Shown: positions 1 through 64,000 of the stretch, piece by piece | Numbering within the stretch: position 1 is the stretch's first letter | Layout of the letters: each line of letters begins with the position of its first letter | Assembly (NCBI RefSeq): GCF_003752595.1 | Contig: NZ_RKIJ01000009.1 | Location: 186,001-250,000 of the forward strand | Direction of reading: 5' to 3' | DNA from: Cellulomonas sp. PhB143 | Lineage (GTDB): Bacteria; Actinomycetota; Actinomycetes; Actinomycetales; Cellulomonadaceae | DNA length: 64,000 nucleotides | Notes under the pieces: model-generated | What the model saw: only the letters and a program-made list of their open reading frames with translations | Told to the model about the DNA's origin: nothing | The model's database searches: none | Made by a program: the position numbers and the translations under genes

Positions 1-362
1 GCGAAGTCCGCCCAGGCGTCGACCCCGACCCACCACTTGCCGACAGGGTTGCTGTTGTCGACGTAGGTGGTTCCCCGCCAGATGTCGCCGCGGCTGGTCG
101 CCTTAAGCTCGAAGTACTCCCACCCGTATCCGTTGTCCGACTCGAGCGTCACGTCGGGCGCGTCGATCGAATAGCGGCTCGTGCCGTAGAAGTCGACGGT
201 CACGGTGATCTTTGACTTGCCCGACGACTTCAGCGGCTCGGCCGAGACCTTGACGCTCTGCACGGACAGTGAGTCATCGCTAGCGGCCTGTGCTGGGGCG
301 GCCATGCCAACCAGGGCAAGGCCGACGGACAGCGCCGAGGCCACGAGGGTCTTCTTCATCAT
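1..362 (-). CDS. secreted protein of unknown function, C-terminus beyond window
   Basis: About 120 codons of a protein starting at the ATG at 362 (a second in-frame ATG is at 359). The N-terminus MMKK followed by a hydrophobic stretch and an alanine-rich end reading AAPAQA-ASDD is a classical Sec signal peptide with an AxA cleavage site near residue 26. The mature part is beta-rich, with alternating Thr/Val/Lys and several Trp, and no family I can name. The frame runs off the left edge, so length and domain cannot be judged. The ribosome binding site is weak. A 6-bp inverted repeat GCGTAG/CTACGC lies upstream at 384-400. An extracellular or wall-associated role is inferred only from the signal peptide. 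Confidence 0.75.
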   Translation of the reverse strand, partial: MMKKTLVASALSVGLALVGMAAPAQAASDDSLSVQSVKVSAEPLKSSGKSKITVTVDFYGTSRYSIDAPDVTLESDNGYGWEYFELKATSRGDIWRGTTYVDNSNPVGKWWVGVDAWADF

Positions 363-496
363 GGGAGTTCTCATTCGTCCAGGGCGTAGCACCTCTACGC
401 TGACGGAATCCTAGGTGCCCGAAGGCTCCTGGAACGCGTCCGGCGGGTGTCGACCTGGCCACAGCACCGAATTCACCCGCGGTGCTCACAGGCTCG

Positions 497-706
497 CTAC
501 AACCACCGCGCGTCGCTCTCCAGCAGCACCGGGATCCCGCCGCGCACCGGGTAGGCGAGCGGGCGGTCCGGGTCGGTCGAGTGCAGCTCCGGCGCGCCGT
601 CGGGCCCGGTGCCGGGCACCAGCCGCGCACCCGTCGCGGGGCACCGCAGGATCTCGCTGACCCAGGGGTCCAGCGCCGGCACGCCGTGGTTCGGGAAGTC
701 GGTCAT
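497..706 (-). CDS. Trm112 family protein
   Basis: A 69-residue protein of the Trm112/UPF0434 family, small zinc-ribbon-like proteins that in eukaryotes activate methyltransferases; bacterial members are mostly uncharacterised. The family hallmarks are visible: the early segment SEILRCPATGARL and the C-terminal YPVRGGIPVLL. Only one cysteine is left, so metal binding is doubtful. It starts 7 bp downstream of the manB stop and is clearly cotranscribed with manB. The same manB-Trm112 adjacency is known in other Actinobacteria. A partner methyltransferase is not visible here, so the function is unknown. Confidence 0.9.
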   Translation of the reverse strand: MTDFPNHGVPALDPWVSEILRCPATGARLVPGTGPDGAPELHSTDPDRPLAYPVRGGIPVLLESDARWL

Positions 707-713
707 CGGGTCC

Positions 714-2204
714 TCAGCTCTCGTCCGGCTCGCCCGGCTCGTCCGCGCGCACGAGCGACAGGACGTCGTCGCGCACCTTCTCCATGATGTCCTCGTCGGC
801 CGCCTCGACGTTCAGCCGCAGGAGCGGCTCGGTGTTCGACGCCCGCAGGTTGAACCACCACTGCGGCTGCGCGCCCCAGTGCGAGACCGTCAGCCCGTCG
901 AGCTCGTCGACCTCGACCGGCCCCGCGCCCTCCTCGGTCACGTAGGCCTGCACGACGCGCGCGCGGGCCGCCGGCACGTCGGCGACGCGGGAGTTGATCT
1001 CGCCCGAGGCCGTGTACGGCTCGTACATCTCCGCCACGACGGACAGCGGGTGCGGCTGGCTGCCGAGCGCCGCCAGGACGTGCAGGGCCGCGAGCATGCC
1101 GGTGTCGGCGAAGAAGAAGTCGCGGAAGTAGTAGTGCGCGCTGTGCTCACCGCCGAAGACGGCGTCGTTCTCGGCCATCTGCGCCTTGATGAACGAGTGC
1201 CCCACACGCGTGCGGACCACGCGGGCGCCGGCGGCGTCGAGGAAGTCCGGGACCGCGCGCGAGGTGATGAGGTTGTGGATGACGGCCGGGTGCTCTGCGC
1301 CCCGTGCCTTTTCCTTCTCGACCTCGCGCAGCCCGACCAGCGCCGTGATGGCCGACGGCGAGACCGGGTCGCCGTGCTCGTCGACCACGAAGCAGCGGTC
1401 GGCGTCCCCGTCGAACGCCAGCCCCAGGTCCGCGTCGTGCTCGACGACGGCCGCCTGCAGGTCGCGCAGGTTCGCCGGCTCGAGGGGGTTGGCCTCGTGG
1501 TTCGGGAACGAGCCGTCGAGCTCCCAGTACAGGGGCACGAGGTCGAGCGGCAGCTCGGGCAGCCCGGCGCCCGTGCCGAGCACGGCCGGCGCGGTGAACC
1601 CGCCCATGCCGTTGCCGGCGTCGATCACGACCTTCAGCGGACGGATCCCGGAGATGTCCACCAGGCCGCGCAGGAACGCGGCGTACTCCGCGAGCATCTC
1701 CCGGTCGCTCACGTCGCCGGCGCGGGGCGCGGCGTCGGGCAGGCCGTCGTCGAGGTAGGACTGGGCGAGGGTCCGCACCTCGGCGAGGCCGGTCTCCTGG
1801 CCCACCGGGCGCGCGCCGGCGCGGCACAGCTTGATCCCGTTGTAGATCGCGGGGTTGTGGCTCGCGGTGAACATCGCCCCGGGCCGGTCGAGGACGCCCG
1901 ACGCGTGGTACAGGCCGTCGGTCGAGCAGAGCCCGATGCGGACGACGTCCACGCCCGCGGAGGTGACGCCCTCGGCGAACGCGTCGACGAGGCCCGGCCC
2001 CGACTCGCGCATGTCGTGACCGATCACGAGGCCGGGGCGGTCGGCGTCCAGCGCCCCGTCGTGCGAGACGTCGGCCCACTCGGGGACGACCACGACGCGG
2101 GCGAAGGCCGCGCCGACGGCGCGCGCCACCTCGGGGCCCAGCTGGTCGGGGACGACGCCGCGGACGTCGTAGGCCTTGATGATCTCGGAGAGGTCCTGGG
2201 TCAC
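714..2204 (-). CDS. manB: phosphomannomutase/phosphoglucomutase
   Basis: A 496-residue alpha-D-phosphohexomutase that interconverts hexose-6- and hexose-1-phosphates and supplies sugar nucleotides for mannosylated and envelope glycans. The N-terminal YDVRG motif is at about residue 12. The phosphoserine loop TASHNP has Ser at about 115. The metal-binding loop DGDADR is near residue 265 and the sugar-binding GGEHSAH follows. The C-terminal phosphate-binding domain ends in RASNTEPLLRLN. I chose the GTG at 2204 because it leads directly into MTQDLSEIIKAYDVRG and a -10 hexamer TAGGCT lies 7 bp upstream; longer in-frame extensions have no family similarity. It is followed by trm112 and preceded by DUF3499, as in other Actinobacteria. 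Confidence 0.95.
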   Translation of the reverse strand: MTQDLSEIIKAYDVRGVVPDQLGPEVARAVGAAFARVVVVPEWADVSHDGALDADRPGLVIGHDMRESGPGLVDAFAEGVTSAGVDVVRIGLCSTDGLYHASGVLDRPGAMFTASHNPAIYNGIKLCRAGARPVGQETGLAEVRTLAQSYLDDGLPDAAPRAGDVSDREMLAEYAAFLRGLVDISGIRPLKVVIDAGNGMGGFTAPAVLGTGAGLPELPLDLVPLYWELDGSFPNHEANPLEPANLRDLQAAVVEHDADLGLAFDGDADRCFVVDEHGDPVSPSAITALVGLREVEKEKARGAEHPAVIHNLITSRAVPDFLDAAGARVVRTRVGHSFIKAQMAENDAVFGGEHSAHYYFRDFFFADTGMLAALHVLAALGSQPHPLSVVAEMYEPYTASGEINSRVADVPAARARVVQAYVTEEGAGPVEVDELDGLTVSHWGAQPQWWFNLRASNTEPLLRLNVEAADEDIMEKVRDDVLSLVRADEPGEPDES

Positions 2205-2211
2205 GCCGGTC

Positions 2212-2217
2212 AGCCTA
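2212..2217 (-). promoter_or_regulatory. -10 hexamer of manB, leaderless type
   Basis: TAGGCT on the minus strand ends 7 bp before the manB GTG, so transcription would begin at or next to the start codon. manB can therefore be expressed independently of DUF3499. No convincing -35 is seen. Confidence 0.5.
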
Positions 2218-2239
2218 TCGGTCGGGGTGGCCGCGATCC

Positions 2240-2593
2240 TCAGCCCCGGTCGGCGCGCAGCACGCGCAGGTGACCGCGGCGTCCGACCTCCGTGACGTCG
2301 TCGGGCTCCCCCCGGCGCGGGGCACGGCCGGCCTCGCGGACGGCGTCGGCGAGCGCCGACAGGTCGTCCGGGCTGGGCCCCGACTCGACGAACTCCGGCT
2401 CGAGTCGCACGACCTCCCAGCCGCGCGGCGCGGTCAGGCGCTCCGCGTGGTCGACGCACAGGTCGTAGCTGTGCGGCTCCGCGAGGTGCGCGAGAGGGCC
2501 CAGCACCGCGGTCGAGTCCGCGTAGACGTAGGTGAGGGTGGCGACCGCGGCACGCGTGCACGCGGTGCGGGAGCACTGCCGGACCGGTTTCAC
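2240..2593 (-). CDS. DUF3499 family protein
   Basis: A 117-residue actinobacterial DUF3499 protein. The family signature is clear: an N-terminal QCSRTACTRAAVATLTYVYA with two cysteines four residues apart, then HSYDLCVDHAERLTAPRGWE with a third cysteine and histidines. This is a likely small zinc-binding fold, but the molecular function is unknown. The family is almost always next to manB and the metallopeptidase-like gene, as here. I chose the GTG at 2593 because the conserved block starts right after it and because TACGCT sits exactly 6 bp upstream. The tail after residue 80 is acidic and arginine-rich and poorly conserved. Confidence 0.92.
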   Translation of the reverse strand: MKPVRQCSRTACTRAAVATLTYVYADSTAVLGPLAHLAEPHSYDLCVDHAERLTAPRGWEVVRLEPEFVESGPSPDDLSALADAVREAGRAPRRGEPDDVTEVGRRGHLRVLRADRG

Positions 2594-2599
2594 GGGCTC

Positions 2600-2605
2600 A
2601 GCGTA
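2600..2605 (-). promoter_or_regulatory. -10 hexamer of DUF3499 gene, leaderless type
   Basis: TACGCT is followed by 6 bp and the GTG start. This gene and the divergent metallopeptidase-like gene each have their own -10 about 175 bp apart. Confidence 0.55.
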
Positions 2606-2778
2606 GGCCCGCGCACCGACATCGACGTCCCGCACACGCCGCCGCCCGGGTGCCGCCGTCTGCCCCCAACGCCGTCGGCCCCACCGCCGAACGCGTCCTT
2701 TGTCGGCCCGAACCGTCGATCCGGCCGACGGATGACGCGCTCGGCGGTGGGGCGATGGCCCCGGCCGGGAGCGCGGCC

Positions 2779-2784
2779 TAGAGT
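2779..2784 (+). promoter_or_regulatory. -10 hexamer of metallopeptidase-like gene, leaderless type
   Basis: TAGAGT is followed by 6 bp (CGACGC) and the GTG at 2791. No Shine-Dalgarno sequence is present, which agrees with a leaderless mRNA. Confidence 0.55.
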
Positions 2785-2790
2785 CGACGC

Positions 2791-3339
2791 GTGCCCCCGC
2801 CACGTCGACCCGATCAACCGAGCCCCGACGCGCCCCGCTCCACACGCCGCGACGGGCCGGTCTGGTCCAGCGCCCAGCGCGACCTGAGCGCCCGCGCGGA
2901 GGCGTTCGCGTTCGTCGTGCCCGACGGCGTCGCCCCGCACCGTCGCCGTCGCGACCGGCGGGGTCGCGGCGTCCGCGGCCCGTTGCTGCCCCAGAACGTG
3001 CCCGCCTACCTGACCCGCGCCGAGCGGTTCGACGACCACGTGCTCGCAGCCGTCGAGCGCCTCGAGCGCCGGTGGGGCGACGAGCTCGGCGGGACCGAGT
3101 TCGCCGTCGAGGACGTCCCGCCGTCCGACCCGGCCCCGTGGGAGGACCGCGGCGTACTGCTCGGGCGCTGCCACCCGGCGGAGTCGGGCCAGCCCGCACG
3201 GATCGTGGTGTTCCGGCGGCCGCTGGAGACCCGGGCGGGCAGCGTCGAGGACCTCGAGGACCTCGTGCACGACGTCGTGGTCGAGCAGGTCGCCCAGCTC
3301 CTCGCCCGCAGCCCCGAGGAGATCGACCCGGACTACTGA
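2791..3339 (+). CDS. metallopeptidase-family protein lacking the HExxH motif
   Basis: A 182-residue protein of the actinobacterial zincin-like family normally encoded beside DUF3499 and manB. The first 60 residues are Arg/Pro-rich and variable. The core begins near LLPQNVPAYLTRAERFDD and ends in the helix VHDVVVEQVAQLL followed by EEIDPDY. In catalytic relatives this helix carries HExxHxxxxxH; here the positions read HDVVVE with no second histidine, so peptidase activity is unlikely. A leaderless GTG start is supported by TAGAGT 6 bp upstream. The last 7 bp overlap the end of the convergent DUF5719 gene. A structural or regulatory role is possible but not shown. Confidence 0.85.
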   Translation: MPPPRRPDQPSPDAPRSTRRDGPVWSSAQRDLSARAEAFAFVVPDGVAPHRRRRDRRGRGVRGPLLPQNVPAYLTRAERFDDHVLAAVERLERRWGDELGGTEFAVEDVPPSDPAPWEDRGVLLGRCHPAESGQPARIVVFRRPLETRAGSVEDLEDLVHDVVVEQVAQLLARSPEEIDPDY

Positions 3340-5012
3340 CCCGACGGGGTCGGCGTGGGCTCGGGAGCGGGCTCCGGGGCGCCGGACTGGCCGCCCACGG
3401 TCTCCGTCTCCCGGACGCTCACGTCGCGCTCGCCCGGACCACGCAGGACCGGCGCGAGCGCCGAGACGAACGACCCGGGGTCGCCCTTCGTCGCGTGCGG
3501 TGCCTGCGGTCCCGCGTCCAGGCTCACGCCCCACACGGCCCGGGCGTCGTCCCCGCCGTCGGCGGTCAGCGAGACGGCCGCGACGCGGGGCGCCTTCGCG
3601 TCCTTCGCGGCCTTCTTCGCGAGGTCCGCCACGTCGACGGTCGCCGTGCGGCCGGCCTTGACCGACACCGCACGCTCGGCCACGGCAGCGCCGTCGGTCC
3701 CGTACGCCGTCAGGGTCCCGGCGACGTCCTCGTCCCCCACCGCGCCCACGCCGACGACGCCGTGCACGCCCTCGGGCAGCGCGACCGAGCCGAGGTACCC
3801 GGCGGCGTCGACGGACCGCGTGAGGTCGGACGCCGCAAGCCACGCCTGGTCGTACTGGATCCCGCCGCGCGTCGAGTCCGGGTCGGGCGTGCCGGCGCGC
3901 GAGAGCCAGGCGCCGCCGACTACGGGCCCGTCGGCGTCCACCACGACCGTGTAGGTGCCGGCGGGCAGGCCGCCGAGGCCGACGTCCTGGACCACGCCGT
4001 CGTCCAGCGAGACCTTCTCGGCGCCCGGGATGGCGACCTCGCCGTCCGGCCCGAGCGCGCGCACGGTGGCGGTGACCGGGTCCCCGTCGGGCGCCAGGAG
4101 CCGCAGGCGCGGGGCGTGGTCGTCGCCCACCGCCTCGCCCGCGCTGACGACGCCGGCCACGGCGAGCGACGTCGTCGGGCCGGAGCCGGGCGTGACGTCG
4201 TCGACCCCCTGGGCGACGATCCCGCCGACCGTGCTGTGCTGCAGGTAGGCCGAGACGAGGCCGCCCTCGCTCTCGACGTGCACGACGACGCGCTCCTGGT
4301 CGGGCACGCCCGCCTCGACGAGCGTCTCGACCTCGCCCTGCGGCGGGACGACGAACCGGTCGGAGCCGCCCACCGTGACCTCACCCGTGGGCCCGAACAC
4401 CGTCATGGACACCGACGCGGCGGTGCTGCCGGGGTTCTGCAGCACCAGCCGGCTCGAGCTGCCGAGCTCCGTGCTGCCGCCCACGAGCCACTGGTTGATG
4501 GACGGCGCCGTGCACGACGCCGCCGCGAGGCCCCGCAGGTCGCCCGACGCCGTGGTGGACGCCACCGCCGCCGTGCCCGTCGGCCCGGTCCCGCCCTGCG
4601 GCTGCGCGACGAGCACGCGCGGGTGCTTCGCGTCGTCGGACGCGATCACCGCCGCGTCGGGCCCGGCGTCCAGCGTGACCGGCTTCGAGGCGTCCAGCGG
4701 GCCGAACGTGCCCTTCGCGTCCGGGCCGACGACGGCCGCGGCCGCCGTCGAGGTCGTGCGCACCGGGTCGGCGTCGAACGCCTTGTCCCCCACGGACCGG
4801 TCGTCCGTCAGCCGCGCGCCGGACGGGCAGGACAGCACCTGCTCGGCCGCGGGCACGCTGACCTGCCGCACCGCGGAGGAGCCGGCCCCGCCGTGGAGCG
4901 AGTCGCCGAGGCCGGGGAGCGGGTCGAGCCCGTAGGCCGCGACCGCGCCGACCGCCGCGACGAGCACGACGCCGCTCGTGATCGCGCCCGCGCGGCGCCA
5001 CCGGCCCGTCAA
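3333..5012 (-). CDS. DUF5719 family exported membrane-anchored protein
   Basis: About 559 residues with a short cytoplasmic head (LTGRWRRAG), one transmembrane segment at about residues 9-31 and a long extracytoplasmic part rich in Val, Thr, Ala and Gly in beta-sandwich-like repeats. This matches the DUF5719 proteins next to the whiB2-linked glycosyltransferase in Actinobacteria. I place the start at the TTG at 5012: it overlaps the upstream stop as TTGA and has a GGGGGA ribosome binding site 7 bp upstream, implying translational coupling. A start further upstream (5093) would overlap the glycosyltransferase by 85 bp. The C-terminus is Pro/Glu-rich. It probably works in the envelope together with the glycosyltransferase. 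Confidence 0.85.
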   Translation of the reverse strand: MTGRWRRAGAITSGVVLVAAVGAVAAYGLDPLPGLGDSLHGGAGSSAVRQVSVPAAEQVLSCPSGARLTDDRSVGDKAFDADPVRTTSTAAAAVVGPDAKGTFGPLDASKPVTLDAGPDAAVIASDDAKHPRVLVAQPQGGTGPTGTAAVASTTASGDLRGLAAASCTAPSINQWLVGGSTELGSSSRLVLQNPGSTAASVSMTVFGPTGEVTVGGSDRFVVPPQGEVETLVEAGVPDQERVVVHVESEGGLVSAYLQHSTVGGIVAQGVDDVTPGSGPTTSLAVAGVVSAGEAVGDDHAPRLRLLAPDGDPVTATVRALGPDGEVAIPGAEKVSLDDGVVQDVGLGGLPAGTYTVVVDADGPVVGGAWLSRAGTPDPDSTRGGIQYDQAWLAASDLTRSVDAAGYLGSVALPEGVHGVVGVGAVGDEDVAGTLTAYGTDGAAVAERAVSVKAGRTATVDVADLAKKAAKDAKAPRVAAVSLTADGGDDARAVWGVSLDAGPQAPHATKGDPGSFVSALAPVLRGPGERDVSVRETETVGGQSGAPEPAPEPTPTPSGQ

Positions 5013-8000
5013 CGGACGGTCCCCCGACGGCGGCGCGTCGGCAGCGCGAGCAGCGCCACCACGAGGAGCACGAGGCCGCCACCGACGATCCACGGCGTGC
5101 GCAGCCCGTCACCGTCGTAGCGGACGGCGAGCGTGCCGGCACCGGTGCCGACCTCGAACGCCTGACGCCCGTCCACGGTCGCGGGCCGCAGCGCCCGGCC
5201 GTCGAGCGTGGCCGACCAGCCCGGGTCGGCGTGCTCGGCGAGGACCACCCGGCGCGGCGCGTCGGAGGCGAGGAGCTGCGCGTGCACCTCCGCGTCCTGG
5301 GCCGCGAGGTCGCGCAGGTCCGTGCCGTCGCCGGCGACGAGCGTCGCCCAGGCCGGCGGGACGGCGTCCGCGGCGTCCGTGCGCGCGACGCGCCAGAACA
5401 CTGCGGAGCGGCCCTGCGTCACGCGCTCGAGCCCGTCGATGGTGTCGAGCCGGGTCACGAGCTCGGCGCGCGAGCGCGTCGGGTCCGGCGTGGCCGGGAC
5501 CAGCACGCCGCCGACGCCCAGGTCCGCGAGCCGGTCCGCGACGTCGGCGCCCCCGACGGCGGAGATGTCCCCGACGACCTGCGGGACGGCGTCGGCCGGG
5601 GACGCGTCGCTGCCGACGAACGCGCGCAGCCGCGCGACGGCGGCCGAGTCCACGAGCTGCGCGCCGTCGCCGCGCAGCAGCGCGTAGACGATGGTCCCGT
5701 CCGGGCGGGTCTCCAGGGAGAGCACGCGGGCGAGCCGCGGTGGCGCCTGCAGCTGCTGGCCGACCGGCGGGACGACGGTGGTGGTCGTGGCCTGCAGGCT
5801 CCCGACGGCGGCCGGGCGCACCTGCGTGGCGCCGTCGGCCGCCGGGGCCGTACCGCCACGGTCGACCTCCGCGTCTACCCACGCCCACCCGGCGCCCACG
5901 GGCGCCGCCACGCACACGAGGACCAGGACGGCCGCGCCGACGTGCACCAGGGCGCGGCCGAGCCGCCCGCTGCGCGAGGCCGGCGCGGGACGCGGAGCGG
6001 CGGGGAGCTCGCCGTCGTCCCGGCGGCGCAGGCCGACGAGCCCGGCGACGAGCAGACCGAGGACGACGAGCGAGAGGGCCGGACCGGGCGAGCCGGGCAG
6101 GCTCGCGCCCGTCGCCGGGTCGACCGCGACCGTCGTCGCGGCCACCGGGACCGCCGTCGCCAGACCGAGGAGGGCGAGCACCCAGCCGAGGCGGGCGCCG
6201 CCGACGCGGGCGCGCCGGAGCAGCCCCACGAGCGCCGCGACCGCGACGAGGCCCGTCAGCACGTAGGGCGCCCACGCGGCCGCCGTCGTCCACGGGTCGG
6301 CCGAGGGATCGAACCAGCCGGCGGGCTCGCCCGGCCAGCCGAGAAGCATCTGCCACGGCTCGGCGGCGACCGACGCCGACGGCACGCCCGGCCCTGCGGC
6401 GAGGAGCCGCCAGCCGCCGTCGGTCCACGTCGTGACGACCTCCAGCAGGTACGGCGCGCAGACGACCAGGGCGGGGACGGCGACGAGCACGAGGTAGCGC
6501 CGGCCCTGGTGCACGACCGCGCCGACGACCACCAGCGCCACGAGGGCCGCGGGCAGCAGCATGGGGGCGGCGCCGACCGCGAGGGCGAGCGCCAGCCCGG
6601 CGGCGGCGGCCGAGCCGAGCGACGGAGGCGCGGCGGTCTCCGCGTGCAGGGTGCGGCGAGAGACGACGACCTCGACGTGGTCGGTGGCCTGCGCCCCCAC
6701 GGCGCGCGCGACGCCGTACGCCGCCCACGGCAGCGCGGCGTGCGCCAGGACCGCGCCGAGGTTCCCGCCGGCCAGCCCGACCAGCAGCGGCGGCGCGACC
6801 ACCCAGACCGCGACCGCCCACGACCGCAGCGCCACCGACCGGGTCACCGCGCCCGCCGCGAACCACGCGCCGAGACCGGCGAGCACGAACGAACCGATCA
6901 GCAGCACGTTCACCGCCGCCTGCAGGTGGCCCCCGGTGAGCACCGTGAACGGGACGAGCACCGTCAGGAGCGGGTCGGCCGGACCCTGCTCCCCCAGGCC
7001 GGTCTGCACCCAGCCGCTGGTCGCCGCGCGCCACAGGTCGCCCAGGGAGCCGTCGGCGGTCAGCAGCGCACCGCCGACGAGGCGCCCGCCCGAGGCGAGG
7101 GTGCCGAGCATCGGGCCGTACACCCACGCCGTCAGACCGAGCAGGACGACGGCCATGGCGGCGAGGACGGTGCGGCGACGCACCGCGAGCGCGCGCAGCT
7201 CCGACCGCTCGATCTCGGTGGGCGCGGTCCGCGCGAGCGAGCGCTCGAGGCGCGAGCGGCGCAGGTTGCGGCGCTCGAGGGTCACCTCGCGCCAGGTGCC
7301 GAGCAGCGGCGTCAGCGCCGAGCGCGGGACGGTGCTGGTGCGCCGGACGCCACCGCGCGCCCGGGAGAGCGGCCCGAGCCGGACGGCGACGACGACGAGC
7401 GCCGCGACGATCTCGTCCACGGCCTGCATCGGCCGTTTCGCGGCGAGCCGGTACATCGCCCGCACCGGCGACCACAGCACCGTGCCGACGATCAGGAAGG
7501 GCACGAGCGCACCGTGCACGCCGACGAGCCGGTAGTACATCTGCGACCGGCGCCGGGCGCGGTAGGTGTTGCCGGGGCCGGTGTCGATGTCGGGGCGCCG
7601 ACGGCGCGGCACGTGCACCGGGGCGTCGGTCGGGCCGGCGTCTGCCGGCTCCGCCGGCTCCGCCGCTTCCTCCACGCGCAGCCCACGCAGGCTCGCCTGC
7701 GCGTGGTGCACCACGGCCCGCGGGACGACGACGACCCGGTGGCCGGCGAGCCGGGCGCGCCGGCACAGGTCCAGCCCGTCGCCGAACGCCCCGTACTCGG
7801 GGTCCGTGCCGCCGAGCTGGTCCCACACGCCCCAGCGCACGAGCGCGCCGGCGAGCCCGACGGCGAGCACGTCGTCGCGCGCGTCGTGCTGGCCCTGGTC
7901 GATCTCGGCGACGTCGATCCCGGTCATCCGCCGCCCGAGCGGGGACGTCGTGAAGCCCACCTCGAGCAGGACGTCCGGGTCGCTCCATCCGCGCTGCTTC

Positions 8001-8500
8001 GCGCCCGCCACGGCGACGCTCGGGGTGTGCTCGACGGCGGCGACCAGGTGGGCGAGCGCGTCGGGCTCCGGTGCGGAGTCGTCGTGCAGCAGCCACAGCC
8101 AGGTGGGGGCGTGGACGGCGTCGGACAGGGCGAGCTCGACGGCCTGGCCGAACGAACGAGCGTCGGGGGCGGCGACGAACCGGGCGTCGCCGAGCTGCAG
8201 GTCGCGGTAGTCGCGCATCGAGGCCGACGCGCCGACGTCCACGACGACGACCCGGTCCGGACGGTCGGACTGGGCGCCCAGCGCCGCGAGCGTCCGGGCG
8301 AGGTACGGGGTGTGACCGCGGGTGACGACGACGGCCGTCACGGTCACCGCGACGGGGACGGCGCCGGTCACGGCGCTCACCGCGGCAGCCGCACCGGACC
8401 CCGGGGCGTGGGGCAGGCGGTCGCCGGTGGAGTCGCGAGCCTCGTCGCGCGGGGCGGTGCCCTCGCCGACGGGGGTGGTCGCGGTGTCGGAGGTGCTCAT
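5009..8500 (-). CDS. large membrane family 2 glycosyltransferase
   Basis: A 1163-residue protein. After a disordered N-terminus, residues about 50-270 form a GT-A domain (VTAVVVTRGHTPYLARTL at its start, WLWLLHDDSAPEPDAL carrying the DD(S) metal motif, then DGLDLCRRARLAGH). A linker leads to about 12 or more transmembrane segments from roughly residue 330, followed by a large extracytoplasmic C-terminal part and a last membrane helix before the basic tail. This is the architecture of envelope arabinosyl/galactosyl-type polymerising transferases. It lies downstream of whiB2 and overlaps DUF5719 by 4 bp, an order conserved in Actinobacteria. Sugar donor and acceptor cannot be told from sequence. 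Confidence 0.9.
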   Translation of the reverse strand: MSTSDTATTPVGEGTAPRDEARDSTGDRLPHAPGSGAAAAVSAVTGAVPVAVTVTAVVVTRGHTPYLARTLAALGAQSDRPDRVVVVDVGASASMRDYRDLQLGDARFVAAPDARSFGQAVELALSDAVHAPTWLWLLHDDSAPEPDALAHLVAAVEHTPSVAVAGAKQRGWSDPDVLLEVGFTTSPLGRRMTGIDVAEIDQGQHDARDDVLAVGLAGALVRWGVWDQLGGTDPEYGAFGDGLDLCRRARLAGHRVVVVPRAVVHHAQASLRGLRVEEAAEPAEPADAGPTDAPVHVPRRRRPDIDTGPGNTYRARRRSQMYYRLVGVHGALVPFLIVGTVLWSPVRAMYRLAAKRPMQAVDEIVAALVVVAVRLGPLSRARGGVRRTSTVPRSALTPLLGTWREVTLERRNLRRSRLERSLARTAPTEIERSELRALAVRRRTVLAAMAVVLLGLTAWVYGPMLGTLASGGRLVGGALLTADGSLGDLWRAATSGWVQTGLGEQGPADPLLTVLVPFTVLTGGHLQAAVNVLLIGSFVLAGLGAWFAAGAVTRSVALRSWAVAVWVVAPPLLVGLAGGNLGAVLAHAALPWAAYGVARAVGAQATDHVEVVVSRRTLHAETAAPPSLGSAAAAGLALALAVGAAPMLLPAALVALVVVGAVVHQGRRYLVLVAVPALVVCAPYLLEVVTTWTDGGWRLLAAGPGVPSASVAAEPWQMLLGWPGEPAGWFDPSADPWTTAAAWAPYVLTGLVAVAALVGLLRRARVGGARLGWVLALLGLATAVPVAATTVAVDPATGASLPGSPGPALSLVVLGLLVAGLVGLRRRDDGELPAAPRPAPASRSGRLGRALVHVGAAVLVLVCVAAPVGAGWAWVDAEVDRGGTAPAADGATQVRPAAVGSLQATTTTVVPPVGQQLQAPPRLARVLSLETRPDGTIVYALLRGDGAQLVDSAAVARLRAFVGSDASPADAVPQVVGDISAVGGADVADRLADLGVGGVLVPATPDPTRSRAELVTRLDTIDGLERVTQGRSAVFWRVARTDAADAVPPAWATLVAGDGTDLRDLAAQDAEVHAQLLASDAPRRVVLAEHADPGWSATLDGRALRPATVDGRQAFEVGTGAGTLAVRYDGDGLRTPWIVGGGLVLLVVALLALPTRRRRGTVR

Positions 8501-8571
8501 GCTGCAGCCATCATGCGCCCGGTCACGGACGCATCACGGGAGCCGCGCGGCCCGGTGTGTCGCTGCGGCGC

Positions 8572-8925
8572 TCAGACGACCTGGCGCTTGAGCCGGCGGC
8601 GCTCCCGCTCGGAGAGCCCGCCCCAGATGCCGAAGCGCTCGTCGTTCTCCAGCGCGTACTCCAGGCACTCCTGGCGGACCGGGCACCCGACGCAGACCTT
8701 CTTGGCCTCTCGCGTCGACCCGCCCTTCTCGGGGAAGAACGCCTCCGGGTCGGTCTGCGCGCACAGGGCGCGCTCCTGCCAGCCGAGCAGGGTCTCGTCG
8801 ATCTCGTCCTGCGCCTGCCCGAACAGCGGGAGCACCGGGGCAAGCTGCCCCTGCTGCTCGACCGCGGGCCGGTGCCCCACGTCGCTGGGGAAGTCCCCAT
8901 CACTACCGTCCAGAACGTTCCACAT
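8572..8925 (-). CDS. whiB2: WhiB2-type iron-sulfur transcription factor
   Basis: A 117-residue Wbl protein. The four cluster-ligating cysteines are at about residues 55, 78, 81 and 87 (C..CxxCxxxxxC), followed by the signature turn GIWGGLSERERR and the basic C-terminus RRLKRQ that contacts DNA. Family members bind a [4Fe-4S] cluster, partner with the primary sigma factor and control cell division or sporulation (WhmD/WhiB). I chose the ATG at 8925 because GAGGGG lies 7 bp upstream; an in-frame extension to the TTG at 8994 would place the promoter inside the gene. The N-terminal 45 residues are acidic, as usual for this class. The location beside the glycosyltransferase and TIGR03089 agrees with WhiB2. 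Confidence 0.95.
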   Translation of the reverse strand: MWNVLDGSDGDFPSDVGHRPAVEQQGQLAPVLPLFGQAQDEIDETLLGWQERALCAQTDPEAFFPEKGGSTREAKKVCVGCPVRQECLEYALENDERFGIWGGLSERERRRLKRQVV

Positions 8926-8965
8926 GATGCGCCCCTCATCTCCGCGTGGAAATTGCTTACTGAGA

Positions 8966-8994
8966 ATTACACGCGTGTCATCCGCCTCCGTCAA
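8966..8994 (-). promoter_or_regulatory. consensus-like sigma-70 promoter of whiB2
   Basis: On the minus strand TTGACG (8989-8994), a 17-bp spacer and TGTAAT (8966-8971) form the best housekeeping-type promoter in the window. Transcription would start near 8959, giving a leader of about 34 nt that includes the Shine-Dalgarno sequence, in contrast to the leaderless neighbours. Confidence 0.75.
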
Positions 8995-9059
8995 ACGGAG
9001 GGTGTGCTATCGGCGTGCCGACATCGTGCTGTGCACCGATTTCATCCGGTACGTACCTC

Positions 9060-9065
9060 TACGCT
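9060..9065 (+). promoter_or_regulatory. -10 hexamer of TIGR03089 gene, leaderless type
   Basis: TACGCT is followed by GACGAG and the ATG at 9072, again exactly 6 bp. No ribosome binding site is present. Confidence 0.55.
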
Positions 9066-9071
9066 GACGAG

Positions 9072-9845
9072 ATGCCCGCCTTCCCCGCCTCCGTCGCCAC
9101 GCTCCTGCAGGCCCTCTCGCGCGCGCCGGGCGCGCCGCGCATCACCTGGTACGGGGACGACGGCGAGCGCATCGAGCTCTCGGGCGCCGTACTGGAGAAC
9201 TGGGTCAGCAAGTGCACCAACCTGCTGGTCGAGGAGCTCGACGCCGCACCCGGCACGCGGGTGGTGCTGGACCTGCCCGCGCACTGGCGCTCGCTCGTCT
9301 GGGCCCTCGCGGCGTGGCGCTGCGGCGCGACGCTCACCGCCGCCGAGCCCGCGGACGTCGTCGTCACGACGCGGCCCGACGCCTGGTCGGGCCCCCGGGC
9401 CGCCACCGGCACCGGCACCGCCGAGGTCGTCGCCGTGGCGCTGCCCGCCCTGGCGCGCCGTTTCGACGGGGACCTGCCCCCCGGGGCGATCGACGCGGCG
9501 TCGGCCGTGATGACCTACGGCGACCGGATCGGCTGGGCGCCGGACACCGACCCCGCCTCCCCCGCGCTGGACCGGACCGACGAGGGTGACGGGGACATCG
9601 TCGTCCACCGCGACCTGATCAAGGTCGCCGCGCGCACCGCTGGGGTTCCCGACGGCGCCCGCGTCCTGCTCGACGCGGGCGCGGCCGGGCCCGCACAGGT
9701 GCTGCTCACCGTCGTCGGCGTCCTCGCGGGCGACGGTTCGGTCGTCCTGGTCTCCCCCGCAACCGCCGGCGCGCTGCGCGCCGACGCCGCACGGCGCGCG
9801 AGGCTCGTCGACGGCGAGCGGGTGACTCTCGACCTGTTGGCCTGA
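9072..9845 (+). CDS. TIGR03089 family protein
   Basis: A 257-residue actinobacterial protein that resembles a truncated adenylate-forming (acyl-CoA synthetase-like) N-domain. Recognisable parts are PRITWYGDDGERIELSG at the start, VLDLPAHWRSLVWALAAWRCGA, and a late VLVSPATAGAL. The AMP-binding P-loop and the catalytic C-terminal lysine domain of true ligases are absent, so it is probably not a ligase. It is divergent to whiB2, as in other Actinobacteria, where it also lies near the LCP gene. Function is unknown. The start at 9072 is supported by the -10 hexamer 6 bp upstream; an extension to 9015 would begin before that promoter. Confidence 0.88.
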   Translation: MPAFPASVATLLQALSRAPGAPRITWYGDDGERIELSGAVLENWVSKCTNLLVEELDAAPGTRVVLDLPAHWRSLVWALAAWRCGATLTAAEPADVVVTTRPDAWSGPRAATGTGTAEVVAVALPALARRFDGDLPPGAIDAASAVMTYGDRIGWAPDTDPASPALDRTDEGDGDIVVHRDLIKVAARTAGVPDGARVLLDAGAAGPAQVLLTVVGVLAGDGSVVLVSPATAGALRADAARRARLVDGERVTLDLLA

Positions 9846-9874
9846 TCTGGCCGACCGGCGTGGCGCCGATGCGG

Positions 9875-9880
9875 CATGAT
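9875..9880 (+). promoter_or_regulatory. possible -10 hexamer of rmlA
   Basis: CATGAT lies 8 bp before the rmlA ATG, where no Shine-Dalgarno sequence is visible; a leaderless or nearly leaderless message is plausible. Weaker match than the 6-bp class. Confidence 0.35.
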
Positions 9881-9888
9881 GACTCACC

Positions 9889-10773
9889 ATGCGCGGAATC
9901 ATTCTGGCCGGCGGCTCCGGCACCCGGCTGCACCCGGTCACCCAGGGCGTCAGCAAGCAGCTCGTCCCGGTGTACGACAAGCCGATGGTCTACTACCCGC
10001 TCTCGACGCTGATGCTTGCCGGCATCCGCGACGTGCTGGTGATCACGACGCCGCACGACGCCGAGCAGTTCCGACGGCTGCTGGGCGACGGGTCGCAGTT
10101 CGGCATCTCGATCGACTACGCCGTGCAGGAGCAGCCGAACGGGCTCGCGCAGGCGTTCGTCCTGGGTGCCGAGTTCATCGGGAACGACTCCGTGTCGCTC
10201 GTGCTGGGCGACAACATCTTCTACGGACCGGGTCTCGGCTCCCAGCTCCAGCGCCACGCGGAGCCGGACGGCGGAACCATCTTCGCCTACCGGGTGTCCG
10301 AGCCGCGCGCCTACGGGGTCGTCGAGTTCGATCGATCGGGGCGCGCGCTCTCGATCGAGGAGAAGCCCGACCATCCCCGCTCGAGCTATGCGGTGCCCGG
10401 GCTGTACTTCTACGACAACGACGTCGTCGAGGTCGCACGGACCATCCGGCCCTCGCCCCGCGGCGAGTACGAGATCACGGACGTCAACCGCCACTATCTC
10501 GATCAGGGCCGGCTGAACGTCGAGGTCCTCCCGCGCGGCACGGCCTGGCTCGACACCGGGACCTTCGACTCGCTGCTCGACGCGGCCGACTACGTGCGCA
10601 CCATCGAGAACCGGCAGGGACTGAAGATCGGGGCACCCGAGGAGATCGCCTGGCGTCAAGGGTTCCTCACCGATGAGGGGCTCCGCGAGCGGGCGGAGCG
10701 ACTGGTCAAGTCGGGCTACGGCACCTATCTGCTCGGCCTGCTCGAGCACGCGAGCTGGGACGGACGCCTCTAG
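9889..10773 (+). CDS. rmlA: glucose-1-phosphate thymidylyltransferase
   Basis: A 294-residue RmlA/RfbA, the first enzyme of dTDP-L-rhamnose synthesis (glucose-1-phosphate + dTTP to dTDP-glucose). The nucleotide-binding signature [14 protein letters not shown] is at residues 5-18, followed by [17 protein letters not shown] and the Mg-binding LGDNIFYG. The sugar-binding EEKP and TAWLDTGT motifs are in place, and the length is normal. The stop codon TAG shares the palindromic CTAG at 10770-10773 with the stop of the convergent rmlD, so the two genes overlap by 4 bp tail to tail. Works with rmlB, rmlC and rmlD nearby. Confidence 0.97.
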
Positions 10774-11618
10774 CCGGCGAGCACCTCGCTCGCCGCGAGA
10801 GCCCACCGATCGCGCCAGTCCCCGATCGGCTCGACGCCGGCGCCACGCGACCGCTCGTGCCCCAGGACCGAGTAGGCGGGGCGGGGTGCCGGTCGGACGA
10901 ACGACTCGCTCGTCACGGGAGTCACGGAGTCGGCGTCGAGCCCTGCCGCCTCGACGGCGGAACGCGCGAACTCGTACCACGACGCCTCGCCCGACGACGT
11001 CGCGTGGTAGATCCCGCCGGGAGCGTCGGCCTCGACGAGCCGGGCGATCGTCTCCGCCACGTCGCGGGTCCACGTCGGCTGCCCGATCTGGTCGGTGACG
11101 ACCGCCACGCCGCCGCGCTCGCGCGCGACCCGGACGATCGTCCGCGGGAAACAGCCGCCACCGGCACCGTAGAGCCACGCCGTGCGCACGACCATGTTCT
11201 GCGCGGAGGCGGCAAGCACTGCCCACTCGCCCGCCGCCTTCGTCCGGCCGTAGGCGGACGACGGCGCGATCGGAGCGTCCTCGCCGTACGGAGCTCTGGC
11301 AGCTCCGTCGAACACGTAGTCCGTGGAGACATGGACGACCCGAGCGCCGTGCGCCGCCGCGGCCCGTGCGACGTGGGCGGCACCGACGGCATTGAGCGCG
11401 AACGCGTCGGCCTCGTGGTCCTCTGCCGCGTCGACCGCCGTGTACGCGGCACAGTTCACGACGACGTCCGCGCCCTCGAGCGCGGCGGCCACCGCCGGTG
11501 CGTCCAGCACGTCGAGCTCTTGCCGACCGAGCGCGTGCACCTGTTCGCCCCGCGACCCGAGAAGGTCGGTCACGTCCTGGCCGAGCATCCCCCGGGCACC
11601 CACGACGATCCACTTCAC
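10770..11618 (-). CDS. rmlD: dTDP-4-dehydrorhamnose reductase
   Basis: A 282-residue RmlD, the last step of dTDP-L-rhamnose synthesis (NAD(P)H reduction of dTDP-4-keto-rhamnose). It has the Rossmann motif [10 protein letters not shown] at residues 7-16, [12 protein letters not shown], the STDYVFDG strand, and the catalytic YGRTK of the short-chain dehydrogenase family. Start is GTG at 11618 with GGGGGAG about 6 bp upstream. It is divergent from rmlC, with a roughly 100-bp intergenic region that holds a TACGCT-like -10 for rmlD and TATCGT for rmlC. Length is normal for the family. Confidence 0.96.
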
Positions 11619-11716
11619 GTTCTGCTCCCCCGTGCTCGTCCCTGCGGACCGTCGACGGTCCGGCTCGCCAGCGTAGCGGGATATCGTGGACCGCCGCCGC
11701 CGACGAAGGAGCCCTC

Positions 11717-12361
11717 ATGCAGATCCGCGAGCTGTCCGTCCCCGGAGCCTACGAGCTCACACCGCGCCAGTTCGGCGATCCGCGCGGCGTCTTCCTCGAG
11801 TGGTTCACGGCCGGCTCGTTCGCGGGCGCCGCCGGGCACGCGTTCGGCCTCGAGCAGGCCAACCTCTCGGTCTCGGCCGCCGGCGTGCTGCGCGGCGTGC
11901 ACTTCGCCGACATCCCGCCCGGGCAGGCCAAGTACGTGACGTGCCCCAAGGGCGCCGTCCTCGACGTCGCGGTCGACATCCGCGTGGGGTCGCCGACGTT
12001 CGGGCAGTGGGACTCCGTGCTGCTCGACGACGTGGACCGCCGCGCGATCTATCTGCCCGAGGGCGTGGGACACGCCTTCATGTCGCTGGAGGACGACTCG
12101 ACGGTGCTGTACCTGTGCTCGTCCGGGTACGCCCCAGAGCGCGAGCACGGCATCCACCCGCTCGACCCGGAGCTGGGCATCGAGTGGCCGACCACGGCGC
12201 GCGACGGCTCGCCGCTCGTGCCGCAGCTGTCCGCGAAGGACGAGGTGGCGCCGACGCTCGCGCAGGCGCTGGCCGCCGGGACGTTGCCCGACGCCGGGAC
12301 GGTCGAGGCCTACGTGGCGGGGCTGCGTCGTCGGGCGCACGAGGACCCGACACCCGCCTGA
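11717..12361 (+). CDS. rmlC: dTDP-4-dehydrorhamnose 3,5-epimerase
   Basis: A 214-residue cupin of the RmlC family, which epimerises dTDP-4-keto-6-deoxyglucose at C3 and C5. FGDPRGVFLEWF near the N-terminus, LRGVHFADIPPGQAKYVTC with the catalytic base His62, and the core barrel segment YLPEGVGHAFMSL are all visible. The start at 11717 has GAAGGAG at proper spacing. The gene stands alone on the plus strand between rmlD and rmlB. It is immediately followed by a pair of 42-bp palindromic repeats before the converging rmlB. Confidence 0.95.
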   Translation: MQIRELSVPGAYELTPRQFGDPRGVFLEWFTAGSFAGAAGHAFGLEQANLSVSAAGVLRGVHFADIPPGQAKYVTCPKGAVLDVAVDIRVGSPTFGQWDSVLLDDVDRRAIYLPEGVGHAFMSLEDDSTVLYLCSSGYAPEREHGIHPLDPELGIEWPTTARDGSPLVPQLSAKDEVAPTLAQALAAGTLPDAGTVEAYVAGLRRRAHEDPTPA

Positions 12362-12374
12362 CCGCCCACGCACC

Positions 12375-12416
12375 TGTCAGACCCTCCCCCCGCCATACCG
12401 GGGCCCACGTCTGACA
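12375..12416 (+). repeat. 42-bp palindromic element, pair A copy 1
   Basis: It begins TGTCAGAC, ends GTCTGACA, and has a central CCGCCATACCGGGGC. The ends form an 8-bp stem and a CCCC/GGGG inner stem is possible. It is separated by exactly 19 bp from copy 2. Five relatives occur in this window, all in the same orientation. It lies between the convergent ends of rmlC and rmlB. Confidence 0.9.
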
Positions 12417-12435
12417 ACCCGCGAGGTCACCGACG

Positions 12436-12477
12436 TGTCAGACTCCGGCCCCGCCATACCGGAGCCCAGGTCTGACA
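12436..12477 (+). repeat. 42-bp palindromic element, pair A copy 2
   Basis: Same 42-bp length and orientation as copy 1, with TGTCAGAC and GTCTGACA ends and centre CCGCCATACCGGAGC. It ends 19 bp before the rmlB stop codon. No T-tract follows, so this is not a typical intrinsic terminator. Confidence 0.9.
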
Positions 12478-12496
12478 ACCTCGGAGGAACGGCGCG

Positions 12497-15561
<3,065 letters not shown>

Positions 15562-15569
<8 letters not shown>

Positions 15570-16560
15570 GTCCGGCCGCCCGCTCGACGGCCCGCACGTC
15601 GTCGGACGCGCGGCCCAGCCCGGCGAGGACGTCGGCGGTGCGCTGGGGACCGCGCAGGACGCCGTCGCGCAGCCCCTTGGCCCCGCTGCGCACGAGGACC
15701 CCGCGGTCGGCGGAGCCCACGAAGGTCCGCGCCCAGCGCACGAGGGAGGAGCCGGTGTAGAGCACGCGCTCGGCGGGCTTGAGGCCGCCGCTGCGCGTGA
15801 GCAGCCAGATCTTGTTGCGCACCTCGAAGTAGAAGCGCTCGCCCGGGTCCACGTCCGTGGACCCGAACACCTTGGTCCGGTGCTCGACGACGCTGCCCGC
15901 CACGTGCAGGCCCGTCGCGCGGCGCAGCAGACGGCAGGAGAACTCGAAGTCGTCGTTCCAGATGAAGTAGTCCGCGACGGGCAGCCCGTGGGCGCGCACG
16001 GCACCCGCGTCGACGAGCATCGAGACGAACGACGACGAGCGCACGGGGATCGCGCCGGCGCCCTGCGCCTCGACGATCGTGGCCTGGTGCGCGCCGGGGC
16101 GGCGGCGCGGCGTGTTCATCGGGTGCTCGCGGCCGTCGTGCCACACGACGCGGCTGCCCAGCAGCGCCACGTCGCCCACGTGCTGGTCGCGCGCGCGCAG
16201 GAGGACCTCGAGCGCGGTGGGCGTGGGGATCGTGTCGTCGTCCATCAGCCAGACGAGCTCGGCGCCCATCTGCTCGAGCGCGACCGCGAGACCCACCGCG
16301 AACCCTCCGGCACCGCCGGTGTTGCGCGACAGCGACAGCAGCCGCGGGCCGGAGGGGTGCTCCGCCGCGACCCGCGCCGTACCGTCGGTCGAGGCGTTGT
16401 CGACGACGAGCACGGCGTCGACGGGCCGGGTCTGGTCGGCGAGGGCGTCGAGCGCCGCCCGCAGGAGCTCCTCGCGGTCGAAGGCGACGACGACCGCCAC
16501 GACACGGGGCGTCGTGGGGGCGAAGGGCGTCGCGGCGTCCGCTGCAGTGTCCTGGGGCAT
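15562..16560 (-). CDS. family 2 glycosyltransferase, rhamnosyl/galactofuranosyl-transferase-like
   Basis: A 332-residue GT2 protein. VVAVVVAFDREELLRAALDAL and VLVVDNASTDGT form the donor-binding region, LVWLMDDDTIPTPTAL has the DDD metal motif, and YFIWNDDFEFSCR contains the acceptor-site WNDD segment seen in the GlfT1/rhamnosyl-transferase group. First gene of the minus-strand operon with the second GT2, glf and rmlB. The ATG at 16560 is leaderless, with TACCCT 6 bp upstream. A role in the start of an arabinogalactan-like or rhamnose-containing wall polymer fits the context; the exact linkage is inference. Confidence 0.9.
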
Positions 16561-16566
16561 CGTCGC

Positions 16567-16572
16567 AGGGTA
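16567..16572 (-). promoter_or_regulatory. -10 hexamer of GT2-GT2-glf-rmlB operon, leaderless type
   Basis: TACCCT on the minus strand, 6 bp (GCGACG) before the ATG at 16560. The divergent LCP gene has its -10 about 110 bp away. Confidence 0.55.
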
Positions 16573-16676
16573 CCGGGAGACGGCCCCGGGACCCGAACCG
16601 GCACCACGGACCGCTTCTGCACAAGTCCTCCACCGCCTCGGTGCGGCCGGCCCGCAACTCCGCCGCCGCCGCACCC

Positions 16677-16682
16677 TATGCT
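16677..16682 (+). promoter_or_regulatory. -10 hexamer of first LCP gene
   Basis: TATGCT, 8 bp before the GTG at 16691, which has no Shine-Dalgarno sequence. Same 8-bp spacing as purK. Confidence 0.45.
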
Positions 16683-16690
16683 CGTGGACC

Positions 16691-17971
16691 GTGGCTGACC
16701 AGACCCGTGCGCAGACGACGCACCGACCCCGCGGACCGGCGCACGCGCGCTCCCTGCACCGCGCCGGCGCGGCGCGACGCATCGGCCTGGCGCTGACCGG
16801 CGTCCTCGTGTTCGTCGGCGTCGGTGGCGTGGCCGTCGCCCAGAGCATCAGCGGCAACATCACCACCGCCACGGTCAGCGACGACATGCGCGGCGAGGTG
16901 AAGAAGCCGGCGCCCACGGACCCCGACGCGGGCTCGCCCCTGAACATCCTGCTGCTCGGCTCCGACTACCGCGGCGGCGACAACACCGACTTCGCGGTCC
17001 AGGGCGTAAGCGGGATGCGCTCCGACACCGCGATCGTGGCGCACGTCTCCGCGGACCGCTCGCGCGTGGAGCTCGTCTCGATCCCCCGCGACTCGATGGT
17101 CGACCGCCCCGAGTGCACCACGAGCAAGGGCACGAAGATCCCGGGCGGTCGCGACCTGTTCAACTCCGCCTTCGCCTACGGCGCCGACCGCGGCGGCGAC
17201 ATCGCCTCGGCCGCGGCGTGCTCGATGAACACCATCTCCTCGGAGACCGGCCTGTACATCGACGACTTCGTCGTCGTCGACTTCTCCGGCTTCGAGAAGA
17301 TGGTCGACGCCGTCGGCGGCGTGCCGATGTGCATCCCCGAGGCGATCGACAACAAGAAGGCGGACCTCAAGCTCAAGGCCGGCGAGCAGACGCTCGACGG
17401 CAAGGAGGCGCTCGGGTTCGCCCGCGCCCGCTACGGCATCGGCGACGGCTCCGACCTCAGCCGCATCGGCCGCCAGCAGCAGCTCCTCGCCGCGACCATG
17501 AGCCAGGTGCTGAGCAAGAACCTCCTCACCGATGCCCCGGCGCTCTACAAGTTCCTCTCGGCCGCGACCGCGTCGCTGACCGTGAGCGACGGCCTGGGCT
17601 CGGTCCCGGACCTCACCGGCCTCGCCTACAGCCTGCGCGGCGTGCGGGCTGACAGCATCACCTTCATGACGATCCCCAACGCCGCGGACCCGTCCAACCC
17701 GAACCGGGTGGTGTGGACGCCCGAGGCCGACGACGTGTGGCAGAACCTCGTCGACGACAAGCCGATCGTCGACCCGGAGCCCGAGCGCGCCTCGACGAAG
17801 GACGGCGACGCGACGAAGGACGACGCCACGGACTCCCCCTCGGCGGACCCGGACGACGCCGCGAGCGACTCCCCCTCGGCCTCCGCCTCGACGACTCCCG
17901 AGCCGAAGGCGACCAAGGAAGCCGGCAAGGAAGCCTTCACGCCCGACGACGTCACCGCCGTCTGCGGGTGA
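16691..17971 (+). CDS. LytR-CpsA-Psr family wall polymer ligase
   Basis: A 426-residue type II membrane protein with a cytoplasmic basic head, one transmembrane helix at about residues 35-57 and an extracellular LCP domain. LCP enzymes transfer undecaprenyl-linked glycopolymers onto peptidoglycan. Hallmarks are NILLLGSDYRGG, RSDTAIVAHVSADRSRVELVSIPRDS with the pyrophosphate-binding Arg and Asp residues, and ALGFARARYGIGDGSDLSRIGRQQQ. The C-terminal 80 residues are an acidic Ser/Asp/Lys-rich tail. The GTG start is leaderless. Two tandem LCP genes next to rml and glf fit ligation of a rhamnose/galactofuranose polymer. Confidence 0.93.
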   Translation: MADQTRAQTTHRPRGPAHARSLHRAGAARRIGLALTGVLVFVGVGGVAVAQSISGNITTATVSDDMRGEVKKPAPTDPDAGSPLNILLLGSDYRGGDNTDFAVQGVSGMRSDTAIVAHVSADRSRVELVSIPRDSMVDRPECTTSKGTKIPGGRDLFNSAFAYGADRGGDIASAAACSMNTISSETGLYIDDFVVVDFSGFEKMVDAVGGVPMCIPEAIDNKKADLKLKAGEQTLDGKEALGFARARYGIGDGSDLSRIGRQQQLLAATMSQVLSKNLLTDAPALYKFLSAATASLTVSDGLGSVPDLTGLAYSLRGVRADSITFMTIPNAADPSNPNRVVWTPEADDVWQNLVDDKPIVDPEPERASTKDGDATKDDATDSPSADPDDAASDSPSASASTTPEPKATKEAGKEAFTPDDVTAVCG

Positions 17972-17978
17972 CGCGACG

Positions 17979-19403
17979 ATGACCACCGACGACCGGTCCG
18001 GCGGGGGCGGCGCGCCGCGCTCCGTCCCGCCCAGCTTCACACCCCCCTCGGGCGGGTCGAACCGTCCGCGCAGCACCGACGACGCCATCGCCGTCGGCCC
18101 GCAGGGCGGGTCCGGCTCCCGGCCCGTCGTGCCGCGGCCGCCGAGCCCGTCCGGCGACCGCGGGTCCGGCCCGAGCCGGATCGTGCGCCAGTCCACCCGC
18201 AGCACCGGCGAGCAGAAGGTCGACCGGCCGGCGCAGGCCGGCGCGCGCCCGACGTCCTACCCGCCGGCCGGCGCGGGCGCCTCCGCGGAGCCCGAGCCCA
18301 CGCGGGTGCCGCGCCGCGCGAGCAGCACCCCCCACTCCTCGGCCGCGCAGGGCCAGCCCCGGACCGCCGCGGCGCCGCCCCCCGGCGGACGCCAGGGGTC
18401 CGCGGCGCAGGGGTCCGCACCGCAGGGGCCCTCGCGCCCCTCGGGCGGGTCGACCGTGCGCATCCGCAAGGGCCGCGTCGTCGCCCTCGTGCTGGTGCTC
18501 GTCGTCATCCTGCTCCTGGCCTGGCCGGTGGGCCTGATCATCTGGGCGAACAGCAAGATCCAGCACGTCGACGCGCTCTCCGGCGCGAAGGACACCAGCG
18601 GCACGACCTACCTGCTCGCCGGCTCCGACGAGCGCGACGGCACGGTCTCCGAGGACGGCACGAGCGGGGCGCGCACCGACTCGATCCTGCTGCTGCAGCA
18701 GCCGAAGGACGGCCCGGCGTCGCTGATCAGCCTCCCGCGCGACACCTACGTCGACGACATCCCGGGGCACGGCCCCGGCAAGCTCAACGCGGCGTTCTCC
18801 TACGGCGGGGCCCCGCTGCTCGTGCAGACGGTCGAGCAGCTCACGGGCATGACCGTCGACCACTACGTCGAGGTCGGCTTCGCCGGCGTCGAGGAGCTCG
18901 TGGACGCCGTCGGCGGCGTCGAGCTCTGCCTCGACTACGACGTCGACGACGAGAAGAGCGGGCTCCAGTGGGAGTCGGGCTGCCACATGGCCGACGGCGA
19001 GACCGCCCTCGCGTTCTCGCGGATGCGCTACTCGGACCCCAAGGGAGACATCGGCCGCGCCGAGCGGCAGCGCCAGGTCATCGGCGCCATCGCGGACGCG
19101 GCGATCACGCCCTCGCTGCTGTGGCACCCGGGGACGCAGGTCGACCTCATCACCGCCGGCACGGACGCCGTCTCGGTCGACGAGGACGCCGGCCTGGTCG
19201 ACCTCGGCAGGCTCGCCCTGACCTTCAACCGGGCCTCGGGGCCCGACGGCGTCACGGGCACCCCGCCGATCTCGGACCCCGACTATCGCCCGGGCGGCGT
19301 GGGTTCCACGGTCCTGCTGGACCCCGACAAGGCACCCCAGTTCTTCGAGGACGTCATGAACGGCGACCTGAAGGCGGGCAGCACGGTGGGCGGTCTGAAC
19401 TGA
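17979..19403 (+). CDS. LytR-CpsA-Psr family wall polymer ligase with long cytoplasmic tail
   Basis: A 474-residue second LCP paralogue, starting 7 bp after the first. The first ~155 residues are disordered, rich in Pro, Ser, Gly, Gln and Arg, and predicted cytoplasmic. A strong transmembrane helix lies at about 166-188, then the LCP domain with TYLLAGSDERDGT, GARTDSILLLQQPKD, LISLPRDTYVD, and ALAFSRMRYSDPKGDIGRAERQRQ. All arginines expected to bind the lipid pyrophosphate are present. The long cytoplasmic tail may be a regulatory or kinase-target region; that is inference. It is followed by a bidirectional terminator-like hairpin. Confidence 0.93.
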   Translation: MTTDDRSGGGGAPRSVPPSFTPPSGGSNRPRSTDDAIAVGPQGGSGSRPVVPRPPSPSGDRGSGPSRIVRQSTRSTGEQKVDRPAQAGARPTSYPPAGAGASAEPEPTRVPRRASSTPHSSAAQGQPRTAAAPPPGGRQGSAAQGSAPQGPSRPSGGSTVRIRKGRVVALVLVLVVILLLAWPVGLIIWANSKIQHVDALSGAKDTSGTTYLLAGSDERDGTVSEDGTSGARTDSILLLQQPKDGPASLISLPRDTYVDDIPGHGPGKLNAAFSYGGAPLLVQTVEQLTGMTVDHYVEVGFAGVEELVDAVGGVELCLDYDVDDEKSGLQWESGCHMADGETALAFSRMRYSDPKGDIGRAERQRQVIGAIADAAITPSLLWHPGTQVDLITAGTDAVSVDEDAGLVDLGRLALTFNRASGPDGVTGTPPISDPDYRPGGVGSTVLLDPDKAPQFFEDVMNGDLKAGSTVGGLN

Positions 19404-19428
19404 CGGCGGGCTGAGCCGACGGCGGGCC

Positions 19429-19457
19429 GAGCCGCCCGGCCCGAGCCCGGGCGGCTC
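19429..19457. terminator. bidirectional terminator-like hairpin
   Basis: An 11-bp GC stem (GAGCCGCCCGG / CCGGGCGGCTC) with a 7-nt loop lies between the convergent second LCP gene and purE and reaches the purE stop codon. There is no T-run, as is common in high-GC Actinobacteria. Confidence 0.6.
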
Positions 19458-19998
19458 AGGCGCTGAAGCCGGTGGTGGTCGCGCCGGCGCGCGAGGCCCG
19501 CAGCGCGGCGCCCTTGGCCCGCGCCTGGTCCGCCAGGGACGCCTGGAAGTCGGCCATCCGCGCGCGCAGGGCGAGCGAGGCGTCGTCGGTCCCGGCGCCG
19601 AGGATGCGGGCGGCGAGCAGGCCGGCGTTGCGTGCCCCGCCGATCGAGACGGTCGCGACCGGCACGCCCGCGGGCATCTGCACGATCGAGAGCAGCGAGT
19701 CCATGCCGTCGAGGTGACGCAGCGGCACGGGGACGCCGATCACCGGCAGCGGAGTCACGGCGGCGAGCATCCCGGGCAGGTGCGCCGCTCCCCCGGCCCC
19801 GGCGACGATCACGCGGACGCCCCTCCCGGCGGCGTCGCGGCCGTAGTCGATCATCTCGGTCGGCATGCGGTGGGCGGAGACCACGTCCACCTCGACGCCG
19901 ACGCCGAGCTCGCCGAGGGCGTCGGCCGCCGCCTGCATCACCGGCCAGTCGGAGTCCGAGCCCATGACGATGCCGACGACGGGGTCCTGCGTGGTCAT
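19456..19998 (-). CDS. purE: N5-carboxyaminoimidazole ribonucleotide mutase
   Basis: A 180-residue class I PurE, which converts N5-CAIR to CAIR in purine synthesis. [13 protein letters not shown] at residues 9-21 has the catalytic phosphate-binding Ser and Asp residues; SAHRMP holds the catalytic His; [15 protein letters not shown] is the family AGxGGxAHLPGM block; and [14 protein letters not shown] ends the core. It overlaps purK by the 4-bp ATGA at 19995-19998, so the two are translationally coupled. The C-terminal 20 residues form an Ala-rich extension. Confidence 0.96.
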
Positions 19999-21239
19999 GA
20001 TGCCTCCGGGCTGGGGTCGGTCTCGGGGTCGGTGGCGGGCTGCTCGCCGCGCAGCATCGCGGCGGCGGCCAGCGCCCGACGACGGACCTCGTCCAGGTCG
20101 TCGCCGCTGACGTTCACGTGGCCCAGCTTGCGGCCGGGGCGCACGCCCTTGCCGTAGAGGTTCACGCGCGCGTCCGGGAACGCGGCGAGCACCGCGGGCA
20201 GGGCGTCGGTCAGCTCCTCGAGGGAGGAGCCGAGCACGTTCGCCATGACCGTCCACGGCGCCGTCGCCCGCGTCTGGCCGAGCGGCAGGTCGAGCACCGC
20301 GCGCAGGTGCTGCTCGAACTGGCTCGTCACGGAGCCGTCGATGGTCCAGTGGCCGGAGTTGTGCGGGCGCATCGCGAGCTCGTTGATCAGCAGGCGCGGG
20401 CCGTCGGCGCCCGCGACCTCGAACATCTCCACGGCGAGCACCCCGGTCACGCCGAGCCCCTCGGCGACGTCGACGGCGACCTGGCGCGCACGCTCGGCGT
20501 CGGCCTCGTCCAGGCCGGGCGCGGGGGCCACGACCTCCGCGCACACCCCGCCGCGCTGCACCGACTCGACGACGGGCCACGTGCGCACCTCGCCGCCCGG
20601 GCGCCGCGCGACCAGCACCGCGAGCTCGCGCACGAACGGCACCTTCTCCTCCACGAGGAGGCGCGGGCCGCCGTCGGCCGCCCCGGCGAGCCACCCGGCG
20701 ACCTGGTCCGCCCCGCCCTGCGCGGTCGTCACGACCCGCACACCCTTGCCGTCGTACCCGCCGCGGGACGTCTTGACGACGGCCTCGCCGCCGGACTCCT
20801 CGAGGAACGCGGCGAGCGCGACGCGAGCCGCGGTCTCGTCCTCGGGCAGCGCCGCCCACCGCGGGCACGGCGCGCCGAGCGCCGTGAGCCGCTCGCGCAT
20901 GACGATCTTGTCCTGGGCGTGCACGAGGGCGTCCGGGCCGGGGTGCACCGGCGTTCCCGCGGCCACGAGGTCGGCCAGCAGCGCGTTCGGCACGTGCTCG
21001 TGCTCGAAGGTCAGGACGTCGGCCGCGGCGCCGTCGGCCGGGGCCACCAGGGCGCGCAGCGCGGACTCGTCGGACGCCGCCCCCACGGGGGCGTCCACCA
21101 CCACCTGCCCGGCCGAGCCGCCGCGCTCCTCGACGAGCACCCGCAGGTGCACCCCGAGCTCGCCGGCCGCCGGGGCCATCATCCGGGCGAGCTGTCCGCC
21201 CCCGACCACTGCCACCACTGGTACGCGCGATGTTGCCAC
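19995..21239 (-). CDS. purK: N5-carboxyaminoimidazole ribonucleotide synthase
   Basis: A 414-residue ATP-grasp enzyme that carboxylates AIR with ATP and bicarbonate to give N5-CAIR, the substrate of Pur[23 protein letters not shown] is the N-terminal signature, LTFEHEHVP the conserved EHEH-type motif, [14 protein letters not shown] the ATP-grasp lysine loop, and [20 protein letters not shown] the metal/substrate region. I chose the GTG at 21239, which is preceded by TAGGCT at 8 bp and leads directly into the family start. Residues after 385 are a nonconserved acidic tail. Slightly longer than usual at both ends. Confidence 0.96.
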
Positions 21240-21247
21240 GGGCCACA

Positions 21248-21253
21248 AGCCTA
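21248..21253 (-). promoter_or_regulatory. -10 hexamer of purKE operon
   Basis: TAGGCT on the minus strand, 8 bp before the purK GTG, with no Shine-Dalgarno sequence in between. Leaderless or near-leaderless. Confidence 0.45.
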
Positions 21254-21301
21254 GCCGCACCGGGCACGCGCCCCGGGCGCCGCCCGGGCCGGCCGGGGTC
21301 G

Positions 21302-22636
21302 CTAGGGACGCCCGAACCAGCCCTTGCGCGTCCCGGTCGAGGAGATCGCCCTGCCCCGCGGGAGCACGGCGGTCGCGTCCAGGGTGCGCGGCACGCCGGC
21401 GAGGAAGTAGGAGAACACGGCCGGCGTCCGCTGGGAGAGCTTCAGCCGGCCGCCGTCGGCCGCCGCGAGGTCCCGGGCCAGCGACAGGCCCAGGCCCGTC
21501 CCGGCGCCCGACGTGACCGAGCGCTCGAAGATGTGCGGGGCGAGGTCCTCGGGGACGCCCTCGCCCTCGTCCGCGACCTCGATGACGACGGCGCCGCTCG
21601 GGCCGCTCGGACGCGACCGGATGGTCGTGGTCCCCCCGCCGTGCTTGAGGGAGTTCTCGACGAGCGTCGCGAGCACCTGGGCGAGCCCCCCGGGGGTCGC
21701 GAGGACCTTCTCGCCCTCGGGGACGTCGATCACCAGCTCGCGCCGGGCCTTGGTGAACGTGGGGACCCACTCCTCCTCGAGCTGGCGTACGACGTCCATG
21801 AGCTCGACCGGCTCCGTCGTGCCGCCCTGCGCCTGGCGCGACTGGCGCAGCAGGTCGTCGACGACGCCCACGAGGCGCTCGACCTGCTCGAGCGAGATGC
21901 GCGCCTCCTCCTGGATCGCCTCGTCGTCGGACGCCATCGAGATCTCCTCGAGGCGCATCGTCAGCGCCGTCAGGGGCGTGCGCAGCTGGTGGGAGGCGTC
22001 GGACGCGAACTGCCGCTCGGCCGCCAGGCGCCCCGCCATCCGGTCGCCCGTCCGGGCGAGCTCGGAGGCGACCAGGTCGATCTCCTCGACCCCGGAGGGC
22101 TGCAGCTGGGGCCGGACCTGCCCGGAGCCGAGCTGCTCGGCGGACGCCGCGAGGTACACCAGCGGGGCCGCCAGCCGGTTCGCCTGCCACACCGCGACGC
22201 TGATCCCCGCGACGAACGCCACGAACGACGCGACGATCACGAGCACCACGACCTGCGCCTCGCGGAGCGCGATCTGCAGGGACGAGACGCTGACCGTGAT
22301 GAACGCACCGTCCTCGGTGCGCCGGCTGTCGGAGACGACCTTGCCGTCGATCGGGTCGCCGCCCTCGATGCGGTTCCCGTCCGGGTCGATGACCAGCACC
22401 GACGCCGGCAGCCTCCCCGAGGCGTCGGCGGCGTTGTCGACCGTGCTCTGCGGGATCTCTTCGCCCGCGTCGATCCGCGAGTCGACACCGCGCGCGAGCG
22501 AGTCCGTGCGGGCCGTCAGCTCGCGCTGCTCGTTGTCGCCCACGTACATGGCACCGAGGTACGCGAGCGGGAAACCGAGCAGCAGCACGGCGACCGCGAC
22601 GGCGGAGATGGTCGCCTGCAGCACCTTGCGACGCAT
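21302..22636 (-). CDS. OmpR-partner membrane sensor histidine kinase
   Basis: A 444-residue class I histidine kinase. Two transmembrane helices at about residues 12-32 and 128-150 enclose a ~95-residue extracytoplasmic sensor domain of unknown ligand. A HAMP-like linker leads to the H-box [21 protein letters not shown] with phosphoacceptor His216, then N box [11 protein letters not shown]1 [15 protein letters not shown] and G2 [10 protein letters not shown]. It is the second gene after the response regulator, with a 21-bp gap, and presumably its partner. The location beside purK matches what I recall in other Actinobacteria, but the signal is not known to me. Confidence 0.92.
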
Positions 22637-22657
22637 GCCTGGCCTGCTTCCGTCGGG

Positions 22658-23344
22658 TCAGTCGGGGGCGCCGGCCTCGAAGCGGAAGCCGAGGCCGCGC
22701 ACCGTCGAGACGTAGCGGGGCGACGTCGCGTCGTCCCCGAGCTTGCGGCGCAGCCACGAGACGTGCATGTCGAGGGTCTTCGTCGACCCGACCGGCTCCG
22801 AGCCCCAGACGTCCCGCATCAGCGCGTCGCGCACGACGACGGAGCCCACGTTCGAGACGAGGACGCGCAGCAGCTCGAACTCCTTCGTGGTCAGGTGGAG
22901 CTCGCGCTCGCCCTGGAAGGCGCGGTGCGCGGCGACGTCGACCCGCACGTCCTGCGCGTGCAGCTCGTCCTCCTCGACCGCGTCGACGTGCGTGCGGCGC
23001 AGCAGCGCGCGCACCCGCGCGAGGAGCTCGGCGAGCCGGAACGGCTTGGTCACGTAGTCGTCCGCGCCGGCGTCCAGACCCACGACCAGGTCGACCTCGT
23101 CGGCGCGCGCGGTCAGCACCAGAACCGGGGTCGTCAGGCCCTGGTTGCGGATCTCGCGGGCCACGTCGAGCCCGTCCATGTCGGGGAGCCCGAGGTCCAG
23201 GACGACGATGTCGGCACTGTGCGCCGAGTCGACCGCCCCTTGACCTGTCCCCTGCACGACGACGTCATAACCCTCGCGCGTGAGCGCGCGGGCCAACGGC
23301 TCGGCAATTGCGGGGTCATCCTCCGCTAGAAGTACGTGGGTCAT
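22658..23344 (-). CDS. OmpR/PhoB-family response regulator
   Basis: A 228-residue response regulator. The receiver has the acidic pocket EDD at 8-10, phosphoacceptor Asp50 in VVLDLGLPDMDG, LTARAD, and Lys in DYVTKPF. The C-terminal winged helix includes LTTKEFELLRVLVSNVG and STKTLDMHVSWLRRKLGDD followed by VRGLGFRFE. It starts at the ATG 23344: a GTG two codons upstream is less likely because TAGCAT lies exactly 6 bp before this ATG, predicting a leaderless mRNA. It is divergent, at a 180-bp distance, from the NarL-type kinase gene. Target genes are unknown. Confidence 0.94.
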   Translation of the reverse strand: MTHVLLAEDDPAIAEPLARALTREGYDVVVQGTGQGAVDSAHSADIVVLDLGLPDMDGLDVAREIRNQGLTTPVLVLTARADEVDLVVGLDAGADDYVTKPFRLAELLARVRALLRRTHVDAVEEDELHAQDVRVDVAAHRAFQGERELHLTTKEFELLRVLVSNVGSVVVRDALMRDVWGSEPVGSTKTLDMHVSWLRRKLGDDATSPRYVSTVRGLGFRFEAGAPD

Positions 23345-23350
23345 TTGCAC

Positions 23351-23356
23351 ATGCTA
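23351..23356 (-). promoter_or_regulatory. -10 hexamer of OmpR-type two-component operon, leaderless type
   Basis: TAGCAT on the minus strand, then 6 bp, then the ATG at 23344. Confidence 0.55.
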
Positions 23357-23454
23357 GGGCATTCCCACCCGCACGGTCCGTCCCGCAGGCGCCGACCAGC
23401 GCCGGATCTCGCGCCTCGGACACGGCACCGCCGGACGCCGTCCTCCCCCGGGCT

Positions 23455-23475
23455 GACGCGCGGGTCCGGCGCGTC
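23455..23475. promoter_or_regulatory. possible operator, inverted repeat GACGCGC-N7-GCGCGTC
   Basis: A perfect 7-bp inverted repeat lies 38 bp upstream of the -10 hexamer of the NarL-type kinase gene, in the divergent intergenic region of the two two-component systems. The position suits an activator or autoregulatory site. In such GC-rich DNA a chance origin is possible. Confidence 0.3.
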
Positions 23476-23512
23476 CACCCGGGGGTCGACGCGCCCCGCC
23501 CGGCGGCGCTCG

Positions 23513-23518
23513 TAGGGT
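23513..23518 (+). promoter_or_regulatory. -10 hexamer of NarL-type two-component operon, leaderless type
   Basis: TAGGGT, 6 bp (GGGCGC), then the ATG at 23525. No Shine-Dalgarno sequence. Confidence 0.55.
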
Positions 23519-23524
23519 GGGCGC

Positions 23525-24865
23525 ATGGGCTGGTTCGAGCGTCTGGGCGCGTGGTCCGAGGACCACCGCCTGGCCGTGGACGCCGCCGCGGCGGCGAGCC
23601 TCGGGTTCGTCCTCCTCCTGTTCTCCGCCGCCGCCGGCGGGCTGCACTGGATCGTGTGGACGGTCCTGCTGATCACGCCCCTCGCGTGGCGGCGCACCAG
23701 GCCGGTCGCGTCCGTCGTCGCCGTCTACGCGGTCGCGCTCGCGCACCTCGCCGTCGGCGCGCCCGTGCTGCCGGCCGACGTCGCCGTGCCGGTCGCCCTC
23801 TACTCCGTCACGGTGCACGGACCCGTGTGGGCGCACCGGACCGCGATGGCGTCCGCCGTCGTCGGCTCCGTCGTGGTCGGGGTCGAGCTCGGCTGGCGCG
23901 CCGGGATCGGCGGCCTCGCGACCGCGACCGCCGGGAGCGCCGCGTTCGGCACCCTCTTCTTCCTCGTCGTCTGGGCGTTCGGCCTGCTGCGCCGCTCGCG
24001 CCGCGAGACCATCGAGGCGCTCGTCGACCGCGCCCGGCGCCTCGAGGTCGAGCGCGACCAGCAGGCCCAGATCGCCACGGCCGCGGAGCGGTCCCGGATC
24101 GCCCGCGAGATGCACGACATCGTGGCGCACTCGCTGTCCGTGATCATCGCCCAGGCCGACGGCGGCCGGTACGCCGCGGCGAAGGACCCCGCCGTGGCCG
24201 AGCGCGCGCTGGGCGTGGTGGCCGAGACGGGGCGCGCGGCGCTCGCCGACATGCGCCGGCTGCTCGGGGTGCTGCGCACGGGCGGGCCCGGGGACGTCGG
24301 CGTCGGCGGCGGCTTCGGCGGCGCGGGCAGGGGTGGCGGCGAGCCGGGCGCGGGGGTGGGCGGGGCGTCGTCGGGCACCGTGCAGGGCGGCCTGCCGGGC
24401 GACCTGCCGGGCGGTGGGACCGGCCCGGTCCTCCGGGAGCTCGGGCCCCAGCCCGGCGTCGAGGACCTCGACACGCTCGCCGAGCAGGTCCGCTCGAGCG
24501 GCACCCCCGTCTCCGTCGTCACGGTCGGGACCGGGCGACGCCTGCCACCGGGGCTCGGGCTGACGGTGTTCCGCATCTGCCAGGAGTCCCTGACGAACGT
24601 GATGAAGCACGCCGGGCCGGGCGCGGGCGCCACGGTGCTCGTGCGCTGGCGCCCCGAGGCCGTCGAGATCGAGGTGCTCGACGACGGGCGTGGCGCGGCC
24701 GCCGAGCCCGGGGCGGCCGGGTTCGGGCTCGTCGGCATGCGCGAGCGCGTCGCCGTCTACGGTGGGTCGCTCCGGACCGGCCCGCGGCCCGGAGGCGGGT
24801 ACGCGGTGCGCGCCTCGATCCCCCTGCCCCCCGGCGCGGGGACTCCCCAGAGCACGGAGGACTAG
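23525..24865 (+). CDS. NarL-partner (HisKA_3) sensor histidine kinase
   Basis: A 446-residue histidine kinase of the DesK/LiaS type. About four to five N-terminal transmembrane helices span residues 20-155 with almost no extracytoplasmic domain. A coiled coil (residues about 155-190) leads to the HisKA_3 motif ERSRIAREMHDIVAHSLSVI with phosphoacceptor His197. An unusual Gly-rich insert of about 60 residues (after LRTGGPGDVGV) separates dimerisation and ATPase parts; the ATPase shows QESLTNVMKHA and GFGLVGMRERV. Membrane-embedded sensors of this kind often detect envelope stress from cell-wall antibiotics, which fits the nearby ABC exporter; the ligand is inference. Confidence 0.92.
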   Translation: MGWFERLGAWSEDHRLAVDAAAAASLGFVLLLFSAAAGGLHWIVWTVLLITPLAWRRTRPVASVVAVYAVALAHLAVGAPVLPADVAVPVALYSVTVHGPVWAHRTAMASAVVGSVVVGVELGWRAGIGGLATATAGSAAFGTLFFLVVWAFGLLRRSRRETIEALVDRARRLEVERDQQAQIATAAERSRIAREMHDIVAHSLSVIIAQADGGRYAAAKDPAVAERALGVVAETGRAALADMRRLLGVLRTGGPGDVGVGGGFGGAGRGGGEPGAGVGGASSGTVQGGLPGDLPGGGTGPVLRELGPQPGVEDLDTLAEQVRSSGTPVSVVTVGTGRRLPPGLGLTVFRICQESLTNVMKHAGPGAGATVLVRWRPEAVEIEVLDDGRGAAAEPGAAGFGLVGMRERVAVYGGSLRTGPRPGGGYAVRASIPLPPGAGTPQSTED

Positions 24866-25591
24866 GTGGACGGCAGCAGCTCTGCCCCGCAGGCATCGAT
24901 CCGCGTGGCGCTGGTCGACGACCAGCAGCTCGTGCGCGCGGGGTTCCGGATGGTCATCGACTCCCAGCCGGACCTGACCGTCGTGCTCGAGGCCGGCGAC
25001 GGCGCCCAGGCCCTGCGGCTCCTCGCCGACCACGCGGTCGACGTCGTCCTCATGGACGTGCGCATGCCGACCATGGACGGGCTCGCCGCGACGGCCCGCC
25101 TGACCGCGGACCACACCCCCGGCCCGGGCTCCGTGCCCGTGCCGCGCGTCATCGTCCTGACCACCTTCGACCTGGACGAGTACGTGCTCGAGGCGATCCG
25201 CGCGGGCGCGAGCGGGTTCCTGCTCAAGGACGCGCCGCCCGAGGAGATGCTCGCCGCGATCCGGACGGTGCATGCCGGGGACGCCGTCATCGCGCCGTCG
25301 TCCACCCGGCGCCTGCTCGAGCACCTGGTCACGGCCCTGCCCGCGGAGCAGCAGGCCGGCGAGGACACGCCGGCGCACCGGGCGGTGGGGTCGCTGACCG
25401 ACCGCGAGCGCGAGGTGCTCGTGCTCATGGCGCGGGGGCGCTCCAACACCGAGATCGGCGGCGAGCTGTACGTGGCGGAGGCGACGGTGAAGACCCACGT
25501 CGGGCGCATCCTGGCGAAGCTCGGCGCCCGCGACCGCGTCCAGGCGGTGGTGACCGCCTACGAGGCGGGGCTGGTCCGCCCGGGCGAGTGA
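24866..25591 (+). CDS. NarL/FixJ-family response regulator
   Basis: A 241-residue regulator partnered with the kinase just upstream; its GTG directly follows the kinase stop, with GGAGG overlapping the end of that gene. The receiver has LVDDQQLVRAGFRM, phosphoacceptor Asp64 in VVLMDVRMPTMDG, TTFDLDEYV and KDAPPEEML. The LuxR-type helix-turn-helix is at about 178-240: LTDREREVLVLMARGRSNTEI and VKTHVGRILAKLGARDRVQA. It is followed at 20 bp by a pair of 42-bp palindromic repeats. The ABC exporter 1.4 kb downstream is a plausible target, not proven. Confidence 0.95.
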   Translation: MDGSSSAPQASIRVALVDDQQLVRAGFRMVIDSQPDLTVVLEAGDGAQALRLLADHAVDVVLMDVRMPTMDGLAATARLTADHTPGPGSVPVPRVIVLTTFDLDEYVLEAIRAGASGFLLKDAPPEEMLAAIRTVHAGDAVIAPSSTRRLLEHLVTALPAEQQAGEDTPAHRAVGSLTDREREVLVLMARGRSNTEIGGELYVAEATVKTHVGRILAKLGARDRVQAVVTAYEAGLVRPGE

Positions 25592-25610
25592 CGCCGTCGT
25601 CCCCCCGAGC

Positions 25611-25652
25611 TGTCAGACCCTCACCCCGCCCCACCGGGGCAGGAGTCTGACA
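25611..25652 (+). repeat. 42-bp palindromic element, pair B copy 1
   Basis: TGTCAGAC and GTCTGACA ends, centre CCGCCCCACCGGGGC. It begins 20 bp after the stop of the NarL-type regulator. The next copy follows after exactly 19 bp. Confidence 0.9.
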
Positions 25653-25671
25653 AGTATCTCGCGCCCCGAGC

Positions 25672-25713
25672 TGTCAGACTCCAGAGCCGCCCTGCCGGGG
25701 CTCGAGTCTGACA
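25672..25713 (+). repeat. 42-bp palindromic element, pair B copy 2
   Basis: Same ends; centre CCGCCCTGCCGGGGC. Here the outer stem extends to 10 bp (positions 9 and 10 pair with 34 and 33) and an inner GAGCC/GGCTC stem forms, so this copy folds best together with pair C. It ends 16 bp before the 3' end of the broken AbiEi/DUF559 gene. Confidence 0.9.
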
Positions 25714-25728
25714 GCTCGCGGGCGCGCG

Positions 25729-26636
25729 CTACGCCAGGGCCTGGAGGTGGCGCGCGATGATCACCGCGACCCGGACGCCGTCGTGCCGTACCGCCGACGA
25801 CGGCAGCCGGATCCGGATCTCGTCCTGACGTGCGCCGACCTCGGCCTCCCGGAGCAGGTCGTCGTACCAGCGCTCGCGCTCCATGTGCCCGATGCCGTCG
25901 ATCTCGAGCCACAGGCTGCCCCGTCGGCACCGCCACAGCGCGTCGAGGTACCGCCACCGCCCCCGGGAGTCGCGGCGCCGGGCCTGCTGCTCGGGCGCCG
26001 GCAGGCCCGCCGTGCGGCACGTGCGCACGAGGTCGATCTCGGCCAGCGACTGCGAGCCCCCGGCGCAGTCGAGCAGCCCGAGCTGCATCGCCCGGCGGTG
26101 CTGCACGCCCCCGACCCGCTCGACCTGCTCGAGCAGCGGCTCCGGCGTCGCCAGTCCCTGCTGGACGCACGCCGCGAGCAGCCCGACGGCGGTGCGCCAC
26201 GACGGCTGCCACGCCGCCGCACCGGGAGGCCGTCGCGAAGCACGATGTCCCCGGCCTCGGGGCGCCGGGACTCGTGGACGACGAGCCACGGATGGCGGGC
26301 CGCCTTCTGCCCCCGGGCCAGGACGATGTGCAGCGGCTCGCGGAACCAGTGATCGAGTCCCCAGACCTCGAGCGCCGACCACGCCCCGAGCGCCGTCCCG
26401 GGGACCGCCCCGAGGACCCCGATCCACCGGCGCGCGGGACGGGTCCATGGCCCGCGGTGCAGGACGGCGACGTCGCGCGACGCCAGCCGCCAGCGTCGGG
26501 CCGCGAGCTGGCAGTCGACGTGGTGGTGGGTCACCCCGAGGTCCAGCAGCTGCGCGCGGGTCAGGACCCCGTGCTGGGTCCGCGCACGGCGCGCGAGCCC
26601 GGGGACGTCGTCGAAGAACGTGGCAGAACCGCTCAT
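25729..26636 (-). pseudogene. broken AbiEi-like / DUF559 endonuclease-like protein
   Basis: Two good half-proteins in different frames. From the ATG at 26636, about 138 residues match the AbiEi antitoxin-like winged-helix and linker domain (VLTRAQLLDLGVTHHHVDCQL, GAWSALEVWGLDHW, PWLVVHESRRP), ending at GDIVLRDGLPV. The second frame, ending at 25729, starts at AAWQPSWRTAVGLLAACVQQ and carries the C-terminal Vsr-like DUF559 domain with WLEIDGIGHMERERWYDDLLRE. At the junction (about 26212-26225) the usual ~10-residue TRxxRTxxDAA segment is missing, so a deletion of roughly 30 bp with a net frame change explains the break. A recoded frameshift is less likely because conserved sequence is lost. 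Two repeat pairs flank the gene. Confidence 0.75.
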
Positions 26637-26743
26637 GGGCTCAGCGTCGCGCCCGACGACGGACGGCGAGCCCCGTCGTCGGGCGCCTGTGGACGGGGGC
26701 GCGAGACGCACAACCTGGGGACGCCCGCTGCCGGGCGCAAACC

Positions 26744-26785
26744 TGTCAGACCCTGGATCCGCCCTACCGGGGCTCAGGTCTGACA
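26744..26785 (+). repeat. 42-bp palindromic element, pair C copy 1
   Basis: TGTCAGAC and GTCTGACA ends, centre CCGCCCTACCGGGGC. It differs from the copy 61 bp downstream at a single position, so this pair looks recently duplicated. It lies 107 bp upstream of the AbiEi/DUF559 start codon. Confidence 0.9.
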
Positions 26786-26804
26786 AGTCCAGCGGGACGC
26801 AACC

Positions 26805-26846
26805 TGTCAGACCCTGGAGCCGCCCTACCGGGGCTCAGGTCTGACA
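26805..26846 (+). repeat. 42-bp palindromic element, pair C copy 2
   Basis: The outer stem is 9 bp with an inner GAGCC/GGCTC stem and a 10-nt loop. It is 19 bp from copy 1, as in the other pairs. It lies about 90 bp upstream of the ABC exporter promoter. Confidence 0.9.
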
Positions 26847-26936
26847 CGTCGAGGGGGGGTCGCGTACGACCTGGGTATGACCGCGCACCTGCACCGACCC
26901 ACCCGCCGGCCGACGCGGCGACGCACCGCCGTTGCC

Positions 26937-26942
26937 TAGCGT
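26937..26942 (+). promoter_or_regulatory. -10 hexamer of ABC exporter operon
   Basis: TAGCGT. Start of transcription is expected near 26949, giving a leader of about 42 nt with the Shine-Dalgarno TGGAGA before the GTG at 26991. Confidence 0.45.
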
Positions 26943-26990
26943 CGTCGTGCAGGCGGACCCCCGCCGTCAGACCCAGACCCTGGAGACCCC

Positions 26991-27815
26991 GTGGACACGA
27001 CCGTCTACCGCCCCCTCGACCCCGGCTCGCGGCCCGGCCCGCAGTCCGGCACGACGACGACCGCCGCCGTCCGCGCCCGTTCCCTGTCCAAGCGCTACGG
27101 GACCGGCGACGCCGAGGTGCGGGCGCTCGACGCCGTCGACGTCGACTTCGCCGCCGGGGAGCTGACCGCGATCATGGGGCCGTCGGGCTCCGGCAAGTCC
27201 ACCCTCATGCACCTGCTCGCCGGCCTGGACACCGCCACGTCGGGGCGCGCCTACCTCGGCGAGACCGAGGTGACCGCCCTCGGCGACAAGCAGCTCACGC
27301 ACCTGCGCCGCGAGCGCGTCGGCTTCGTCTTCCAGTCCTTCAACCTCCTGCCGATGTTCACGGCGGAGGCGAACATCGTGCTCCCGGTCGAGATCGCGGG
27401 CGCCACCCTCGACCGGGCGTGGTTCGACACCCTGGTGCAGACCCTCGGGCTGGGCCGCCGGCTCGACCACCGCCCGAGCGAGCTCTCGGGCGGCCAGCAG
27501 CAGCGCGTCGCCATCGCCCGCGCCCTGATCACGAAGCCCGACGTCGTCTTCGCCGACGAGCCCACCGGGAACCTCGACTCGCGCTCGGGCGCGGAGGTGC
27601 TCGGGTTCCTGCGCCGCAGCGTGCGCGAGCTGGGCCGGACCATCGTCATGGTCACGCACGACCCGACGGCCGCTGCGTACGCCGACCGCGTCGTCCTGCT
27701 CGCCGACGGCCGCATCGCCGGGGAGATCAGCGACCCCACCCCGGAGTCGGTCCTCGCCGGCCTCGACGCCCTGCGCACGCTCGACGACGCGCCCGGCGCG
27801 GAGGTGCGCGCCTGA
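26991..27815 (+). CDS. MacB/LolD-type ABC transporter ATPase
   Basis: A 274-residue ATPase of the FtsX/MacB export group. After a ~30-residue variable N-terminus, Walker A is GPSGSGKS, the Q-loop is FVFQSFNLLP, the ABC signature LSGGQQQR, and Walker B VVFADEPTGNLDSRSG with the D-loop, followed by the H-loop VTHD. The SFNLLP and DEPTGNLD wording is typical of MacB/lipoprotein and peptide-antibiotic resistance transporters. It energises the permease encoded immediately downstream, whose ATG overlaps this stop by one base (TGATG). The neighbouring NarL-type two-component system is the likely controller. Confidence 0.95.
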   Translation: MDTTVYRPLDPGSRPGPQSGTTTTAAVRARSLSKRYGTGDAEVRALDAVDVDFAAGELTAIMGPSGSGKSTLMHLLAGLDTATSGRAYLGETEVTALGDKQLTHLRRERVGFVFQSFNLLPMFTAEANIVLPVEIAGATLDRAWFDTLVQTLGLGRRLDHRPSELSGGQQQRVAIARALITKPDVVFADEPTGNLDSRSGAEVLGFLRRSVRELGRTIVMVTHDPTAAAYADRVVLLADGRIAGEISDPTPESVLAGLDALRTLDDAPGAEVRA

Positions 27816-30376
27816 TGGTCCGGATCACCCTGGCCCAGATGCGGCGCAGCATCGGGCGCCTCAGCGGCGCGGGCATCGCCGTGCTCATCGGGACGGCGTT
27901 CGTCACCGCGACCCTCCTCGCGGGGGCCGTCATCAACGCGACGATGGTCGGCACGGTCGCCGCCCGCTACGCCGACGCCGACCTGGTCGTCTCGACGGAC
28001 GACGGGTCCGCGGTGCCCGTCGACCGGGTCGCGGGGGCCGACGGCGTGGCCGCGGCCGAGCCCGTGAGCACCGGCTACGTCGAGCTCGGCTCGGGCGCCC
28101 GCACCACCTATCAGGCGGTCGTCGCCACCGACACCGACCGGGCGTTCGACCCGCAGTCCCTCACGGCGGGCGCGCTGCCCACCGCGGACGACGAGATCGC
28201 GCTCCCGGCCGACCTCGCCGACCGGTTCGGCCTCGGGACGGGCGACACGATCACGGCCACGACGTGGGTCTACGACGCGTCCGACGACTCCGACCCCGGC
28301 ACCGAGCAGCACGAGGACCTGACGGTCGTCGGCCTCGTGGACGACCCGCGCGGCGCGTTCTCCGAGACCGGCGGCGCCGCCGTCGTCACCCCCGCGGCGC
28401 TGACCCGGCTCGCGCCGGACGCGGAGCGGAGCGAGGCGGTCGTCGCCCTGGACGACGCCGCGGACCCCGCCGCCGCGACGGCGGCGATCGAGGCCGCCGT
28501 GCCCGACGCCGCCGTCCGGACCACCGAGGCGGTGGCCAAGGACAAGGCGGCGTCCATGACCGGCGACCAGGACGTCTTCACGTGGCTGATCCTCTGCTTC
28601 GCGGCCGTCGCGCTGGTCGTCGCCGCCCTCGTCATCGCCAACACCTTCCAGGTGCTCGTCGCCCAGCGCGCGCGCACGCTCGCGCTGCTGCGCTGCGTCG
28701 GTGCCGACCGCGCCCAGCTCGCGCGGTCGGTGCTGCTCGAGGCGTCCATCCTCGGGGTGGCCGCCTCCGTCGCGGGGATCGTCGTCGGCGCCGGGCTGTG
28801 CCAGGCCGCGCTGGCGGTCGCGGGCCGGTTCGACCTCGGCGTCCCGCTCCCGGCGACCGTCTCGGTCACGGCGGCGGCGGTCCTGGTCCCGCTCGCCGTC
28901 GGCACCGCGGTCACCGTCGTCGCGTCCCTCGCCCCTGCCCGCGCCGCCACCCGCGTGGCCCCGCTCGAGGCCCTGCGCCCGGCGGCCGCGCCGTCGGGCG
29001 CCCGCTCCGGGGGCCGGGTCCGGCTCGTGGTCGCCGCCCTGCTCGTCGTGGGCGGGGTCGCCCTGCTCGCCGGCGGGGTCCTGCTCGGGGCCCACGACCT
29101 CGTCGGCCCGGGCCTGGCCGCCGGCGTGCTCGGGGGCGCGGCGTCGTTCGTCGGCCTCCTCGTCGGTGCGGTGTTCTGGGTGCCGCGGCTGGTGGCGCTC
29201 GTCGGGCGCATCGCGGCGCGCACGGGCGCGAGCGGGTCGCTCGCCGCGGCGAACACCCTGCGCAACCCGCGGCGCACCACCGCCACGAGCGCCGCCCTGC
29301 TCATCGGGGTCACCCTCGTGACGATGATGTCCACGGGCGCCGCGAGCGCCCGCACCTCCCTGACCTCGGAGCTCGACGCGCACTACCCCGTCGACGTCGA
29401 CGTGCAGGGCGACCGGGCGCAGGTCGGCGCGGGCTCGGCCGACGACGCCGCGGCCCTCACCCCCGAGCACCTCGCGGCCGTCGGCGCCGTCGACGGGGTG
29501 AGCGACGCCGTCGCCGTGTCCGGGGTGACCGCGGACGTCACGCTGAGCGGCACGAGCGCGAGCGTCTCGCTGCTCGCCCTGCCGGCGTCGGACGCCGCGC
29601 GGGTCCTGCGCGACCAGGACGCGGCCGCCGCGTTCGAGGCGCTGACCGACCGCGACGTGCTGCTCACGCCCGGGGACGCGAAGGGCTACGACGTCACGGA
29701 CGGCGACACCGTCACGGTGACGGGGGCCCGCGGCCCGGTCGACCTGACCGCGCGCGTCGTCGACGTCGCGTCCGAGGGCTCGACCCTGTACGTCACGCCC
29801 GCGACGCTCGGGTCGATCGATCCCGGCGCCGCGACGTCCGACCTGTGGGCACGGGTCGCGGACGACGCCGACCCGCAGGCGGTGGTCGGCGACGTCCAGG
29901 ACGCGGTCGACGACGTCCCGGTCGCCGTCGTGAGCCCCGTCGCGGAGCGCGCGAGCCTGCAGTCCGCGATCGACACGATGCTGGCCGTCGTCGTCGGCCT
30001 GCTGGGCGTCGCGGTGGTCATCGCGGTCGTCGGGGTGGCGAACACGCTCTCGCTGTCGGTGCTGGAGCGGCGCCGGGAGTCGGCGACGCTGCGCGCCATC
30101 GGGCTCTCGCGGGGACAGCTGCGCGGGATGCTCGCCGTCGAGGGGGTGATCGTCGCGCTCGTGGGCGCCGTCGCCGGCTCCGTGCTGGGGGTCGCCTACG
30201 GGTGGGCGGGGTCGGCCGTCGCGCTGTCGGTGATGGGCGACGTCGCCCTCACGGTGCCGTGGCGCGACCTCGGGATCGTCCTCGTCGTCGCGGTCCTCGC
30301 CGGGCTGGTCGCGAGCGTCGTCCCGGGGCGGACGGCGGCCCGCACGTCGCCCGTCGCCGCGCTCGCGGTGGACTGA
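27815..30376 (+). CDS. FtsX-like ABC transporter permease
   Basis: An 853-residue permease with the FtsX-type layout of about ten transmembrane helices. One N-terminal helix (MVRITLAQMRRSIGR then a hydrophobic run), a first extracytoplasmic domain, and an FtsX core with FTWLILCFAAVALVVAALVI and RARTLALLRCVGADRAQLAR come first. Two middle helices, a second extracytoplasmic domain and a second FtsX core (MLAVVVGLLGVAVVIAVVGV; ESATLRAIGLSRGQLRGM) follow. Such transporters expel or sense amphiphilic peptides or act on lipoproteins. The second half is followed by a 98-bp gap to the EccC-like gene. Substrate unknown. Confidence 0.93.
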   Translation: MVRITLAQMRRSIGRLSGAGIAVLIGTAFVTATLLAGAVINATMVGTVAARYADADLVVSTDDGSAVPVDRVAGADGVAAAEPVSTGYVELGSGARTTYQAVVATDTDRAFDPQSLTAGALPTADDEIALPADLADRFGLGTGDTITATTWVYDASDDSDPGTEQHEDLTVVGLVDDPRGAFSETGGAAVVTPAALTRLAPDAERSEAVVALDDAADPAAATAAIEAAVPDAAVRTTEAVAKDKAASMTGDQDVFTWLILCFAAVALVVAALVIANTFQVLVAQRARTLALLRCVGADRAQLARSVLLEASILGVAASVAGIVVGAGLCQAALAVAGRFDLGVPLPATVSVTAAAVLVPLAVGTAVTVVASLAPARAATRVAPLEALRPAAAPSGARSGGRVRLVVAALLVVGGVALLAGGVLLGAHDLVGPGLAAGVLGGAASFVGLLVGAVFWVPRLVALVGRIAARTGASGSLAAANTLRNPRRTTATSAALLIGVTLVTMMSTGAASARTSLTSELDAHYPVDVDVQGDRAQVGAGSADDAAALTPEHLAAVGAVDGVSDAVAVSGVTADVTLSGTSASVSLLALPASDAARVLRDQDAAAAFEALTDRDVLLTPGDAKGYDVTDGDTVTVTGARGPVDLTARVVDVASEGSTLYVTPATLGSIDPGAATSDLWARVADDADPQAVVGDVQDAVDDVPVAVVSPVAERASLQSAIDTMLAVVVGLLGVAVVIAVVGVANTLSLSVLERRRESATLRAIGLSRGQLRGMLAVEGVIVALVGAVAGSVLGVAYGWAGSAVALSVMGDVALTVPWRDLGIVLVVAVLAGLVASVVPGRTAARTSPVAALAVD

Positions 30377-30462
30377 GCCGCCGCGGCACCGCGCCGCGCC
30401 TGTGGATGCCGACGGGGTCCACAGGCGCGGCCGCGGGCCGGGCGTCCGACCGCGCGGCCCGC

Positions 30463-30468
30463 CAGGCT
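30463..30468 (+). promoter_or_regulatory. -10 hexamer of EccC-like gene, leaderless type
   Basis: CAGGCT, 6 bp (CCAGCC), then the GTG at 30475. The first base deviates from TANNNT, but the spacing is identical to that of the other leaderless genes. Confidence 0.45.
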
Positions 30469-30474
30469 CCAGCC

Positions 30475-33400
30475 GTGAGCACCGCGACGAGCACCACCGA
30501 TGCCGGCGGTCCGGCGCGCGCACCCGAGGTCCATGCCCGGGACGTCCGGGTCACGGTCCGCCCGCAGGAGGACGTGCTGCTGCCCGCCGGCCGCCGGCTC
30601 GGGGAGCTGCGCCGCGACCTCGCCCGCGTCCTCGCCCGGCCCGAGCTGCACCATGACGCGCTCGTCGCGCTCGGCGACGCCGCCGTGCCGCCGACGCCGC
30701 TCGCCGACGACCAGGTCGTCGGCGTCCACCCGCTCGTCCCGGGCGCGACGCTCACCACGTGCCCCCGCCCCGCGGCTCCGCCCGGCCCGGCCGACGGGTC
30801 CGGCGTGCTCGCCGCGGCGTGGCACGTCGCCGTCGTCGCGGGGCCCGACGCCGGCCACCTCCTGGCCGTCCCCGCGCGGCGCACCACCCTCGTCCACGGG
30901 ATCCGGGTCCGCGCGGGCCGGCGCACCGTGCGGGTCCTCGACACCGGCCGCGCCCGGTGGGTGCGCGGCGACCGCGGCCGGAGCCGCCGGGCGGCGCCGG
31001 GGTCCCGGTGGCGGCCGGGGCGCGAGCTCCTCGTCGACGGGGCGGTCCTGCGCCTGCGCGTCCGGCCCGACGTGCAGGCGTGGGGCCTGCCCGGCCGCGC
31101 CGCGGACGCGGCGGACGCCGCGGGCCCCGACCGGGCCGGCGGGGGCGGGACGGCGCCGGTCCACGCATCGGCGCCGGCGGGCCCCGGGGTCTCGACGCTG
31201 CTGACGACGGCGCTCGTCCCCGCGGCGGGCTCGGCCGCGCTCGCCGTCGCGCTCGGGCACCCTCTGCTGCTGCTCGTCGCGCTCGTGGGACCGCTCGTCC
31301 TGCTCGGGCCCCGGGCGGCACGCGGGCTGCGCCGACGCCGCGAATCCGACACCGGCGCGCGCCCCGCCGCCCCCTCCCCGGGCCGGGACGGGACGGCACC
31401 CCTCGCGGAGCCGGCTGACCTGCTGCTGACCGCGCTCGCGTCGGCGCACGGTGCCGCGTCGCCGCCGGGCGCGCCCCGGCCGCCGGGCGCACGCGTGCCC
31501 GCCCGCGTGGCCGGCGCGCTGCCGGACCGCTCCGTCGCGGTGCTCGGACCGCACGCCCGGGGCGTCGCCCGCGCCCTGGTCGCGGGGCTCGTGTGCGAGG
31601 GCGCGCACGTCGTGTGCGCCGGCTCGGCCGCCCTCGGGTGGGCGTGGCTGCGCTGGGTCGGCGGCCGCCGGGCGCGCGGCGTCCCGCCGGCCGCGGACCC
31701 GGCCACGGTCCTCGTGGTCGACGACGACGACGACCTCGCGCGCTCGTCCGCGCTCGTCCGCTGGCGTGAGGCCCGCCCCGGCGCGACCCTCGTCGTGGTC
31801 GCGCGCCGGCCCGACCAGGTGCCGGCGTGGTGCCGCACGGTCGTCGGCACGGGCGACCCCGTGCACGCCGGCACCGTGCACGCCGGAACCGTGCCCACCG
31901 GAACCGTGCCCACCGGAACCGTGCCCACCGGAACCGTGCCCACCGTGTCGTGGACGCTGCCCGGGGGTCGCCGCGCGACAGGCCGGCTGGGTGCGGTGAG
32001 CGCGGCGTGGGCGGAGTCGTTCGCCCGGTCGCTGGCCGGGGCGAGCGCCGCCGGGCGTGGCCCGGCCGTCCTCCTCGCCGGCCCGGCCGTCGTCGCCGGG
32101 ACGCCGGGGGACGACGCGGCCGCCGCCGAGCCCGCCGACCCCCGGATCCCCCGGCAGGTCTGCCTCGCCGACGTCCTCGACGCGCCGGACCACCCGGACG
32201 CGGGGTGGGTGCGTGCACGCTGGGCACTGGCGCGCGACGAGCGCGGTCTCACGGTCCCGCTGGGCCGGACGGCGGCGGGCCTCCTCACGCTCGACCTGGC
32301 CGCCGGGCCCCACGCGCTCGTGGCCGGCACCACGGGCGCCGGGAAGTCGGCGCTGCTCCGCTCGCTCGTGCTCGGCCTCGCGCTGCGCTACCCGCCGGAC
32401 CGGCTCGCGCTCGCGCTGGTCGACTTCAAGGGCGGCACGGGCTTCGGCCGCTGCGCGACGCTGCCCCACGTCGTCGGCACGGTCACCGACCTCGACCCCG
32501 GCTCCGCCGCGCGGGCGATCACCGGGATCCGGACCGAGCTGACCCGGCGCGAGCGCGTCGTGGCACGCCACGGCGCGACGCACCTCGACGAGCTGCCGCC
32601 CGGGACGCTCCCGCGCCTGGTCGTCGTGATCGACGAGTTCCGGGCGCTCGCCGAGGACCTGCCCGACCTCCTCCCCTCGCTCCTGCGGCTGGCGGCCCAG
32701 GGACGCGCGCTCGGCATGCACCTCGTGCTCGCGACGCAGCGGCCCGCGGGCGCGGTGAACGCCGAGATCCGGGCGAACGTCCCGCTGCGCATCGCCCTGC
32801 GGACCGTGGACCGCGCGGACTCGAGCGACGTCGTCGGCGTGCCCGACGCGGCGCGCATCTCCCCGTCCACGCCCGGGCGGGCGGTCGCGCGCACCGACGA
32901 CGCGGCGGCGGTGGCGTTCCAGTGCGCGCTGGTCGACGGCCCGCGGCGCCGCGCGCGGCCCGGGGTACGCCGGGCGCCCGGCTGGGCGGCACGCGCCCCG
33001 GGTGACCTCACCGCCGATCCCGACACGCTCCGCGACGCTCCCCGCGGGGACCTCGACCTCGTCGCCCTCGTGCGCGACGCCGCCCCGCGGCCCGGCGCCG
33101 CGCCCCCGGCCCGGCCCCTCTGGGCCCCGCCCCTGCCCGGCGCGCTGGACCTGCGCGCCCTGGCCGCGCACCCGCGGGACGCGGACGACCTGCCGCCCGG
33201 GACCGTTCCCCTCGCCCTCGGGGACCGGCCCGCGCAGCAGCGCCACGTCGTCCTGGGCTGGCGGCCGGGCTCCGGCCCGCTCGGGATCCTCGGCCGGCCC
33301 CGGTCCGGGCGGACGACCGCGCTCGCCTCGCTCGCGCACGGGCTGCTCGCCGCGGGCCACCACGTCCACGCCGTCGCCGGACCGGGGCTCCGCTCCCTGC

Positions 33401-34500
33401 TCCCCGTGTCACCGGGGCTGGGCACCGTCCTCCCGCCCGACGACGTCGCCCGCCTCGCCCGCCTCGTCGACCTCCTCCTCGCGACGGGCGGGCAGGGCCC
33501 GCGGCCCGTCCTGCTCGTCGACGACCTCCCCGTGCTGCTCGAGCAGCTCGCCACCGTGCCCGGCGGGCCGGAGCTGGTCGACGCCCTGCTCCGCGCGGGC
33601 ACGCCGCTGGCGGTCACCGGCACCGCGTCAGCGCTGCAGCGCTGGGTACCGGCCCTCGGCGCGCGCCTCGTCCTCGGCTCAGCGGACCGGCACGACGACG
33701 TCGCCGCGGGGATCCCGGCGGCGCTCGCCGGTCAGGGCGGGCCGCCCGGGCGCGGCGTGTGGATCTCGCGCGCGGAAGACGTCCCGGCCACGGCGTGCCA
33801 GGTGGCGCGCCCGGGCCCAGGACCCGGTCCGGGACCCGTCCCGGGCGCCCGCCGGGGCGCCGGGGCGCCGCCCGCACCGACGCGGCTCGCCGCCGTGCCG
33901 GAGCGCGTCGAGGCCGGTGCCCTGCCCCGGGACGGGCGCGGCCTTGCCGACCGGGTGGTCCTCGGCCTCGGCGGCGACGCCGCCGGCCCGGTGACGCTGG
34001 ACGTCGCGGCGGGCGCCGTCGTGGTCGGGGCCCCCGGCTCAGGGCGGACCACGGCGCTCGGCGTCGTGGCCGCGGCCCTCGCGCGCGACGGCCGGCTCCT
34101 CGGCATCGTGGGCGACCTCCCCGGGCCGCGGTGGCCGGACGCGGCATCCGACCGGGCACCCGCCGTGGTCACCGGCGTGCTCGTCGTCGACGACCTGGAC
34201 CTGCTGGCGCTGCGCGACCCGGACGGGGCGGAGCGGGTCGCGGCCCTGGTGCGTCAGGGGGTGGGCGTGGTCGCGGGGACGACGCCCGCCGCGGTGCTCG
34301 GCGCCCACCGCGGTGCGCTGGCGGAGCTGCGCGCCGCGCGCCGCGCCCTGGTGCTCGGACCGCCCGAGCGGGGCCTGCTCGAGGTCCTGGGCGCCCGCCC
34401 GACGCCGGCGTCGGCCGTCGTCCCCCGCAGGCCCGGCCGCGGGGTGCTGCTCGACCGGGGGTCGGTCACCCACCTGCAGGTCGCGACGTCCCCGCCGTGA
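30475..34500 (+). CDS. orphan EccC/FtsK-SpoIIIE-like multi-ATPase membrane protein
   Basis: A 1341-residue protein. An N-terminal ubiquitin/FHA-like part (to about residue 225) precedes two closely spaced transmembrane helices near 240-285 and a variable region with a 15-bp coding repeat. FtsK-type ATPase 1 has an intact Walker A GTTGAGKS at 618-625 and Walker B VVVIDEF near 720. ATPase 2 (GRPRSGRTT, about 940) and ATPase 3 (GAPGSGRTT, about 1185) have Arg for the catalytic Walker A Lys, so only the first is likely to hydrolyse ATP. This resembles type VII secretion EccC/EssC, yet no WXG100, EccB, EccD or mycosin gene lies in the window. Leaderless GTG start. Transport or DNA translocation roles remain open. 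Confidence 0.85.
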   Translation: MSTATSTTDAGGPARAPEVHARDVRVTVRPQEDVLLPAGRRLGELRRDLARVLARPELHHDALVALGDAAVPPTPLADDQVVGVHPLVPGATLTTCPRPAAPPGPADGSGVLAAAWHVAVVAGPDAGHLLAVPARRTTLVHGIRVRAGRRTVRVLDTGRARWVRGDRGRSRRAAPGSRWRPGRELLVDGAVLRLRVRPDVQAWGLPGRAADAADAAGPDRAGGGGTAPVHASAPAGPGVSTLLTTALVPAAGSAALAVALGHPLLLLVALVGPLVLLGPRAARGLRRRRESDTGARPAAPSPGRDGTAPLAEPADLLLTALASAHGAASPPGAPRPPGARVPARVAGALPDRSVAVLGPHARGVARALVAGLVCEGAHVVCAGSAALGWAWLRWVGGRRARGVPPAADPATVLVVDDDDDLARSSALVRWREARPGATLVVVARRPDQVPAWCRTVVGTGDPVHAGTVHAGTVPTGTVPTGTVPTGTVPTVSWTLPGGRRATGRLGAVSAAWAESFARSLAGASAAGRGPAVLLAGPAVVAGTPGDDAAAAEPADPRIPRQVCLADVLDAPDHPDAGWVRARWALARDERGLTVPLGRTAAGLLTLDLAAGPHALVAGTTGAGKSALLRSLVLGLALRYPPDRLALALVDFKGGTGFGRCATLPHVVGTVTDLDPGSAARAITGIRTELTRRERVVARHGATHLDELPPGTLPRLVVVIDEFRALAEDLPDLLPSLLRLAAQGRALGMHLVLATQRPAGAVNAEIRANVPLRIALRTVDRADSSDVVGVPDAARISPSTPGRAVARTDDAAAVAFQCALVDGPRRRARPGVRRAPGWAARAPGDLTADPDTLRDAPRGDLDLVALVRDAAPRPGAAPPARPLWAPPLPGALDLRALAAHPRDADDLPPGTVPLALGDRPAQQRHVVLGWRPGSGPLGILGRPRSGRTTALASLAHGLLAAGHHVHAVAGPGLRSLLPVSPGLGTVLPPDDVARLARLVDLLLATGGQGPRPVLLVDDLPVLLEQLATVPGGPELVDALLRAGTPLAVTGTASALQRWVPALGARLVLGSADRHDDVAAGIPAALAGQGGPPGRGVWISRAEDVPATACQVARPGPGPGPGPVPGARRGAGAPPAPTRLAAVPERVEAGALPRDGRGLADRVVLGLGGDAAGPVTLDVAAGAVVVGAPGSGRTTALGVVAAALARDGRLLGIVGDLPGPRWPDAASDRAPAVVTGVLVVDDLDLLALRDPDGAERVAALVRQGVGVVAGTTPAAVLGAHRGALAELRAARRALVLGPPERGLLEVLGARPTPASAVVPRRPGRGVLLDRGSVTHLQVATSPP
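31861..31945 (+). repeat. 15-bp coding tandem repeat in EccC-like gene
   Basis: Five full copies and one partial copy of a 15-bp unit (GTGCACGCCGGCACC or GTGCCCACCGGAACC) encode VHAGT/VPTGT pentapeptides in a linker. Copies 3-5 are identical, so recent slippage is likely; length may vary between strains. Confidence 0.9.
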
Positions 34501-34909
34501 CCTGGACGACCGGCCGCAGCATCAGAGCGACCAGCACCACCGCGGCGACGACGACGGCCGGCACGCCCCACGCGGGGGCGCCGCCCTGCACCGCGGTCAC
34601 GCCGACGATCCCCTGCAGGAGCTGCCACGTGGCGACCGGGGCACGCCCGGCCCGCCTCCCGCGCAGCAGGGCGCGCGTGCAGCCCGCCAGGATCGCCGCG
34701 AAGCCCAGGGCGAAGACGCACAGGCCGAGCGCGAGCCCCACGGACACGTCGTCGCCGCCCACCACGCGCCACAGGGCGTAGCCCGCGGCGGCGACGAGGG
34801 CCGCCACCTCCAGCGCGGCCCCCGCGACGACGACGCGCAGCCCGGCCGGCGCGCGGCGGAGCCCGGGCGCGCCCGAGGGCTCGGCGGCGGAAGGGGAGGT
34901 GGGTGGCAC
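34466..34909 (-). CDS. small membrane protein of unknown function
   Basis: A 147-residue protein with four hydrophobic segments: about residues 27-48 (RVVVAGAALEVAALVAAAGY), 54-76 (SVGLALGLCVFALGFAAILA), a weaker one near 95-110 and 113-133 (WGVPAVVVAAVVLVALML). I start it at the GTG at 34909, because TATCGT lies 7 bp upstream; a GTG at 34936 is an alternative nine codons longer. The last 35 bp overlap the end of the convergent EccC-like gene. The position next to whiB1 matches an integral membrane protein I recall near whiB1 in mycobacteria; homology is inferred from context only. Confidence 0.7.
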   Translation of the reverse strand: MPPTSPSAAEPSGAPGLRRAPAGLRVVVAGAALEVAALVAAAGYALWRVVGGDDVSVGLALGLCVFALGFAAILAGCTRALLRGRRAGRAPVATWQLLQGIVGVTAVQGGAPAWGVPAVVVAAVVLVALMLRPVVQVTAGTSRPAGG

Positions 34910-34916
34910 GGGCAGC

Positions 34917-34922
34917 ACGATA
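34917..34922 (-). promoter_or_regulatory. possible -10 hexamer of small membrane protein gene
   Basis: TATCGT on the minus strand, 7 bp before the GTG at 34909. Confidence 0.35.
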
Positions 34923-34936
34923 CGCCTGACCTGCAC

Positions 34937-35160
34937 CGACGCCGAGGTGTGATTGACGCCTCAGCGTTTACCTGCAAGAAACATCCCCGTCACCCCTTGT
35001 GCGCCCCAGGGCGAGATGTGAACCTAGACGAAGAGCTTTTCGACCCCCTTCATCCCCCTCACGATCCTCGAGCACGGCCTGACGCGCCCCGAGACCCTGG
35101 GCGCCCCGGGCCCGCGCGCCCACGGGCTGCGCCGGGGCTCGATCCCGACAAGGAGAAGCC
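34937..35160 (+). promoter_or_regulatory. long upstream region of whiB1
   Basis: A 224-bp gene-free region before whiB1. It has a TTGACG at 34954-34959 with AAGAAA 17 bp downstream as a possible promoter, and a second candidate -10 TAGACG near 35025. The strong site AAGGAG is 6 bp before the ATG. A long, partly AT-richer leader fits a heavily regulated gene. Neither promoter can be chosen from sequence alone. Confidence 0.4.
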
Positions 35161-35409
35161 ATGGACTGGCGCCACGAAGCAGCATGCCTCGACGAGGACC
35201 CTGAGCTGTTCTTCCCGATCGGGAACACCGGCCCCGCCCTCATGCAGATCGAGGAGGCGAAGGCCGTGTGCCGTCGCTGCCCGGTGACGGACACCTGCCT
35301 GAAGTGGGCGATCGAGTCCGGTCAGGACGCCGGCGTCTGGGGCGGCCTCTCCGAGGACGAGCGTCGCGCGCTCAAGCGCCGCACGGCCCGCGCCCGCCGC
35401 GCCGGCTGA
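35161..35409 (+). CDS. whiB1: WhiB1-type iron-sulfur transcription factor
   Basis: An 82-residue Wbl protein whose sequence is nearly that of mycobacterial WhiB1. It begins MDWRHEAACLDEDPELFFPIGN, has cluster cysteines at 9, 37, 40 and 46, then SGQDAGVWGGLSEDERRALKRR. WhiB1 is an essential NO-sensing [4Fe-4S] protein in M. tuberculosis that binds the primary sigma factor. AAGGAG lies upstream of the ATG. The gene faces pdtaS tail to tail across a terminator-like hairpin, the same neighbour as in mycobacteria. Confidence 0.97.
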   Translation: MDWRHEAACLDEDPELFFPIGNTGPALMQIEEAKAVCRRCPVTDTCLKWAIESGQDAGVWGGLSEDERRALKRRTARARRAG

Positions 35410-35442
35410 CCCACCGCCTGCCGCGACCCGAGGTCGCGTCGC

Positions 35443-35474
35443 ACGGGCCGTCGTCCTGCGGGACGGCGGCCCGT
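35443..35474. terminator. bidirectional terminator-like hairpin between whiB1 and pdtaS
   Basis: 14-bp arms (ACGGGCCGTCGTCC and GGACGGCGGCCCGT) with one mismatch and a 4-nt loop lie in the 102-bp gap between the convergent genes. No T-run. Confidence 0.65.
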
Positions 35475-35511
35475 CGTCGTCCCCCGCAGGCCGGTCACAC
35501 GGGCAGGCTGG

Positions 35512-37023
35512 TCATGCGGGCCCCGAGACCGCCTCGCCCCGCGGGTCCTTGAGCAGGACGTCGAGCCGGACCTCGGTGCCGCCGCCCTCGCGCACGGCCC
35601 ACTCGATGGACCCGTGCAGCTCGTTGGTCACCAGCGTGGAGACGATCTGGGTGCCGAGCCCGCGCTTGCCCCGGGTGGGGTCCGCCGGAGGCGCGTCGAC
35701 GCGCGCGCTCATGCCCACGCCGTCGTCCGCGACGACGACCCGGACGGTGCTTCCGTCGCGGTCCGCGGAGATGGTCACGGTCCCCGTCGCCCGCCCGGAC
35801 AGGCCGTGCTCGACGGCGTTGGTCACGAGCTCGGTCAGCACCAGCGCCAGCGGGGTCGCCACCTCGGCGGGCACCATGCCGAAGCTGCCCTCGCGCACGG
35901 TGTGCACGCTCGTGTCCGCGGAGGCGACGTCGGCCGCGAGGCGCAGCGCCCGCCCGACCATGTCGTCGAACTCGACGACCTCGTCCAGGGTCTGCGAGAG
36001 GCTCTCGTGCACGAGCGCGATGGTCGCCACCCGGCGCATCGCCTCCTCCAGCGCCGCCCGGGCCTCCGGGACGTCCATGCGCCGGGCCTGCAGGCGCAGC
36101 AGCGCGGCGACCGTCTGCAGGTTGTTCTTCACGCGGTGGTGGATCTCGCGGATCGTCGCGTCCTTGGTGATCAGCTCGCGCTCGCGCCGGCGCAGCTCGG
36201 AGACGTCGCGGCACAGCAGGACCGCACCGATCCGCTGGCCCGACTCCGTCAGCGGCATCGACCGCAGCGACAGCGCGACCCCGTGCGACTCCAGGTCCGT
36301 GCGCCACGGCGCCCGGCCCATGACCACGAGCGGCAGCGACTCGTCCACCGGGCTGAGCTGCTCGACCAGGTCCGTCGTGACCTCGATCAGCGCGCGCCCG
36401 ACCAGGGGCCCGATCACGCCGAGGCGGTGGAAGCAGCTCAGGGCGTTCGGGCTCGCGTAGAGGACCTCGCCCTCGGAGTTCAGGCGGATCAGCCCGTCCC
36501 CCACGCGCGGCGCGCCGCGCCGCGAACCGGTGGCCGCGTGCGCCATGGGGAACTCGCCGCGGGAGATCATCGCGATGAGGTCGTCGGCGGACTCGACGTA
36601 GTTGAGCTCGAGGCGGCTCGGCGTGCGCCCGCTGCCGAGGTTGGTCTGGCGGGCGACGACGGCGATCGCCCGGCCGTCGTGCACCACCGGCACGGCCTCC
36701 TCACGCACGGCGTACGCGCCGAACCAGCGCGGCTCGCGCGAGCGCTGCGCGGTGAGCTCGACGAGCGCCCGGCGCAGCTGCGGGAGCTGGCCCTCGGGCG
36801 CCATGGAGCCGACGATGTCGTCGTAGTGCACCGTGGCCCCGGTGCTCGGCCGGCACTGCGCGACGGCGACGAACCCGTGGTCGTCGGTCGGCATCCACAG
36901 GACCAGGTCTGCGAAGGCGAGGTCGGAGATGACCTGCCAGTCGCCCACCAGGAGATGGAGCCACTCGTTGTCGGCGTCCGACAGCTCGGCGTGGCGGGAG
37001 ATGAGGTCACTCATGGCAGACAC
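35512..37023 (-). CDS. pdtaS: PdtaS-type soluble sensor histidine kinase
   Basis: A 503-residue cytoplasmic kinase. An N-terminal GAF-like domain (WQVISDLAFADLVLWMP) and a PAS domain (GLIRLNSEGEVLYASPNAL) precede a HisKA_2 motif, REIHHRVKNNLQTVAALLRLQARR, with the phosphoacceptor His, and an HATPase_c domain with LTELVTNAVEHG and GKRGLGTQIVSTLV. In mycobacteria PdtaS signals to the RNA-binding ANTAR regulator PdtaR; no pdtaR is in this window. I use the GTG at 37023, 7 bp after TACCCT; an ATG three codons later (37014) is the alternative. Divergent to DUF2505. Confidence 0.93.
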   Translation of the reverse strand: MSAMSDLISRHAELSDADNEWLHLLVGDWQVISDLAFADLVLWMPTDDHGFVAVAQCRPSTGATVHYDDIVGSMAPEGQLPQLRRALVELTAQRSREPRWFGAYAVREEAVPVVHDGRAIAVVARQTNLGSGRTPSRLELNYVESADDLIAMISRGEFPMAHAATGSRRGAPRVGDGLIRLNSEGEVLYASPNALSCFHRLGVIGPLVGRALIEVTTDLVEQLSPVDESLPLVVMGRAPWRTDLESHGVALSLRSMPLTESGQRIGAVLLCRDVSELRRRERELITKDATIREIHHRVKNNLQTVAALLRLQARRMDVPEARAALEEAMRRVATIALVHESLSQTLDEVVEFDDMVGRALRLAADVASADTSVHTVREGSFGMVPAEVATPLALVLTELVTNAVEHGLSGRATGTVTISADRDGSTVRVVVADDGVGMSARVDAPPADPTRGKRGLGTQIVSTLVTNELHGSIEWAVREGGGTEVRLDVLLKDPRGEAVSGPA

Positions 37024-37030
37024 GCCCACC

Positions 37031-37036
37031 AGGGTA
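37031..37036 (-). promoter_or_regulatory. -10 hexamer of pdtaS, leaderless type
   Basis: TACCCT on the minus strand, 7 bp before the GTG at 37023. It lies back to back with the DUF2505 promoter, 20 bp apart, so the two promoters probably compete. Confidence 0.5.
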
Positions 37037-37056
37037 CGCACGCCGCGCGGCCCGGC

Positions 37057-37062
37057 TAGGCT
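37057..37062 (+). promoter_or_regulatory. -10 hexamer of DUF2505 gene
   Basis: TAGGCT; transcription near 37069 would give a short leader with CGGAGC before the ATG at 37103. Confidence 0.45.
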
Positions 37063-37102
37063 CGGGCGGGCCAGGCCCCCGCCGCAGACCGGAGCACCGC
37101 GC

Positions 37103-37615
37103 ATGCATGTGACCGTCACCCAGACCTACGACGCGCCCGTCGAGACGGTCGTCGCGATGCTCGCCGACGTGGACTTCGTGCGCTGGCGCGCCGACCGCTC
37201 CAGCGGGGAGGGGTCCGTCGAGCAGGCGGAGGTCGCGGGCACCCCGGCGGCGGGCTTCACGGTGAGCGTGCGGCGCACCCTGCCGGGTGCCGCGATCCCC
37301 GCCCAGGCGCGCGCGCTGGTCGGCGACCGCCTCGAGGTCCGCCAGGTCGAGGTGTGGGAGGCGGGCGTCGGCCCGGCCCGCGCCGGCACCGTCACCCTGG
37401 AGATCTCCGGCGCCCCCGTGCGGCTGACCGGCACGCTCACGCTCGCCGAGACGGCCGACGGCGGCACGCGCCAGACGTACGACGGCGAGGTGCGCGCCTC
37501 GGTCCCGCTGTTCGGCGCGGTCGTCGAGCGCGCGGCGGCGGACGCCGTCCGCGACGCGCTCGCGGCCGAGGAGTCCGCGACGCGCGAGTGGATCGCGCAG
37601 GGCACGGCGCCGTGA
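37103..37615 (+). CDS. DUF2505 family protein (START/SRPBCC-like fold)
   Basis: A 170-residue protein of the actinobacterial DUF2505 family, predicted to adopt the helix-grip lipid-binding fold. The N-terminus MHVTVTQTYDAPVETVVAMLADVDFV is the typical first strand and helix, VSVRRTLPGAAIPAQARALVGD the middle, and the long C-terminal helix VVERAAADAVRDALAAEE closes the cavity. No catalytic residues are known for the family; a hydrophobic ligand is inferred. The GTGA at the stop opens a short 17-bp tandem duplication. Confidence 0.85.
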   Translation: MHVTVTQTYDAPVETVVAMLADVDFVRWRADRSSGEGSVEQAEVAGTPAAGFTVSVRRTLPGAAIPAQARALVGDRLEVRQVEVWEAGVGPARAGTVTLEISGAPVRLTGTLTLAETADGGTRQTYDGEVRASVPLFGAVVERAAADAVRDALAAEESATREWIAQGTAP

Positions 37616-37646
37616 GCGACCGCCTGCCATGAGCGACCGCCTGCCG
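37613..37646 (+). repeat. 17-bp tandem duplication after DUF2505 stop
   Basis: The unit TGAGCGACCGCCTGCC plus one base occurs twice. Each copy provides a start codon (GTG, then ATG) and encodes the same hexapeptide MSDRLP, with 4-bp stop-start overlaps. Probably slippage rather than real genes. Confidence 0.7.
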
Positions 37647-37756
37647 TAACAATTTGGAAACAGCCGCTGCCCGCGCAGGGCTCTGACCTGCACCGATGCA
37701 GGAACGGGAGCCGGCCTCGCAGCTTTCGTCCGGGCAGATGGTTGACACCGGTGCCG
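37647..37756 (+). promoter_or_regulatory. upstream region of the cellobiose-type operon
   Basis: It contains an AT-rich patch (TAACAATTTGGAAACA, 37647-37662), unusual here, a small hairpin CCTGCA-CCGA-TGCAGG, and a perfect -35 TTGACA at 37742-37747. A -10 would fall inside the first operator half, consistent with repression by occlusion. Confidence 0.45.
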
Positions 37757-37794
37757 TGGTAGCGCTTCCATTCCGGTAGATGGAAGCGCTACCA
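37757..37794. promoter_or_regulatory. double CebR/CelR-type LacI operator
   Basis: TGGTAGCGCTTCCA (37757-37770) and TGGAAGCGCTACCA (37781-37794) are exact reverse complements of each other with 10 bp between. Each resembles the CebR/CelR consensus TGGGAGCGCTCCCA. They lie between TTGACA and the binding-protein gene, and a matching LacI gene ends the same cluster. Confidence 0.85.
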
Positions 37795-37841
37795 CCTGGC
37801 GGGGCGACCATCGCCAGAGTCCTCACGACAAGGGAGTTATC

Positions 37842-39155
37842 GTGCAGCGAAGCACACTCAGGAACGGCGCGCCCCGCAGGGCGGCCATGGTCGCGGCGGG
37901 CGTCGCGACCCTCGCCCTCGCCCTCACCGCCTGCGGCTCGGACAGCGACGACTCGGCCGAAGGCGGCTCGGGCGACAGCGGCGGCAAGGTCACGCTGACG
38001 ATCTCGACCTTCAACGAGTTCGGGTACGACGACGGCCTGCTCGACGAGTACATGAAGCAGAACCCGAACATCACGGTCAAGCACACGAAGGCCGACACCT
38101 CCCAGGCCGCCGGCGACGCGCTGCGCAACGCGCTCGGCGCGGGCTCGGGCGGCTCCGACGTGGCCGCCATCGAGGGCGACCAGATGCCGGAGTTCCTCCA
38201 GTACGCCGACAAGTTCGAGGACATCAGCGACCCGTCGCTCGACGGCCGCTGGCAGGACTGGAAGACCGCGCAGGCCACCGACGCCAAGGGCCGCCTGATC
38301 GGCTACGGCACGGACATCGGCCCGGAGGGCATCTGCTACCGCTCCGACCTCCTGAAGGAAGCCGGCCTCCCCACCGACCGCGAGTCGGTCGCCAAGTGGA
38401 TGGGCAGCACCTGGGACGACTACTTCAAGGCGGGCGAGGAGTACACCAAGAAGACGGGCAAGCCGTTCTACGACTCCGCGGGCACCATCCGTCTGGGTAT
38501 GGAGAACCAGATGCAGAACGCCTTCGAGAAGGACGACGGCACGATCATCGCCACGGAGAACCCCGAGGTGAAGGACATGTACGACCAGCTCCTCGCGGAG
38601 TCCGCGAAGGGCCTGTCGGCCGGCCTGTCCCAGTGGACGCAGGACTGGAACGAGTCGTTCAAGACCGGCGGCTTCGCCACCACGCTGTGCCCGGGCTGGA
38701 TGCTCGGCGTCGTCCAGGGCAACGCCCCGGACGTCAAGACCTGGGACATCACCAACAGCTTCCCCGGCGGCGGCGGCAACTGGGGCGGGTCGTTCCTGAC
38801 CGTCCCGTCGTACGGCAAGCACGTCAAGGAGGCGAAGGCGCTCGCCAACTGGCTCACCGCTCCTGAGCAGCAGATCGAGGCCTTCAAGTCGAAGGGCACC
38901 TTCCCGAGCCAGATCGAGGCGCTGAAGGACCCGGCGATCACCGAGGCGACGAACCCGTACTTCAACGACGCCCCCATCGGCCAGATCCTGACCGACCGCG
39001 CGAACGCCGTGACCGTCAAGCCCTTCAAGGGCCCGCACTACCAGGCGATCAACGACTTCCTCGCCGACGCCCTCGGCCGCGTGGACATCGACAAGGTCGA
39101 CGACGCCGACACGTCGTGGAACAAGTTCGTCACGGACGTGAACGGGCTCAAGTGA
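37842..39155 (+). CDS. sugar ABC transporter substrate-binding lipoprotein, CebE-like
   Basis: A 437-residue lipoprotein. The basic start MQRSTLRNGAPRR and a hydrophobic segment end in the lipobox LTAC, with Cys at about residue 31, followed by a Ser/Asp/Gly-rich linker and a type 1 extracellular sugar-binding fold (VTLTISTFNEFGYDD..., YGTDIGPEGICYRSDLLKEAGLP, AKALANWLTAPEQQ). It captures an oligosaccharide, most likely cellobiose or another beta-glucoside given the GH1 enzyme and CebR-like operators. The GTG at 37842 has AAGGGAG upstream. No ATPase gene is in the cluster; a shared MsiK-type ATPase elsewhere is expected. Confidence 0.93.
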   Translation: MQRSTLRNGAPRRAAMVAAGVATLALALTACGSDSDDSAEGGSGDSGGKVTLTISTFNEFGYDDGLLDEYMKQNPNITVKHTKADTSQAAGDALRNALGAGSGGSDVAAIEGDQMPEFLQYADKFEDISDPSLDGRWQDWKTAQATDAKGRLIGYGTDIGPEGICYRSDLLKEAGLPTDRESVAKWMGSTWDDYFKAGEEYTKKTGKPFYDSAGTIRLGMENQMQNAFEKDDGTIIATENPEVKDMYDQLLAESAKGLSAGLSQWTQDWNESFKTGGFATTLCPGWMLGVVQGNAPDVKTWDITNSFPGGGGNWGGSFLTVPSYGKHVKEAKALANWLTAPEQQIEAFKSKGTFPSQIEALKDPAITEATNPYFNDAPIGQILTDRANAVTVKPFKGPHYQAINDFLADALGRVDIDKVDDADTSWNKFVTDVNGLK

Positions 39156-39160
39156 CCACC

Positions 39161-39212
39161 GGTGACGACGGTCGCTGACCGCCGCTGAGCGGTGCAGCGC
39201 ACCGTCGTCACC
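39161..39212 (+). terminator. intercistronic hairpin 1 after binding-protein gene
   Basis: A 12-bp stem GGTGACGACGGT / ACCGTCGTCACC, extended by CGCTG/CAGCG, starts 6 bp after the stop. Such hairpins lie between binding-protein and permease genes and lower downstream expression or protect the upstream mRNA. Confidence 0.7.
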
Positions 39213-39217
39213 ACCTT

Positions 39218-39254
39218 GGACGGGGCCCGCGGAGGACTTCCGTGGGCCCCGTCC
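39218..39254 (+). terminator. intercistronic hairpin 2
   Basis: 16-bp arms GGACGGGGCCCGCGGA / TCCGTGGGCCCCGTCC with one mismatch and a 5-nt loop, 5 bp after hairpin 1. The pair probably sets the stoichiometry of binding protein to permeases. Confidence 0.7.
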
Positions 39255-39331
39255 GCTGCCCGCACGGGACCGGAACCGGCCCCGTGCCCGGCGCCGCCTC
39301 GTCCTGCGACCTGAGGGAACACACCACCGCC

Positions 39332-40315
39332 ATGGCCACCACCACGAGCTCTCGCACGGCCGGCTCCACGCCGACCCCCGCGAAGCCACGCACACCGCGA
39401 AGGGCGGGCTTCTCCCAGCGCCTCGGCCGCTGGGACCTCAAGCTCTCGCCGTACCTCTACATCTCCCCGTTCTTCATCCTCTTCCTGGTGACCGGGCTCT
39501 TCCCGCTCTTCTACACGGCCTGGGTCTCGTTCCACGACTGGGACACCGTGATGGGCCAGGGCGAGTTCGTCGGCCTGGAGAACTTCCAGTACGTGCTCAC
39601 GAGCGCGGACTTCTGGAAGGCGGTGCGGAACACCTTCAGCATCTTCCTGCTCTCCTCGATCCCGCAGGTGATCATCGCGCTCGTGATCGCGGCGATGCTC
39701 GACCAGAACATCCGCGCGAAGACCTTCTGGCGCATGGGCGTCCTGCTGCCCTACATCGTCACCCCGGTCGCGGTCGCCCTGATCTTCAGCAACCTGTTCG
39801 CCGACCAGTCCGGCATCATCAACCAGTGGCTCGGCGCCCTGGGCTTCGACCCGGTGCGCTGGCACGCCGAGGTGATCCCGAGCCACCTCGCGATCGCCAC
39901 GATGGTGAACTTCCGCTGGACCGGCTACACCACGCTGATCCTGCTCGCCGCCATGCAGGCCGTGTCCCGCGAGCTGTACGAGGCGGCCGTGATCGACGGC
40001 GCCGGCCGCGCGCGACAGTTCTTCTCCATCACCGTCCCGCAGATCCGGCCGACGATGATCTTCGTCGTCATCACCTCGACCATCGGCGGGCTGCAGATCT
40101 TCGACGAGCCCCGACTGTTCGACCAGGCCGGCAACGGCGGCAGCGACGGCCAGTGGCAGACCCTGACCATGTACCTGTACCGGCTCGGCTGGAGCCAGTC
40201 CGACTTCGGTCGTGCGAGCGCGGTCGCCTGGCTGCTGTTCGTCATCATCGTCATCATCGGACTCATCAACCTCGCGGTCACTCGACGGATCGCCACGAGC
40301 GGAGGCAAGCGATGA
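39332..40315 (+). CDS. sugar ABC transporter permease, CebF-like
   Basis: A 327-residue MalF-type permease. A ~40-residue cytoplasmic N-terminus is followed by six transmembrane helices; the first is YLYISPFFILFLVTGLFPLF. The EAA loop YEAAVIDGAGRARQFFSITVPQ contacts the ATPase. GAGGGA lies 13 bp before the ATG at 39332; an in-frame extension upstream runs into hairpin 2 and is rejected. The stop overlaps the next permease start as ATGA. It forms the channel with the second permease for the sugar captured by the upstream lipoprotein. Confidence 0.94.
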   Translation: MATTTSSRTAGSTPTPAKPRTPRRAGFSQRLGRWDLKLSPYLYISPFFILFLVTGLFPLFYTAWVSFHDWDTVMGQGEFVGLENFQYVLTSADFWKAVRNTFSIFLLSSIPQVIIALVIAAMLDQNIRAKTFWRMGVLLPYIVTPVAVALIFSNLFADQSGIINQWLGALGFDPVRWHAEVIPSHLAIATMVNFRWTGYTTLILLAAMQAVSRELYEAAVIDGAGRARQFFSITVPQIRPTMIFVVITSTIGGLQIFDEPRLFDQAGNGGSDGQWQTLTMYLYRLGWSQSDFGRASAVAWLLFVIIVIIGLINLAVTRRIATSGGKR

Positions 40316-41199
40316 CCGCCCCAGCCCTGGTGCCCACGGCACCGACACCCGAGAGCCTGCGCCCCAAGAAGGTGCGCACCGCCGTCCGACGCCCGGGCTG
40401 GATCACCTACGGCCTCCTGGCCGCGGTCCTCGTCGGCAGCGTCTTCCCCCTCTACTGGTCGGTCCTCGTCGGGTCGTGGGACTCCAGCGTCCTGACCCGC
40501 GACCCGATGCCCTGGTTCCCCGGCGGGAACTTCTGGTTCAACGCCTCCCGCGTCCTCGACTCGATCCCGTTCTGGAAGGCCACCGGCAACTCGCTGCTGG
40601 TCTCGACCGTCACGGCATCCAGCACCGTGATCTTCTCGACGCTGGCCGGGTACTCGTTCGCCAAGCTCCGGTTCCGCGGCAAGGGCCCGCTGCTGATCTT
40701 CGTCATCGCGACGCTGGCCGTCCCGACCCAGCTCGGCGTCGTGCCGCTGTACCTGGTCATGGCCAAGCTCGGCTGGACCGGCTCGATGCTCGCGGTGATC
40801 GTCCCGGCGCTCGTCACGGCGTTCGGCGTGTTCTGGATGACGCAGTACATCGGCAGCGCTCTGCCCGACGAGCTCATCGAGGCCGCCCGCGTGGACGGCG
40901 CGTCGATGATCCGCACGTTCTGGCACGTCGGCCTGCCGGCCGCGCGCCCGGCAGCATCGATGCTGTTCCTGTTCACCTTCGTGCAGGTGTGGACGAACTT
41001 CTTCTGGCCGTTCATCATCCTGGGCCCGCAGAACCCCACGCTGCCCGTCGCCCTGCAGTCGCTGCAGGCCGCGTACTTCGTGGACTACTCGCTGGTCCTC
41101 GCGGGTGCCACGCTCGCGACGATCCCGCTGTTCATCCTCTTCCTCGGCGCGGGCCGCCAGCTCGTCTCCGGCATCATGGCGGGGGCGGTCAAGGGATGA
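40312..41199 (+). CDS. sugar ABC transporter permease, CebG-like
   Basis: A 295-residue MalG-type permease with six transmembrane helices (WITYGLLAAVLVGSVFPLYW first) and the EAA loop IEAARVDGASMIRTFWHVGLPAARP. The C-terminus GIMAGAVKG is typical of the family. It overlaps the genes on both sides by 4 bp (ATGA upstream and downstream), so translation of the two permeases and the beta-glucosidase is coupled. GGAGG is at a good distance before the ATG. Confidence 0.95.
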   Translation: MTAPALVPTAPTPESLRPKKVRTAVRRPGWITYGLLAAVLVGSVFPLYWSVLVGSWDSSVLTRDPMPWFPGGNFWFNASRVLDSIPFWKATGNSLLVSTVTASSTVIFSTLAGYSFAKLRFRGKGPLLIFVIATLAVPTQLGVVPLYLVMAKLGWTGSMLAVIVPALVTAFGVFWMTQYIGSALPDELIEAARVDGASMIRTFWHVGLPAARPAASMLFLFTFVQVWTNFFWPFIILGPQNPTLPVALQSLQAAYFVDYSLVLAGATLATIPLFILFLGAGRQLVSGIMAGAVKG

Positions 41200-42662
41200 G
41201 CCTGTACACGCCCACCGCGCCGCTCACGGCGCCGGGCCCGAACGCCACGGGGCGCGTGCAGTTCCCCGAGGGCTTCCTCTGGGGCGCCGCCACGGCGGCG
41301 TTCCAGGTCGAGGGCGCCAGCCAGGAGGACGGCCGCAAGGACTCGATCTGGGACGCGTACTGCCGCGTGCCGGGCGCCGTCCTGAACGGTGACGACGGCA
41401 CGGTCGCCTGCGACCAGTACCACCGCTACCGCGAGGACGTGCGGCTGATGGCCGACCTGAACCTCGCGACGTACCGGTTCTCGACGTCCTGGGCGCGCGT
41501 GCGCCCGGACGGCGGTGCCGTCAACCCCCGAGGCCTGGACTACTACTCGCGGCTCGTGGACGAGCTCCTCGGCGCCGGTGTGATGCCGTGGCTGACGCTC
41601 TACCACTGGGACCTTCCGCAGGCCCTGGAGGACAAGGGCGGCTGGGCGAACCGCGACACGGCATACCTGTTCGAGGAGTACGCCGTCACGATGCACGAGG
41701 CCCTGGGCGACCGGGTCGGCGTGTGGACGACGCTCAACGAGCCGTGGTGCTCGGCGTTCCTCGGCTACACCGGCGGGCAGCACGCGCCGGGCCGGCGCAG
41801 CGTGCGGGACGGCCTCGCGGCCGCCCACCACCTGATGCTCGGCCACGGCCTGGCGGTCCGGGCGCTGCGCGAGCGCGCCCCGGAGGCCAGCCTGGGGATC
41901 ACGCTGAACTTCGAGGTCGAGGATCCCAAGGACCCGCAGGACCCTGCCGACGTCGACGCCGCACGCCGGCTCGACGGGCAGTTCTCGCGGATCTTCGCCG
42001 ACCCGATCCTCAAGGGTGCCTACCCGCTCGACGTCCTCGAGGACGTCGGCGGCCTCGGCCTGGCGGACGCGATCCACGACGGCGACCTCGAGATCATCTC
42101 GTCCCCGATCGACGCGCTCGGCGTGAACTACTACCACGGCAACCTCGTCGCGGCGACGCCCCCGGAGCGCTACCTCCAGGGCAGCGCCCCGACGACGTAC
42201 CCGACGCGCTCGCCCTTCCCGGCGGCCGACGACGCGCACGTGCACCCGCGCGGCCTGCCGGTCACGGACATGGACTGGGAGATCCAGCCCGAGGGCCTGA
42301 CCCGGCTGCTCGAGCGGCTGCACGCCGACTACACCGGTCCGCAGGGGGTCGCGCTGTACGTGACGGAGAACGGCTGCGCGTTCGACGACGTCGTCTCCCC
42401 GGACGGCTCGGTCGACGACCAGGGCCGCCTGGCGTTCTACGACGCGCACCTGCGCGCCATCAAGGACGCCATCGACGCCGGCGCCGACGTCCGCGGCTAC
42501 TTCGCGTGGTCGCTCATGGACAACTTCGAGTGGACCTGGGGCTACGGCAAGCGCTTCGGCATCGTCCGGGTCGACTACGAGACCCAGGAGCGCACCGTGA
42601 AGTCCAGCGGCCGCTGGTACGCCCAGGTCGCCCGCGACAACGCCGTGCCGGCGACGGCGTAG
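41196..42662 (+). CDS. intracellular GH1 beta-glucosidase
   Basis: A 488-residue family 1 glycoside hydrolase without signal peptide, so it cleaves imported cellobiose or beta-glucosides in the cytoplasm. The N-terminal signature FPEGFLWGAATAAFQVEGA is present, with the acid/base Glu182 in TLNEPW and the nucleophile Glu391 in YVTENGC. WSLMDNFEWTWGYGKRFGIV lines the substrate pocket. Length is normal. Fourth gene of the operon, coupled to the permease by ATGA, 17 bp ahead of the LacI regulator. Retaining mechanism follows from family membership. Confidence 0.96.
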   Translation: MSLYTPTAPLTAPGPNATGRVQFPEGFLWGAATAAFQVEGASQEDGRKDSIWDAYCRVPGAVLNGDDGTVACDQYHRYREDVRLMADLNLATYRFSTSWARVRPDGGAVNPRGLDYYSRLVDELLGAGVMPWLTLYHWDLPQALEDKGGWANRDTAYLFEEYAVTMHEALGDRVGVWTTLNEPWCSAFLGYTGGQHAPGRRSVRDGLAAAHHLMLGHGLAVRALRERAPEASLGITLNFEVEDPKDPQDPADVDAARRLDGQFSRIFADPILKGAYPLDVLEDVGGLGLADAIHDGDLEIISSPIDALGVNYYHGNLVAATPPERYLQGSAPTTYPTRSPFPAADDAHVHPRGLPVTDMDWEIQPEGLTRLLERLHADYTGPQGVALYVTENGCAFDDVVSPDGSVDDQGRLAFYDAHLRAIKDAIDAGADVRGYFAWSLMDNFEWTWGYGKRFGIVRVDYETQERTVKSSGRWYAQVARDNAVPATA

Positions 42663-42679
42663 TCGGGGAGCCTGGTCCC

Positions 42680-43723
42680 ATGACGCAGACCATCGACTCC
42701 GGCCAGGGTCGGGGCACCGCGCACGCCGCCCCGACCCTGGACGAGGTCGCCCAGGCGGCGGGCGTCTCGCGCTCGACGGCGTCGCGCGCGATCAACGGGG
42801 GCCACCGCGTCTCGCCGGAGGCGCAGCTCGCGGTCGACGACGCCGTGGAGCGCCTCGGGTACGTCCCGAACCGCGCGGCGCGCTCGCTCGTGACGCGCCG
42901 CACCGGCTCGGTCGCGCTCGTGCTCCCCGAGCCGGACGAGCGGGTCCTCAACGACCCGTTCCTCACCGGGACGCTGCGCGGGGTGAGCTCGGCGCTCGGC
43001 ACGAGCGAGCTCCAGCTCGTGCTCATCATGGCGCGCCCGGGCGACCAGGACGGTCGCATCGCGCGCTATCTCGGCGGCGGGCACGTCGACGGCGCGATCG
43101 TGGCGTCCCACCACCGCGAGGACGGCCTCGAGGAGGACCTCGCCCGCTCGGGCATGCCGTCGGTGTTCGTCGGGCGGCCGTTCGAGCCGGAGAACCACCT
43201 GTACGTGGACGTCGACAACTTCGACGGCGGGCGCCAGGCCGCGCAGCGGCTCATCGACCGCGGCTGCCGCCGGATCACGACGATCAGCGGCCCGCTCGAC
43301 ATGACGGCCGGGATCGACCGCCTCGACGGGTGGGCGGCCGCGCTGCGCGCCGCGGGCTTCGAGACCGACGGTGTCGAGCACGGCGACTTCACGATGGCCG
43401 CGGGCTCCGCCGCCGCGGAGCGCCTGCTCGCCCGGGTGCCCGACCTCGACGGCATCTTCGCCGCCTCCGACGCCATGGCGGCGGGCGCGGTCCGCGTGCT
43501 GCGCGAGCACGGGCTCTCGGTGCCCGACGACGTCGCGGTCGTCGGGTACGACGACCTCGGCTTCGCCGTGGCCTCCACCCCGCAGCTGACCACGGTCACC
43601 AACCCGGTCTCGGTGCTCGCGGGCGAGGCGACGATGCTGCTGCTCGACGTGCTCGCGGGGGCCGAGGCGCCCGTCGCGCCGACCGTGCTGCCCGCCGAGC
43701 TGGTGGTCCGCGCGTCGGCCTAG
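42680..43723 (+). CDS. LacI-family repressor, CebR/CelR-like
   Basis: A 347-residue LacI/GalR regulator. The N-terminal helix-turn-helix at about residues 18-40 is TLDEVAQAAGVSRSTASRAI, followed by the hinge helix NRAARSLVTRRTGSVALVLP that reads the central CG of the operator. The periplasmic-binding-protein-like ligand domain ends in VVGYDDLGFAVASTPQLTTV. It most likely binds the twin TGGNAGCGCTNCCA sites at 37757-37794 and is released by cellobiose or a related sugar, by analogy with CebR and CelR. GGGGAG lies upstream of the ATG. Confidence 0.94.
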   Translation: MTQTIDSGQGRGTAHAAPTLDEVAQAAGVSRSTASRAINGGHRVSPEAQLAVDDAVERLGYVPNRAARSLVTRRTGSVALVLPEPDERVLNDPFLTGTLRGVSSALGTSELQLVLIMARPGDQDGRIARYLGGGHVDGAIVASHHREDGLEEDLARSGMPSVFVGRPFEPENHLYVDVDNFDGGRQAAQRLIDRGCRRITTISGPLDMTAGIDRLDGWAAALRAAGFETDGVEHGDFTMAAGSAAAERLLARVPDLDGIFAASDAMAAGAVRVLREHGLSVPDDVAVVGYDDLGFAVASTPQLTTVTNPVSVLAGEATMLLLDVLAGAEAPVAPTVLPAELVVRASA

Positions 43724-43761
43724 CGCGCCGGCCCGGTGTGCCGGCTGTCGGCGGCCCGGCG

Positions 43762-43767
43762 TAGCGT
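43762..43767 (+). promoter_or_regulatory. -10 hexamer of DNA glycosylase-like gene, leaderless type
   Basis: TAGCGT, 6 bp (CGGTGC), then the ATG at 43774. Confidence 0.55.
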
Positions 43768-43773
43768 CGGTGC

Positions 43774-44985
43774 ATGGACACGCTCCGGGTCACCGGCGCG
43801 CAGGTGCGTGCCTGGCGCCACCGCCGTCACGAGCTCGACCGCCCGCCGGGTGCGGCCGCGTCGGCGGAGGACGTCGCGGTCCTGGACGTCGGGGTTCAGG
43901 ACACCGGGTCGGACGGCGCCGCGTGGGCCCTGGTCTGCCGCGGCGCGAGCACCGACAGCACCGACAGCACCGACAGTCCCCTGGTCCTCGCGTGGACCCT
44001 GCGCGGCGCCCCGCACGCGTACCGGCGCGCGGACGCCGCGGAGGTCGCCGTCGCGACGGCCCCGTTCTCGGAGGCGGACGCCGCGAAGCGCGTGATCAGC
44101 GCCGCCCCTGCCCTGCGCGCCGCGGGGATCGACGTGCTCGAGGCGCTGCGCACGGTCGCCGGTCTCGAGCGCGAGATCGTCCGCTCCCCCACGGTGAAGG
44201 GCGAGCTCTCGTCCCGCCTGAGCGGGCGCCTCGACGCGCCGTACGTCCGGTTCTGCGCGCCGTGCGACGCCACGCACGTGTACGAGATGCCGTTCCGGCT
44301 CGCCGCGCTGCAGGCCGGGCTCGAGCTCGAGCCCGGCACGTCGCCCCCCGTGCTGCGCCGCATCCCGGGGCTGCGGCCCCGTCCCTACGCCCGCCTCGGC
44401 GACGCGGCCGACCCCCGCCTCGACGTCGTGCGCGGGTACCTGCGGTTCTACGGCCCCGCGTCGGCCAAGGACGTCGCCGAGCACCTGGACGCACCGCTGC
44501 GCGACGTGCGTGACCGGCTGCCCCACGACGTCGTGCCCGTCGAGGTCGTCGACGTGGCCTTCCCGAAGGGCCGCCAGGAGCGGTGGGTCCTCGCGCAGGA
44601 CGCGGACGGGCTCGCGGGCACGTCGCCGGACGCCGTGGCGGGCGGCCGCCGCGGCGGGGCTGCGGACGCGCAGGTCCGGCTCGTCGGCCCCTACGACCCG
44701 TACCTGCAGCTGCGCGACCGCGCGGTGCTCACCCAGGACCCCGCGCGGGCGAAGGACCTGTGGCGCACCCTCGGGCGGCCTGGCGCGGTGCTGGCCGGCG
44801 GCGACGTCGTCGGCACCTGGCGGGCGCGGAGCGCCGGGAGCGGGGCACGTCGCCGGCTGACCGTCGCCGTCGACCCGTGGTTCCCCCCGGACCGCGCGCT
44901 GCGCGGTGCGGTGGCAGAGCAGGCCGAGCGCCTCGCCGCGTTCCGCGGGACCGGGACCGTCGACGTCGAGGTCGGTGGTGCCTGA
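43774..44985 (+). CDS. winged-helix DNA-binding protein, AlkZ/YcaQ-like DNA glycosylase family
   Basis: A 403-residue HTH_42 family protein. Visible family blocks are RVTGAQVRAWRHRRHEL at the start, LRRIPGLRPRPYARLGDAADPRLDVVRGYLRFYGPASAKDVAEHL (the winged-helix tandem), LVGPYDPYLQLRDRAVL and VVGTWRARSAGSGARRRLTV. Some members (AlkZ, YcaQ) unhook DNA cross-links or remove alkylated bases, using a conserved QxQ or QxD-type motif; I cannot identify that motif with certainty, so activity is unproven. A Thr-Asp-Ser triplet is repeated near residue 60. Leaderless start. Confidence 0.82.
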   Translation: MDTLRVTGAQVRAWRHRRHELDRPPGAAASAEDVAVLDVGVQDTGSDGAAWALVCRGASTDSTDSTDSPLVLAWTLRGAPHAYRRADAAEVAVATAPFSEADAAKRVISAAPALRAAGIDVLEALRTVAGLEREIVRSPTVKGELSSRLSGRLDAPYVRFCAPCDATHVYEMPFRLAALQAGLELEPGTSPPVLRRIPGLRPRPYARLGDAADPRLDVVRGYLRFYGPASAKDVAEHLDAPLRDVRDRLPHDVVPVEVVDVAFPKGRQERWVLAQDADGLAGTSPDAVAGGRRGGAADAQVRLVGPYDPYLQLRDRAVLTQDPARAKDLWRTLGRPGAVLAGGDVVGTWRARSAGSGARRRLTVAVDPWFPPDRALRGAVAEQAERLAAFRGTGTVDVEVGGA

Positions 44986-44991
44986 CCGGGC

Positions 44992-46041
44992 TCAGGGAAC
45001 GGCGCCGGCCTCGCGCTCGCGCCGCTCGTAGGCGTCGATCCACTCGTCGACCGACAGCCACTGCGCGAAGAGCCACTCCTCGCGCTCGCGCGCCGGCGTC
45101 GGCACCTGCGCGCGCGGCACCGTCCGGCCCGCCATCACGATGCGCTTGTCCATCGGCAGCGCCCGCCAGATGTCGCGGGCCGTCACGAGGCTCTCGAGGC
45201 CGGTGTGCGCGACGAACACGATCTCCGCCTCGGGCGCGGCGTCGAGGGCGGCCAGCACCCCGCCGAGGTGCGGGGCCATGACGTGCCGCATCGACTCGGC
45301 ATAGGCGGCGAGGCGGTCGTCCCCGGCGTCGCGCAGCGCCTGGACCCGTCGCGCCTGGCGGCGCGGGGTGACGTTCCCGCCCTCGGGGAAGATGAGCAGG
45401 GCGTCGTCGTCGTCCATCCCGACCGCCAGGTCGCCGACGGCGGCGCTGCCGCCGGGCGCGCCGGGGCGGCGCCGGGAGTGGGGCGTGATGAAGCGCGTCG
45501 GGATGCGGTTGAGCAGCACGTCGATGGCCGGGTCCCACTGCATGCTGTCCTTGAGGACGATGCGCGGCTCGCGCGCGAACCGGTTGAGGAGCGCGTCGAC
45601 CAGGACGAACGAGTCCCCCGGGCCGGCGTGCCGGCTGACCACGACGACGGGCCGGCCGGCCAGCGGTGCGAGCGCCTCGGCCCCCTCGACGTCGATCGTC
45701 AGGCGCAGGGTCCAGCGCACCTGCCAGAAGAACGCGGTGATCATCCGGCGCGCGAGCGCGTAGTGGGCACGCTGGAACGCGGGCCGGTGGATCGCCCACC
45801 CGAACCCGGAGGCCACCCAGAGCGCGAACAGCGCCACCAGGGCCGCGGCGTCCCAGAGCACGTAGAAGCTCGCCATCCACAGCACGCGCGTCAGGCGCAG
45901 GCGCCCGGGCAGCGCCCAGCTGACGATGCCGAGCACGAGCAGGGCGAGCATCGCCGTCGTCGGCACGAGCAGCACCGCGAGGAGCACGACCAGGGGGCCC
46001 AGCACCAGCCGGCGCACCCAGCGCGGAGGAAGTCGCCGCAC
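44992..46041 (-). CDS. PlsC-like 1-acylglycerol-3-phosphate acyltransferase family protein
   Basis: A 349-residue membrane acyltransferase. Two hydrophobic segments at about residues 12-44 and 55-80 anchor it. The acyltransferase domain has the catalytic HX4D box as RHAGPGDS (His138, Asp143) and IFPEGGNVTPRR as the phosphate-binding block. GTG start at 46041, with GAGGCG overlapping the patatin stop; the 10-bp gap shows cotranscription with the patatin-like gene. Together they suggest phospholipid remodelling (deacylation and reacylation). Substrate chain and headgroup are unknown. Confidence 0.9.
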   Translation of the reverse strand: MRRLPPRWVRRLVLGPLVVLLAVLLVPTTAMLALLVLGIVSWALPGRLRLTRVLWMASFYVLWDAAALVALFALWVASGFGWAIHRPAFQRAHYALARRMITAFFWQVRWTLRLTIDVEGAEALAPLAGRPVVVVSRHAGPGDSFVLVDALLNRFAREPRIVLKDSMQWDPAIDVLLNRIPTRFITPHSRRRPGAPGGSAAVGDLAVGMDDDDALLIFPEGGNVTPRRQARRVQALRDAGDDRLAAYAESMRHVMAPHLGGVLAALDAAPEAEIVFVAHTGLESLVTARDIWRALPMDKRIVMAGRTVPRAQVPTPAREREEWLFAQWLSVDEWIDAYERREREAGAVP

Positions 46042-46051
46042 GGCCCGCGCC

Positions 46052-46873
46052 TCAGGCCTCGTCGTGCAGGTAGCCGACCGCCGCGGCGTACGCGACGTCG
46101 ATGCGCGCCTGCGTCGCGTCGAGGCGCCGGTACGCGCCGCGCTTCTCGTCGCCCGGCGCCGGGCCGCCGCTGGGCAGCACGTGCAGGACGACGCCGTCGG
46201 GCAGGTCCGCGCGCTCGCGCGCGAAGCGGTGCCGGCGGGCGACCTCGAAGCTGACGCGCGCGACGTCCACCGGGTTCTCGGGCGCGGTCAGCGGCTCCTC
46301 GATCCGCCCGACCTGCAGCACGTAGATCTCGGTGGCCCCGCGGCGCACGGCCTCGCCGAGCGGGATGGAGTTGACCATGCCGCCGTCGATGTAGTGCTCG
46401 CCGTCGATCTCGGTCGGCGGGAGCGCGCCGGGCACGGACGCCGACGCGAGCACCGCCTCGACGAGCGGCCCGGAGTCGAACCAGTGCTCGGCCGCCCGCT
46501 CGATGCTCGCGGCCGAGACGACCAGGGGCACCTCGAGGTCCTCGAACCGGGTGCCGGCGCCCACGGCACCGGCGATCAGCGCCCGCAGGGACTCCGGGTC
46601 GTTGAGGTGGGTGCGCGACGCGGCCAGGCGGCGCACCTGGCGCAGCCACGACTCGCCGTAGATCTTCGCGGCGGTCGGCGACGCCCACGCCTGGGCCAGC
46701 CGGCCGATCACCGCGGGCGTCGGGTCCTGGGCGAGCGCAGCCCCGTTGATCGCGCCGATCGACGTGCCGACGACGAGGCCGGGCCGGATCCCGGCCTCGA
46801 GGAGCGCGCGCAGCATGCCGATCTGCACGGCGCCGCGCACGCCGCCACCACCGAGGACGAAGGCCGTGGTCAT
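46052..46873 (-). CDS. patatin-like phospholipase
   Basis: A 273-residue bacterial patatin (RssA/NTE group). The oxyanion-hole loop GGGGVRG is at residues 8-14, the nucleophile Ser38 in GTSIG, and the catalytic Asp163 in DGGM, so the Ser-Asp dyad is complete. No signal peptide; probably a cytoplasmic or membrane-associated lipid acyl hydrolase. It precedes the PlsC-like acyltransferase by 10 bp. It lies 51 bp downstream of the putA stop. Confidence 0.94.
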   Translation of the reverse strand: MTTAFVLGGGGVRGAVQIGMLRALLEAGIRPGLVVGTSIGAINGAALAQDPTPAVIGRLAQAWASPTAAKIYGESWLRQVRRLAASRTHLNDPESLRALIAGAVGAGTRFEDLEVPLVVSAASIERAAEHWFDSGPLVEAVLASASVPGALPPTEIDGEHYIDGGMVNSIPLGEAVRRGATEIYVLQVGRIEEPLTAPENPVDVARVSFEVARRHRFARERADLPDGVVLHVLPSGGPAPGDEKRGAYRRLDATQARIDVAYAAAVGYLHDEA

Positions 46874-46924
46874 GGCGCCGATGCTCTCACGATCCGCCGG
46901 CCCGCTCTCGGGCTCGGGACCCGC

Positions 46925-49900
46925 TCAGCCCATCACGTGGCCGTAGCGGTGCAGCGTGCGGCTCACCGCCTGCTCGCGCACCATCGTCAGCAGCTCCCGG
47001 CGCCCGGAGGCGAGCACCGGCCCGTCGAGCACCGTGACCTCGCCGACCCGCCCGGCCGCCGCGGCCCGCAGCCCCGCCGCGGCGCCCACGACCCGCACCC
47101 AGCCCGTGACCCGGCCGTCGGCGACCGCGGCGGCGAAGTCCGCGTCCGGGACCGACCCGGGGCCCTCCGACCGGCTCACCTCGACGGTGACGCCGGCCCG
47201 GCGGGCCGCGGCGAGCACCCGCGCGACCTCGACGGGCCGCGCGCCGCGCCCGACGCGCAGCGTGACCGCGTCGAGGGGGCGGTACCGGAAGACGTTCGCC
47301 TCGGCGGCCAGCCCCGACGGGTCGTGCTCGACGCCGAGCTCCTGCGCCCAGGCCCGTGCGTCGTCGGCCTCGGCCCGGGCGAGCCACCCCTCGGGCTCCG
47401 CCTCCCGGTCGGGGACGCCCGCGGCGTCGGCCCACGAGCCCAGCCCGGCGACGTAGTTGGGGCCGCCCGCCTTGGCGCCGGGACCCACGGACGAGGCCTT
47501 CCAGCCGCCGAAGGACTGGCGCTGCACGATCGCCCCCGTGATGTGCCGGTTGACGTAGGCGTTGCCGACCTCCACGCGGTCCAGCCAGCGCTCGACCTCC
47601 GCGTCGTCGAGGCTGTGAATCCCGCCCGTGAGCCCGAACGCGACGGCGTTCTGCAGGCCGATCGCCTCGTCGAGGCTCGCCGCCCTCATCAGGCCCAGCA
47701 CGGGGCCGAACACCTCCGTCGTGTGGAAGGGCGACCCGGGGGCGACGCCCGCCTTGAGCCCCGGCGACCAGAGCCGGCCCTCGGCGTCCAGGCGCGCGGG
47801 CCGCACGAGCCACTCCTCCCCCGGCTCGAGCACCGTCAGCGCGCGCAGCAGCTTGCCCGACGCCGGCTCCGTCAGCGGGTTCATCGTCACGCCGAGGTCC
47901 GTGGGCGCACCGACCCGCAGGGAACGGACGGCGTCGGTCAGCTGGGTGCGCACGCGCCGGCCCGTGCGGGTCCGCGGGTCGCCGGCAGCGCCGACGAGGA
48001 TCGCGAGCGACGCGGCCGAGCACTTCTGCCCCGCGTGACCGAACGCCGAGCGGACCAGGTCGGCGACCGCGAGGTCGATGTCCGCGGCGGGGGTCACGAC
48101 GAGCGCGTTCTTCCCGGAGGTCTCGGCGAACAGGGGCCGCTCGGGCACCCACCCGGCGAACGCCTGCGCCGTCTCGAGCGCGCCGGTGAGGATCACGCGC
48201 GACACGCCGTCGTGCGTGACGAGGTGCCTGCCGAGGTCGCCGTCGGGGACCCGCGCGTACTGCACGAGGTCGCGGGCGAGGTCCTCGTCGAAGCCCGCAG
48301 CACCGACGCCCGCCGCGTCGAGCAGGCCCGCGCGGATCGCGGCGACCGCGACCTCCAGGCACCGCGGCGTCGGGGGCGCGGGCTTGGCGACGACCGGCGA
48401 GCCGGCGGCGAGCGCCGCGAGGATCCCGCCGACGGGGATCGCGACCGGGAAGTTCCAGGGCGGCGTGACCAGGGTGACGCCCGACGGCGAGAAGGTGGCG
48501 TCCTCGACCTCCTCGAGCTGCTCCGCGCAGAGCGCGTAGTAGCGCGCGAAGTCGACGGCCTCGCTCACCTCGGGGTCGGCCTCCCCGATCGTCTTTCCCG
48601 GCTCGTGCACCATCGCGGTCACCAGGTCGGTGCGCGCCTCCTCGAGGCGGCGGGCCACCGCCCGCAGCGCGGCTGCCCGTGCCGCGGGCGCGACCCGGGA
48701 CCAGGTCGCGGCGGCCCGGCCGGCGCGGGCGACGACGTCGTCCACCTCGGCCGTGCTCGTGACCTCCGACGCCACCACCGGCCGGTACCCCTCGCCCGCC
48801 GCGACGCGGCGGGCCCACGCCCGGTGCTCCGCGACGGCCGGGTCGGTGTCCGCGGCGTTCTCGAAGCCGGCGTCGACGAACGCGGCGTCGATCACCGCGC
48901 CCGGCGCGGACCGCGGCCGCCGGCGCGGGGTCACCGCGTCGGCCGGGAAGTCGACGCCGAGCGCCACCGAGGCGCGGAACGCGGCCTCCTGCCGGTCCAT
49001 GGGGCTCTGCCGGTGCGTCGGGTCCTGCCGGTCCATGGACTCGTGCTGCTCGTCCGCGAACATGGCGTGCAGGAAGTTCTGCTCGGCGGAGTTCTCCTCG
49101 AGCCGGCGCACGAGGTAGGAGACCGCGACGTCGAAGTCCTGGTCGGCGACGGCGGGCGTGTACAGGACGACGGTGCCGCCGTCCTTCGCGACCTCGTCGC
49201 GCACGGCGCGGGACTCCGCGGGGGCCATGCCCTGCAGCATCTCGACGTCCAGGCCCGCGCTGACGCCGCGCGCCCGCCCGAGCAGCACGGCGAGCGCCAC
49301 GTGGAAGAGGTTGTGGCTCGCGACGCCGAGGCGCACCACCTCGGAGCGCCCCGGGCGCAGGGCGTGGTCGACGAGCCGGACGTAGTTGGCGTCCACGTCC
49401 GCCTTGGTCGGGTAGGGCGCCGGCGTCCAGCCGTGCAGCTCGGCCTCGACGTGCTCCATCGCGAGGTTGGCGCCCTTGACGAGCCGGACCTTGATGGGCG
49501 CGCCGCCCGCGGCGACGCGCTCGCGGGCGAACTCGGTGAGACCGTCCAGGGCGCCCAGCGCGTCCGGCAGGTAGGCCTGCAGGACGATCCCGGCCTCGAG
49601 GTCGCGCAGCTCGTCGCGGTCCAGGACCGCGCGGAAGACGGCCGTGGTCAGGGCGAGGTCCTTGTACTCCTCCATGTCGAGGTTGACGAACACCCCGTGC
49701 TCGCGCGCCGCCCGGTACAGCGGCAGGAGGCGCTCGACGACGCGGTCGCGCGAGCCCTCGAGGTCCCACGGCACGAGCTGGGAGACCACCGAGGAGACCT
49801 TCACGGAGACGTAGTCGACGTCGGGGCGCTCCACGAGCGCGATCGTGCGGCGCAGGCGCGCGGTCGCCTCGTCCTCGCCCAGGACCGCCTCGCCGAGCAG

Positions 49901-50401
49901 GTTCACGTTGAGCCGGTACCGCTGCGCGCGGGTGCGGGCGAGGTGGGCGCCGAGGCCGGGACCGGCGTCGGCGACGAGGTGACCGACGAGCTGGCGCAGG
50001 CGCGTGCGCGCGGCGGGCACGACGACCCGGGGCAGCGCGGGGGCGACGAGCGCGCCCGCGCGCAGCAGCAGCCGGTCGACCGGGCCGAGGAACCCCTGCG
50101 CGTCGCCCGCCAGGCCGCCGAGGCGGCGCAGCTCGCGGGCGGCGACGTGCACGTCGTGCGGGCGGGCGACGTCGTCGACGAACCGGACGGCGAGCTCCAG
50201 GCCGCGCGGGTCGGAGACCAGCGCCCCGAGGCGGCCGGCGGTGGCCTGCTCGGCGGCGTCCTGGTCGGCCTCCGCCGCCGCGATCCAGGTGCGGGCGAGG
50301 GCCACGGCGTCGTCGGCCAGCGCGGCAGGGTCGCAGGGGCGGGCGGGACCGACGGGCTCCGCGAGGGGTGCCGACGGGACGGGGGACGATGTGTGCGCCA
50401 T
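46925..50401 (-). CDS. putA: bifunctional proline dehydrogenase / glutamate-semialdehyde dehydrogenase
   Basis: An 1158-residue PutA-type enzyme that oxidises proline to glutamate in two steps. The FAD-dependent ProDH barrel occupies about residues 90-440 (YRLNVNLLGEAVLG; YVSVKVSSVVSQL; KVRLVKGANLAME). A short repeat-containing linker follows near 480. The aldehyde dehydrogenase runs from about 530 to 1010, with TPPWNFPVAIPVGG for NAD binding and the catalytic Cys794 in GHAGQKCSAAS. No N-terminal DNA-binding domain. I take the ATG at 50401, where CACAGT lies exactly 6 bp upstream. Divergent from the PAS-AraC regulator, the probable controller. Confidence 0.95.
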   Translation of the reverse strand: MAHTSSPVPSAPLAEPVGPARPCDPAALADDAVALARTWIAAAEADQDAAEQATAGRLGALVSDPRGLELAVRFVDDVARPHDVHVAARELRRLGGLAGDAQGFLGPVDRLLLRAGALVAPALPRVVVPAARTRLRQLVGHLVADAGPGLGAHLARTRAQRYRLNVNLLGEAVLGEDEATARLRRTIALVERPDVDYVSVKVSSVVSQLVPWDLEGSRDRVVERLLPLYRAAREHGVFVNLDMEEYKDLALTTAVFRAVLDRDELRDLEAGIVLQAYLPDALGALDGLTEFARERVAAGGAPIKVRLVKGANLAMEHVEAELHGWTPAPYPTKADVDANYVRLVDHALRPGRSEVVRLGVASHNLFHVALAVLLGRARGVSAGLDVEMLQGMAPAESRAVRDEVAKDGGTVVLYTPAVADQDFDVAVSYLVRRLEENSAEQNFLHAMFADEQHESMDRQDPTHRQSPMDRQEAAFRASVALGVDFPADAVTPRRRPRSAPGAVIDAAFVDAGFENAADTDPAVAEHRAWARRVAAGEGYRPVVASEVTSTAEVDDVVARAGRAAATWSRVAPAARAAALRAVARRLEEARTDLVTAMVHEPGKTIGEADPEVSEAVDFARYYALCAEQLEEVEDATFSPSGVTLVTPPWNFPVAIPVGGILAALAAGSPVVAKPAPPTPRCLEVAVAAIRAGLLDAAGVGAAGFDEDLARDLVQYARVPDGDLGRHLVTHDGVSRVILTGALETAQAFAGWVPERPLFAETSGKNALVVTPAADIDLAVADLVRSAFGHAGQKCSAASLAILVGAAGDPRTRTGRRVRTQLTDAVRSLRVGAPTDLGVTMNPLTEPASGKLLRALTVLEPGEEWLVRPARLDAEGRLWSPGLKAGVAPGSPFHTTEVFGPVLGLMRAASLDEAIGLQNAVAFGLTGGIHSLDDAEVERWLDRVEVGNAYVNRHITGAIVQRQSFGGWKASSVGPGAKAGGPNYVAGLGSWADAAGVPDREAEPEGWLARAEADDARAWAQELGVEHDPSGLAAEANVFRYRPLDAVTLRVGRGARPVEVARVLAAARRAGVTVEVSRSEGPGSVPDADFAAAVADGRVTGWVRVVGAAAGLRAAAAGRVGEVTVLDGPVLASGRRELLTMVREQAVSRTLHRYGHVMG

Positions 50402-50407
50402 CACACC

Positions 50408-50413
50408 ACTGTG
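50408..50413 (-). promoter_or_regulatory. -10 hexamer of putA, leaderless type
   Basis: CACAGT on the minus strand, 6 bp before the ATG. The same hexamer at the same distance precedes the TspO-like gene at 57066. Confidence 0.4.
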
Positions 50414-50454
50414 CTCCGCGCGCGGGCGTGCTGTCTTGTACGAACCGGGGTGGG

Positions 50455-51261
50455 ATGGGCCCCGTGCCCGACAACCCGACCGACCTGCCGCTGAGCCCCG
50501 TCATGGTCGCCCTGATGGACGAGCTCGCCCAGACGATGTTCTGCGCCAAGGACCTCGCGGGCCGGTACGTCGCGGTCAACCGGGTCTTCGTCATGCGGAC
50601 CAGCGCCCGCTCGCGCCGCGACGTCCTCGGGCGGACGGCGGCCGACCTGTTCGTCCCCCAGCTCGCCGAGCGCTACGCCCAGCAGGACGCCGAGGTGCTG
50701 CGCACCGGGCGCCCGCTGCGCAACGAGCTCGAGCTGATCCGCCGCCTGGGCGGCACCCCGGGCTGGTTCCTCACCTCGAAGCTCCCGGTGCACGACGACG
50801 CGGGTCGCCTGTGCGGGATCGTGTCCGTCTCCCAGGACCTGCACGAGTCGGACGCCGACGACGCGACCATGGACTCGATGGCGCGGCTCGTCGCCGCCGT
50901 CGAGGAGCGGCTGACGGAACCTCTCGCGGCCGCCGACCTCGCGGTCCTCGCAGGGTGCAGCGTCGACGTCCTCGACCGGCGCGTGCGGCGCGTCTTCTCC
51001 CTCACCCCGCGCCAGCTCGTGCTGCGCGCCCGCGTGGACCGCGCCACGGCGCTGCTGACGGGCGGCGATCTGCCGCTGGCCGACGTCGCGGCCGCGGCGG
51101 GGTTCTACGACCAGCCGTCCTTCACCCGGACGTTCGCGCGCCTGACCGGCGAGACGCCGGCGTCGTACCGGCGCCGGGCGCGCGCCCGGTCCCGCTGGGA
51201 CGCGCGAACACCAGCCGCCGCTGCACCGACCAGCCGACGAGGAAGAGCACCAGGTCGGTGA
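50455..51261 (+). CDS. PAS-domain AraC-family transcriptional regulator
   Basis: A 268-residue regulator. Residues about 15-135 form a PAS domain (MDELAQTMFCAKDLAGRYVAVNRVF; GWFLTSKLPVHDDAGRLCGIVSVSQDLHE). The C-terminal AraC/XylS domain (about 150-250) has two helix-turn-helices, PLAAADLAVLAGCSVDVLDR and LADVAAAAGFYDQPSFTRTF, ending in TPASYRRR. It is divergent from putA with 53 bp between starts, so control of proline catabolism is likely. The ATG at 50455 or the GTG at 50464 may be used. Its last 140 bp overlap the end of the convergent GT2-GtrA gene, including part of the second helix-turn-helix. Confidence 0.88.
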   Translation: MGPVPDNPTDLPLSPVMVALMDELAQTMFCAKDLAGRYVAVNRVFVMRTSARSRRDVLGRTAADLFVPQLAERYAQQDAEVLRTGRPLRNELELIRRLGGTPGWFLTSKLPVHDDAGRLCGIVSVSQDLHESDADDATMDSMARLVAAVEERLTEPLAAADLAVLAGCSVDVLDRRVRRVFSLTPRQLVLRARVDRATALLTGGDLPLADVAAAAGFYDQPSFTRTFARLTGETPASYRRRARARSRWDARTPAAAAPTSRRGRAPGR

Positions 51262-52249
51262 GCACCTTCGCGGGCAGCACGGGCGCGCCCATCGCCGCGA
51301 AGCCGCGCAGGAGCACGTACCCGGCGGCGACCAGGACGACGGCGAGGCACGCGTAGCGCAGCGCCTCGCGCCGGGTGTGGCGGCGGTCGGTCGCGCGGAA
51401 CACGACCAGCTTGTTCGCCAGGAAGTTCGCCGAGCCGCTCACCACGCGCGCGCCGACGAGGGCGAGCAGCAGCGACCCCGTCCACGACTGCAGCAGGACG
51501 AGGAGGGCCAGCTCGAGCGCGAACGACGCCGACCCGGTCGCCGCGAACCGCAGCACCGGCGCCAGCACCCGCAGGGAGTCGACGACGGGGCGGAAGTGCG
51601 AGGACGCGTTCTGCTCGAGGTAGACCGTCTCGACCGGCAGCTCGACGACGGCGTGGCCCGCGCCCCGCGCGCGCAGCAGCACCGCGAGCTCGTACTCGAA
51701 CCGCTCCCCCGGCACGCTGAGCAGCCAGGGGAGCATCGCGAGCGGGTACGCGCGCAGCCCGGTCTGCGTGTCGTGCAGCGGCAGGCCGGTGACGAGCCGG
51801 AAGGCGCCGCGCGCGACGGCGTTGCCCAGGCGGCTGCGCAGCGGCACCCGCCCGGTGAACCGCCGGCCGCCGAGCACCATGCCACCCGCCGCCCCGGCGC
51901 CCGCCGCGCCGGCCCGCTCCGCGACCCGCAGGACGTCGCGGACCGTGTGCTGGCCGTCGCAGTCGGCGCACACGACGACCTCCTGGGCGTCGCGCCCGGC
52001 GCCCTCGAGGAGGTGCCGGAACCCGAGCCGGAGCGCGTGCCCCTTGCCGTGGTTGACGGCCCCGCCGTCGGCCGCGTCGACCACGACCGTCGCCCCCAGG
52101 GCCGCGACGTCGTCGAGCACCGGCGCGTACGCGGGCCCGGAGCCGTCGTCGACCACCACGACCCGCGCGCGGGGCGCGGACCGCGCGAGCTCCGCGACCA
52201 GGGCGGTCAGGCGCCCGTCCGGCTCGTAGGCGGGGACGAGGACGATCAC
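51122..52249 (-). CDS. GT2 glycosyltransferase fused to GtrA-like membrane domain
   Basis: A 375-residue fusion. Residues 1-225 are a GT2 dolichol/polyprenyl-phosphate-sugar synthase-like domain (VLVPAYEPDGRLTALVAEL; VVVVDDGSG; ADCDGQHTVRDVLRV with the DCD metal motif; GLRAYPLAMLPWLLSV). Residues about 230-345 form the four-helix GtrA domain (FAATGSASFALELALLVLL; SANFLANKLVVFRA; TDLVLFLVGWSVQRRLVF). It would load a sugar onto a lipid carrier and help flip it. The GTG at 52249 overlaps the upstream stop as GTGA. The 25-residue tail after the last helix runs antisense into the AraC gene. Confidence 0.9.
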   Translation of the reverse strand: MIVLVPAYEPDGRLTALVAELARSAPRARVVVVDDGSGPAYAPVLDDVAALGATVVVDAADGGAVNHGKGHALRLGFRHLLEGAGRDAQEVVVCADCDGQHTVRDVLRVAERAGAAGAGAAGGMVLGGRRFTGRVPLRSRLGNAVARGAFRLVTGLPLHDTQTGLRAYPLAMLPWLLSVPGERFEYELAVLLRARGAGHAVVELPVETVYLEQNASSHFRPVVDSLRVLAPVLRFAATGSASFALELALLVLLQSWTGSLLLALVGARVVSGSANFLANKLVVFRATDRRHTRREALRYACLAVVLVAAGYVLLRGFAAMGAPVLPAKVLTDLVLFLVGWSVQRRLVFARPSGTGRAPGAGTTPASRRSGARTSG

Positions 52250-53307
52250 GACGACGCCCCGGCGGCGGCCCTGCGGGCGTCGGCGACGTAGAGGATGTCC
52301 GACGTCCCGCGCTCCTGGCCCCGGCCGAGCGGGTCGTTGACGAGCGCGCCGTCGAAGTACATGGTCGACGAGCCGCCGCCGTCGATGTTGTAGGCGGTCG
52401 TGGCGCCGAGCCCCTGCATGATCGTGGCGAGCCCGGTCATCGTGACGCCCGCGCTGTACCCGGGGCTGCGGCCGTCGACCACGACCAGGACCAGGTGGTT
52501 CTCGTCCACCACCCCGATCGCGGTGCGCGGCTGGGCGCCCTGGATGGAGTGGTTGCCGACGTTGGTGTCGACCTCGACGTCGTCGATCCCGGCGGGGACC
52601 TCGCCGTCCTCGAGGATCGCGGGGCCGAAGGACAGGGTGTTCCAGACGCCGTCGTCCACCAGCGTCTGCGCGTCGGTCGCGGTCTCGTCGTAGACCTCGA
52701 CGTGGCCGTCGCGGTAGAACGCCAGCCCCTCGCGGGCCCCCTCGTCGCGGAAGACGACACCGTCCCGGATGACGATGCCCGTGTCGCGGAAGCCGTAGTA
52801 GTCGCCGTTGATCGCCAGGATCGCGTCGTTGTCCGCCGCGATGTCGGAGGTGTCCTCGACGATGTTGGTGCCGAACTCGTCCTGCGCGAAGGCCGAGCGC
52901 AGCGTCGTGGCGTCGTCGAGGACGACGTCGGCGACGTAGTAGGTGACCGTGTCGTCGCCCGAGCCCTCGGTCACCGTGTCGATCGAGATGCTCGTGCCGC
53001 CGGACGTGTAGGAGGTGTCCGTGACGGCCGTGTCGTCGTCCCCGGAGGTGGCGGTGTCCCCGGAGGCGGCGGCGCCGGAGGCCCCGGAGGCGGCGGCGAC
53101 GTACGAGCTCACGTCCCCGATCTCGACGTGGTCCACCACGAACCGGTCGAGCGCCCACGCCGACGTCCCGCCGACGACGAGCGCGAGCGACGCACCCCCG
53201 GCGACCCACGCGCGGCGGCGCCGTCGTCGGCGGTGCCGGTGCTGCTGGTCCTCGTGCTGGCTCTGGCGGTGGGTCCGGGTCTGGGTCTCACGGCTGTCGG
53301 TCGTCAT
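52246..53307 (-). CDS. phosphodiester glycosidase family exported protein (NAGPA-like)
   Basis: A 353-residue protein. The His/Arg/Gln-rich cytoplasmic head and one transmembrane helix at about 33-52 are followed by a Ser/Gly/Asp-rich linker and an NAGPA/DUF2233 domain from about residue 100: TLRSAFAQDEFGTNIVEDTS, AILAINGDYYGFRDTGIVIRDG, LVLVVVDGRSPGYSAGVTM and the signature NIDGGGSSTMYFDG. Eukaryotic relatives uncover mannose-6-phosphate; bacterial members may cleave glycopolymer phosphodiesters. Coupled by GTGA to the GT2-GtrA gene, so both likely act in one envelope glycan pathway. Confidence 0.9.
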   Translation of the reverse strand: MTTDSRETQTRTHRQSQHEDQQHRHRRRRRRRAWVAGGASLALVVGGTSAWALDRFVVDHVEIGDVSSYVAAASGASGAAASGDTATSGDDDTAVTDTSYTSGGTSISIDTVTEGSGDDTVTYYVADVVLDDATTLRSAFAQDEFGTNIVEDTSDIAADNDAILAINGDYYGFRDTGIVIRDGVVFRDEGAREGLAFYRDGHVEVYDETATDAQTLVDDGVWNTLSFGPAILEDGEVPAGIDDVEVDTNVGNHSIQGAQPRTAIGVVDENHLVLVVVDGRSPGYSAGVTMTGLATIMQGLGATTAYNIDGGGSSTMYFDGALVNDPLGRGQERGTSDILYVADARRAAAGASS

Positions 53308-53401
53308 GCCTCGTGTCTACGGACCGCGCCCACGCGCCCGGTCAGCCCGCGCTGGGTCCCGGCTGTGACCTGCAGAGGCTGTGACCTGCGCAGCCGCCGC
53401 G

Positions 53402-53407
53402 TACGGT
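53402..53407 (+). promoter_or_regulatory. -10 hexamer of aldo/keto reductase gene, leaderless type
   Basis: TACGGT, 6 bp (GGCCCG), then the ATG at 53414. This rules out the in-frame start at 53381. Confidence 0.55.
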
Positions 53408-53413
53408 GGCCCG

Positions 53414-54202
53414 ATGACGCCTCCCGACGCGCACCCCGTGCCCTCAGCGACACTGCCCGGCGGCGAGATGCCGCTGCTGGGCCTCGGTACCTGGCAGGCC
53501 GAGGGCGACGACTGCTACCGCGCCGTCTCGACCGCGCTCGAGGCCGGTTACCGGCACGTCGACACCGCGACGGGCTACGGCAACGAGGAGCAGGTCGGGC
53601 GCGCGCTGCGCGAGTCCGGGCTGGCCCGCGACGAGGTCTTCGTGACGACCAAGCTGCCCCCGGAGGCCGAGGGCAAGGAGGCCGAGACGCTCGCGCGCTC
53701 GCTCGAGGCGCTCGGCACCGACCACCTCGACCTGTGGCTCGTGCACTGGCCGCCCGGAGGCGTGGCAGCTCCGTGGGTCTGGGCCCGCCTCGTCGAGGCC
53801 CGCAACGAGGGGTACGTCCGCTCGGTCGGCGTCAGCAACTACTCGGTCGAGCAGGTGGACGTCCTCTCCGAGCAGGTCGGCGAGACCCCCGCGGTCGACC
53901 AGATCCCCTGGAGCCCGGCCGACCACGACCCGAGGCTCGCGCACGAGCTCGCGCGTCGCGGCGTCGTCCTCGAGGGGTACAGCCCGTTCAAGCGCACCGA
54001 CCTCGACGCGCCGGTGCTGCGCGAGGTCGCCGCGACGCACGGCGTGAGCCCCGCCCAGGTCGTGGTGCGCTGGCACCTGGACCACGGGTACGTCGTCATC
54101 CCCAAGTCGGTGACGCCCGGGCGGATCCGCACGAACCTCGACGTCACGGGCTTCGCGCTCGACGACGCCGAGCTCGCCCGGATCGACGCGCTCGGCGGCT
54201 GA
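53414..54202 (+). CDS. aldo/keto reductase
   Basis: A 262-residue NADPH-dependent reductase of the 2,5-diketo-gluconate reductase-like group. The catalytic tetrad is visible: Asp and Tyr in HVDTATGYGNEE, Lys in VTTKLPP, and His in LWLVHWPP. VGVSNYSVEQV and the cofactor-binding IPKSVTPGRIRTNLDV are in place. Slightly shorter than the ~275 residues usual for the group. Physiological substrate unknown; not obviously linked to its neighbours. Confidence 0.93.
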   Translation: MTPPDAHPVPSATLPGGEMPLLGLGTWQAEGDDCYRAVSTALEAGYRHVDTATGYGNEEQVGRALRESGLARDEVFVTTKLPPEAEGKEAETLARSLEALGTDHLDLWLVHWPPGGVAAPWVWARLVEARNEGYVRSVGVSNYSVEQVDVLSEQVGETPAVDQIPWSPADHDPRLAHELARRGVVLEGYSPFKRTDLDAPVLREVAATHGVSPAQVVVRWHLDHGYVVIPKSVTPGRIRTNLDVTGFALDDAELARIDALGG

Positions 54203-54231
54203 GGCGCCCGGCCAGTACCGGCCGGCCGGGG

Positions 54232-54237
54232 TACGTT
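54232..54237 (+). promoter_or_regulatory. -10 hexamer of gdhA
   Basis: TACGTT. Start of transcription is expected near 54244, exactly where the 16-bp palindrome begins. The leader of about 54 nt carries CGGAGGG before the GTG. Confidence 0.45.
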
Positions 54238-54243
54238 GATCGC

Positions 54244-54259
54244 TCAGCGGCGCCGCTGA
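54244..54259. promoter_or_regulatory. perfect 16-bp palindrome at gdhA transcription start
   Basis: TCAGCGGCGCCGCTGA lies 6 bp downstream of the -10. It could be a repressor operator or a 5'-end hairpin of the mRNA. Confidence 0.45.
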
Positions 54260-54297
54260 CCCGCGGCGCCCCGACGACCTCGTACCCCGGAGGGCCC

Positions 54298-55635
54298 GTG
54301 TCCACAGAGGCGGCCGCACGGCCGACGCCACCGTCCACCCCCGCACCGTCCACCCCCGACCCGCACCCGGGCACCGACCGCGACCGGCCGTCCCCGCACG
54401 GCCCGCTCGGCACGGCGCTCGCCCAGCTGGCCGGCGCGGTGGACATGCTCGGCCTCGACGAGGGCACCCACGAGATGCTGGCGACGCCGCGGCGCGAGGT
54501 GCACGTCGCGGTCCCGCTGCGCCGGGACGACGGCACCTCCGTGCTGTTCCGCGGGTACCGCGTGCAGCACAACGTCTCGCGCGGTCCCGGCAAGGGCGGC
54601 CTGCGCTACCACCCGAGCGTGGACATCGACGAGGTGCGGGCGCTGGCCATGTGGATGACCTGGAAGTGCGCGGTCGTCGACCTGCCCTACGGCGGCGCCA
54701 AGGGCGGGGTGACCATCGACCCGCGCGAGCACTCCGAGCGCGAGCTCGAGCGTGTCACGCGCCGCTACACCAGCGAGATCAAGCCGATCATCGGTCCCGA
54801 GCGCGACGTGATGGCCCCCGACATGGGCACCAACGAGCAGACCATGGCCTGGGTCATGGACACCTACTCCGTCAGCGAGGGCTACACCATCCCGGGCGTC
54901 GTGACCGGCAAGCCCATCGCGGTCGGGGGCTCGCTGGGCCGCGCGACGGCGACCTCCCGCGGCGTCGTGCACACGGCCAAGGCCGCCCTGAACGAGGCGG
55001 GGGTCGACGTCGTCGGCGCGAGCATCGCCATCCAGGGCTTCGGCAAGGTCGGCTCGCACGCCGCGGCGATCTTCGCCGAGGAGGGCGCCCGGGTCGTCGC
55101 GGTGAGCGACCAGTACGGCGGCGTCGTGAACCGGGACGGTCTCGACGTCGACGCGCTGTTCACCCACGTCGCCGCGACCGGGACCGTGGTCGGCTTCGAG
55201 GAGGCCGACGAGATCAGCAACCACGGGCTCCTGGGGCTGGAGGTCGACGTCCTGGTGCCCGCCGCCGTCGAGGGCGTGCTCGACGAGATCACCGCCCAGC
55301 AGGTGCGCGCGCGGTTCGTGGTCGAGGGCGCCAACGGGCCGACGACGGGCGAGGGCGACACGATCCTCGCCAAGAACGGCGTCGTCGTCGTGCCCGACGT
55401 GCTCGCGAACGCGGGCGGCGTCGTCGTCTCCTACTTCGAGTGGGTCCAGGCCAACCAGGCGTACTGGTGGACGGAGCCGGAGATCTCCGAGCGGCTCGAG
55501 CACCGGATGCACTCCGCCTACGCGGACGTCTCGGCCCTCGCCCGGCGCGAGGACGTCTCGCTGCGCGACGCCGCCCTCGCCATCGGCGTCCAGCGGGTGG
55601 CCGAGGCCCACGAGATCCGCGGGCTGTACCCCTGA
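54298..55635 (+). CDS. gdhA: glutamate dehydrogenase (Glu/Leu/Phe/Val family)
   Basis: A 445-residue enzyme that interconverts glutamate and 2-oxoglutarate plus ammonia. An extra Pro/Thr-rich N-terminal ~35 residues precede the core. GPGKGGLRYHP binds substrate, KCAVVDLPYGGAKGGV holds the catalytic lysine, and IQGFGKVGSHAA is the dinucleotide-binding Rossmann motif. The length and GRATATSRGVV wording fit the NAD-type hexameric branch rather than the ~450-residue NADP GdhA of enterics; coenzyme use is therefore uncertain. GTG start with CGGAGGG. It may use glutamate produced by PutA nearby. Confidence 0.94.
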   Translation: MSTEAAARPTPPSTPAPSTPDPHPGTDRDRPSPHGPLGTALAQLAGAVDMLGLDEGTHEMLATPRREVHVAVPLRRDDGTSVLFRGYRVQHNVSRGPGKGGLRYHPSVDIDEVRALAMWMTWKCAVVDLPYGGAKGGVTIDPREHSERELERVTRRYTSEIKPIIGPERDVMAPDMGTNEQTMAWVMDTYSVSEGYTIPGVVTGKPIAVGGSLGRATATSRGVVHTAKAALNEAGVDVVGASIAIQGFGKVGSHAAAIFAEEGARVVAVSDQYGGVVNRDGLDVDALFTHVAATGTVVGFEEADEISNHGLLGLEVDVLVPAAVEGVLDEITAQQVRARFVVEGANGPTTGEGDTILAKNGVVVVPDVLANAGGVVVSYFEWVQANQAYWWTEPEISERLEHRMHSAYADVSALARREDVSLRDAALAIGVQRVAEAHEIRGLYP

Positions 55636-55638
55636 CCC

Positions 55639-55675
55639 TGCCCCTCCCCCATGCCCCTCCCCCATGCCCCTCCCC
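55639..55675 (+). repeat. 13-bp tandem repeat after gdhA
   Basis: Unit TGCCCCTCCCCCA, two full copies and one partial, beginning 3 bp after the gdhA stop and leading into the 57-bp palindrome. Confidence 0.85.
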
Positions 55676-55680
55676 GGCGC

Positions 55681-55737
55681 CGAGCACGGGGTTACCGCCG
55701 GATCGAGCGACGCGATCCGGCGGTAACCGCGTGCTCG
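55681..55737. repeat. 57-bp intergenic palindrome
   Basis: Two 25-bp arms (starting CGAGCACG and ending GCGTGCTCG) with a single mismatch and a 7-nt loop AGCGACG. Unlike a normal terminator, it contains an AT-mixed GGTTACCGCC core and has no T-tract. It could terminate gdhA or be a dispersed repeat. Confidence 0.85.
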
Positions 55738-55787
55738 CAAGGCGGGAACGCCGGGGTCGGCGGGGCGGTCCGGGTGACGCTCCCGAC

Positions 55788-56087
55788 ATGATCCGCGAGC
55801 ACGCCCTGCTGTCCGTCCGCCCCGGCTCGGAGGCCGAGTTCGAGTCCGCCTTCGCGACCGCGCGGCCGCTGATCGAGTCCCGGCCGGGCTTCCTCCGGCT
55901 CAGCCTGTCGCGCGGCGTGGAGTCATGGTCGACGTACCTGCTCCTCGTCGAGTGGGACTCCGTCGAGGCACACGAGCAGGGGTTCCGCCGCTCGGCGGAG
56001 TTCGCGCGCTGGCGTGAGCTGCTCCACCACTTCTATGAGCCGATGCCGGTGGTCGAACACTTCGCGCCGGTCGCGACCTCGGACTGA
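55788..56087 (+). CDS. antibiotic biosynthesis monooxygenase (ABM)-domain protein
   Basis: A 99-residue ferredoxin-like ABM-fold protein. MIREHALLSVRPGSEAEFESAF and PGFLRLSLSRGVESWSTYLLLVEWDSVEAHEQGFR are the two halves of the fold, and HHFYEPMPVVEHF is the typical end. Family members include cofactor-free quinol monooxygenases and haem-degrading enzymes; no decisive active-site residue can be named. It stands alone between the 57-bp palindrome and the TspO-like gene. The ATG at 55788 follows GACGCT by 6 bp. Confidence 0.9.
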   Translation: MIREHALLSVRPGSEAEFESAFATARPLIESRPGFLRLSLSRGVESWSTYLLLVEWDSVEAHEQGFRRSAEFARWRELLHHFYEPMPVVEHFAPVATSD

Positions 56088-56202
56088 CGCCACCGCTCCC
56101 CCGGCCGAGCCGCCCCCTGCCGAGCACGCCACCTGTATCGTTCCAGGCCACGGGATCGACACCGATGACGTGTTCGGCGCTGGGCCGTGCTGGGCCGGGC
56201 CG

Positions 56203-57066
56203 TCAGTGGCCGCGCACCTCGCGGGGGCGGCCCAGCCACGCGACGAAGGGCGCCACGAGCGCGACCGCCGCGGCGATCGCGGCCGCGACCGCGACGGTCT
56301 CGTCGACCAGCGGCCCGCCGAACCGGCCCGCCGAGATCCAGCCGAGGCCCCAGGCCATCGCGAGGCCGATGCTGATCGCGACCACCGGGCGCGGCGCGGC
56401 GAACACCGCGTAGGCCACGGACAGCACGGCGCCGGCGGCGACCACGACCACGCCCCACGCGCTCGCGCCCAGGCCGAGCTCCCCGACGTCGGACGCCGTG
56501 GGCGCCGCGGCGACGTCCGCGAGCGTCGCGACGCTCACCCAGCCGAGATAGAGGCCCGTGGTCACGTCCGTCACGGCGGCCTCCACGACGCCCGACGCCG
56601 GGATGCGGACCAGCCGCACGAGGACCACGGCGAGCACCGCCACCAGCGCGCCGATCACGACGACGCTGGCCCAGAGCCACCCGGCCTGGACCACGCCGAT
56701 CCATGCGGCGTTGAGCAGCATCGACGCGAGCACCCACCAGGACACGGCCCGCAGCCGTGGGTTCGCGCCCTGCGCGGGCAGCACCTGGTAGACGGCGAAG
56801 GCCACGAGGCCGAGGTAGACCACCGACCAGATGCTGAACGCCGGGCCGTCCGGGGCGACGGGCGTCGCGGTCGCGGACAGCGCCCCGTCGGCGGCGTCCT
56901 GGATCGCGGTGCCGCCGAAGGCGCCCGAGCCCCACGCCGCGCCGGCGACCGCGAGCAGGGCGCCGACGAGCACGATCCCCTGGCGGACGCGGTCCCGCGT
57001 GGTCACGGCAGTCTCGGGCGGCAGGTCGCTGGCCGCGTCCCCGCTGTTCATGGCTGCACTGGTCAT
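56203..57066 (-). CDS. TspO/MBR-related membrane protein
   Basis: A 287-residue protein with about eight hydrophobic segments, longer than the ~160-residue five-helix TspO. The central part (AFSIWSVVYLGLVAFAVYQVLP; WWVLASMLLNAAWIGVVQAGW; TGLYLGWVSVATLADVAA) has the Trp- and Asn-rich pattern of the tryptophan-rich sensory protein superfamily. Relatives bind porphyrins or sterols. It lies next to hemQ and hemH, so a tetrapyrrole link is attractive but unproven. The ATG at 57066 follows CACAGT by 6 bp. Confidence 0.8.
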   Translation of the reverse strand: MTSAAMNSGDAASDLPPETAVTTRDRVRQGIVLVGALLAVAGAAWGSGAFGGTAIQDAADGALSATATPVAPDGPAFSIWSVVYLGLVAFAVYQVLPAQGANPRLRAVSWWVLASMLLNAAWIGVVQAGWLWASVVVIGALVAVLAVVLVRLVRIPASGVVEAAVTDVTTGLYLGWVSVATLADVAAAPTASDVGELGLGASAWGVVVVAAGAVLSVAYAVFAAPRPVVAISIGLAMAWGLGWISAGRFGGPLVDETVAVAAAIAAAVALVAPFVAWLGRPREVRGH

Positions 57067-57072
57067 GCACCC

Positions 57073-57078
57073 ACTGTG
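57073..57078 (-). promoter_or_regulatory. -10 hexamer of TspO-like gene, leaderless type
   Basis: CACAGT on the minus strand, 6 bp before the ATG, identical to the putA arrangement. Confidence 0.4.
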
Positions 57079-57134
57079 CCAAGTCCCGCGGGCCGCGGCA
57101 TGCGGGACCGGTCGGGCTGCCGGCATGTCGCCGG

Positions 57135-57896
57135 TCAGGCCAGAGGCTGGCGGTCCGCCCAGGCGGCCAGGCTCGTGCGCGGCCCCGTGAAGAAGGGGAC
57201 CTCCTCGCGCACGTGGCGGCGCGCCTCGGTCGCCCGGAGGTCACGCATGAGGTCGACGATGCGGTGCAGCTCGTCCGCCTCGAAGGCGAGGATCCACTCG
57301 TAGTCGCCGAGCGCGAACGCCGAGACGGTGTTGGCGCGCACGTCCTTGTAGTCCTTGGCGGCGAGCCCGTGGTCGCGCAGCATCGTGCGGCGCTCCGACT
57401 CCGGCAGCAGGTACCAGTCGTAGGAGCGCACGAACGGGTAGACGCACACGTAGTCGCGCGGGGCCTCGCCCGCGAGGAAGGCGGGCACGTGGGCGCGGTT
57501 GAACTCCGCCTGCCGGTGCAGCGCCGCCACGGACCACACGGGCTCGAGGCCGCGGCCCAGCGACGAGGCACGCAGCCTCTGGTAGGCACCCTGCACCGCC
57601 TCGATCGAGGAGCCGTGGGTCCACAGCAGCAGGTCCGCGTCCGAGCGCAGGCCGCCGACGTCGTACCAGCCGCGCCGCACGAGCTCCGCGTCCGTCGACG
57701 CCGGGTCGACGCCGTCCTCCGGGCCGCCGCCGACGGCGCGCTCGGCCGCGGCGACGAGGTCCGCGCGCTCGCCGTCGTCCTCCGGGAGGGTCTCCGAGAG
57801 CGAGAACGCCGACCACATCGTGTAGCGGATCGTCGCGTGGATCGAGGTGGTGTCGACGGCCTCGCCCGTGTCGCCGTGGACGTGGTGCTCGCTCAT
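57135..57896 (-). CDS. hemQ: coproheme decarboxylase
   Basis: A 253-residue HemQ/ChdC of the chlorite-dismutase fold, which turns Fe-coproporphyrin III into haem b with peroxide in the last step of the coproporphyrin-dependent pathway. Key blocks are [29 protein letters not shown] with the radical-forming Tyr, and [25 protein letters not shown] with the axial His region, ending in [18 protein letters not shown] precedes the ATG. It follows hemH by 43 bp. Presence of HemQ shows that this organism makes haem through coproporphyrin. Confidence 0.95.
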
Positions 57897-57939
57897 GGGT
57901 TCCCTCTCGTCGGTGGTGCGTGGGGCCGGGCGGCGGCGG

Positions 57940-59094
57940 TCAGGCGGAGACGTCGGCCCCGCACAGCGCGGGGACGTCGCTCGGCTCGCCGTCGCGGCGC
58001 AGGCAGCAGCCGGGGGCGCAGACCGAGCGGAACGCCGGCAGGCCGCCGACGGTCGCCTCGTCGACCTCCTCGCCGCGGGCCAGGGCGGCGCGCTCGAGGA
58101 CGAGGTCGACGAGCCCGCGGACGAACGGCTCGCGGGTGCCGACCGTGCCGGCGCGCACCGCGGTCATGCCGAGCCGCGCCGCGGTCTGGATGGCCTCGGT
58201 GTCGAGGTCGTAGGCGACCTCCATGTGGTCGGAGACGAACCCGATCGGCGAGAGGACGACGTCGCGCAGGCCCTCGCCGGCGCGCTCCTCGAGGAGGTCG
58301 TTGACGTCGGGCTCGAGCCACGGCTGGCTCGGCGGGCCGGAGCGCGAGCAGTAGGCGAGCTCCCAGCCGACGTCGTGCCCGAGCCGCTCGCCGACCCGCG
58401 CGGCGACCAGGGCGGCGAGGTCGAGGTGCTGGGCCGAGTAGCTGGCGCCGGAGACCTTCGAGGCCGCCTCCATGGTGTCCGGGATCGAGTGGGTCACGAA
58501 GACCAGGCGCGCCGCCCGGGGGTCGCCGCCCTTCTCGGCGAGGGCCTCGAAGCCCTCGACGACGGCGTCGGTGTTCGCCTCGGCGAAGCCGGGGTGGTTG
58601 AAGTAGGAGCGCACCTTGTCGAACCGGACCGTCGTCGAGCCGCCCGGGCCGGTGCGGTCCAGCTTGCCCATCCCGTCCAGCACCACCGCGAGGTCCTCGC
58701 GGTACTGGCGGCAGCCCGAGTAGGACGAGTAGGCGCTGGTCACGAGGGCGACGGCGCGCTGGGCGCCGAGGGCCTCCAGCTCGCCGACCGCGTCGGCCGT
58801 GTACGGGGCCCAGTTGCGGTTGCCCCAGACCACGGGCAGGTCGATGCCGCGCCGGGCGAGCTCCGCCTCGAGCGCCGCCTTGAGCGCGAGGTTCTGCTCG
58901 TTGATCGGGCTCTTGCCCCCGAACCCGTAGTAGTGCTCGCCGACCTCCTCGAGCCGGGCGTCGGGGATGCCCTTGCCTGCGGTCACGTTGCGGAGGAAGG
59001 GGACGACGTCGGCCGGCTCGTTCGGGCCGCCGAACGAGTAGAGCAGGAGCGCGTCGTACGGGAGGACGGGTGCTGAGGGAGTCAGGCCGGGCAT
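57940..59094 (-). CDS. hemH: coproporphyrin III ferrochelatase
   Basis: A 384-residue ferrochelatase of the Gram-positive coproporphyrin type (CpfC), supplying Hem[23 protein letters not shown] is the N-terminal signature, [11 protein letters not shown] contains the metal-site His, and [20 protein letters not shown] the conserved Glu. The C-terminus has CAPGCC and a last Cys in DVPALC; with Cys in SSYSGCRQY these can ligate the [2Fe-2S] cluster known from actinobacterial ferrochelatases. I chose the ATG at 59094, which has GGGGAGG 8 bp upstream; the GTG at 59112 would lie before that site. Confidence 0.95.
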
Positions 59095-59217
59095 GGTCCC
59101 ATCCTCCCCCACCGCGGGTGCGCGCGGGGGCCGGATCCGCCCGGATCCGGGGCTCGCGGGTGTGACGTCGACCCGACGCGCCGTCAGATCCCCCGCCGGG
59201 ACGCGACGCCCCGCCCT

Positions 59218-59283
59218 CCGCCGAGATGTCGAATTCCGCCCCGGATTCGTCGAATCCTGGGGCGGAATTCGACATCTCGGCGG
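59218..59283. repeat. 66-bp near-perfect intergenic palindrome
   Basis: 25-bp outer arms match perfectly (from CCGCCGAGATG to CATCTCGGCGG), and inner 7-bp arms GGATTCG / CGAATCC meet at a central T, with one bulged T. EcoRI-like GAATTC sites lie in each arm. It sits in the 214-bp gap between the hemH start and the glucanase stop; no T-tract. Confidence 0.9.
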
Positions 59284-59308
59284 ACGGGTCCTTCCGGGGG
59301 CGGGGGCG

Positions 59309-62257
59309 TCAGGAGCGGGCGCAGGGGATCCCGTTCAGGGTGAAGGCGTCGGGCACGTCGACGCGAGAACCGTTCGTCGTGCCCACATACCCGAACGTCA
59401 CGCTGCGACCCGGCGCCACGACCCTGTTCCACCCCAGGTCGGACGCGGTCACGAGCGGCCCGTCCTGGACGGACGCCGCGCCCCACGCACGCCCGGCGCT
59501 CTGGCCGGAGCCCAGGTGCCAGCGCAGGTCCCAGCCGTCGACCGGCGTCGTGCCCGTGTTCTTCAACGTGACCGTCGCGACGTAGCCGCCGTGCCAGACG
59601 CCGGAGGCCGTGGCGCGCACGGTGCACGTCGACGGCAGCGGCTGCGTGACGCCGAGGTTCCCGCCGTCGTCGATCATCGTGCCCCAGAAGTGGAACCGGT
59701 TGCCGTCGTCCATCGTCGGGTTGCCCGAGACCACCACGTTCTTCAGGTGGTGGTTCCCGCCGACGCGGAACGCGAGGCCGTAGGAGCCCGTGTCCGTGAT
59801 CGTCGTATCGCGGACGGTCAGCTCGTTGACCCACTTCGACCCGCTGACGAGGATCCCCTCGTACGTCGAGTCGAGGATCCGGTTGTCCGACAGCACTACG
59901 GGCGTCGTGATGTGCGAGGTGTCGGCGAACACCCAGACCGCCCCGAACGACGTGCTCCAGTTCGGCTCCCAGCCGCCCGTGCGCACCAGGGTGTTGCCGT
60001 CCACGACGGTGGTGCCGGAGAACGGCACCGGGTTGAACCGCGTGCTCACCGCGACGCCCGCCGCCGCGGTGAGCGTGTCGCTCACCGCGTTGTCGGTCAC
60101 CGCGTTCGAGTCGCCGCCGTAGATCGCGAGGCCGTTGCCGAGCAGCGGCACCTGGACCGTGTCGTGGGCGAAGACGCTGCGCGTCACCGCGCCGCCCGCC
60201 GACCACATCGCCATCGCGTCGTCCCCGGTGTTGCGCACCACGCTGTGCTCGACGCGGCTGTCGCTCACCGACCCGTGCAGGTGCACACCGTCGGCGTACG
60301 TGTCGCGCACGCGCAGGCCCAGGGCGTAGAGCCCGTCGGTACCGGCGTCCGCCCACAGCCCCACCTTGGTGTGCTCGACCCACACGTCCTGGACGAGCGA
60401 CCCGGCACCGAAGCTGCCCTCGAGGGCCGCGTCGGTGTGCCCGTCGTCGCGGTGGTCCACGTCGCCGTCGATCATCAGGTCGGCGACCGTCACCCCGCTC
60501 CCCTGCGCGTAGATCCCGCCCTTGCCGTCGGTGCCCTCGAGGACGGAGTACCAAGGACCCGCACCGCGGACCGTCACCGCGTGGACACGCACGCGCGCGG
60601 ACAGCGTGAAGCGCCCCTCCGGCACCCAGACGCCGGTCCCGGCCTCCGTCGCCGCGTCGACCGCGGCCTGGACCGCGGCCGTGTCGTCGGTGCCGTCGTC
60701 GGGCGTCGCCCCGAAGCCCGTGACGTCGAGGAAACCGTCGGGCGCGGCCAGGGCGCGGGGCACGAGCTCGGTGTCCACCAGGTCCACCGTGTAGTCGAGG
60801 TCCGCGGAGGCCTTGTCCTTCTGCAGCCGCAGCGTCGTGCCGGCCGGCAGCGTCGGGAACCGCACGCGCGACTCGTCGAAGTAGCGCTGCGGGCTGCCGC
60901 CCGACGGGTCGTTGTCGTACGGGTAGCCGCCGTAGACCCACGAGTGCTCGCTCGAGACGGGGACGTCCGCGACCTTCTTCTTCCCGGCGTACACACCGAG
61001 GGAACCGATCTGCCCCGCGCCGTCGGCGGTGTCGGGGATCGACGCGCGCAGCACCAGCGAGCTGGTCGGCTCCGTGAGCCGCCACTCGACGTGGTCGCCC
61101 GCGTCGGCGAGCCGCACCGCCTGACGCCCCGACGCCTCGGCCGCGACATCGTGGAACGCGCGGCTCGGCGCGAGGATCTCGCCGTTCGTCAGACCCTGCT
61201 CCGCCTCGTGCTCGATGTACGGGACCGTCGCGCCGGTCTCCGCGAACGCCGTGCCCCGCTGCAGCACGACCCGGTCGAGGACGAGCGCACCGTCGTGCGC
61301 CGTCCCGGTCGCCCGCAGCTCGACGCTGCCGACGCCCGCGCGCAGGGTGACGGGCACGCCCACCTCGGCCCACCCGCGGGTCGCGGGCAGCGCGAGCCGC
61401 CCGAGCGCGGCACCGTCGGCGCCGAGCACGAGCGAGGCGTCGGCTCCGTCGTTGCGGTAGCGGACCGTGGCCGTCTGCGTGCCGGACTTCGTCGCATCCA
61501 CCGCGACGACGGCGCGGGCGCGCTCCGCGGACAGGTCCACCCCGTCCTCGGTCACGACGGCGCCGTTCGCGTGGAAGGCGTCCTCGGCCTCGTAGGTCTG
61601 GCCCTGGCGCGCGTGCGTGGACCGGAGGATGTTCGTGACACCGTCCCACCGCGTGTCCGGCCCGGTGCCCTGCTGGTCGCCGGGGTCGGTCTGCCCGCCG
61701 CCCGGCGTCGTGAGGTCGCCCACGGTCGTCAGGGCGACGGCGTCGATGTTGACGTTGCCCGTGTCGTCGTCGTCGAACCGGTAGGTCACCTGCTGCTCGC
61801 CCGCGTCGAGGTCCACGACCTCCTGGTGGACGAACCAGAAGCTCCAGCCCGCGCCGACGTCGGACGGCAGCTCGATCTGCCGGTCCTCGCCGCCCGCGAC
61901 CTGCGAGAGCGTCATCGTCGAGCCCAGGCCGTTCGCGTACCGGACGTTCAGCCCGTACTCGCCGGCGACCGGGACGTCGAGGTCGAAGGTGATCGACGCC
62001 GTCCCCGTGTTGTCGATGACGAACCCGTCGACGAACCCGCTGCCCGAGTAGCCGAGGTGGTCCGCGTTGACCCCCGCACCCCCCGCGAGGGCGGCGTCCT
62101 CCGCCTCGAGGGCGACGGGCAGCCCCGGGGTGTCGCCGGGCACGGCGGCTGCGGGCACGGCGGCTGCGGGCACGGCGGCTGCGGGCACGGCGGCGCCGCC
62201 CGCCCCCAGGGTGAGGGCCGCCGCCAGGCAGGCGGTTCTCCTGATGGTCGGTCGCAT
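59309..62257 (-). CDS. secreted GH87-like beta-helix glucanase with CBM35-type and CBM2 modules
   Basis: A 982-residue exported protein. The signal peptide ends in a 15-bp-repeat-encoded AVPAA region near residue 40. A CBM35-type module spans about 46-175 (ALEAEDAALAGG; GNVNIDAVALTT), and further CBM6/35-like modules lie near 220-345 and 350-500. A right-handed beta-helix runs from about 515 to 865 (LDVTGFGATPDDGTDDTAAVQ), with NTGDDAMAMW (Asp about 679/680) resembling the catalytic Asp pair of GH87 alpha-1,3-glucanase/mycodextranase. The C-terminal CBM2 is about 880-982, with a terminal Cys pair. The ATG at 62257 has AAAGGAG. Likely degrades fungal or biofilm glucan; family call moderate. 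Confidence 0.8.
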   Translation of the reverse strand: MRPTIRRTACLAAALTLGAGGAAVPAAAVPAAAVPAAAVPGDTPGLPVALEAEDAALAGGAGVNADHLGYSGSGFVDGFVIDNTGTASITFDLDVPVAGEYGLNVRYANGLGSTMTLSQVAGGEDRQIELPSDVGAGWSFWFVHQEVVDLDAGEQQVTYRFDDDDTGNVNIDAVALTTVGDLTTPGGGQTDPGDQQGTGPDTRWDGVTNILRSTHARQGQTYEAEDAFHANGAVVTEDGVDLSAERARAVVAVDATKSGTQTATVRYRNDGADASLVLGADGAALGRLALPATRGWAEVGVPVTLRAGVGSVELRATGTAHDGALVLDRVVLQRGTAFAETGATVPYIEHEAEQGLTNGEILAPSRAFHDVAAEASGRQAVRLADAGDHVEWRLTEPTSSLVLRASIPDTADGAGQIGSLGVYAGKKKVADVPVSSEHSWVYGGYPYDNDPSGGSPQRYFDESRVRFPTLPAGTTLRLQKDKASADLDYTVDLVDTELVPRALAAPDGFLDVTGFGATPDDGTDDTAAVQAAVDAATEAGTGVWVPEGRFTLSARVRVHAVTVRGAGPWYSVLEGTDGKGGIYAQGSGVTVADLMIDGDVDHRDDGHTDAALEGSFGAGSLVQDVWVEHTKVGLWADAGTDGLYALGLRVRDTYADGVHLHGSVSDSRVEHSVVRNTGDDAMAMWSAGGAVTRSVFAHDTVQVPLLGNGLAIYGGDSNAVTDNAVSDTLTAAAGVAVSTRFNPVPFSGTTVVDGNTLVRTGGWEPNWSTSFGAVWVFADTSHITTPVVLSDNRILDSTYEGILVSGSKWVNELTVRDTTITDTGSYGLAFRVGGNHHLKNVVVSGNPTMDDGNRFHFWGTMIDDGGNLGVTQPLPSTCTVRATASGVWHGGYVATVTLKNTGTTPVDGWDLRWHLGSGQSAGRAWGAASVQDGPLVTASDLGWNRVVAPGRSVTFGYVGTTNGSRVDVPDAFTLNGIPCARS
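62138..62197 (-). repeat. 15-bp tandem repeat at signal-peptide end of glucanase gene
   Basis: Four copies (last one diverged) of GGGCACGGCGGCTGC on the plus strand encode repeated AVPAA on the minus strand, just at the predicted signal peptidase site. Confidence 0.85.
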
Positions 62258-62307
62258 GCGGTGATCTCCTTTGATCCGGAACGCGGGGGCGGGTCGGGCG
62301 GGACGGG

Positions 62308-63333
62308 TCAGCCCTTGACCGCGCCGCCCAGCCCCGCGCCGTTGAGGAACAGGCGCTGGAACACGAGGAACAGCACGATGGGCAGCGCGGTCGAGATCGC
62401 GAGCGCCGCGAGGAACACGTCGAGCTGGACGTAGTCGGCGAGCGCCGGCAGCCGCACCGACAGCGGCTGCTTCGCGGGGTCGCGGAGCACGAGCAGCGGC
62501 CAGAGGAAGTCCTTCCACGCCGCGATGATCGCGAATACGGACACGACCCCGAGGATCGGCTTGGACATCGGCAGCACGATCGACCACGCCACCCGGAACG
62601 GCCCGGCCCCGTCGACGCGGGCCGCCTCGAAGATCTCGCGGGGCAGGTTGTCGAAGAACCGCTTGACGAGGACGACGTTGAACGCGCTCGCGCCCGCCGG
62701 CAGCCACACGCCCCACCAGCTGTTGATCAGGGACACGTGCAGGAAGGGCACGTCGAGCACCGTGAGGAACAGCGGCACGAGGAGCACGACCGCGGGGATG
62801 AACAGCGTCGCGAGCACGAGGACGTTCGCGACCCTCCCCCAGGCCGGCCGCAGCACGGAGAGCACGTAGCCGCCGCTCGCGGCGACGACGATCTGGACGA
62901 GCCACGACCCGAGCGCCAGCACCACCGTGTTGAAGAAGTACAGGTCGATGTCGAACCGGGTCCACGCGGTGGAGAGGTTCGCCCAGTCGACCCCGTGCGG
63001 GAAGATCGCCATCGGGGTGCGCAGGGTGTCCTGCGTGGGGGTGATCGCCGACTTCGCGAGCCAGAGGATCGGCCCGAGACCGGCGACGACGAGCCCCACG
63101 AGCAGGACCAGGTGCGAGGCGCGCATCGGCAGCCTGACCCCGCGGCGGCGCCAGTCGGAGGAGGACACGATCCCCCGGTCGCCCTGCGCGTCCGACGCGC
63201 CGGGGGCACGACGACGGCCAGACGGCGGCTGCGCGCCTCGCGAGGCGTCGTCCGCCTCGACGGGCGCGAGCTGCTCCGGCAGACGCGCCTCCGGCTCCCC
63301 GGCGACGGCGAGGGGGTCGCGATACCCGGTCAC
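62308..63333 (-). CDS. sugar ABC transporter permease, MalG-type
   Basis: A 341-residue permease with a long hydrophilic N-terminus (about 65 residues, Arg/Pro/Ala-rich) before six transmembrane helices (LVLLVGLVVAGLGPILWL first). The EAA loop is IFEAARVDGAGPFRVAWSIVLPMSKP and the end GAGLGGAVKG. The GTG at 63333 overlaps the upstream permease stop as GTGA, with GGAGAGG at good spacing. It is followed after 50 bp by the glucanase gene, so this importer likely takes up the oligosaccharides the glucanase releases. An ATG about 70 codons further in would remove the tail but has no ribosome binding site. Confidence 0.92.
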   Translation of the reverse strand: MTGYRDPLAVAGEPEARLPEQLAPVEADDASRGAQPPSGRRRAPGASDAQGDRGIVSSSDWRRRGVRLPMRASHLVLLVGLVVAGLGPILWLAKSAITPTQDTLRTPMAIFPHGVDWANLSTAWTRFDIDLYFFNTVVLALGSWLVQIVVAASGGYVLSVLRPAWGRVANVLVLATLFIPAVVLLVPLFLTVLDVPFLHVSLINSWWGVWLPAGASAFNVVLVKRFFDNLPREIFEAARVDGAGPFRVAWSIVLPMSKPILGVVSVFAIIAAWKDFLWPLLVLRDPAKQPLSVRLPALADYVQLDVFLAALAISTALPIVLFLVFQRLFLNGAGLGGAVKG

Positions 63334-64000
63334 CTGCTCCACCTCTCCGTGGCCCTGAAGTAGACGATCGACAGCACGGCGAGGACGACGGCGAGCATCA
63401 GGCTCAGCGCCGTCGCCTTGCCGTAGGCGCCGAACCGGAACGCGTAGTCGTAGATCATCAGCATGATCGTGGTGGTCGAGTTCGCCGGGCCGCCGCCGGT
63501 GAACAGGTACGGCTCGAGGAACACCTGGGCGGTGCCGATGATCTGCAGGATGAACGTGATGAACAGGACGCCGCGCAACTGCGGCATCGTCACGTGCCAG
63601 ACCTTCTTCCACACGCCCGCGCCGTCGACCTCGGCCGCGTCGTACAGCTCGGGGGCGACGCCGGTCAGCGCGGCCAGGTAGATGATGACGGTGCCGCCGG
63701 CTGCGGCCCACGTGGCCTCGAGGACGAGGGACGGCATCGCCATCGTCTGGCTCGAGAGCCAGGGGTACGGCCCGAGCCCGACCCACCCGAGGATCGTGTT
63801 GAACACCCCGGTCGGCGACCCGCTGTAGAACTGCTTCCACAGCAGCACGGCGACGACCGGCGGCACGACGACGGGCAGGTACGCCAGCGCGGAGAACAGT
63901 CCCTTGCCCCGCCGGAGCTCGCTCATCAGCACGGCCGCCACGAGGGGCACGGGGTAGCCGAAGACGAGGGCCAGGACCGCGAAGTACGCGGTGTTGAGGA
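63330..64000 (-). CDS. sugar ABC transporter permease, MalF-type, N-terminus beyond window
   Basis: About 223 C-terminal codons of a MalF-type permease, five predicted transmembrane helices visible (LFSALAYLPVVVPPVVAVLLW, AAGGTVIIYLAALTG and others). The EAA loop is LYDAAEVDGAGVWKKVWHVTMPQLRG and the sequence ends in VYFRATERWSR. The 5' part lies beyond the right edge, where a binding-protein gene is expected. Coupled to the second permease by GTGA. Confidence 0.92.
   Translation of the reverse strand, partial: LNTAYFAVLALVFGYPVPLVAAVLMSELRRGKGLFSALAYLPVVVPPVVAVLLWKQFYSGSPTGVFNTILGWVGLGPYPWLSSQTMAMPSLVLEATWAAAGGTVIIYLAALTGVAPELYDAAEVDGAGVWKKVWHVTMPQLRGVLFITFILQIIGTAQVFLEPYLFTGGGPANSTTTIMLMIYDYAFRFGAYGKATALSLMLAVVLAVLSIVYFRATERWSR

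Follow-up and report, generated by a model that had tools for sequence, protein, structure and literature searches.

A 66-bp palindrome past the end of a glucanase-domain gene

The window analysed here, a 64-kb stretch of the genome of Cellulomonas sp. PhB143, carries two neighbouring genes on the minus strand with a 66-bp palindrome between them, and a second palindrome of a different family. The features concerned are the following.

55681-55737, plus strand: one copy of a second, 57-bp palindrome family, CGAGCACGGGGTT...AACCCCGTGCTCG
57940-59094, minus strand: ferrochelatase gene, hemH (PF00762, E 1.6e-72); its start may be at 59112
59218-59242, plus strand: left 25-bp arm of the 66-bp palindromic element, CCGCCGAGATGTCGAATTCCGCCCC, the exact reverse complement of 59259-59283
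59243-59258, plus strand: inner 16 nt, with a 6-bp stem (GGATTC/GAATCC), a GTC loop and one bulged T
59259-59283, plus strand: right 25-bp arm of the element, the exact reverse complement of the left arm
59309-62143, minus strand: gene with alpha-1,3-glucanase domains and a C-terminal CBM_2 (Pfam)

The 66-bp element lies 25 nt past the stop codon of the glucanase-domain gene and upstream of hemH, which is the next gene in the direction of transcription; since both genes are co-oriented, the element is in a 3'-end position. The geometry described in an earlier note on this DNA is borne out, as the perfect 25-bp arms are continued by the 6-bp inner stem and the hairpin amounts to 31-32 bp, with one further T-A pair beyond the arms (59217/59284). 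Folded as DNA, positions 59200-59300 reach -49.4 kcal/mol, where shuffles average -23.4 (sd 2.7; z = -9.5), and the minus strand of 59206-59308 folded as RNA reaches -86.7 kcal/mol (z = -11.0), values equalled by none of 200 shuffles in either case. A scan of the entire window found a stem score of 17 solely here and at 55681-55737. A known RNA family was rejected: none of 4227 Rfam families gave a match at gathering score anywhere in the window, and seven loci that hold copies or related palindromes gave none but a tRNA.

Copies, anatomy and pairing in the host genome

Searching the 17 contigs (3.2 Mb) of the host genome at the DNA level immediately ruled out a unique palindrome: 77 matches were returned, counting the two strands together. 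What had been taken for a single unstable oddity is thus one of at least 79 intact copies, of which 78 are 66 bp long and one is 67 nt. The proposal that its persistence implied recent origin or selection came closer to the truth, in that we find a dispersed repeat with a constrained sequence. The copy list consists of 76 places, a number reached after a covariance model built from 43 copies had been added to the DNA search, and three found by a pattern search for the arm, and it is a lower bound (the model scored 150 candidates, and 142 of 170 arm matches fall in the 76 copies). Two additional copies are split centrally by an IS30-like insertion sequence.

The consensus reads CCGCCGAGA-n-GTCGA-nnnn-n-GCCCC, then 16 nt, then the reverse complement. 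Among 75 copies, 11 of the 25 stem pairs never deviate; at the free pairs 10, 17 and 20, where 49, 33 and 47 copies deviate, the two arms are still Watson-Crick partners in 59, 63 and 61. In the 43 copies of the model, 97.6% of 1075 stem cells are paired (93.0% in shuffles) and 49 cells are altered on both sides (14.7 in shuffles). None of 500 shuffles reached the observed covariation score, the number of paired cells or that of doubly altered cells; two of the 500 reached the observed number of changed pairs and one that of pair types, and slid controls lay far lower, with the caveat that shuffling ignores kinship among copies. The inner 16 nt differ in sequence among copies, and their middle is the point of the IS30-like insertion in the two split ones, yet they hold a Watson-Crick stem of at least 4 bp in 63 of 78 copies, compared with 9% of shuffled stretches. 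Many of them pair in a shifted register; in one fixed register, between 16 and 52 of 75 copies pair at each of eight positions.

Because the arms and the inner nucleotides both keep pairing, it is probable that the strand adopts a self-folded form at some functional stage or that one arm serves as the template for repairing the other, and the compensatory change could stem from template switching within the hairpin and not from selection. The same pairing bears on the idea that the palindrome is a double-stranded site for a dimeric DNA-binding protein, for example a nucleoid or replication factor. Such a protein would fit the invariant blocks in both half-sites and the dispersed intergenic copies, but a dimer sitting on duplex DNA would not couple positions that it leaves unread, and here the free positions vary by copy and mostly match between the arms, with the stem of the variable inner nucleotides held as well. 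We therefore consider a dimer site very unlikely.

Two modes of spread were also considered and rejected. Nearby copies are slightly more similar than random (a likeness reached by 29 of 1000 permutations for copies up to 5 kb apart and by 86 of 1000 for those up to 3 kb apart), a signal too weak for local spreading as the main mode, and carriage by plasmids or phages found no support in a search at E 0.01, which gave no plasmid or phage match to the element.

The earlier note had also raised an assembly artefact arising from a hairpin read. Sequencing reads do appear to break off at GC-rich hairpins of a related kind. An arm of the CCGCCGAGA.GT type lies near 14 of the 28 ends of contigs C1-C14, four of these being split copies, and at 10 of the 28 (on C2, C3, C4 at both ends, C7, C9, C11 at both ends, C12 and C14) a CCGCCGAGA[AC]GTGGG arm runs into roughly 100-280 nt of G/C-rich junk; similar junk occurs inside two loci (L028 from 9363 onward, L035 at 5149-5416). 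The copies of the 66-bp element, however, differ from one another with compensated stems, stand in distinct gene neighbourhoods and recur, diverged and in part at orthologous sites, in Oerskovia and Cellulosimicrobium genomes that were assembled independently, and we give an artefact practically no credence. The direction is in fact reversed: it is the assembly that ends at such arms, in 14 of the 28 contig ends examined. The ten breaks with junk fall at a further, apparently unreadable hairpin family, and we infer that polymerase fails at its GC-rich members, so that the assembly does not give the true number of members. More generally, such hairpins can interrupt the assembly of GC-rich genomes from short reads.

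Position at gene ends, inside genes and in relatives

Placement was counted for 72 copies, those not known as coding at the time, with the element neutralised for gene calling. Convergent genes flank 35 of them, tandem genes 26 and divergent genes 8 (one of the latter, at C3:281656, locus L051, counts among the five coding copies described below), and three lie at the edge of the fetched locus. A stop codon is found within 60 nt in 58 of the 72, and at 17 of the 35 convergent sites no more than 40 nt are left besides the element. Element-free gaps of at least 40 nt in the same loci are distributed as 6 convergent, 68 tandem and 46 divergent, a baseline that is not independent because the loci were picked for their elements. 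The related copies in Oerskovia and Cellulosimicrobium are similarly placed, 31 of 39 within 60 nt of a stop codon and 20 of 39 between convergent genes.

This placement, the very stable RNA hairpin and the scant room in half of the convergent gaps together suggest a role for the element in the termination or trimming of transcripts arriving from either side. One could go further and regard the copies as a resident family of hairpins that terminate transcription in both directions or form mRNA 3' ends. Selection at every gene end, possibly acting via a factor that binds or processes RNA, would then preserve the sequence, and gene conversion in place of transposition would multiply it. The crowded convergent sites, which leave little room for another terminator, would agree with this, as would the unrelated hairpins that replace the element at some orthologous sites in three genomes of the same genus: an unrelated hairpin at the hemH site in G001, another at C1:304215 in G002 and a different long palindrome at C1:297968 in G003. 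Like an intrinsic terminator, the element is a stable G+C-rich hairpin soon past a stop codon, but its flanks are C-rich before and G-rich after, no run of U follows the hairpin, there is no T-rich tail, and a terminator scan gave no site at 59218-59283. G001, moreover, has nothing hairpin-like at one convergent site that the element occupies in the host; in favour of mobility, its aligned flanks at one convergent site are 8 nt apart, compared with 140 nt in the host. An ordinary terminator would also need neither a fixed length of 66 nt nor invariant blocks, and a strong one should be harmful inside genes, where five copies are found. The missing U tract, the fixed length and sequence and the intragenic copies lead us to rank a mobile hairpin, the reading that we prefer and develop in the next section, above a plain terminator, and we regard resident terminators as unlikely.

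The five intragenic copies are in frame in genes for UreF, an ABC-F ATPase, a P-type (HMA/E1-E2) ATPase, an AMP-binding enzyme and an FHA protein, and they share one reading frame, AExS.SAP......GAEFDxSA or close to it. Owing to the palindromy, both strands have this same frame. Of 156 readings, it is open in 153 and another frame in 149, so stop codons alone are not enough to force the choice of frame. For UreF, the loop that contains the copy is either missing or different in each of the seven homologues aligned; the ABC-F copy sits in a linker, at a point where the sequence of the G001 homologue is unrelated; and the FHA copy occupies a linker that varies among four homologues and is too variable to prove the absence of the element in them. 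In the P-type ATPase the copy falls inside the hydrolase match, and in the AMP-binding enzyme inside the AMP-binding_C match, where a profile of 76 positions is stretched over 107 residues; downstream of the latter copy the codon score is negative.

These cases are of unequal weight. Coding calls came from a custom gene caller trained on the window, and protein names, including PrmC and MFS below, are Pfam matches. The first coding test flagged 5 of 76 copies, of which the ABC-F, UreF and FHA copies were kept; L055 was dropped as weak and in another frame, and L094 because it lies upstream of the start of what is presumably a TetR-like gene. L052 and L051 were added after that test. The P-type ATPase and AMP-binding copies are the weaker cases, since the first test missed both and the codon score of the second is negative; they were assigned by reading frame or domain match, as was the FHA copy. 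Three further copies, L030 (at the N-terminus of PrmC), L032 (at the C-terminus of an MFS protein) and L094, would share the frame of the five and were left out of the count. With seven UreF homologues and one ABC-F homologue lacking the element, insertion is the simplest reading, and the coding copies, that in UreF foremost, are the best evidence for arrival in existing sequence.

Among relatives, C. arenosum (G010) has the same scaffold with another core, of the GTGAG type, and relatives of the same length with cores of the GTGAG or GTGGG type occur in Oerskovia and other Cellulosimicrobium. A scan for the pattern, with each species represented by one genome, found 35 stretches, all in Oerskovia or Cellulosimicrobium, with a pattern that itself fixed the outer and inner blocks, so that block conservation is not to be read from them. 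The three same-genus genomes (G001-G003) gave no match or one weak match, which may reflect old loss or horizontal arrival. Of 297 genomes sampled from the order, 7, the host among them, matched at E 1e-5, under stricter filters that lose weak matches. Matches in G087, G122, G315 and G332, from other families of the order, were rejected as members because they are other palindromes; the pair in G122 has CCGAG ends and a GGCCCC core.

Nine orthologous pairs from Oerskovia, which partly share members and are not independent, show exact compensatory Watson-Crick changes in five cases (two such changes between L138 and L151) and none in four. Conservation of the element clearly exceeds that of both 60-nt flanks in five pairs; in two further pairs it roughly equals that of one flank, and in the remaining two the element shows no excess. 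Two copies stand about 1 kb apart in each of O. merdavium, O. enterophila and O. turbata (L140, L141 and L157), with inner loops that are alike within a species and differ between species. This likeness hints at gene conversion between the paired copies.

Mobility, known repeat classes and other palindromes

Neither the host nor nine relatives have a match to PF01797, the Y1/RAYT transposase model, which is matched in 5 and 8 of 14 control genomes, and a RAYT-driven REP was rejected as a class assignment on this ground. Flanking direct repeats of 3 nt or more are found at none of 75 copies, and those of 2 nt at five, where 7.1 are expected; with target duplication absent, the act of insertion itself is not seen. 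Among the first 100 of 170 arm places no insertion sequence bounded by the arms was seen. Twelve of the listed places are arm matches without a partner, and of the six fetched, five stand in unrelated sequence and one is a split copy with a different insertion sequence.

These results weigh on the possibility of a classical MITE, that is, the terminal inverted repeats of an insertion sequence with a DDE transposase whose middle has been deleted. The element is an inverted repeat along its entire length, is dispersed and has inserted in genes, as such a remnant would. MITEs as a rule have target duplications, whereas the 75 copies have none, nor was a parental insertion sequence found among the arm places just mentioned; we think a classical MITE improbable.

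In the two split copies the insertion sequence, with ends GGCGGTYTCWRGYGGTSAGTGCAACACC, sits at the dyad axis, and the loop triplets TTC and GCC are found on both sides. The halves form the ends of contigs C3/C12 and C8/C13 (L248, L273, L251, L276), and their matching arms suggest that they belong together; each contig stops about 95 nt into the insertion sequence. At one end, 28 residues match plasmid-borne sequences in 71 records, and 8 of the best 15 of these are annotated as IS30 family transposase, at weak E-values of 0.02-0.4; this very short piece matched no Pfam or NCBIfam model. The insertions have 3-bp direct repeats, as opposed to the 2-bp repeats given for IS30 itself (PMC9333248). 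An insertion at the axis of a palindrome has a counterpart in ISRm22, described as inserting at the axis of a palindromic REP (Tobes and Pareja, 2006, PMC1525189), with a different repeat and in a different host.

REPs, tagged GTAG or CGTC, are described as dispersed palindromes located mostly between convergent or unidirectional genes near stop codons, with some copies intragenic and some families without a dedicated transposase (Di Nocera, 2013, PMC3733652). The present element resembles them in its many dispersed palindromic copies, mainly past gene ends. It differs in being a near-perfect 66-bp hairpin, while REPs are given as 20-40 bp, or 21-65 in an older definition that it just exceeds (PMC3733652, PMC1525189); in having no fixed GTAG or CGTC tag, CGT being enriched before the first C (30 of 151 ends, 27 of 76 copies on at least one side); in the lack of a RAYT match in all ten genomes, the host included; and in its actinobacterial host, as the word Actinobacteria does not occur in the main text of PMC3733652. 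RPEs are characterised as palindromic in-frame insertions in unrelated genes that add a short peptide, those of Rickettsia being about 150 bp long and noted for frequent in-frame insertion in genes (PMC10969869, PMC3733652). Our element shares with these the in-frame insertion in unrelated genes and the absence from homologues. Compared by description, it is shorter, and few of its copies are intragenic, most being at gene ends. SPRITE and other prokaryotic MITEs are presented as non-autonomous inverted repeats of small size, and a terminator-like form has given some of them their name (PMC10969869). Since defining features of REPs and MITEs are lacking and the likeness to RPEs is one of mode of insertion, we file the element under none of these classes. 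By analogy it would work like a REP or RPE, and its kind is a known one (REP, RPE, MITE). No description of such elements in Actinobacteria was found among the listed titles and abstract beginnings in the open-licence PubMed Central literature.

We therefore think it likely that the 66-bp palindrome is a copy of a non-autonomous, dispersed mobile hairpin element of the REP/RPE-like kind, a reading that draws on the many copies of one length, the fixed blocks, the complementary stems, the coding insertions and the clustering past stop codons. A folded single strand would be recognised as a hairpin by a mobilising enzyme, for which the invariant blocks may provide the contacts, and copies would persist where they are least harmful, either just past stop codons or as an in-frame linker of 22 codons. 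In transcripts from both directions the stable hairpin probably ends or trims the transcripts of the flanking genes. The element would thus be a mobile hairpin tolerated, and perhaps co-opted, as a two-way gene-end hairpin, its role at gene ends being a likely consequence of and not the reason for its existence.

The second family at 55681-55737 was called unrelated to the first in the earlier note. The core sequences do differ, but both families are dispersed palindromes with similar ends. The 57-bp family has about 14 copies in the host genome, some of them degenerate; with copies set in register, 11 of 13 start with CGAG and 9 of 13 have GC directly before it, comparable to the GCCGAG of the 66-bp element. 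At one orthologous site, G003 has a 61-nt palindrome of the CGAGCACGGGGTT type in place of the host's 66-bp element, and the 61-nt palindromes of G003 have the same ends as the 57-bp family.

A wider reading takes both families together, and we offer it tentatively, as somewhat doubtful. There would be a superfamily of mobile hairpins in the Micrococcales, of a fixed length divisible by three (66 and 57 bp), with a common CCGAG end and scaffold and a core that differs by genus; RAYT would play no part in their movement, which would depend on an enzyme that has so far escaped recognition as a transposase. Length and frame would make copies harmless 22-codon linkers in proteins, and elsewhere they would be two-way gene-end hairpins; with short reads stopping at GC-rich hairpins, many copies would be missing from assemblies, and the group has perhaps been overlooked for this reason. 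If the mobile reading of the 66-bp element is right, protein-coding palindromes and REP-like hairpins extend beyond the groups described so far, and RAYT-independent spreading of such hairpins exists in Actinobacteria. The mobilising factor should then be present wherever the element is and differ according to the core, and the compensated, genus-specific cores make a search for it concrete.

Several other palindromes came to light. The 120 kb read from G003 contains further long palindromes of 61, 67 and 73 nt. Near-perfect palindromes of 55-74 nt occur in related genomes at L187 12586-12652 (G003), L069 2003-2076 (G005), L122 1117-1171 (G059) and L194 13720-13783 (G064); these four, some with CGAG or GAGAT ends, possibly represent additional families. 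Within the window, the 42-bp palindrome reported earlier did not reappear at a stem score of 17. Among the 14 gaps looked at, the intergenic gap 37616-37886 holds a 40-bp palindrome scoring 16, GTGGTAGCGCTTCCAT...ATGGAAGCGCTACCAC, which resembles an operator of a LacI-type regulator.
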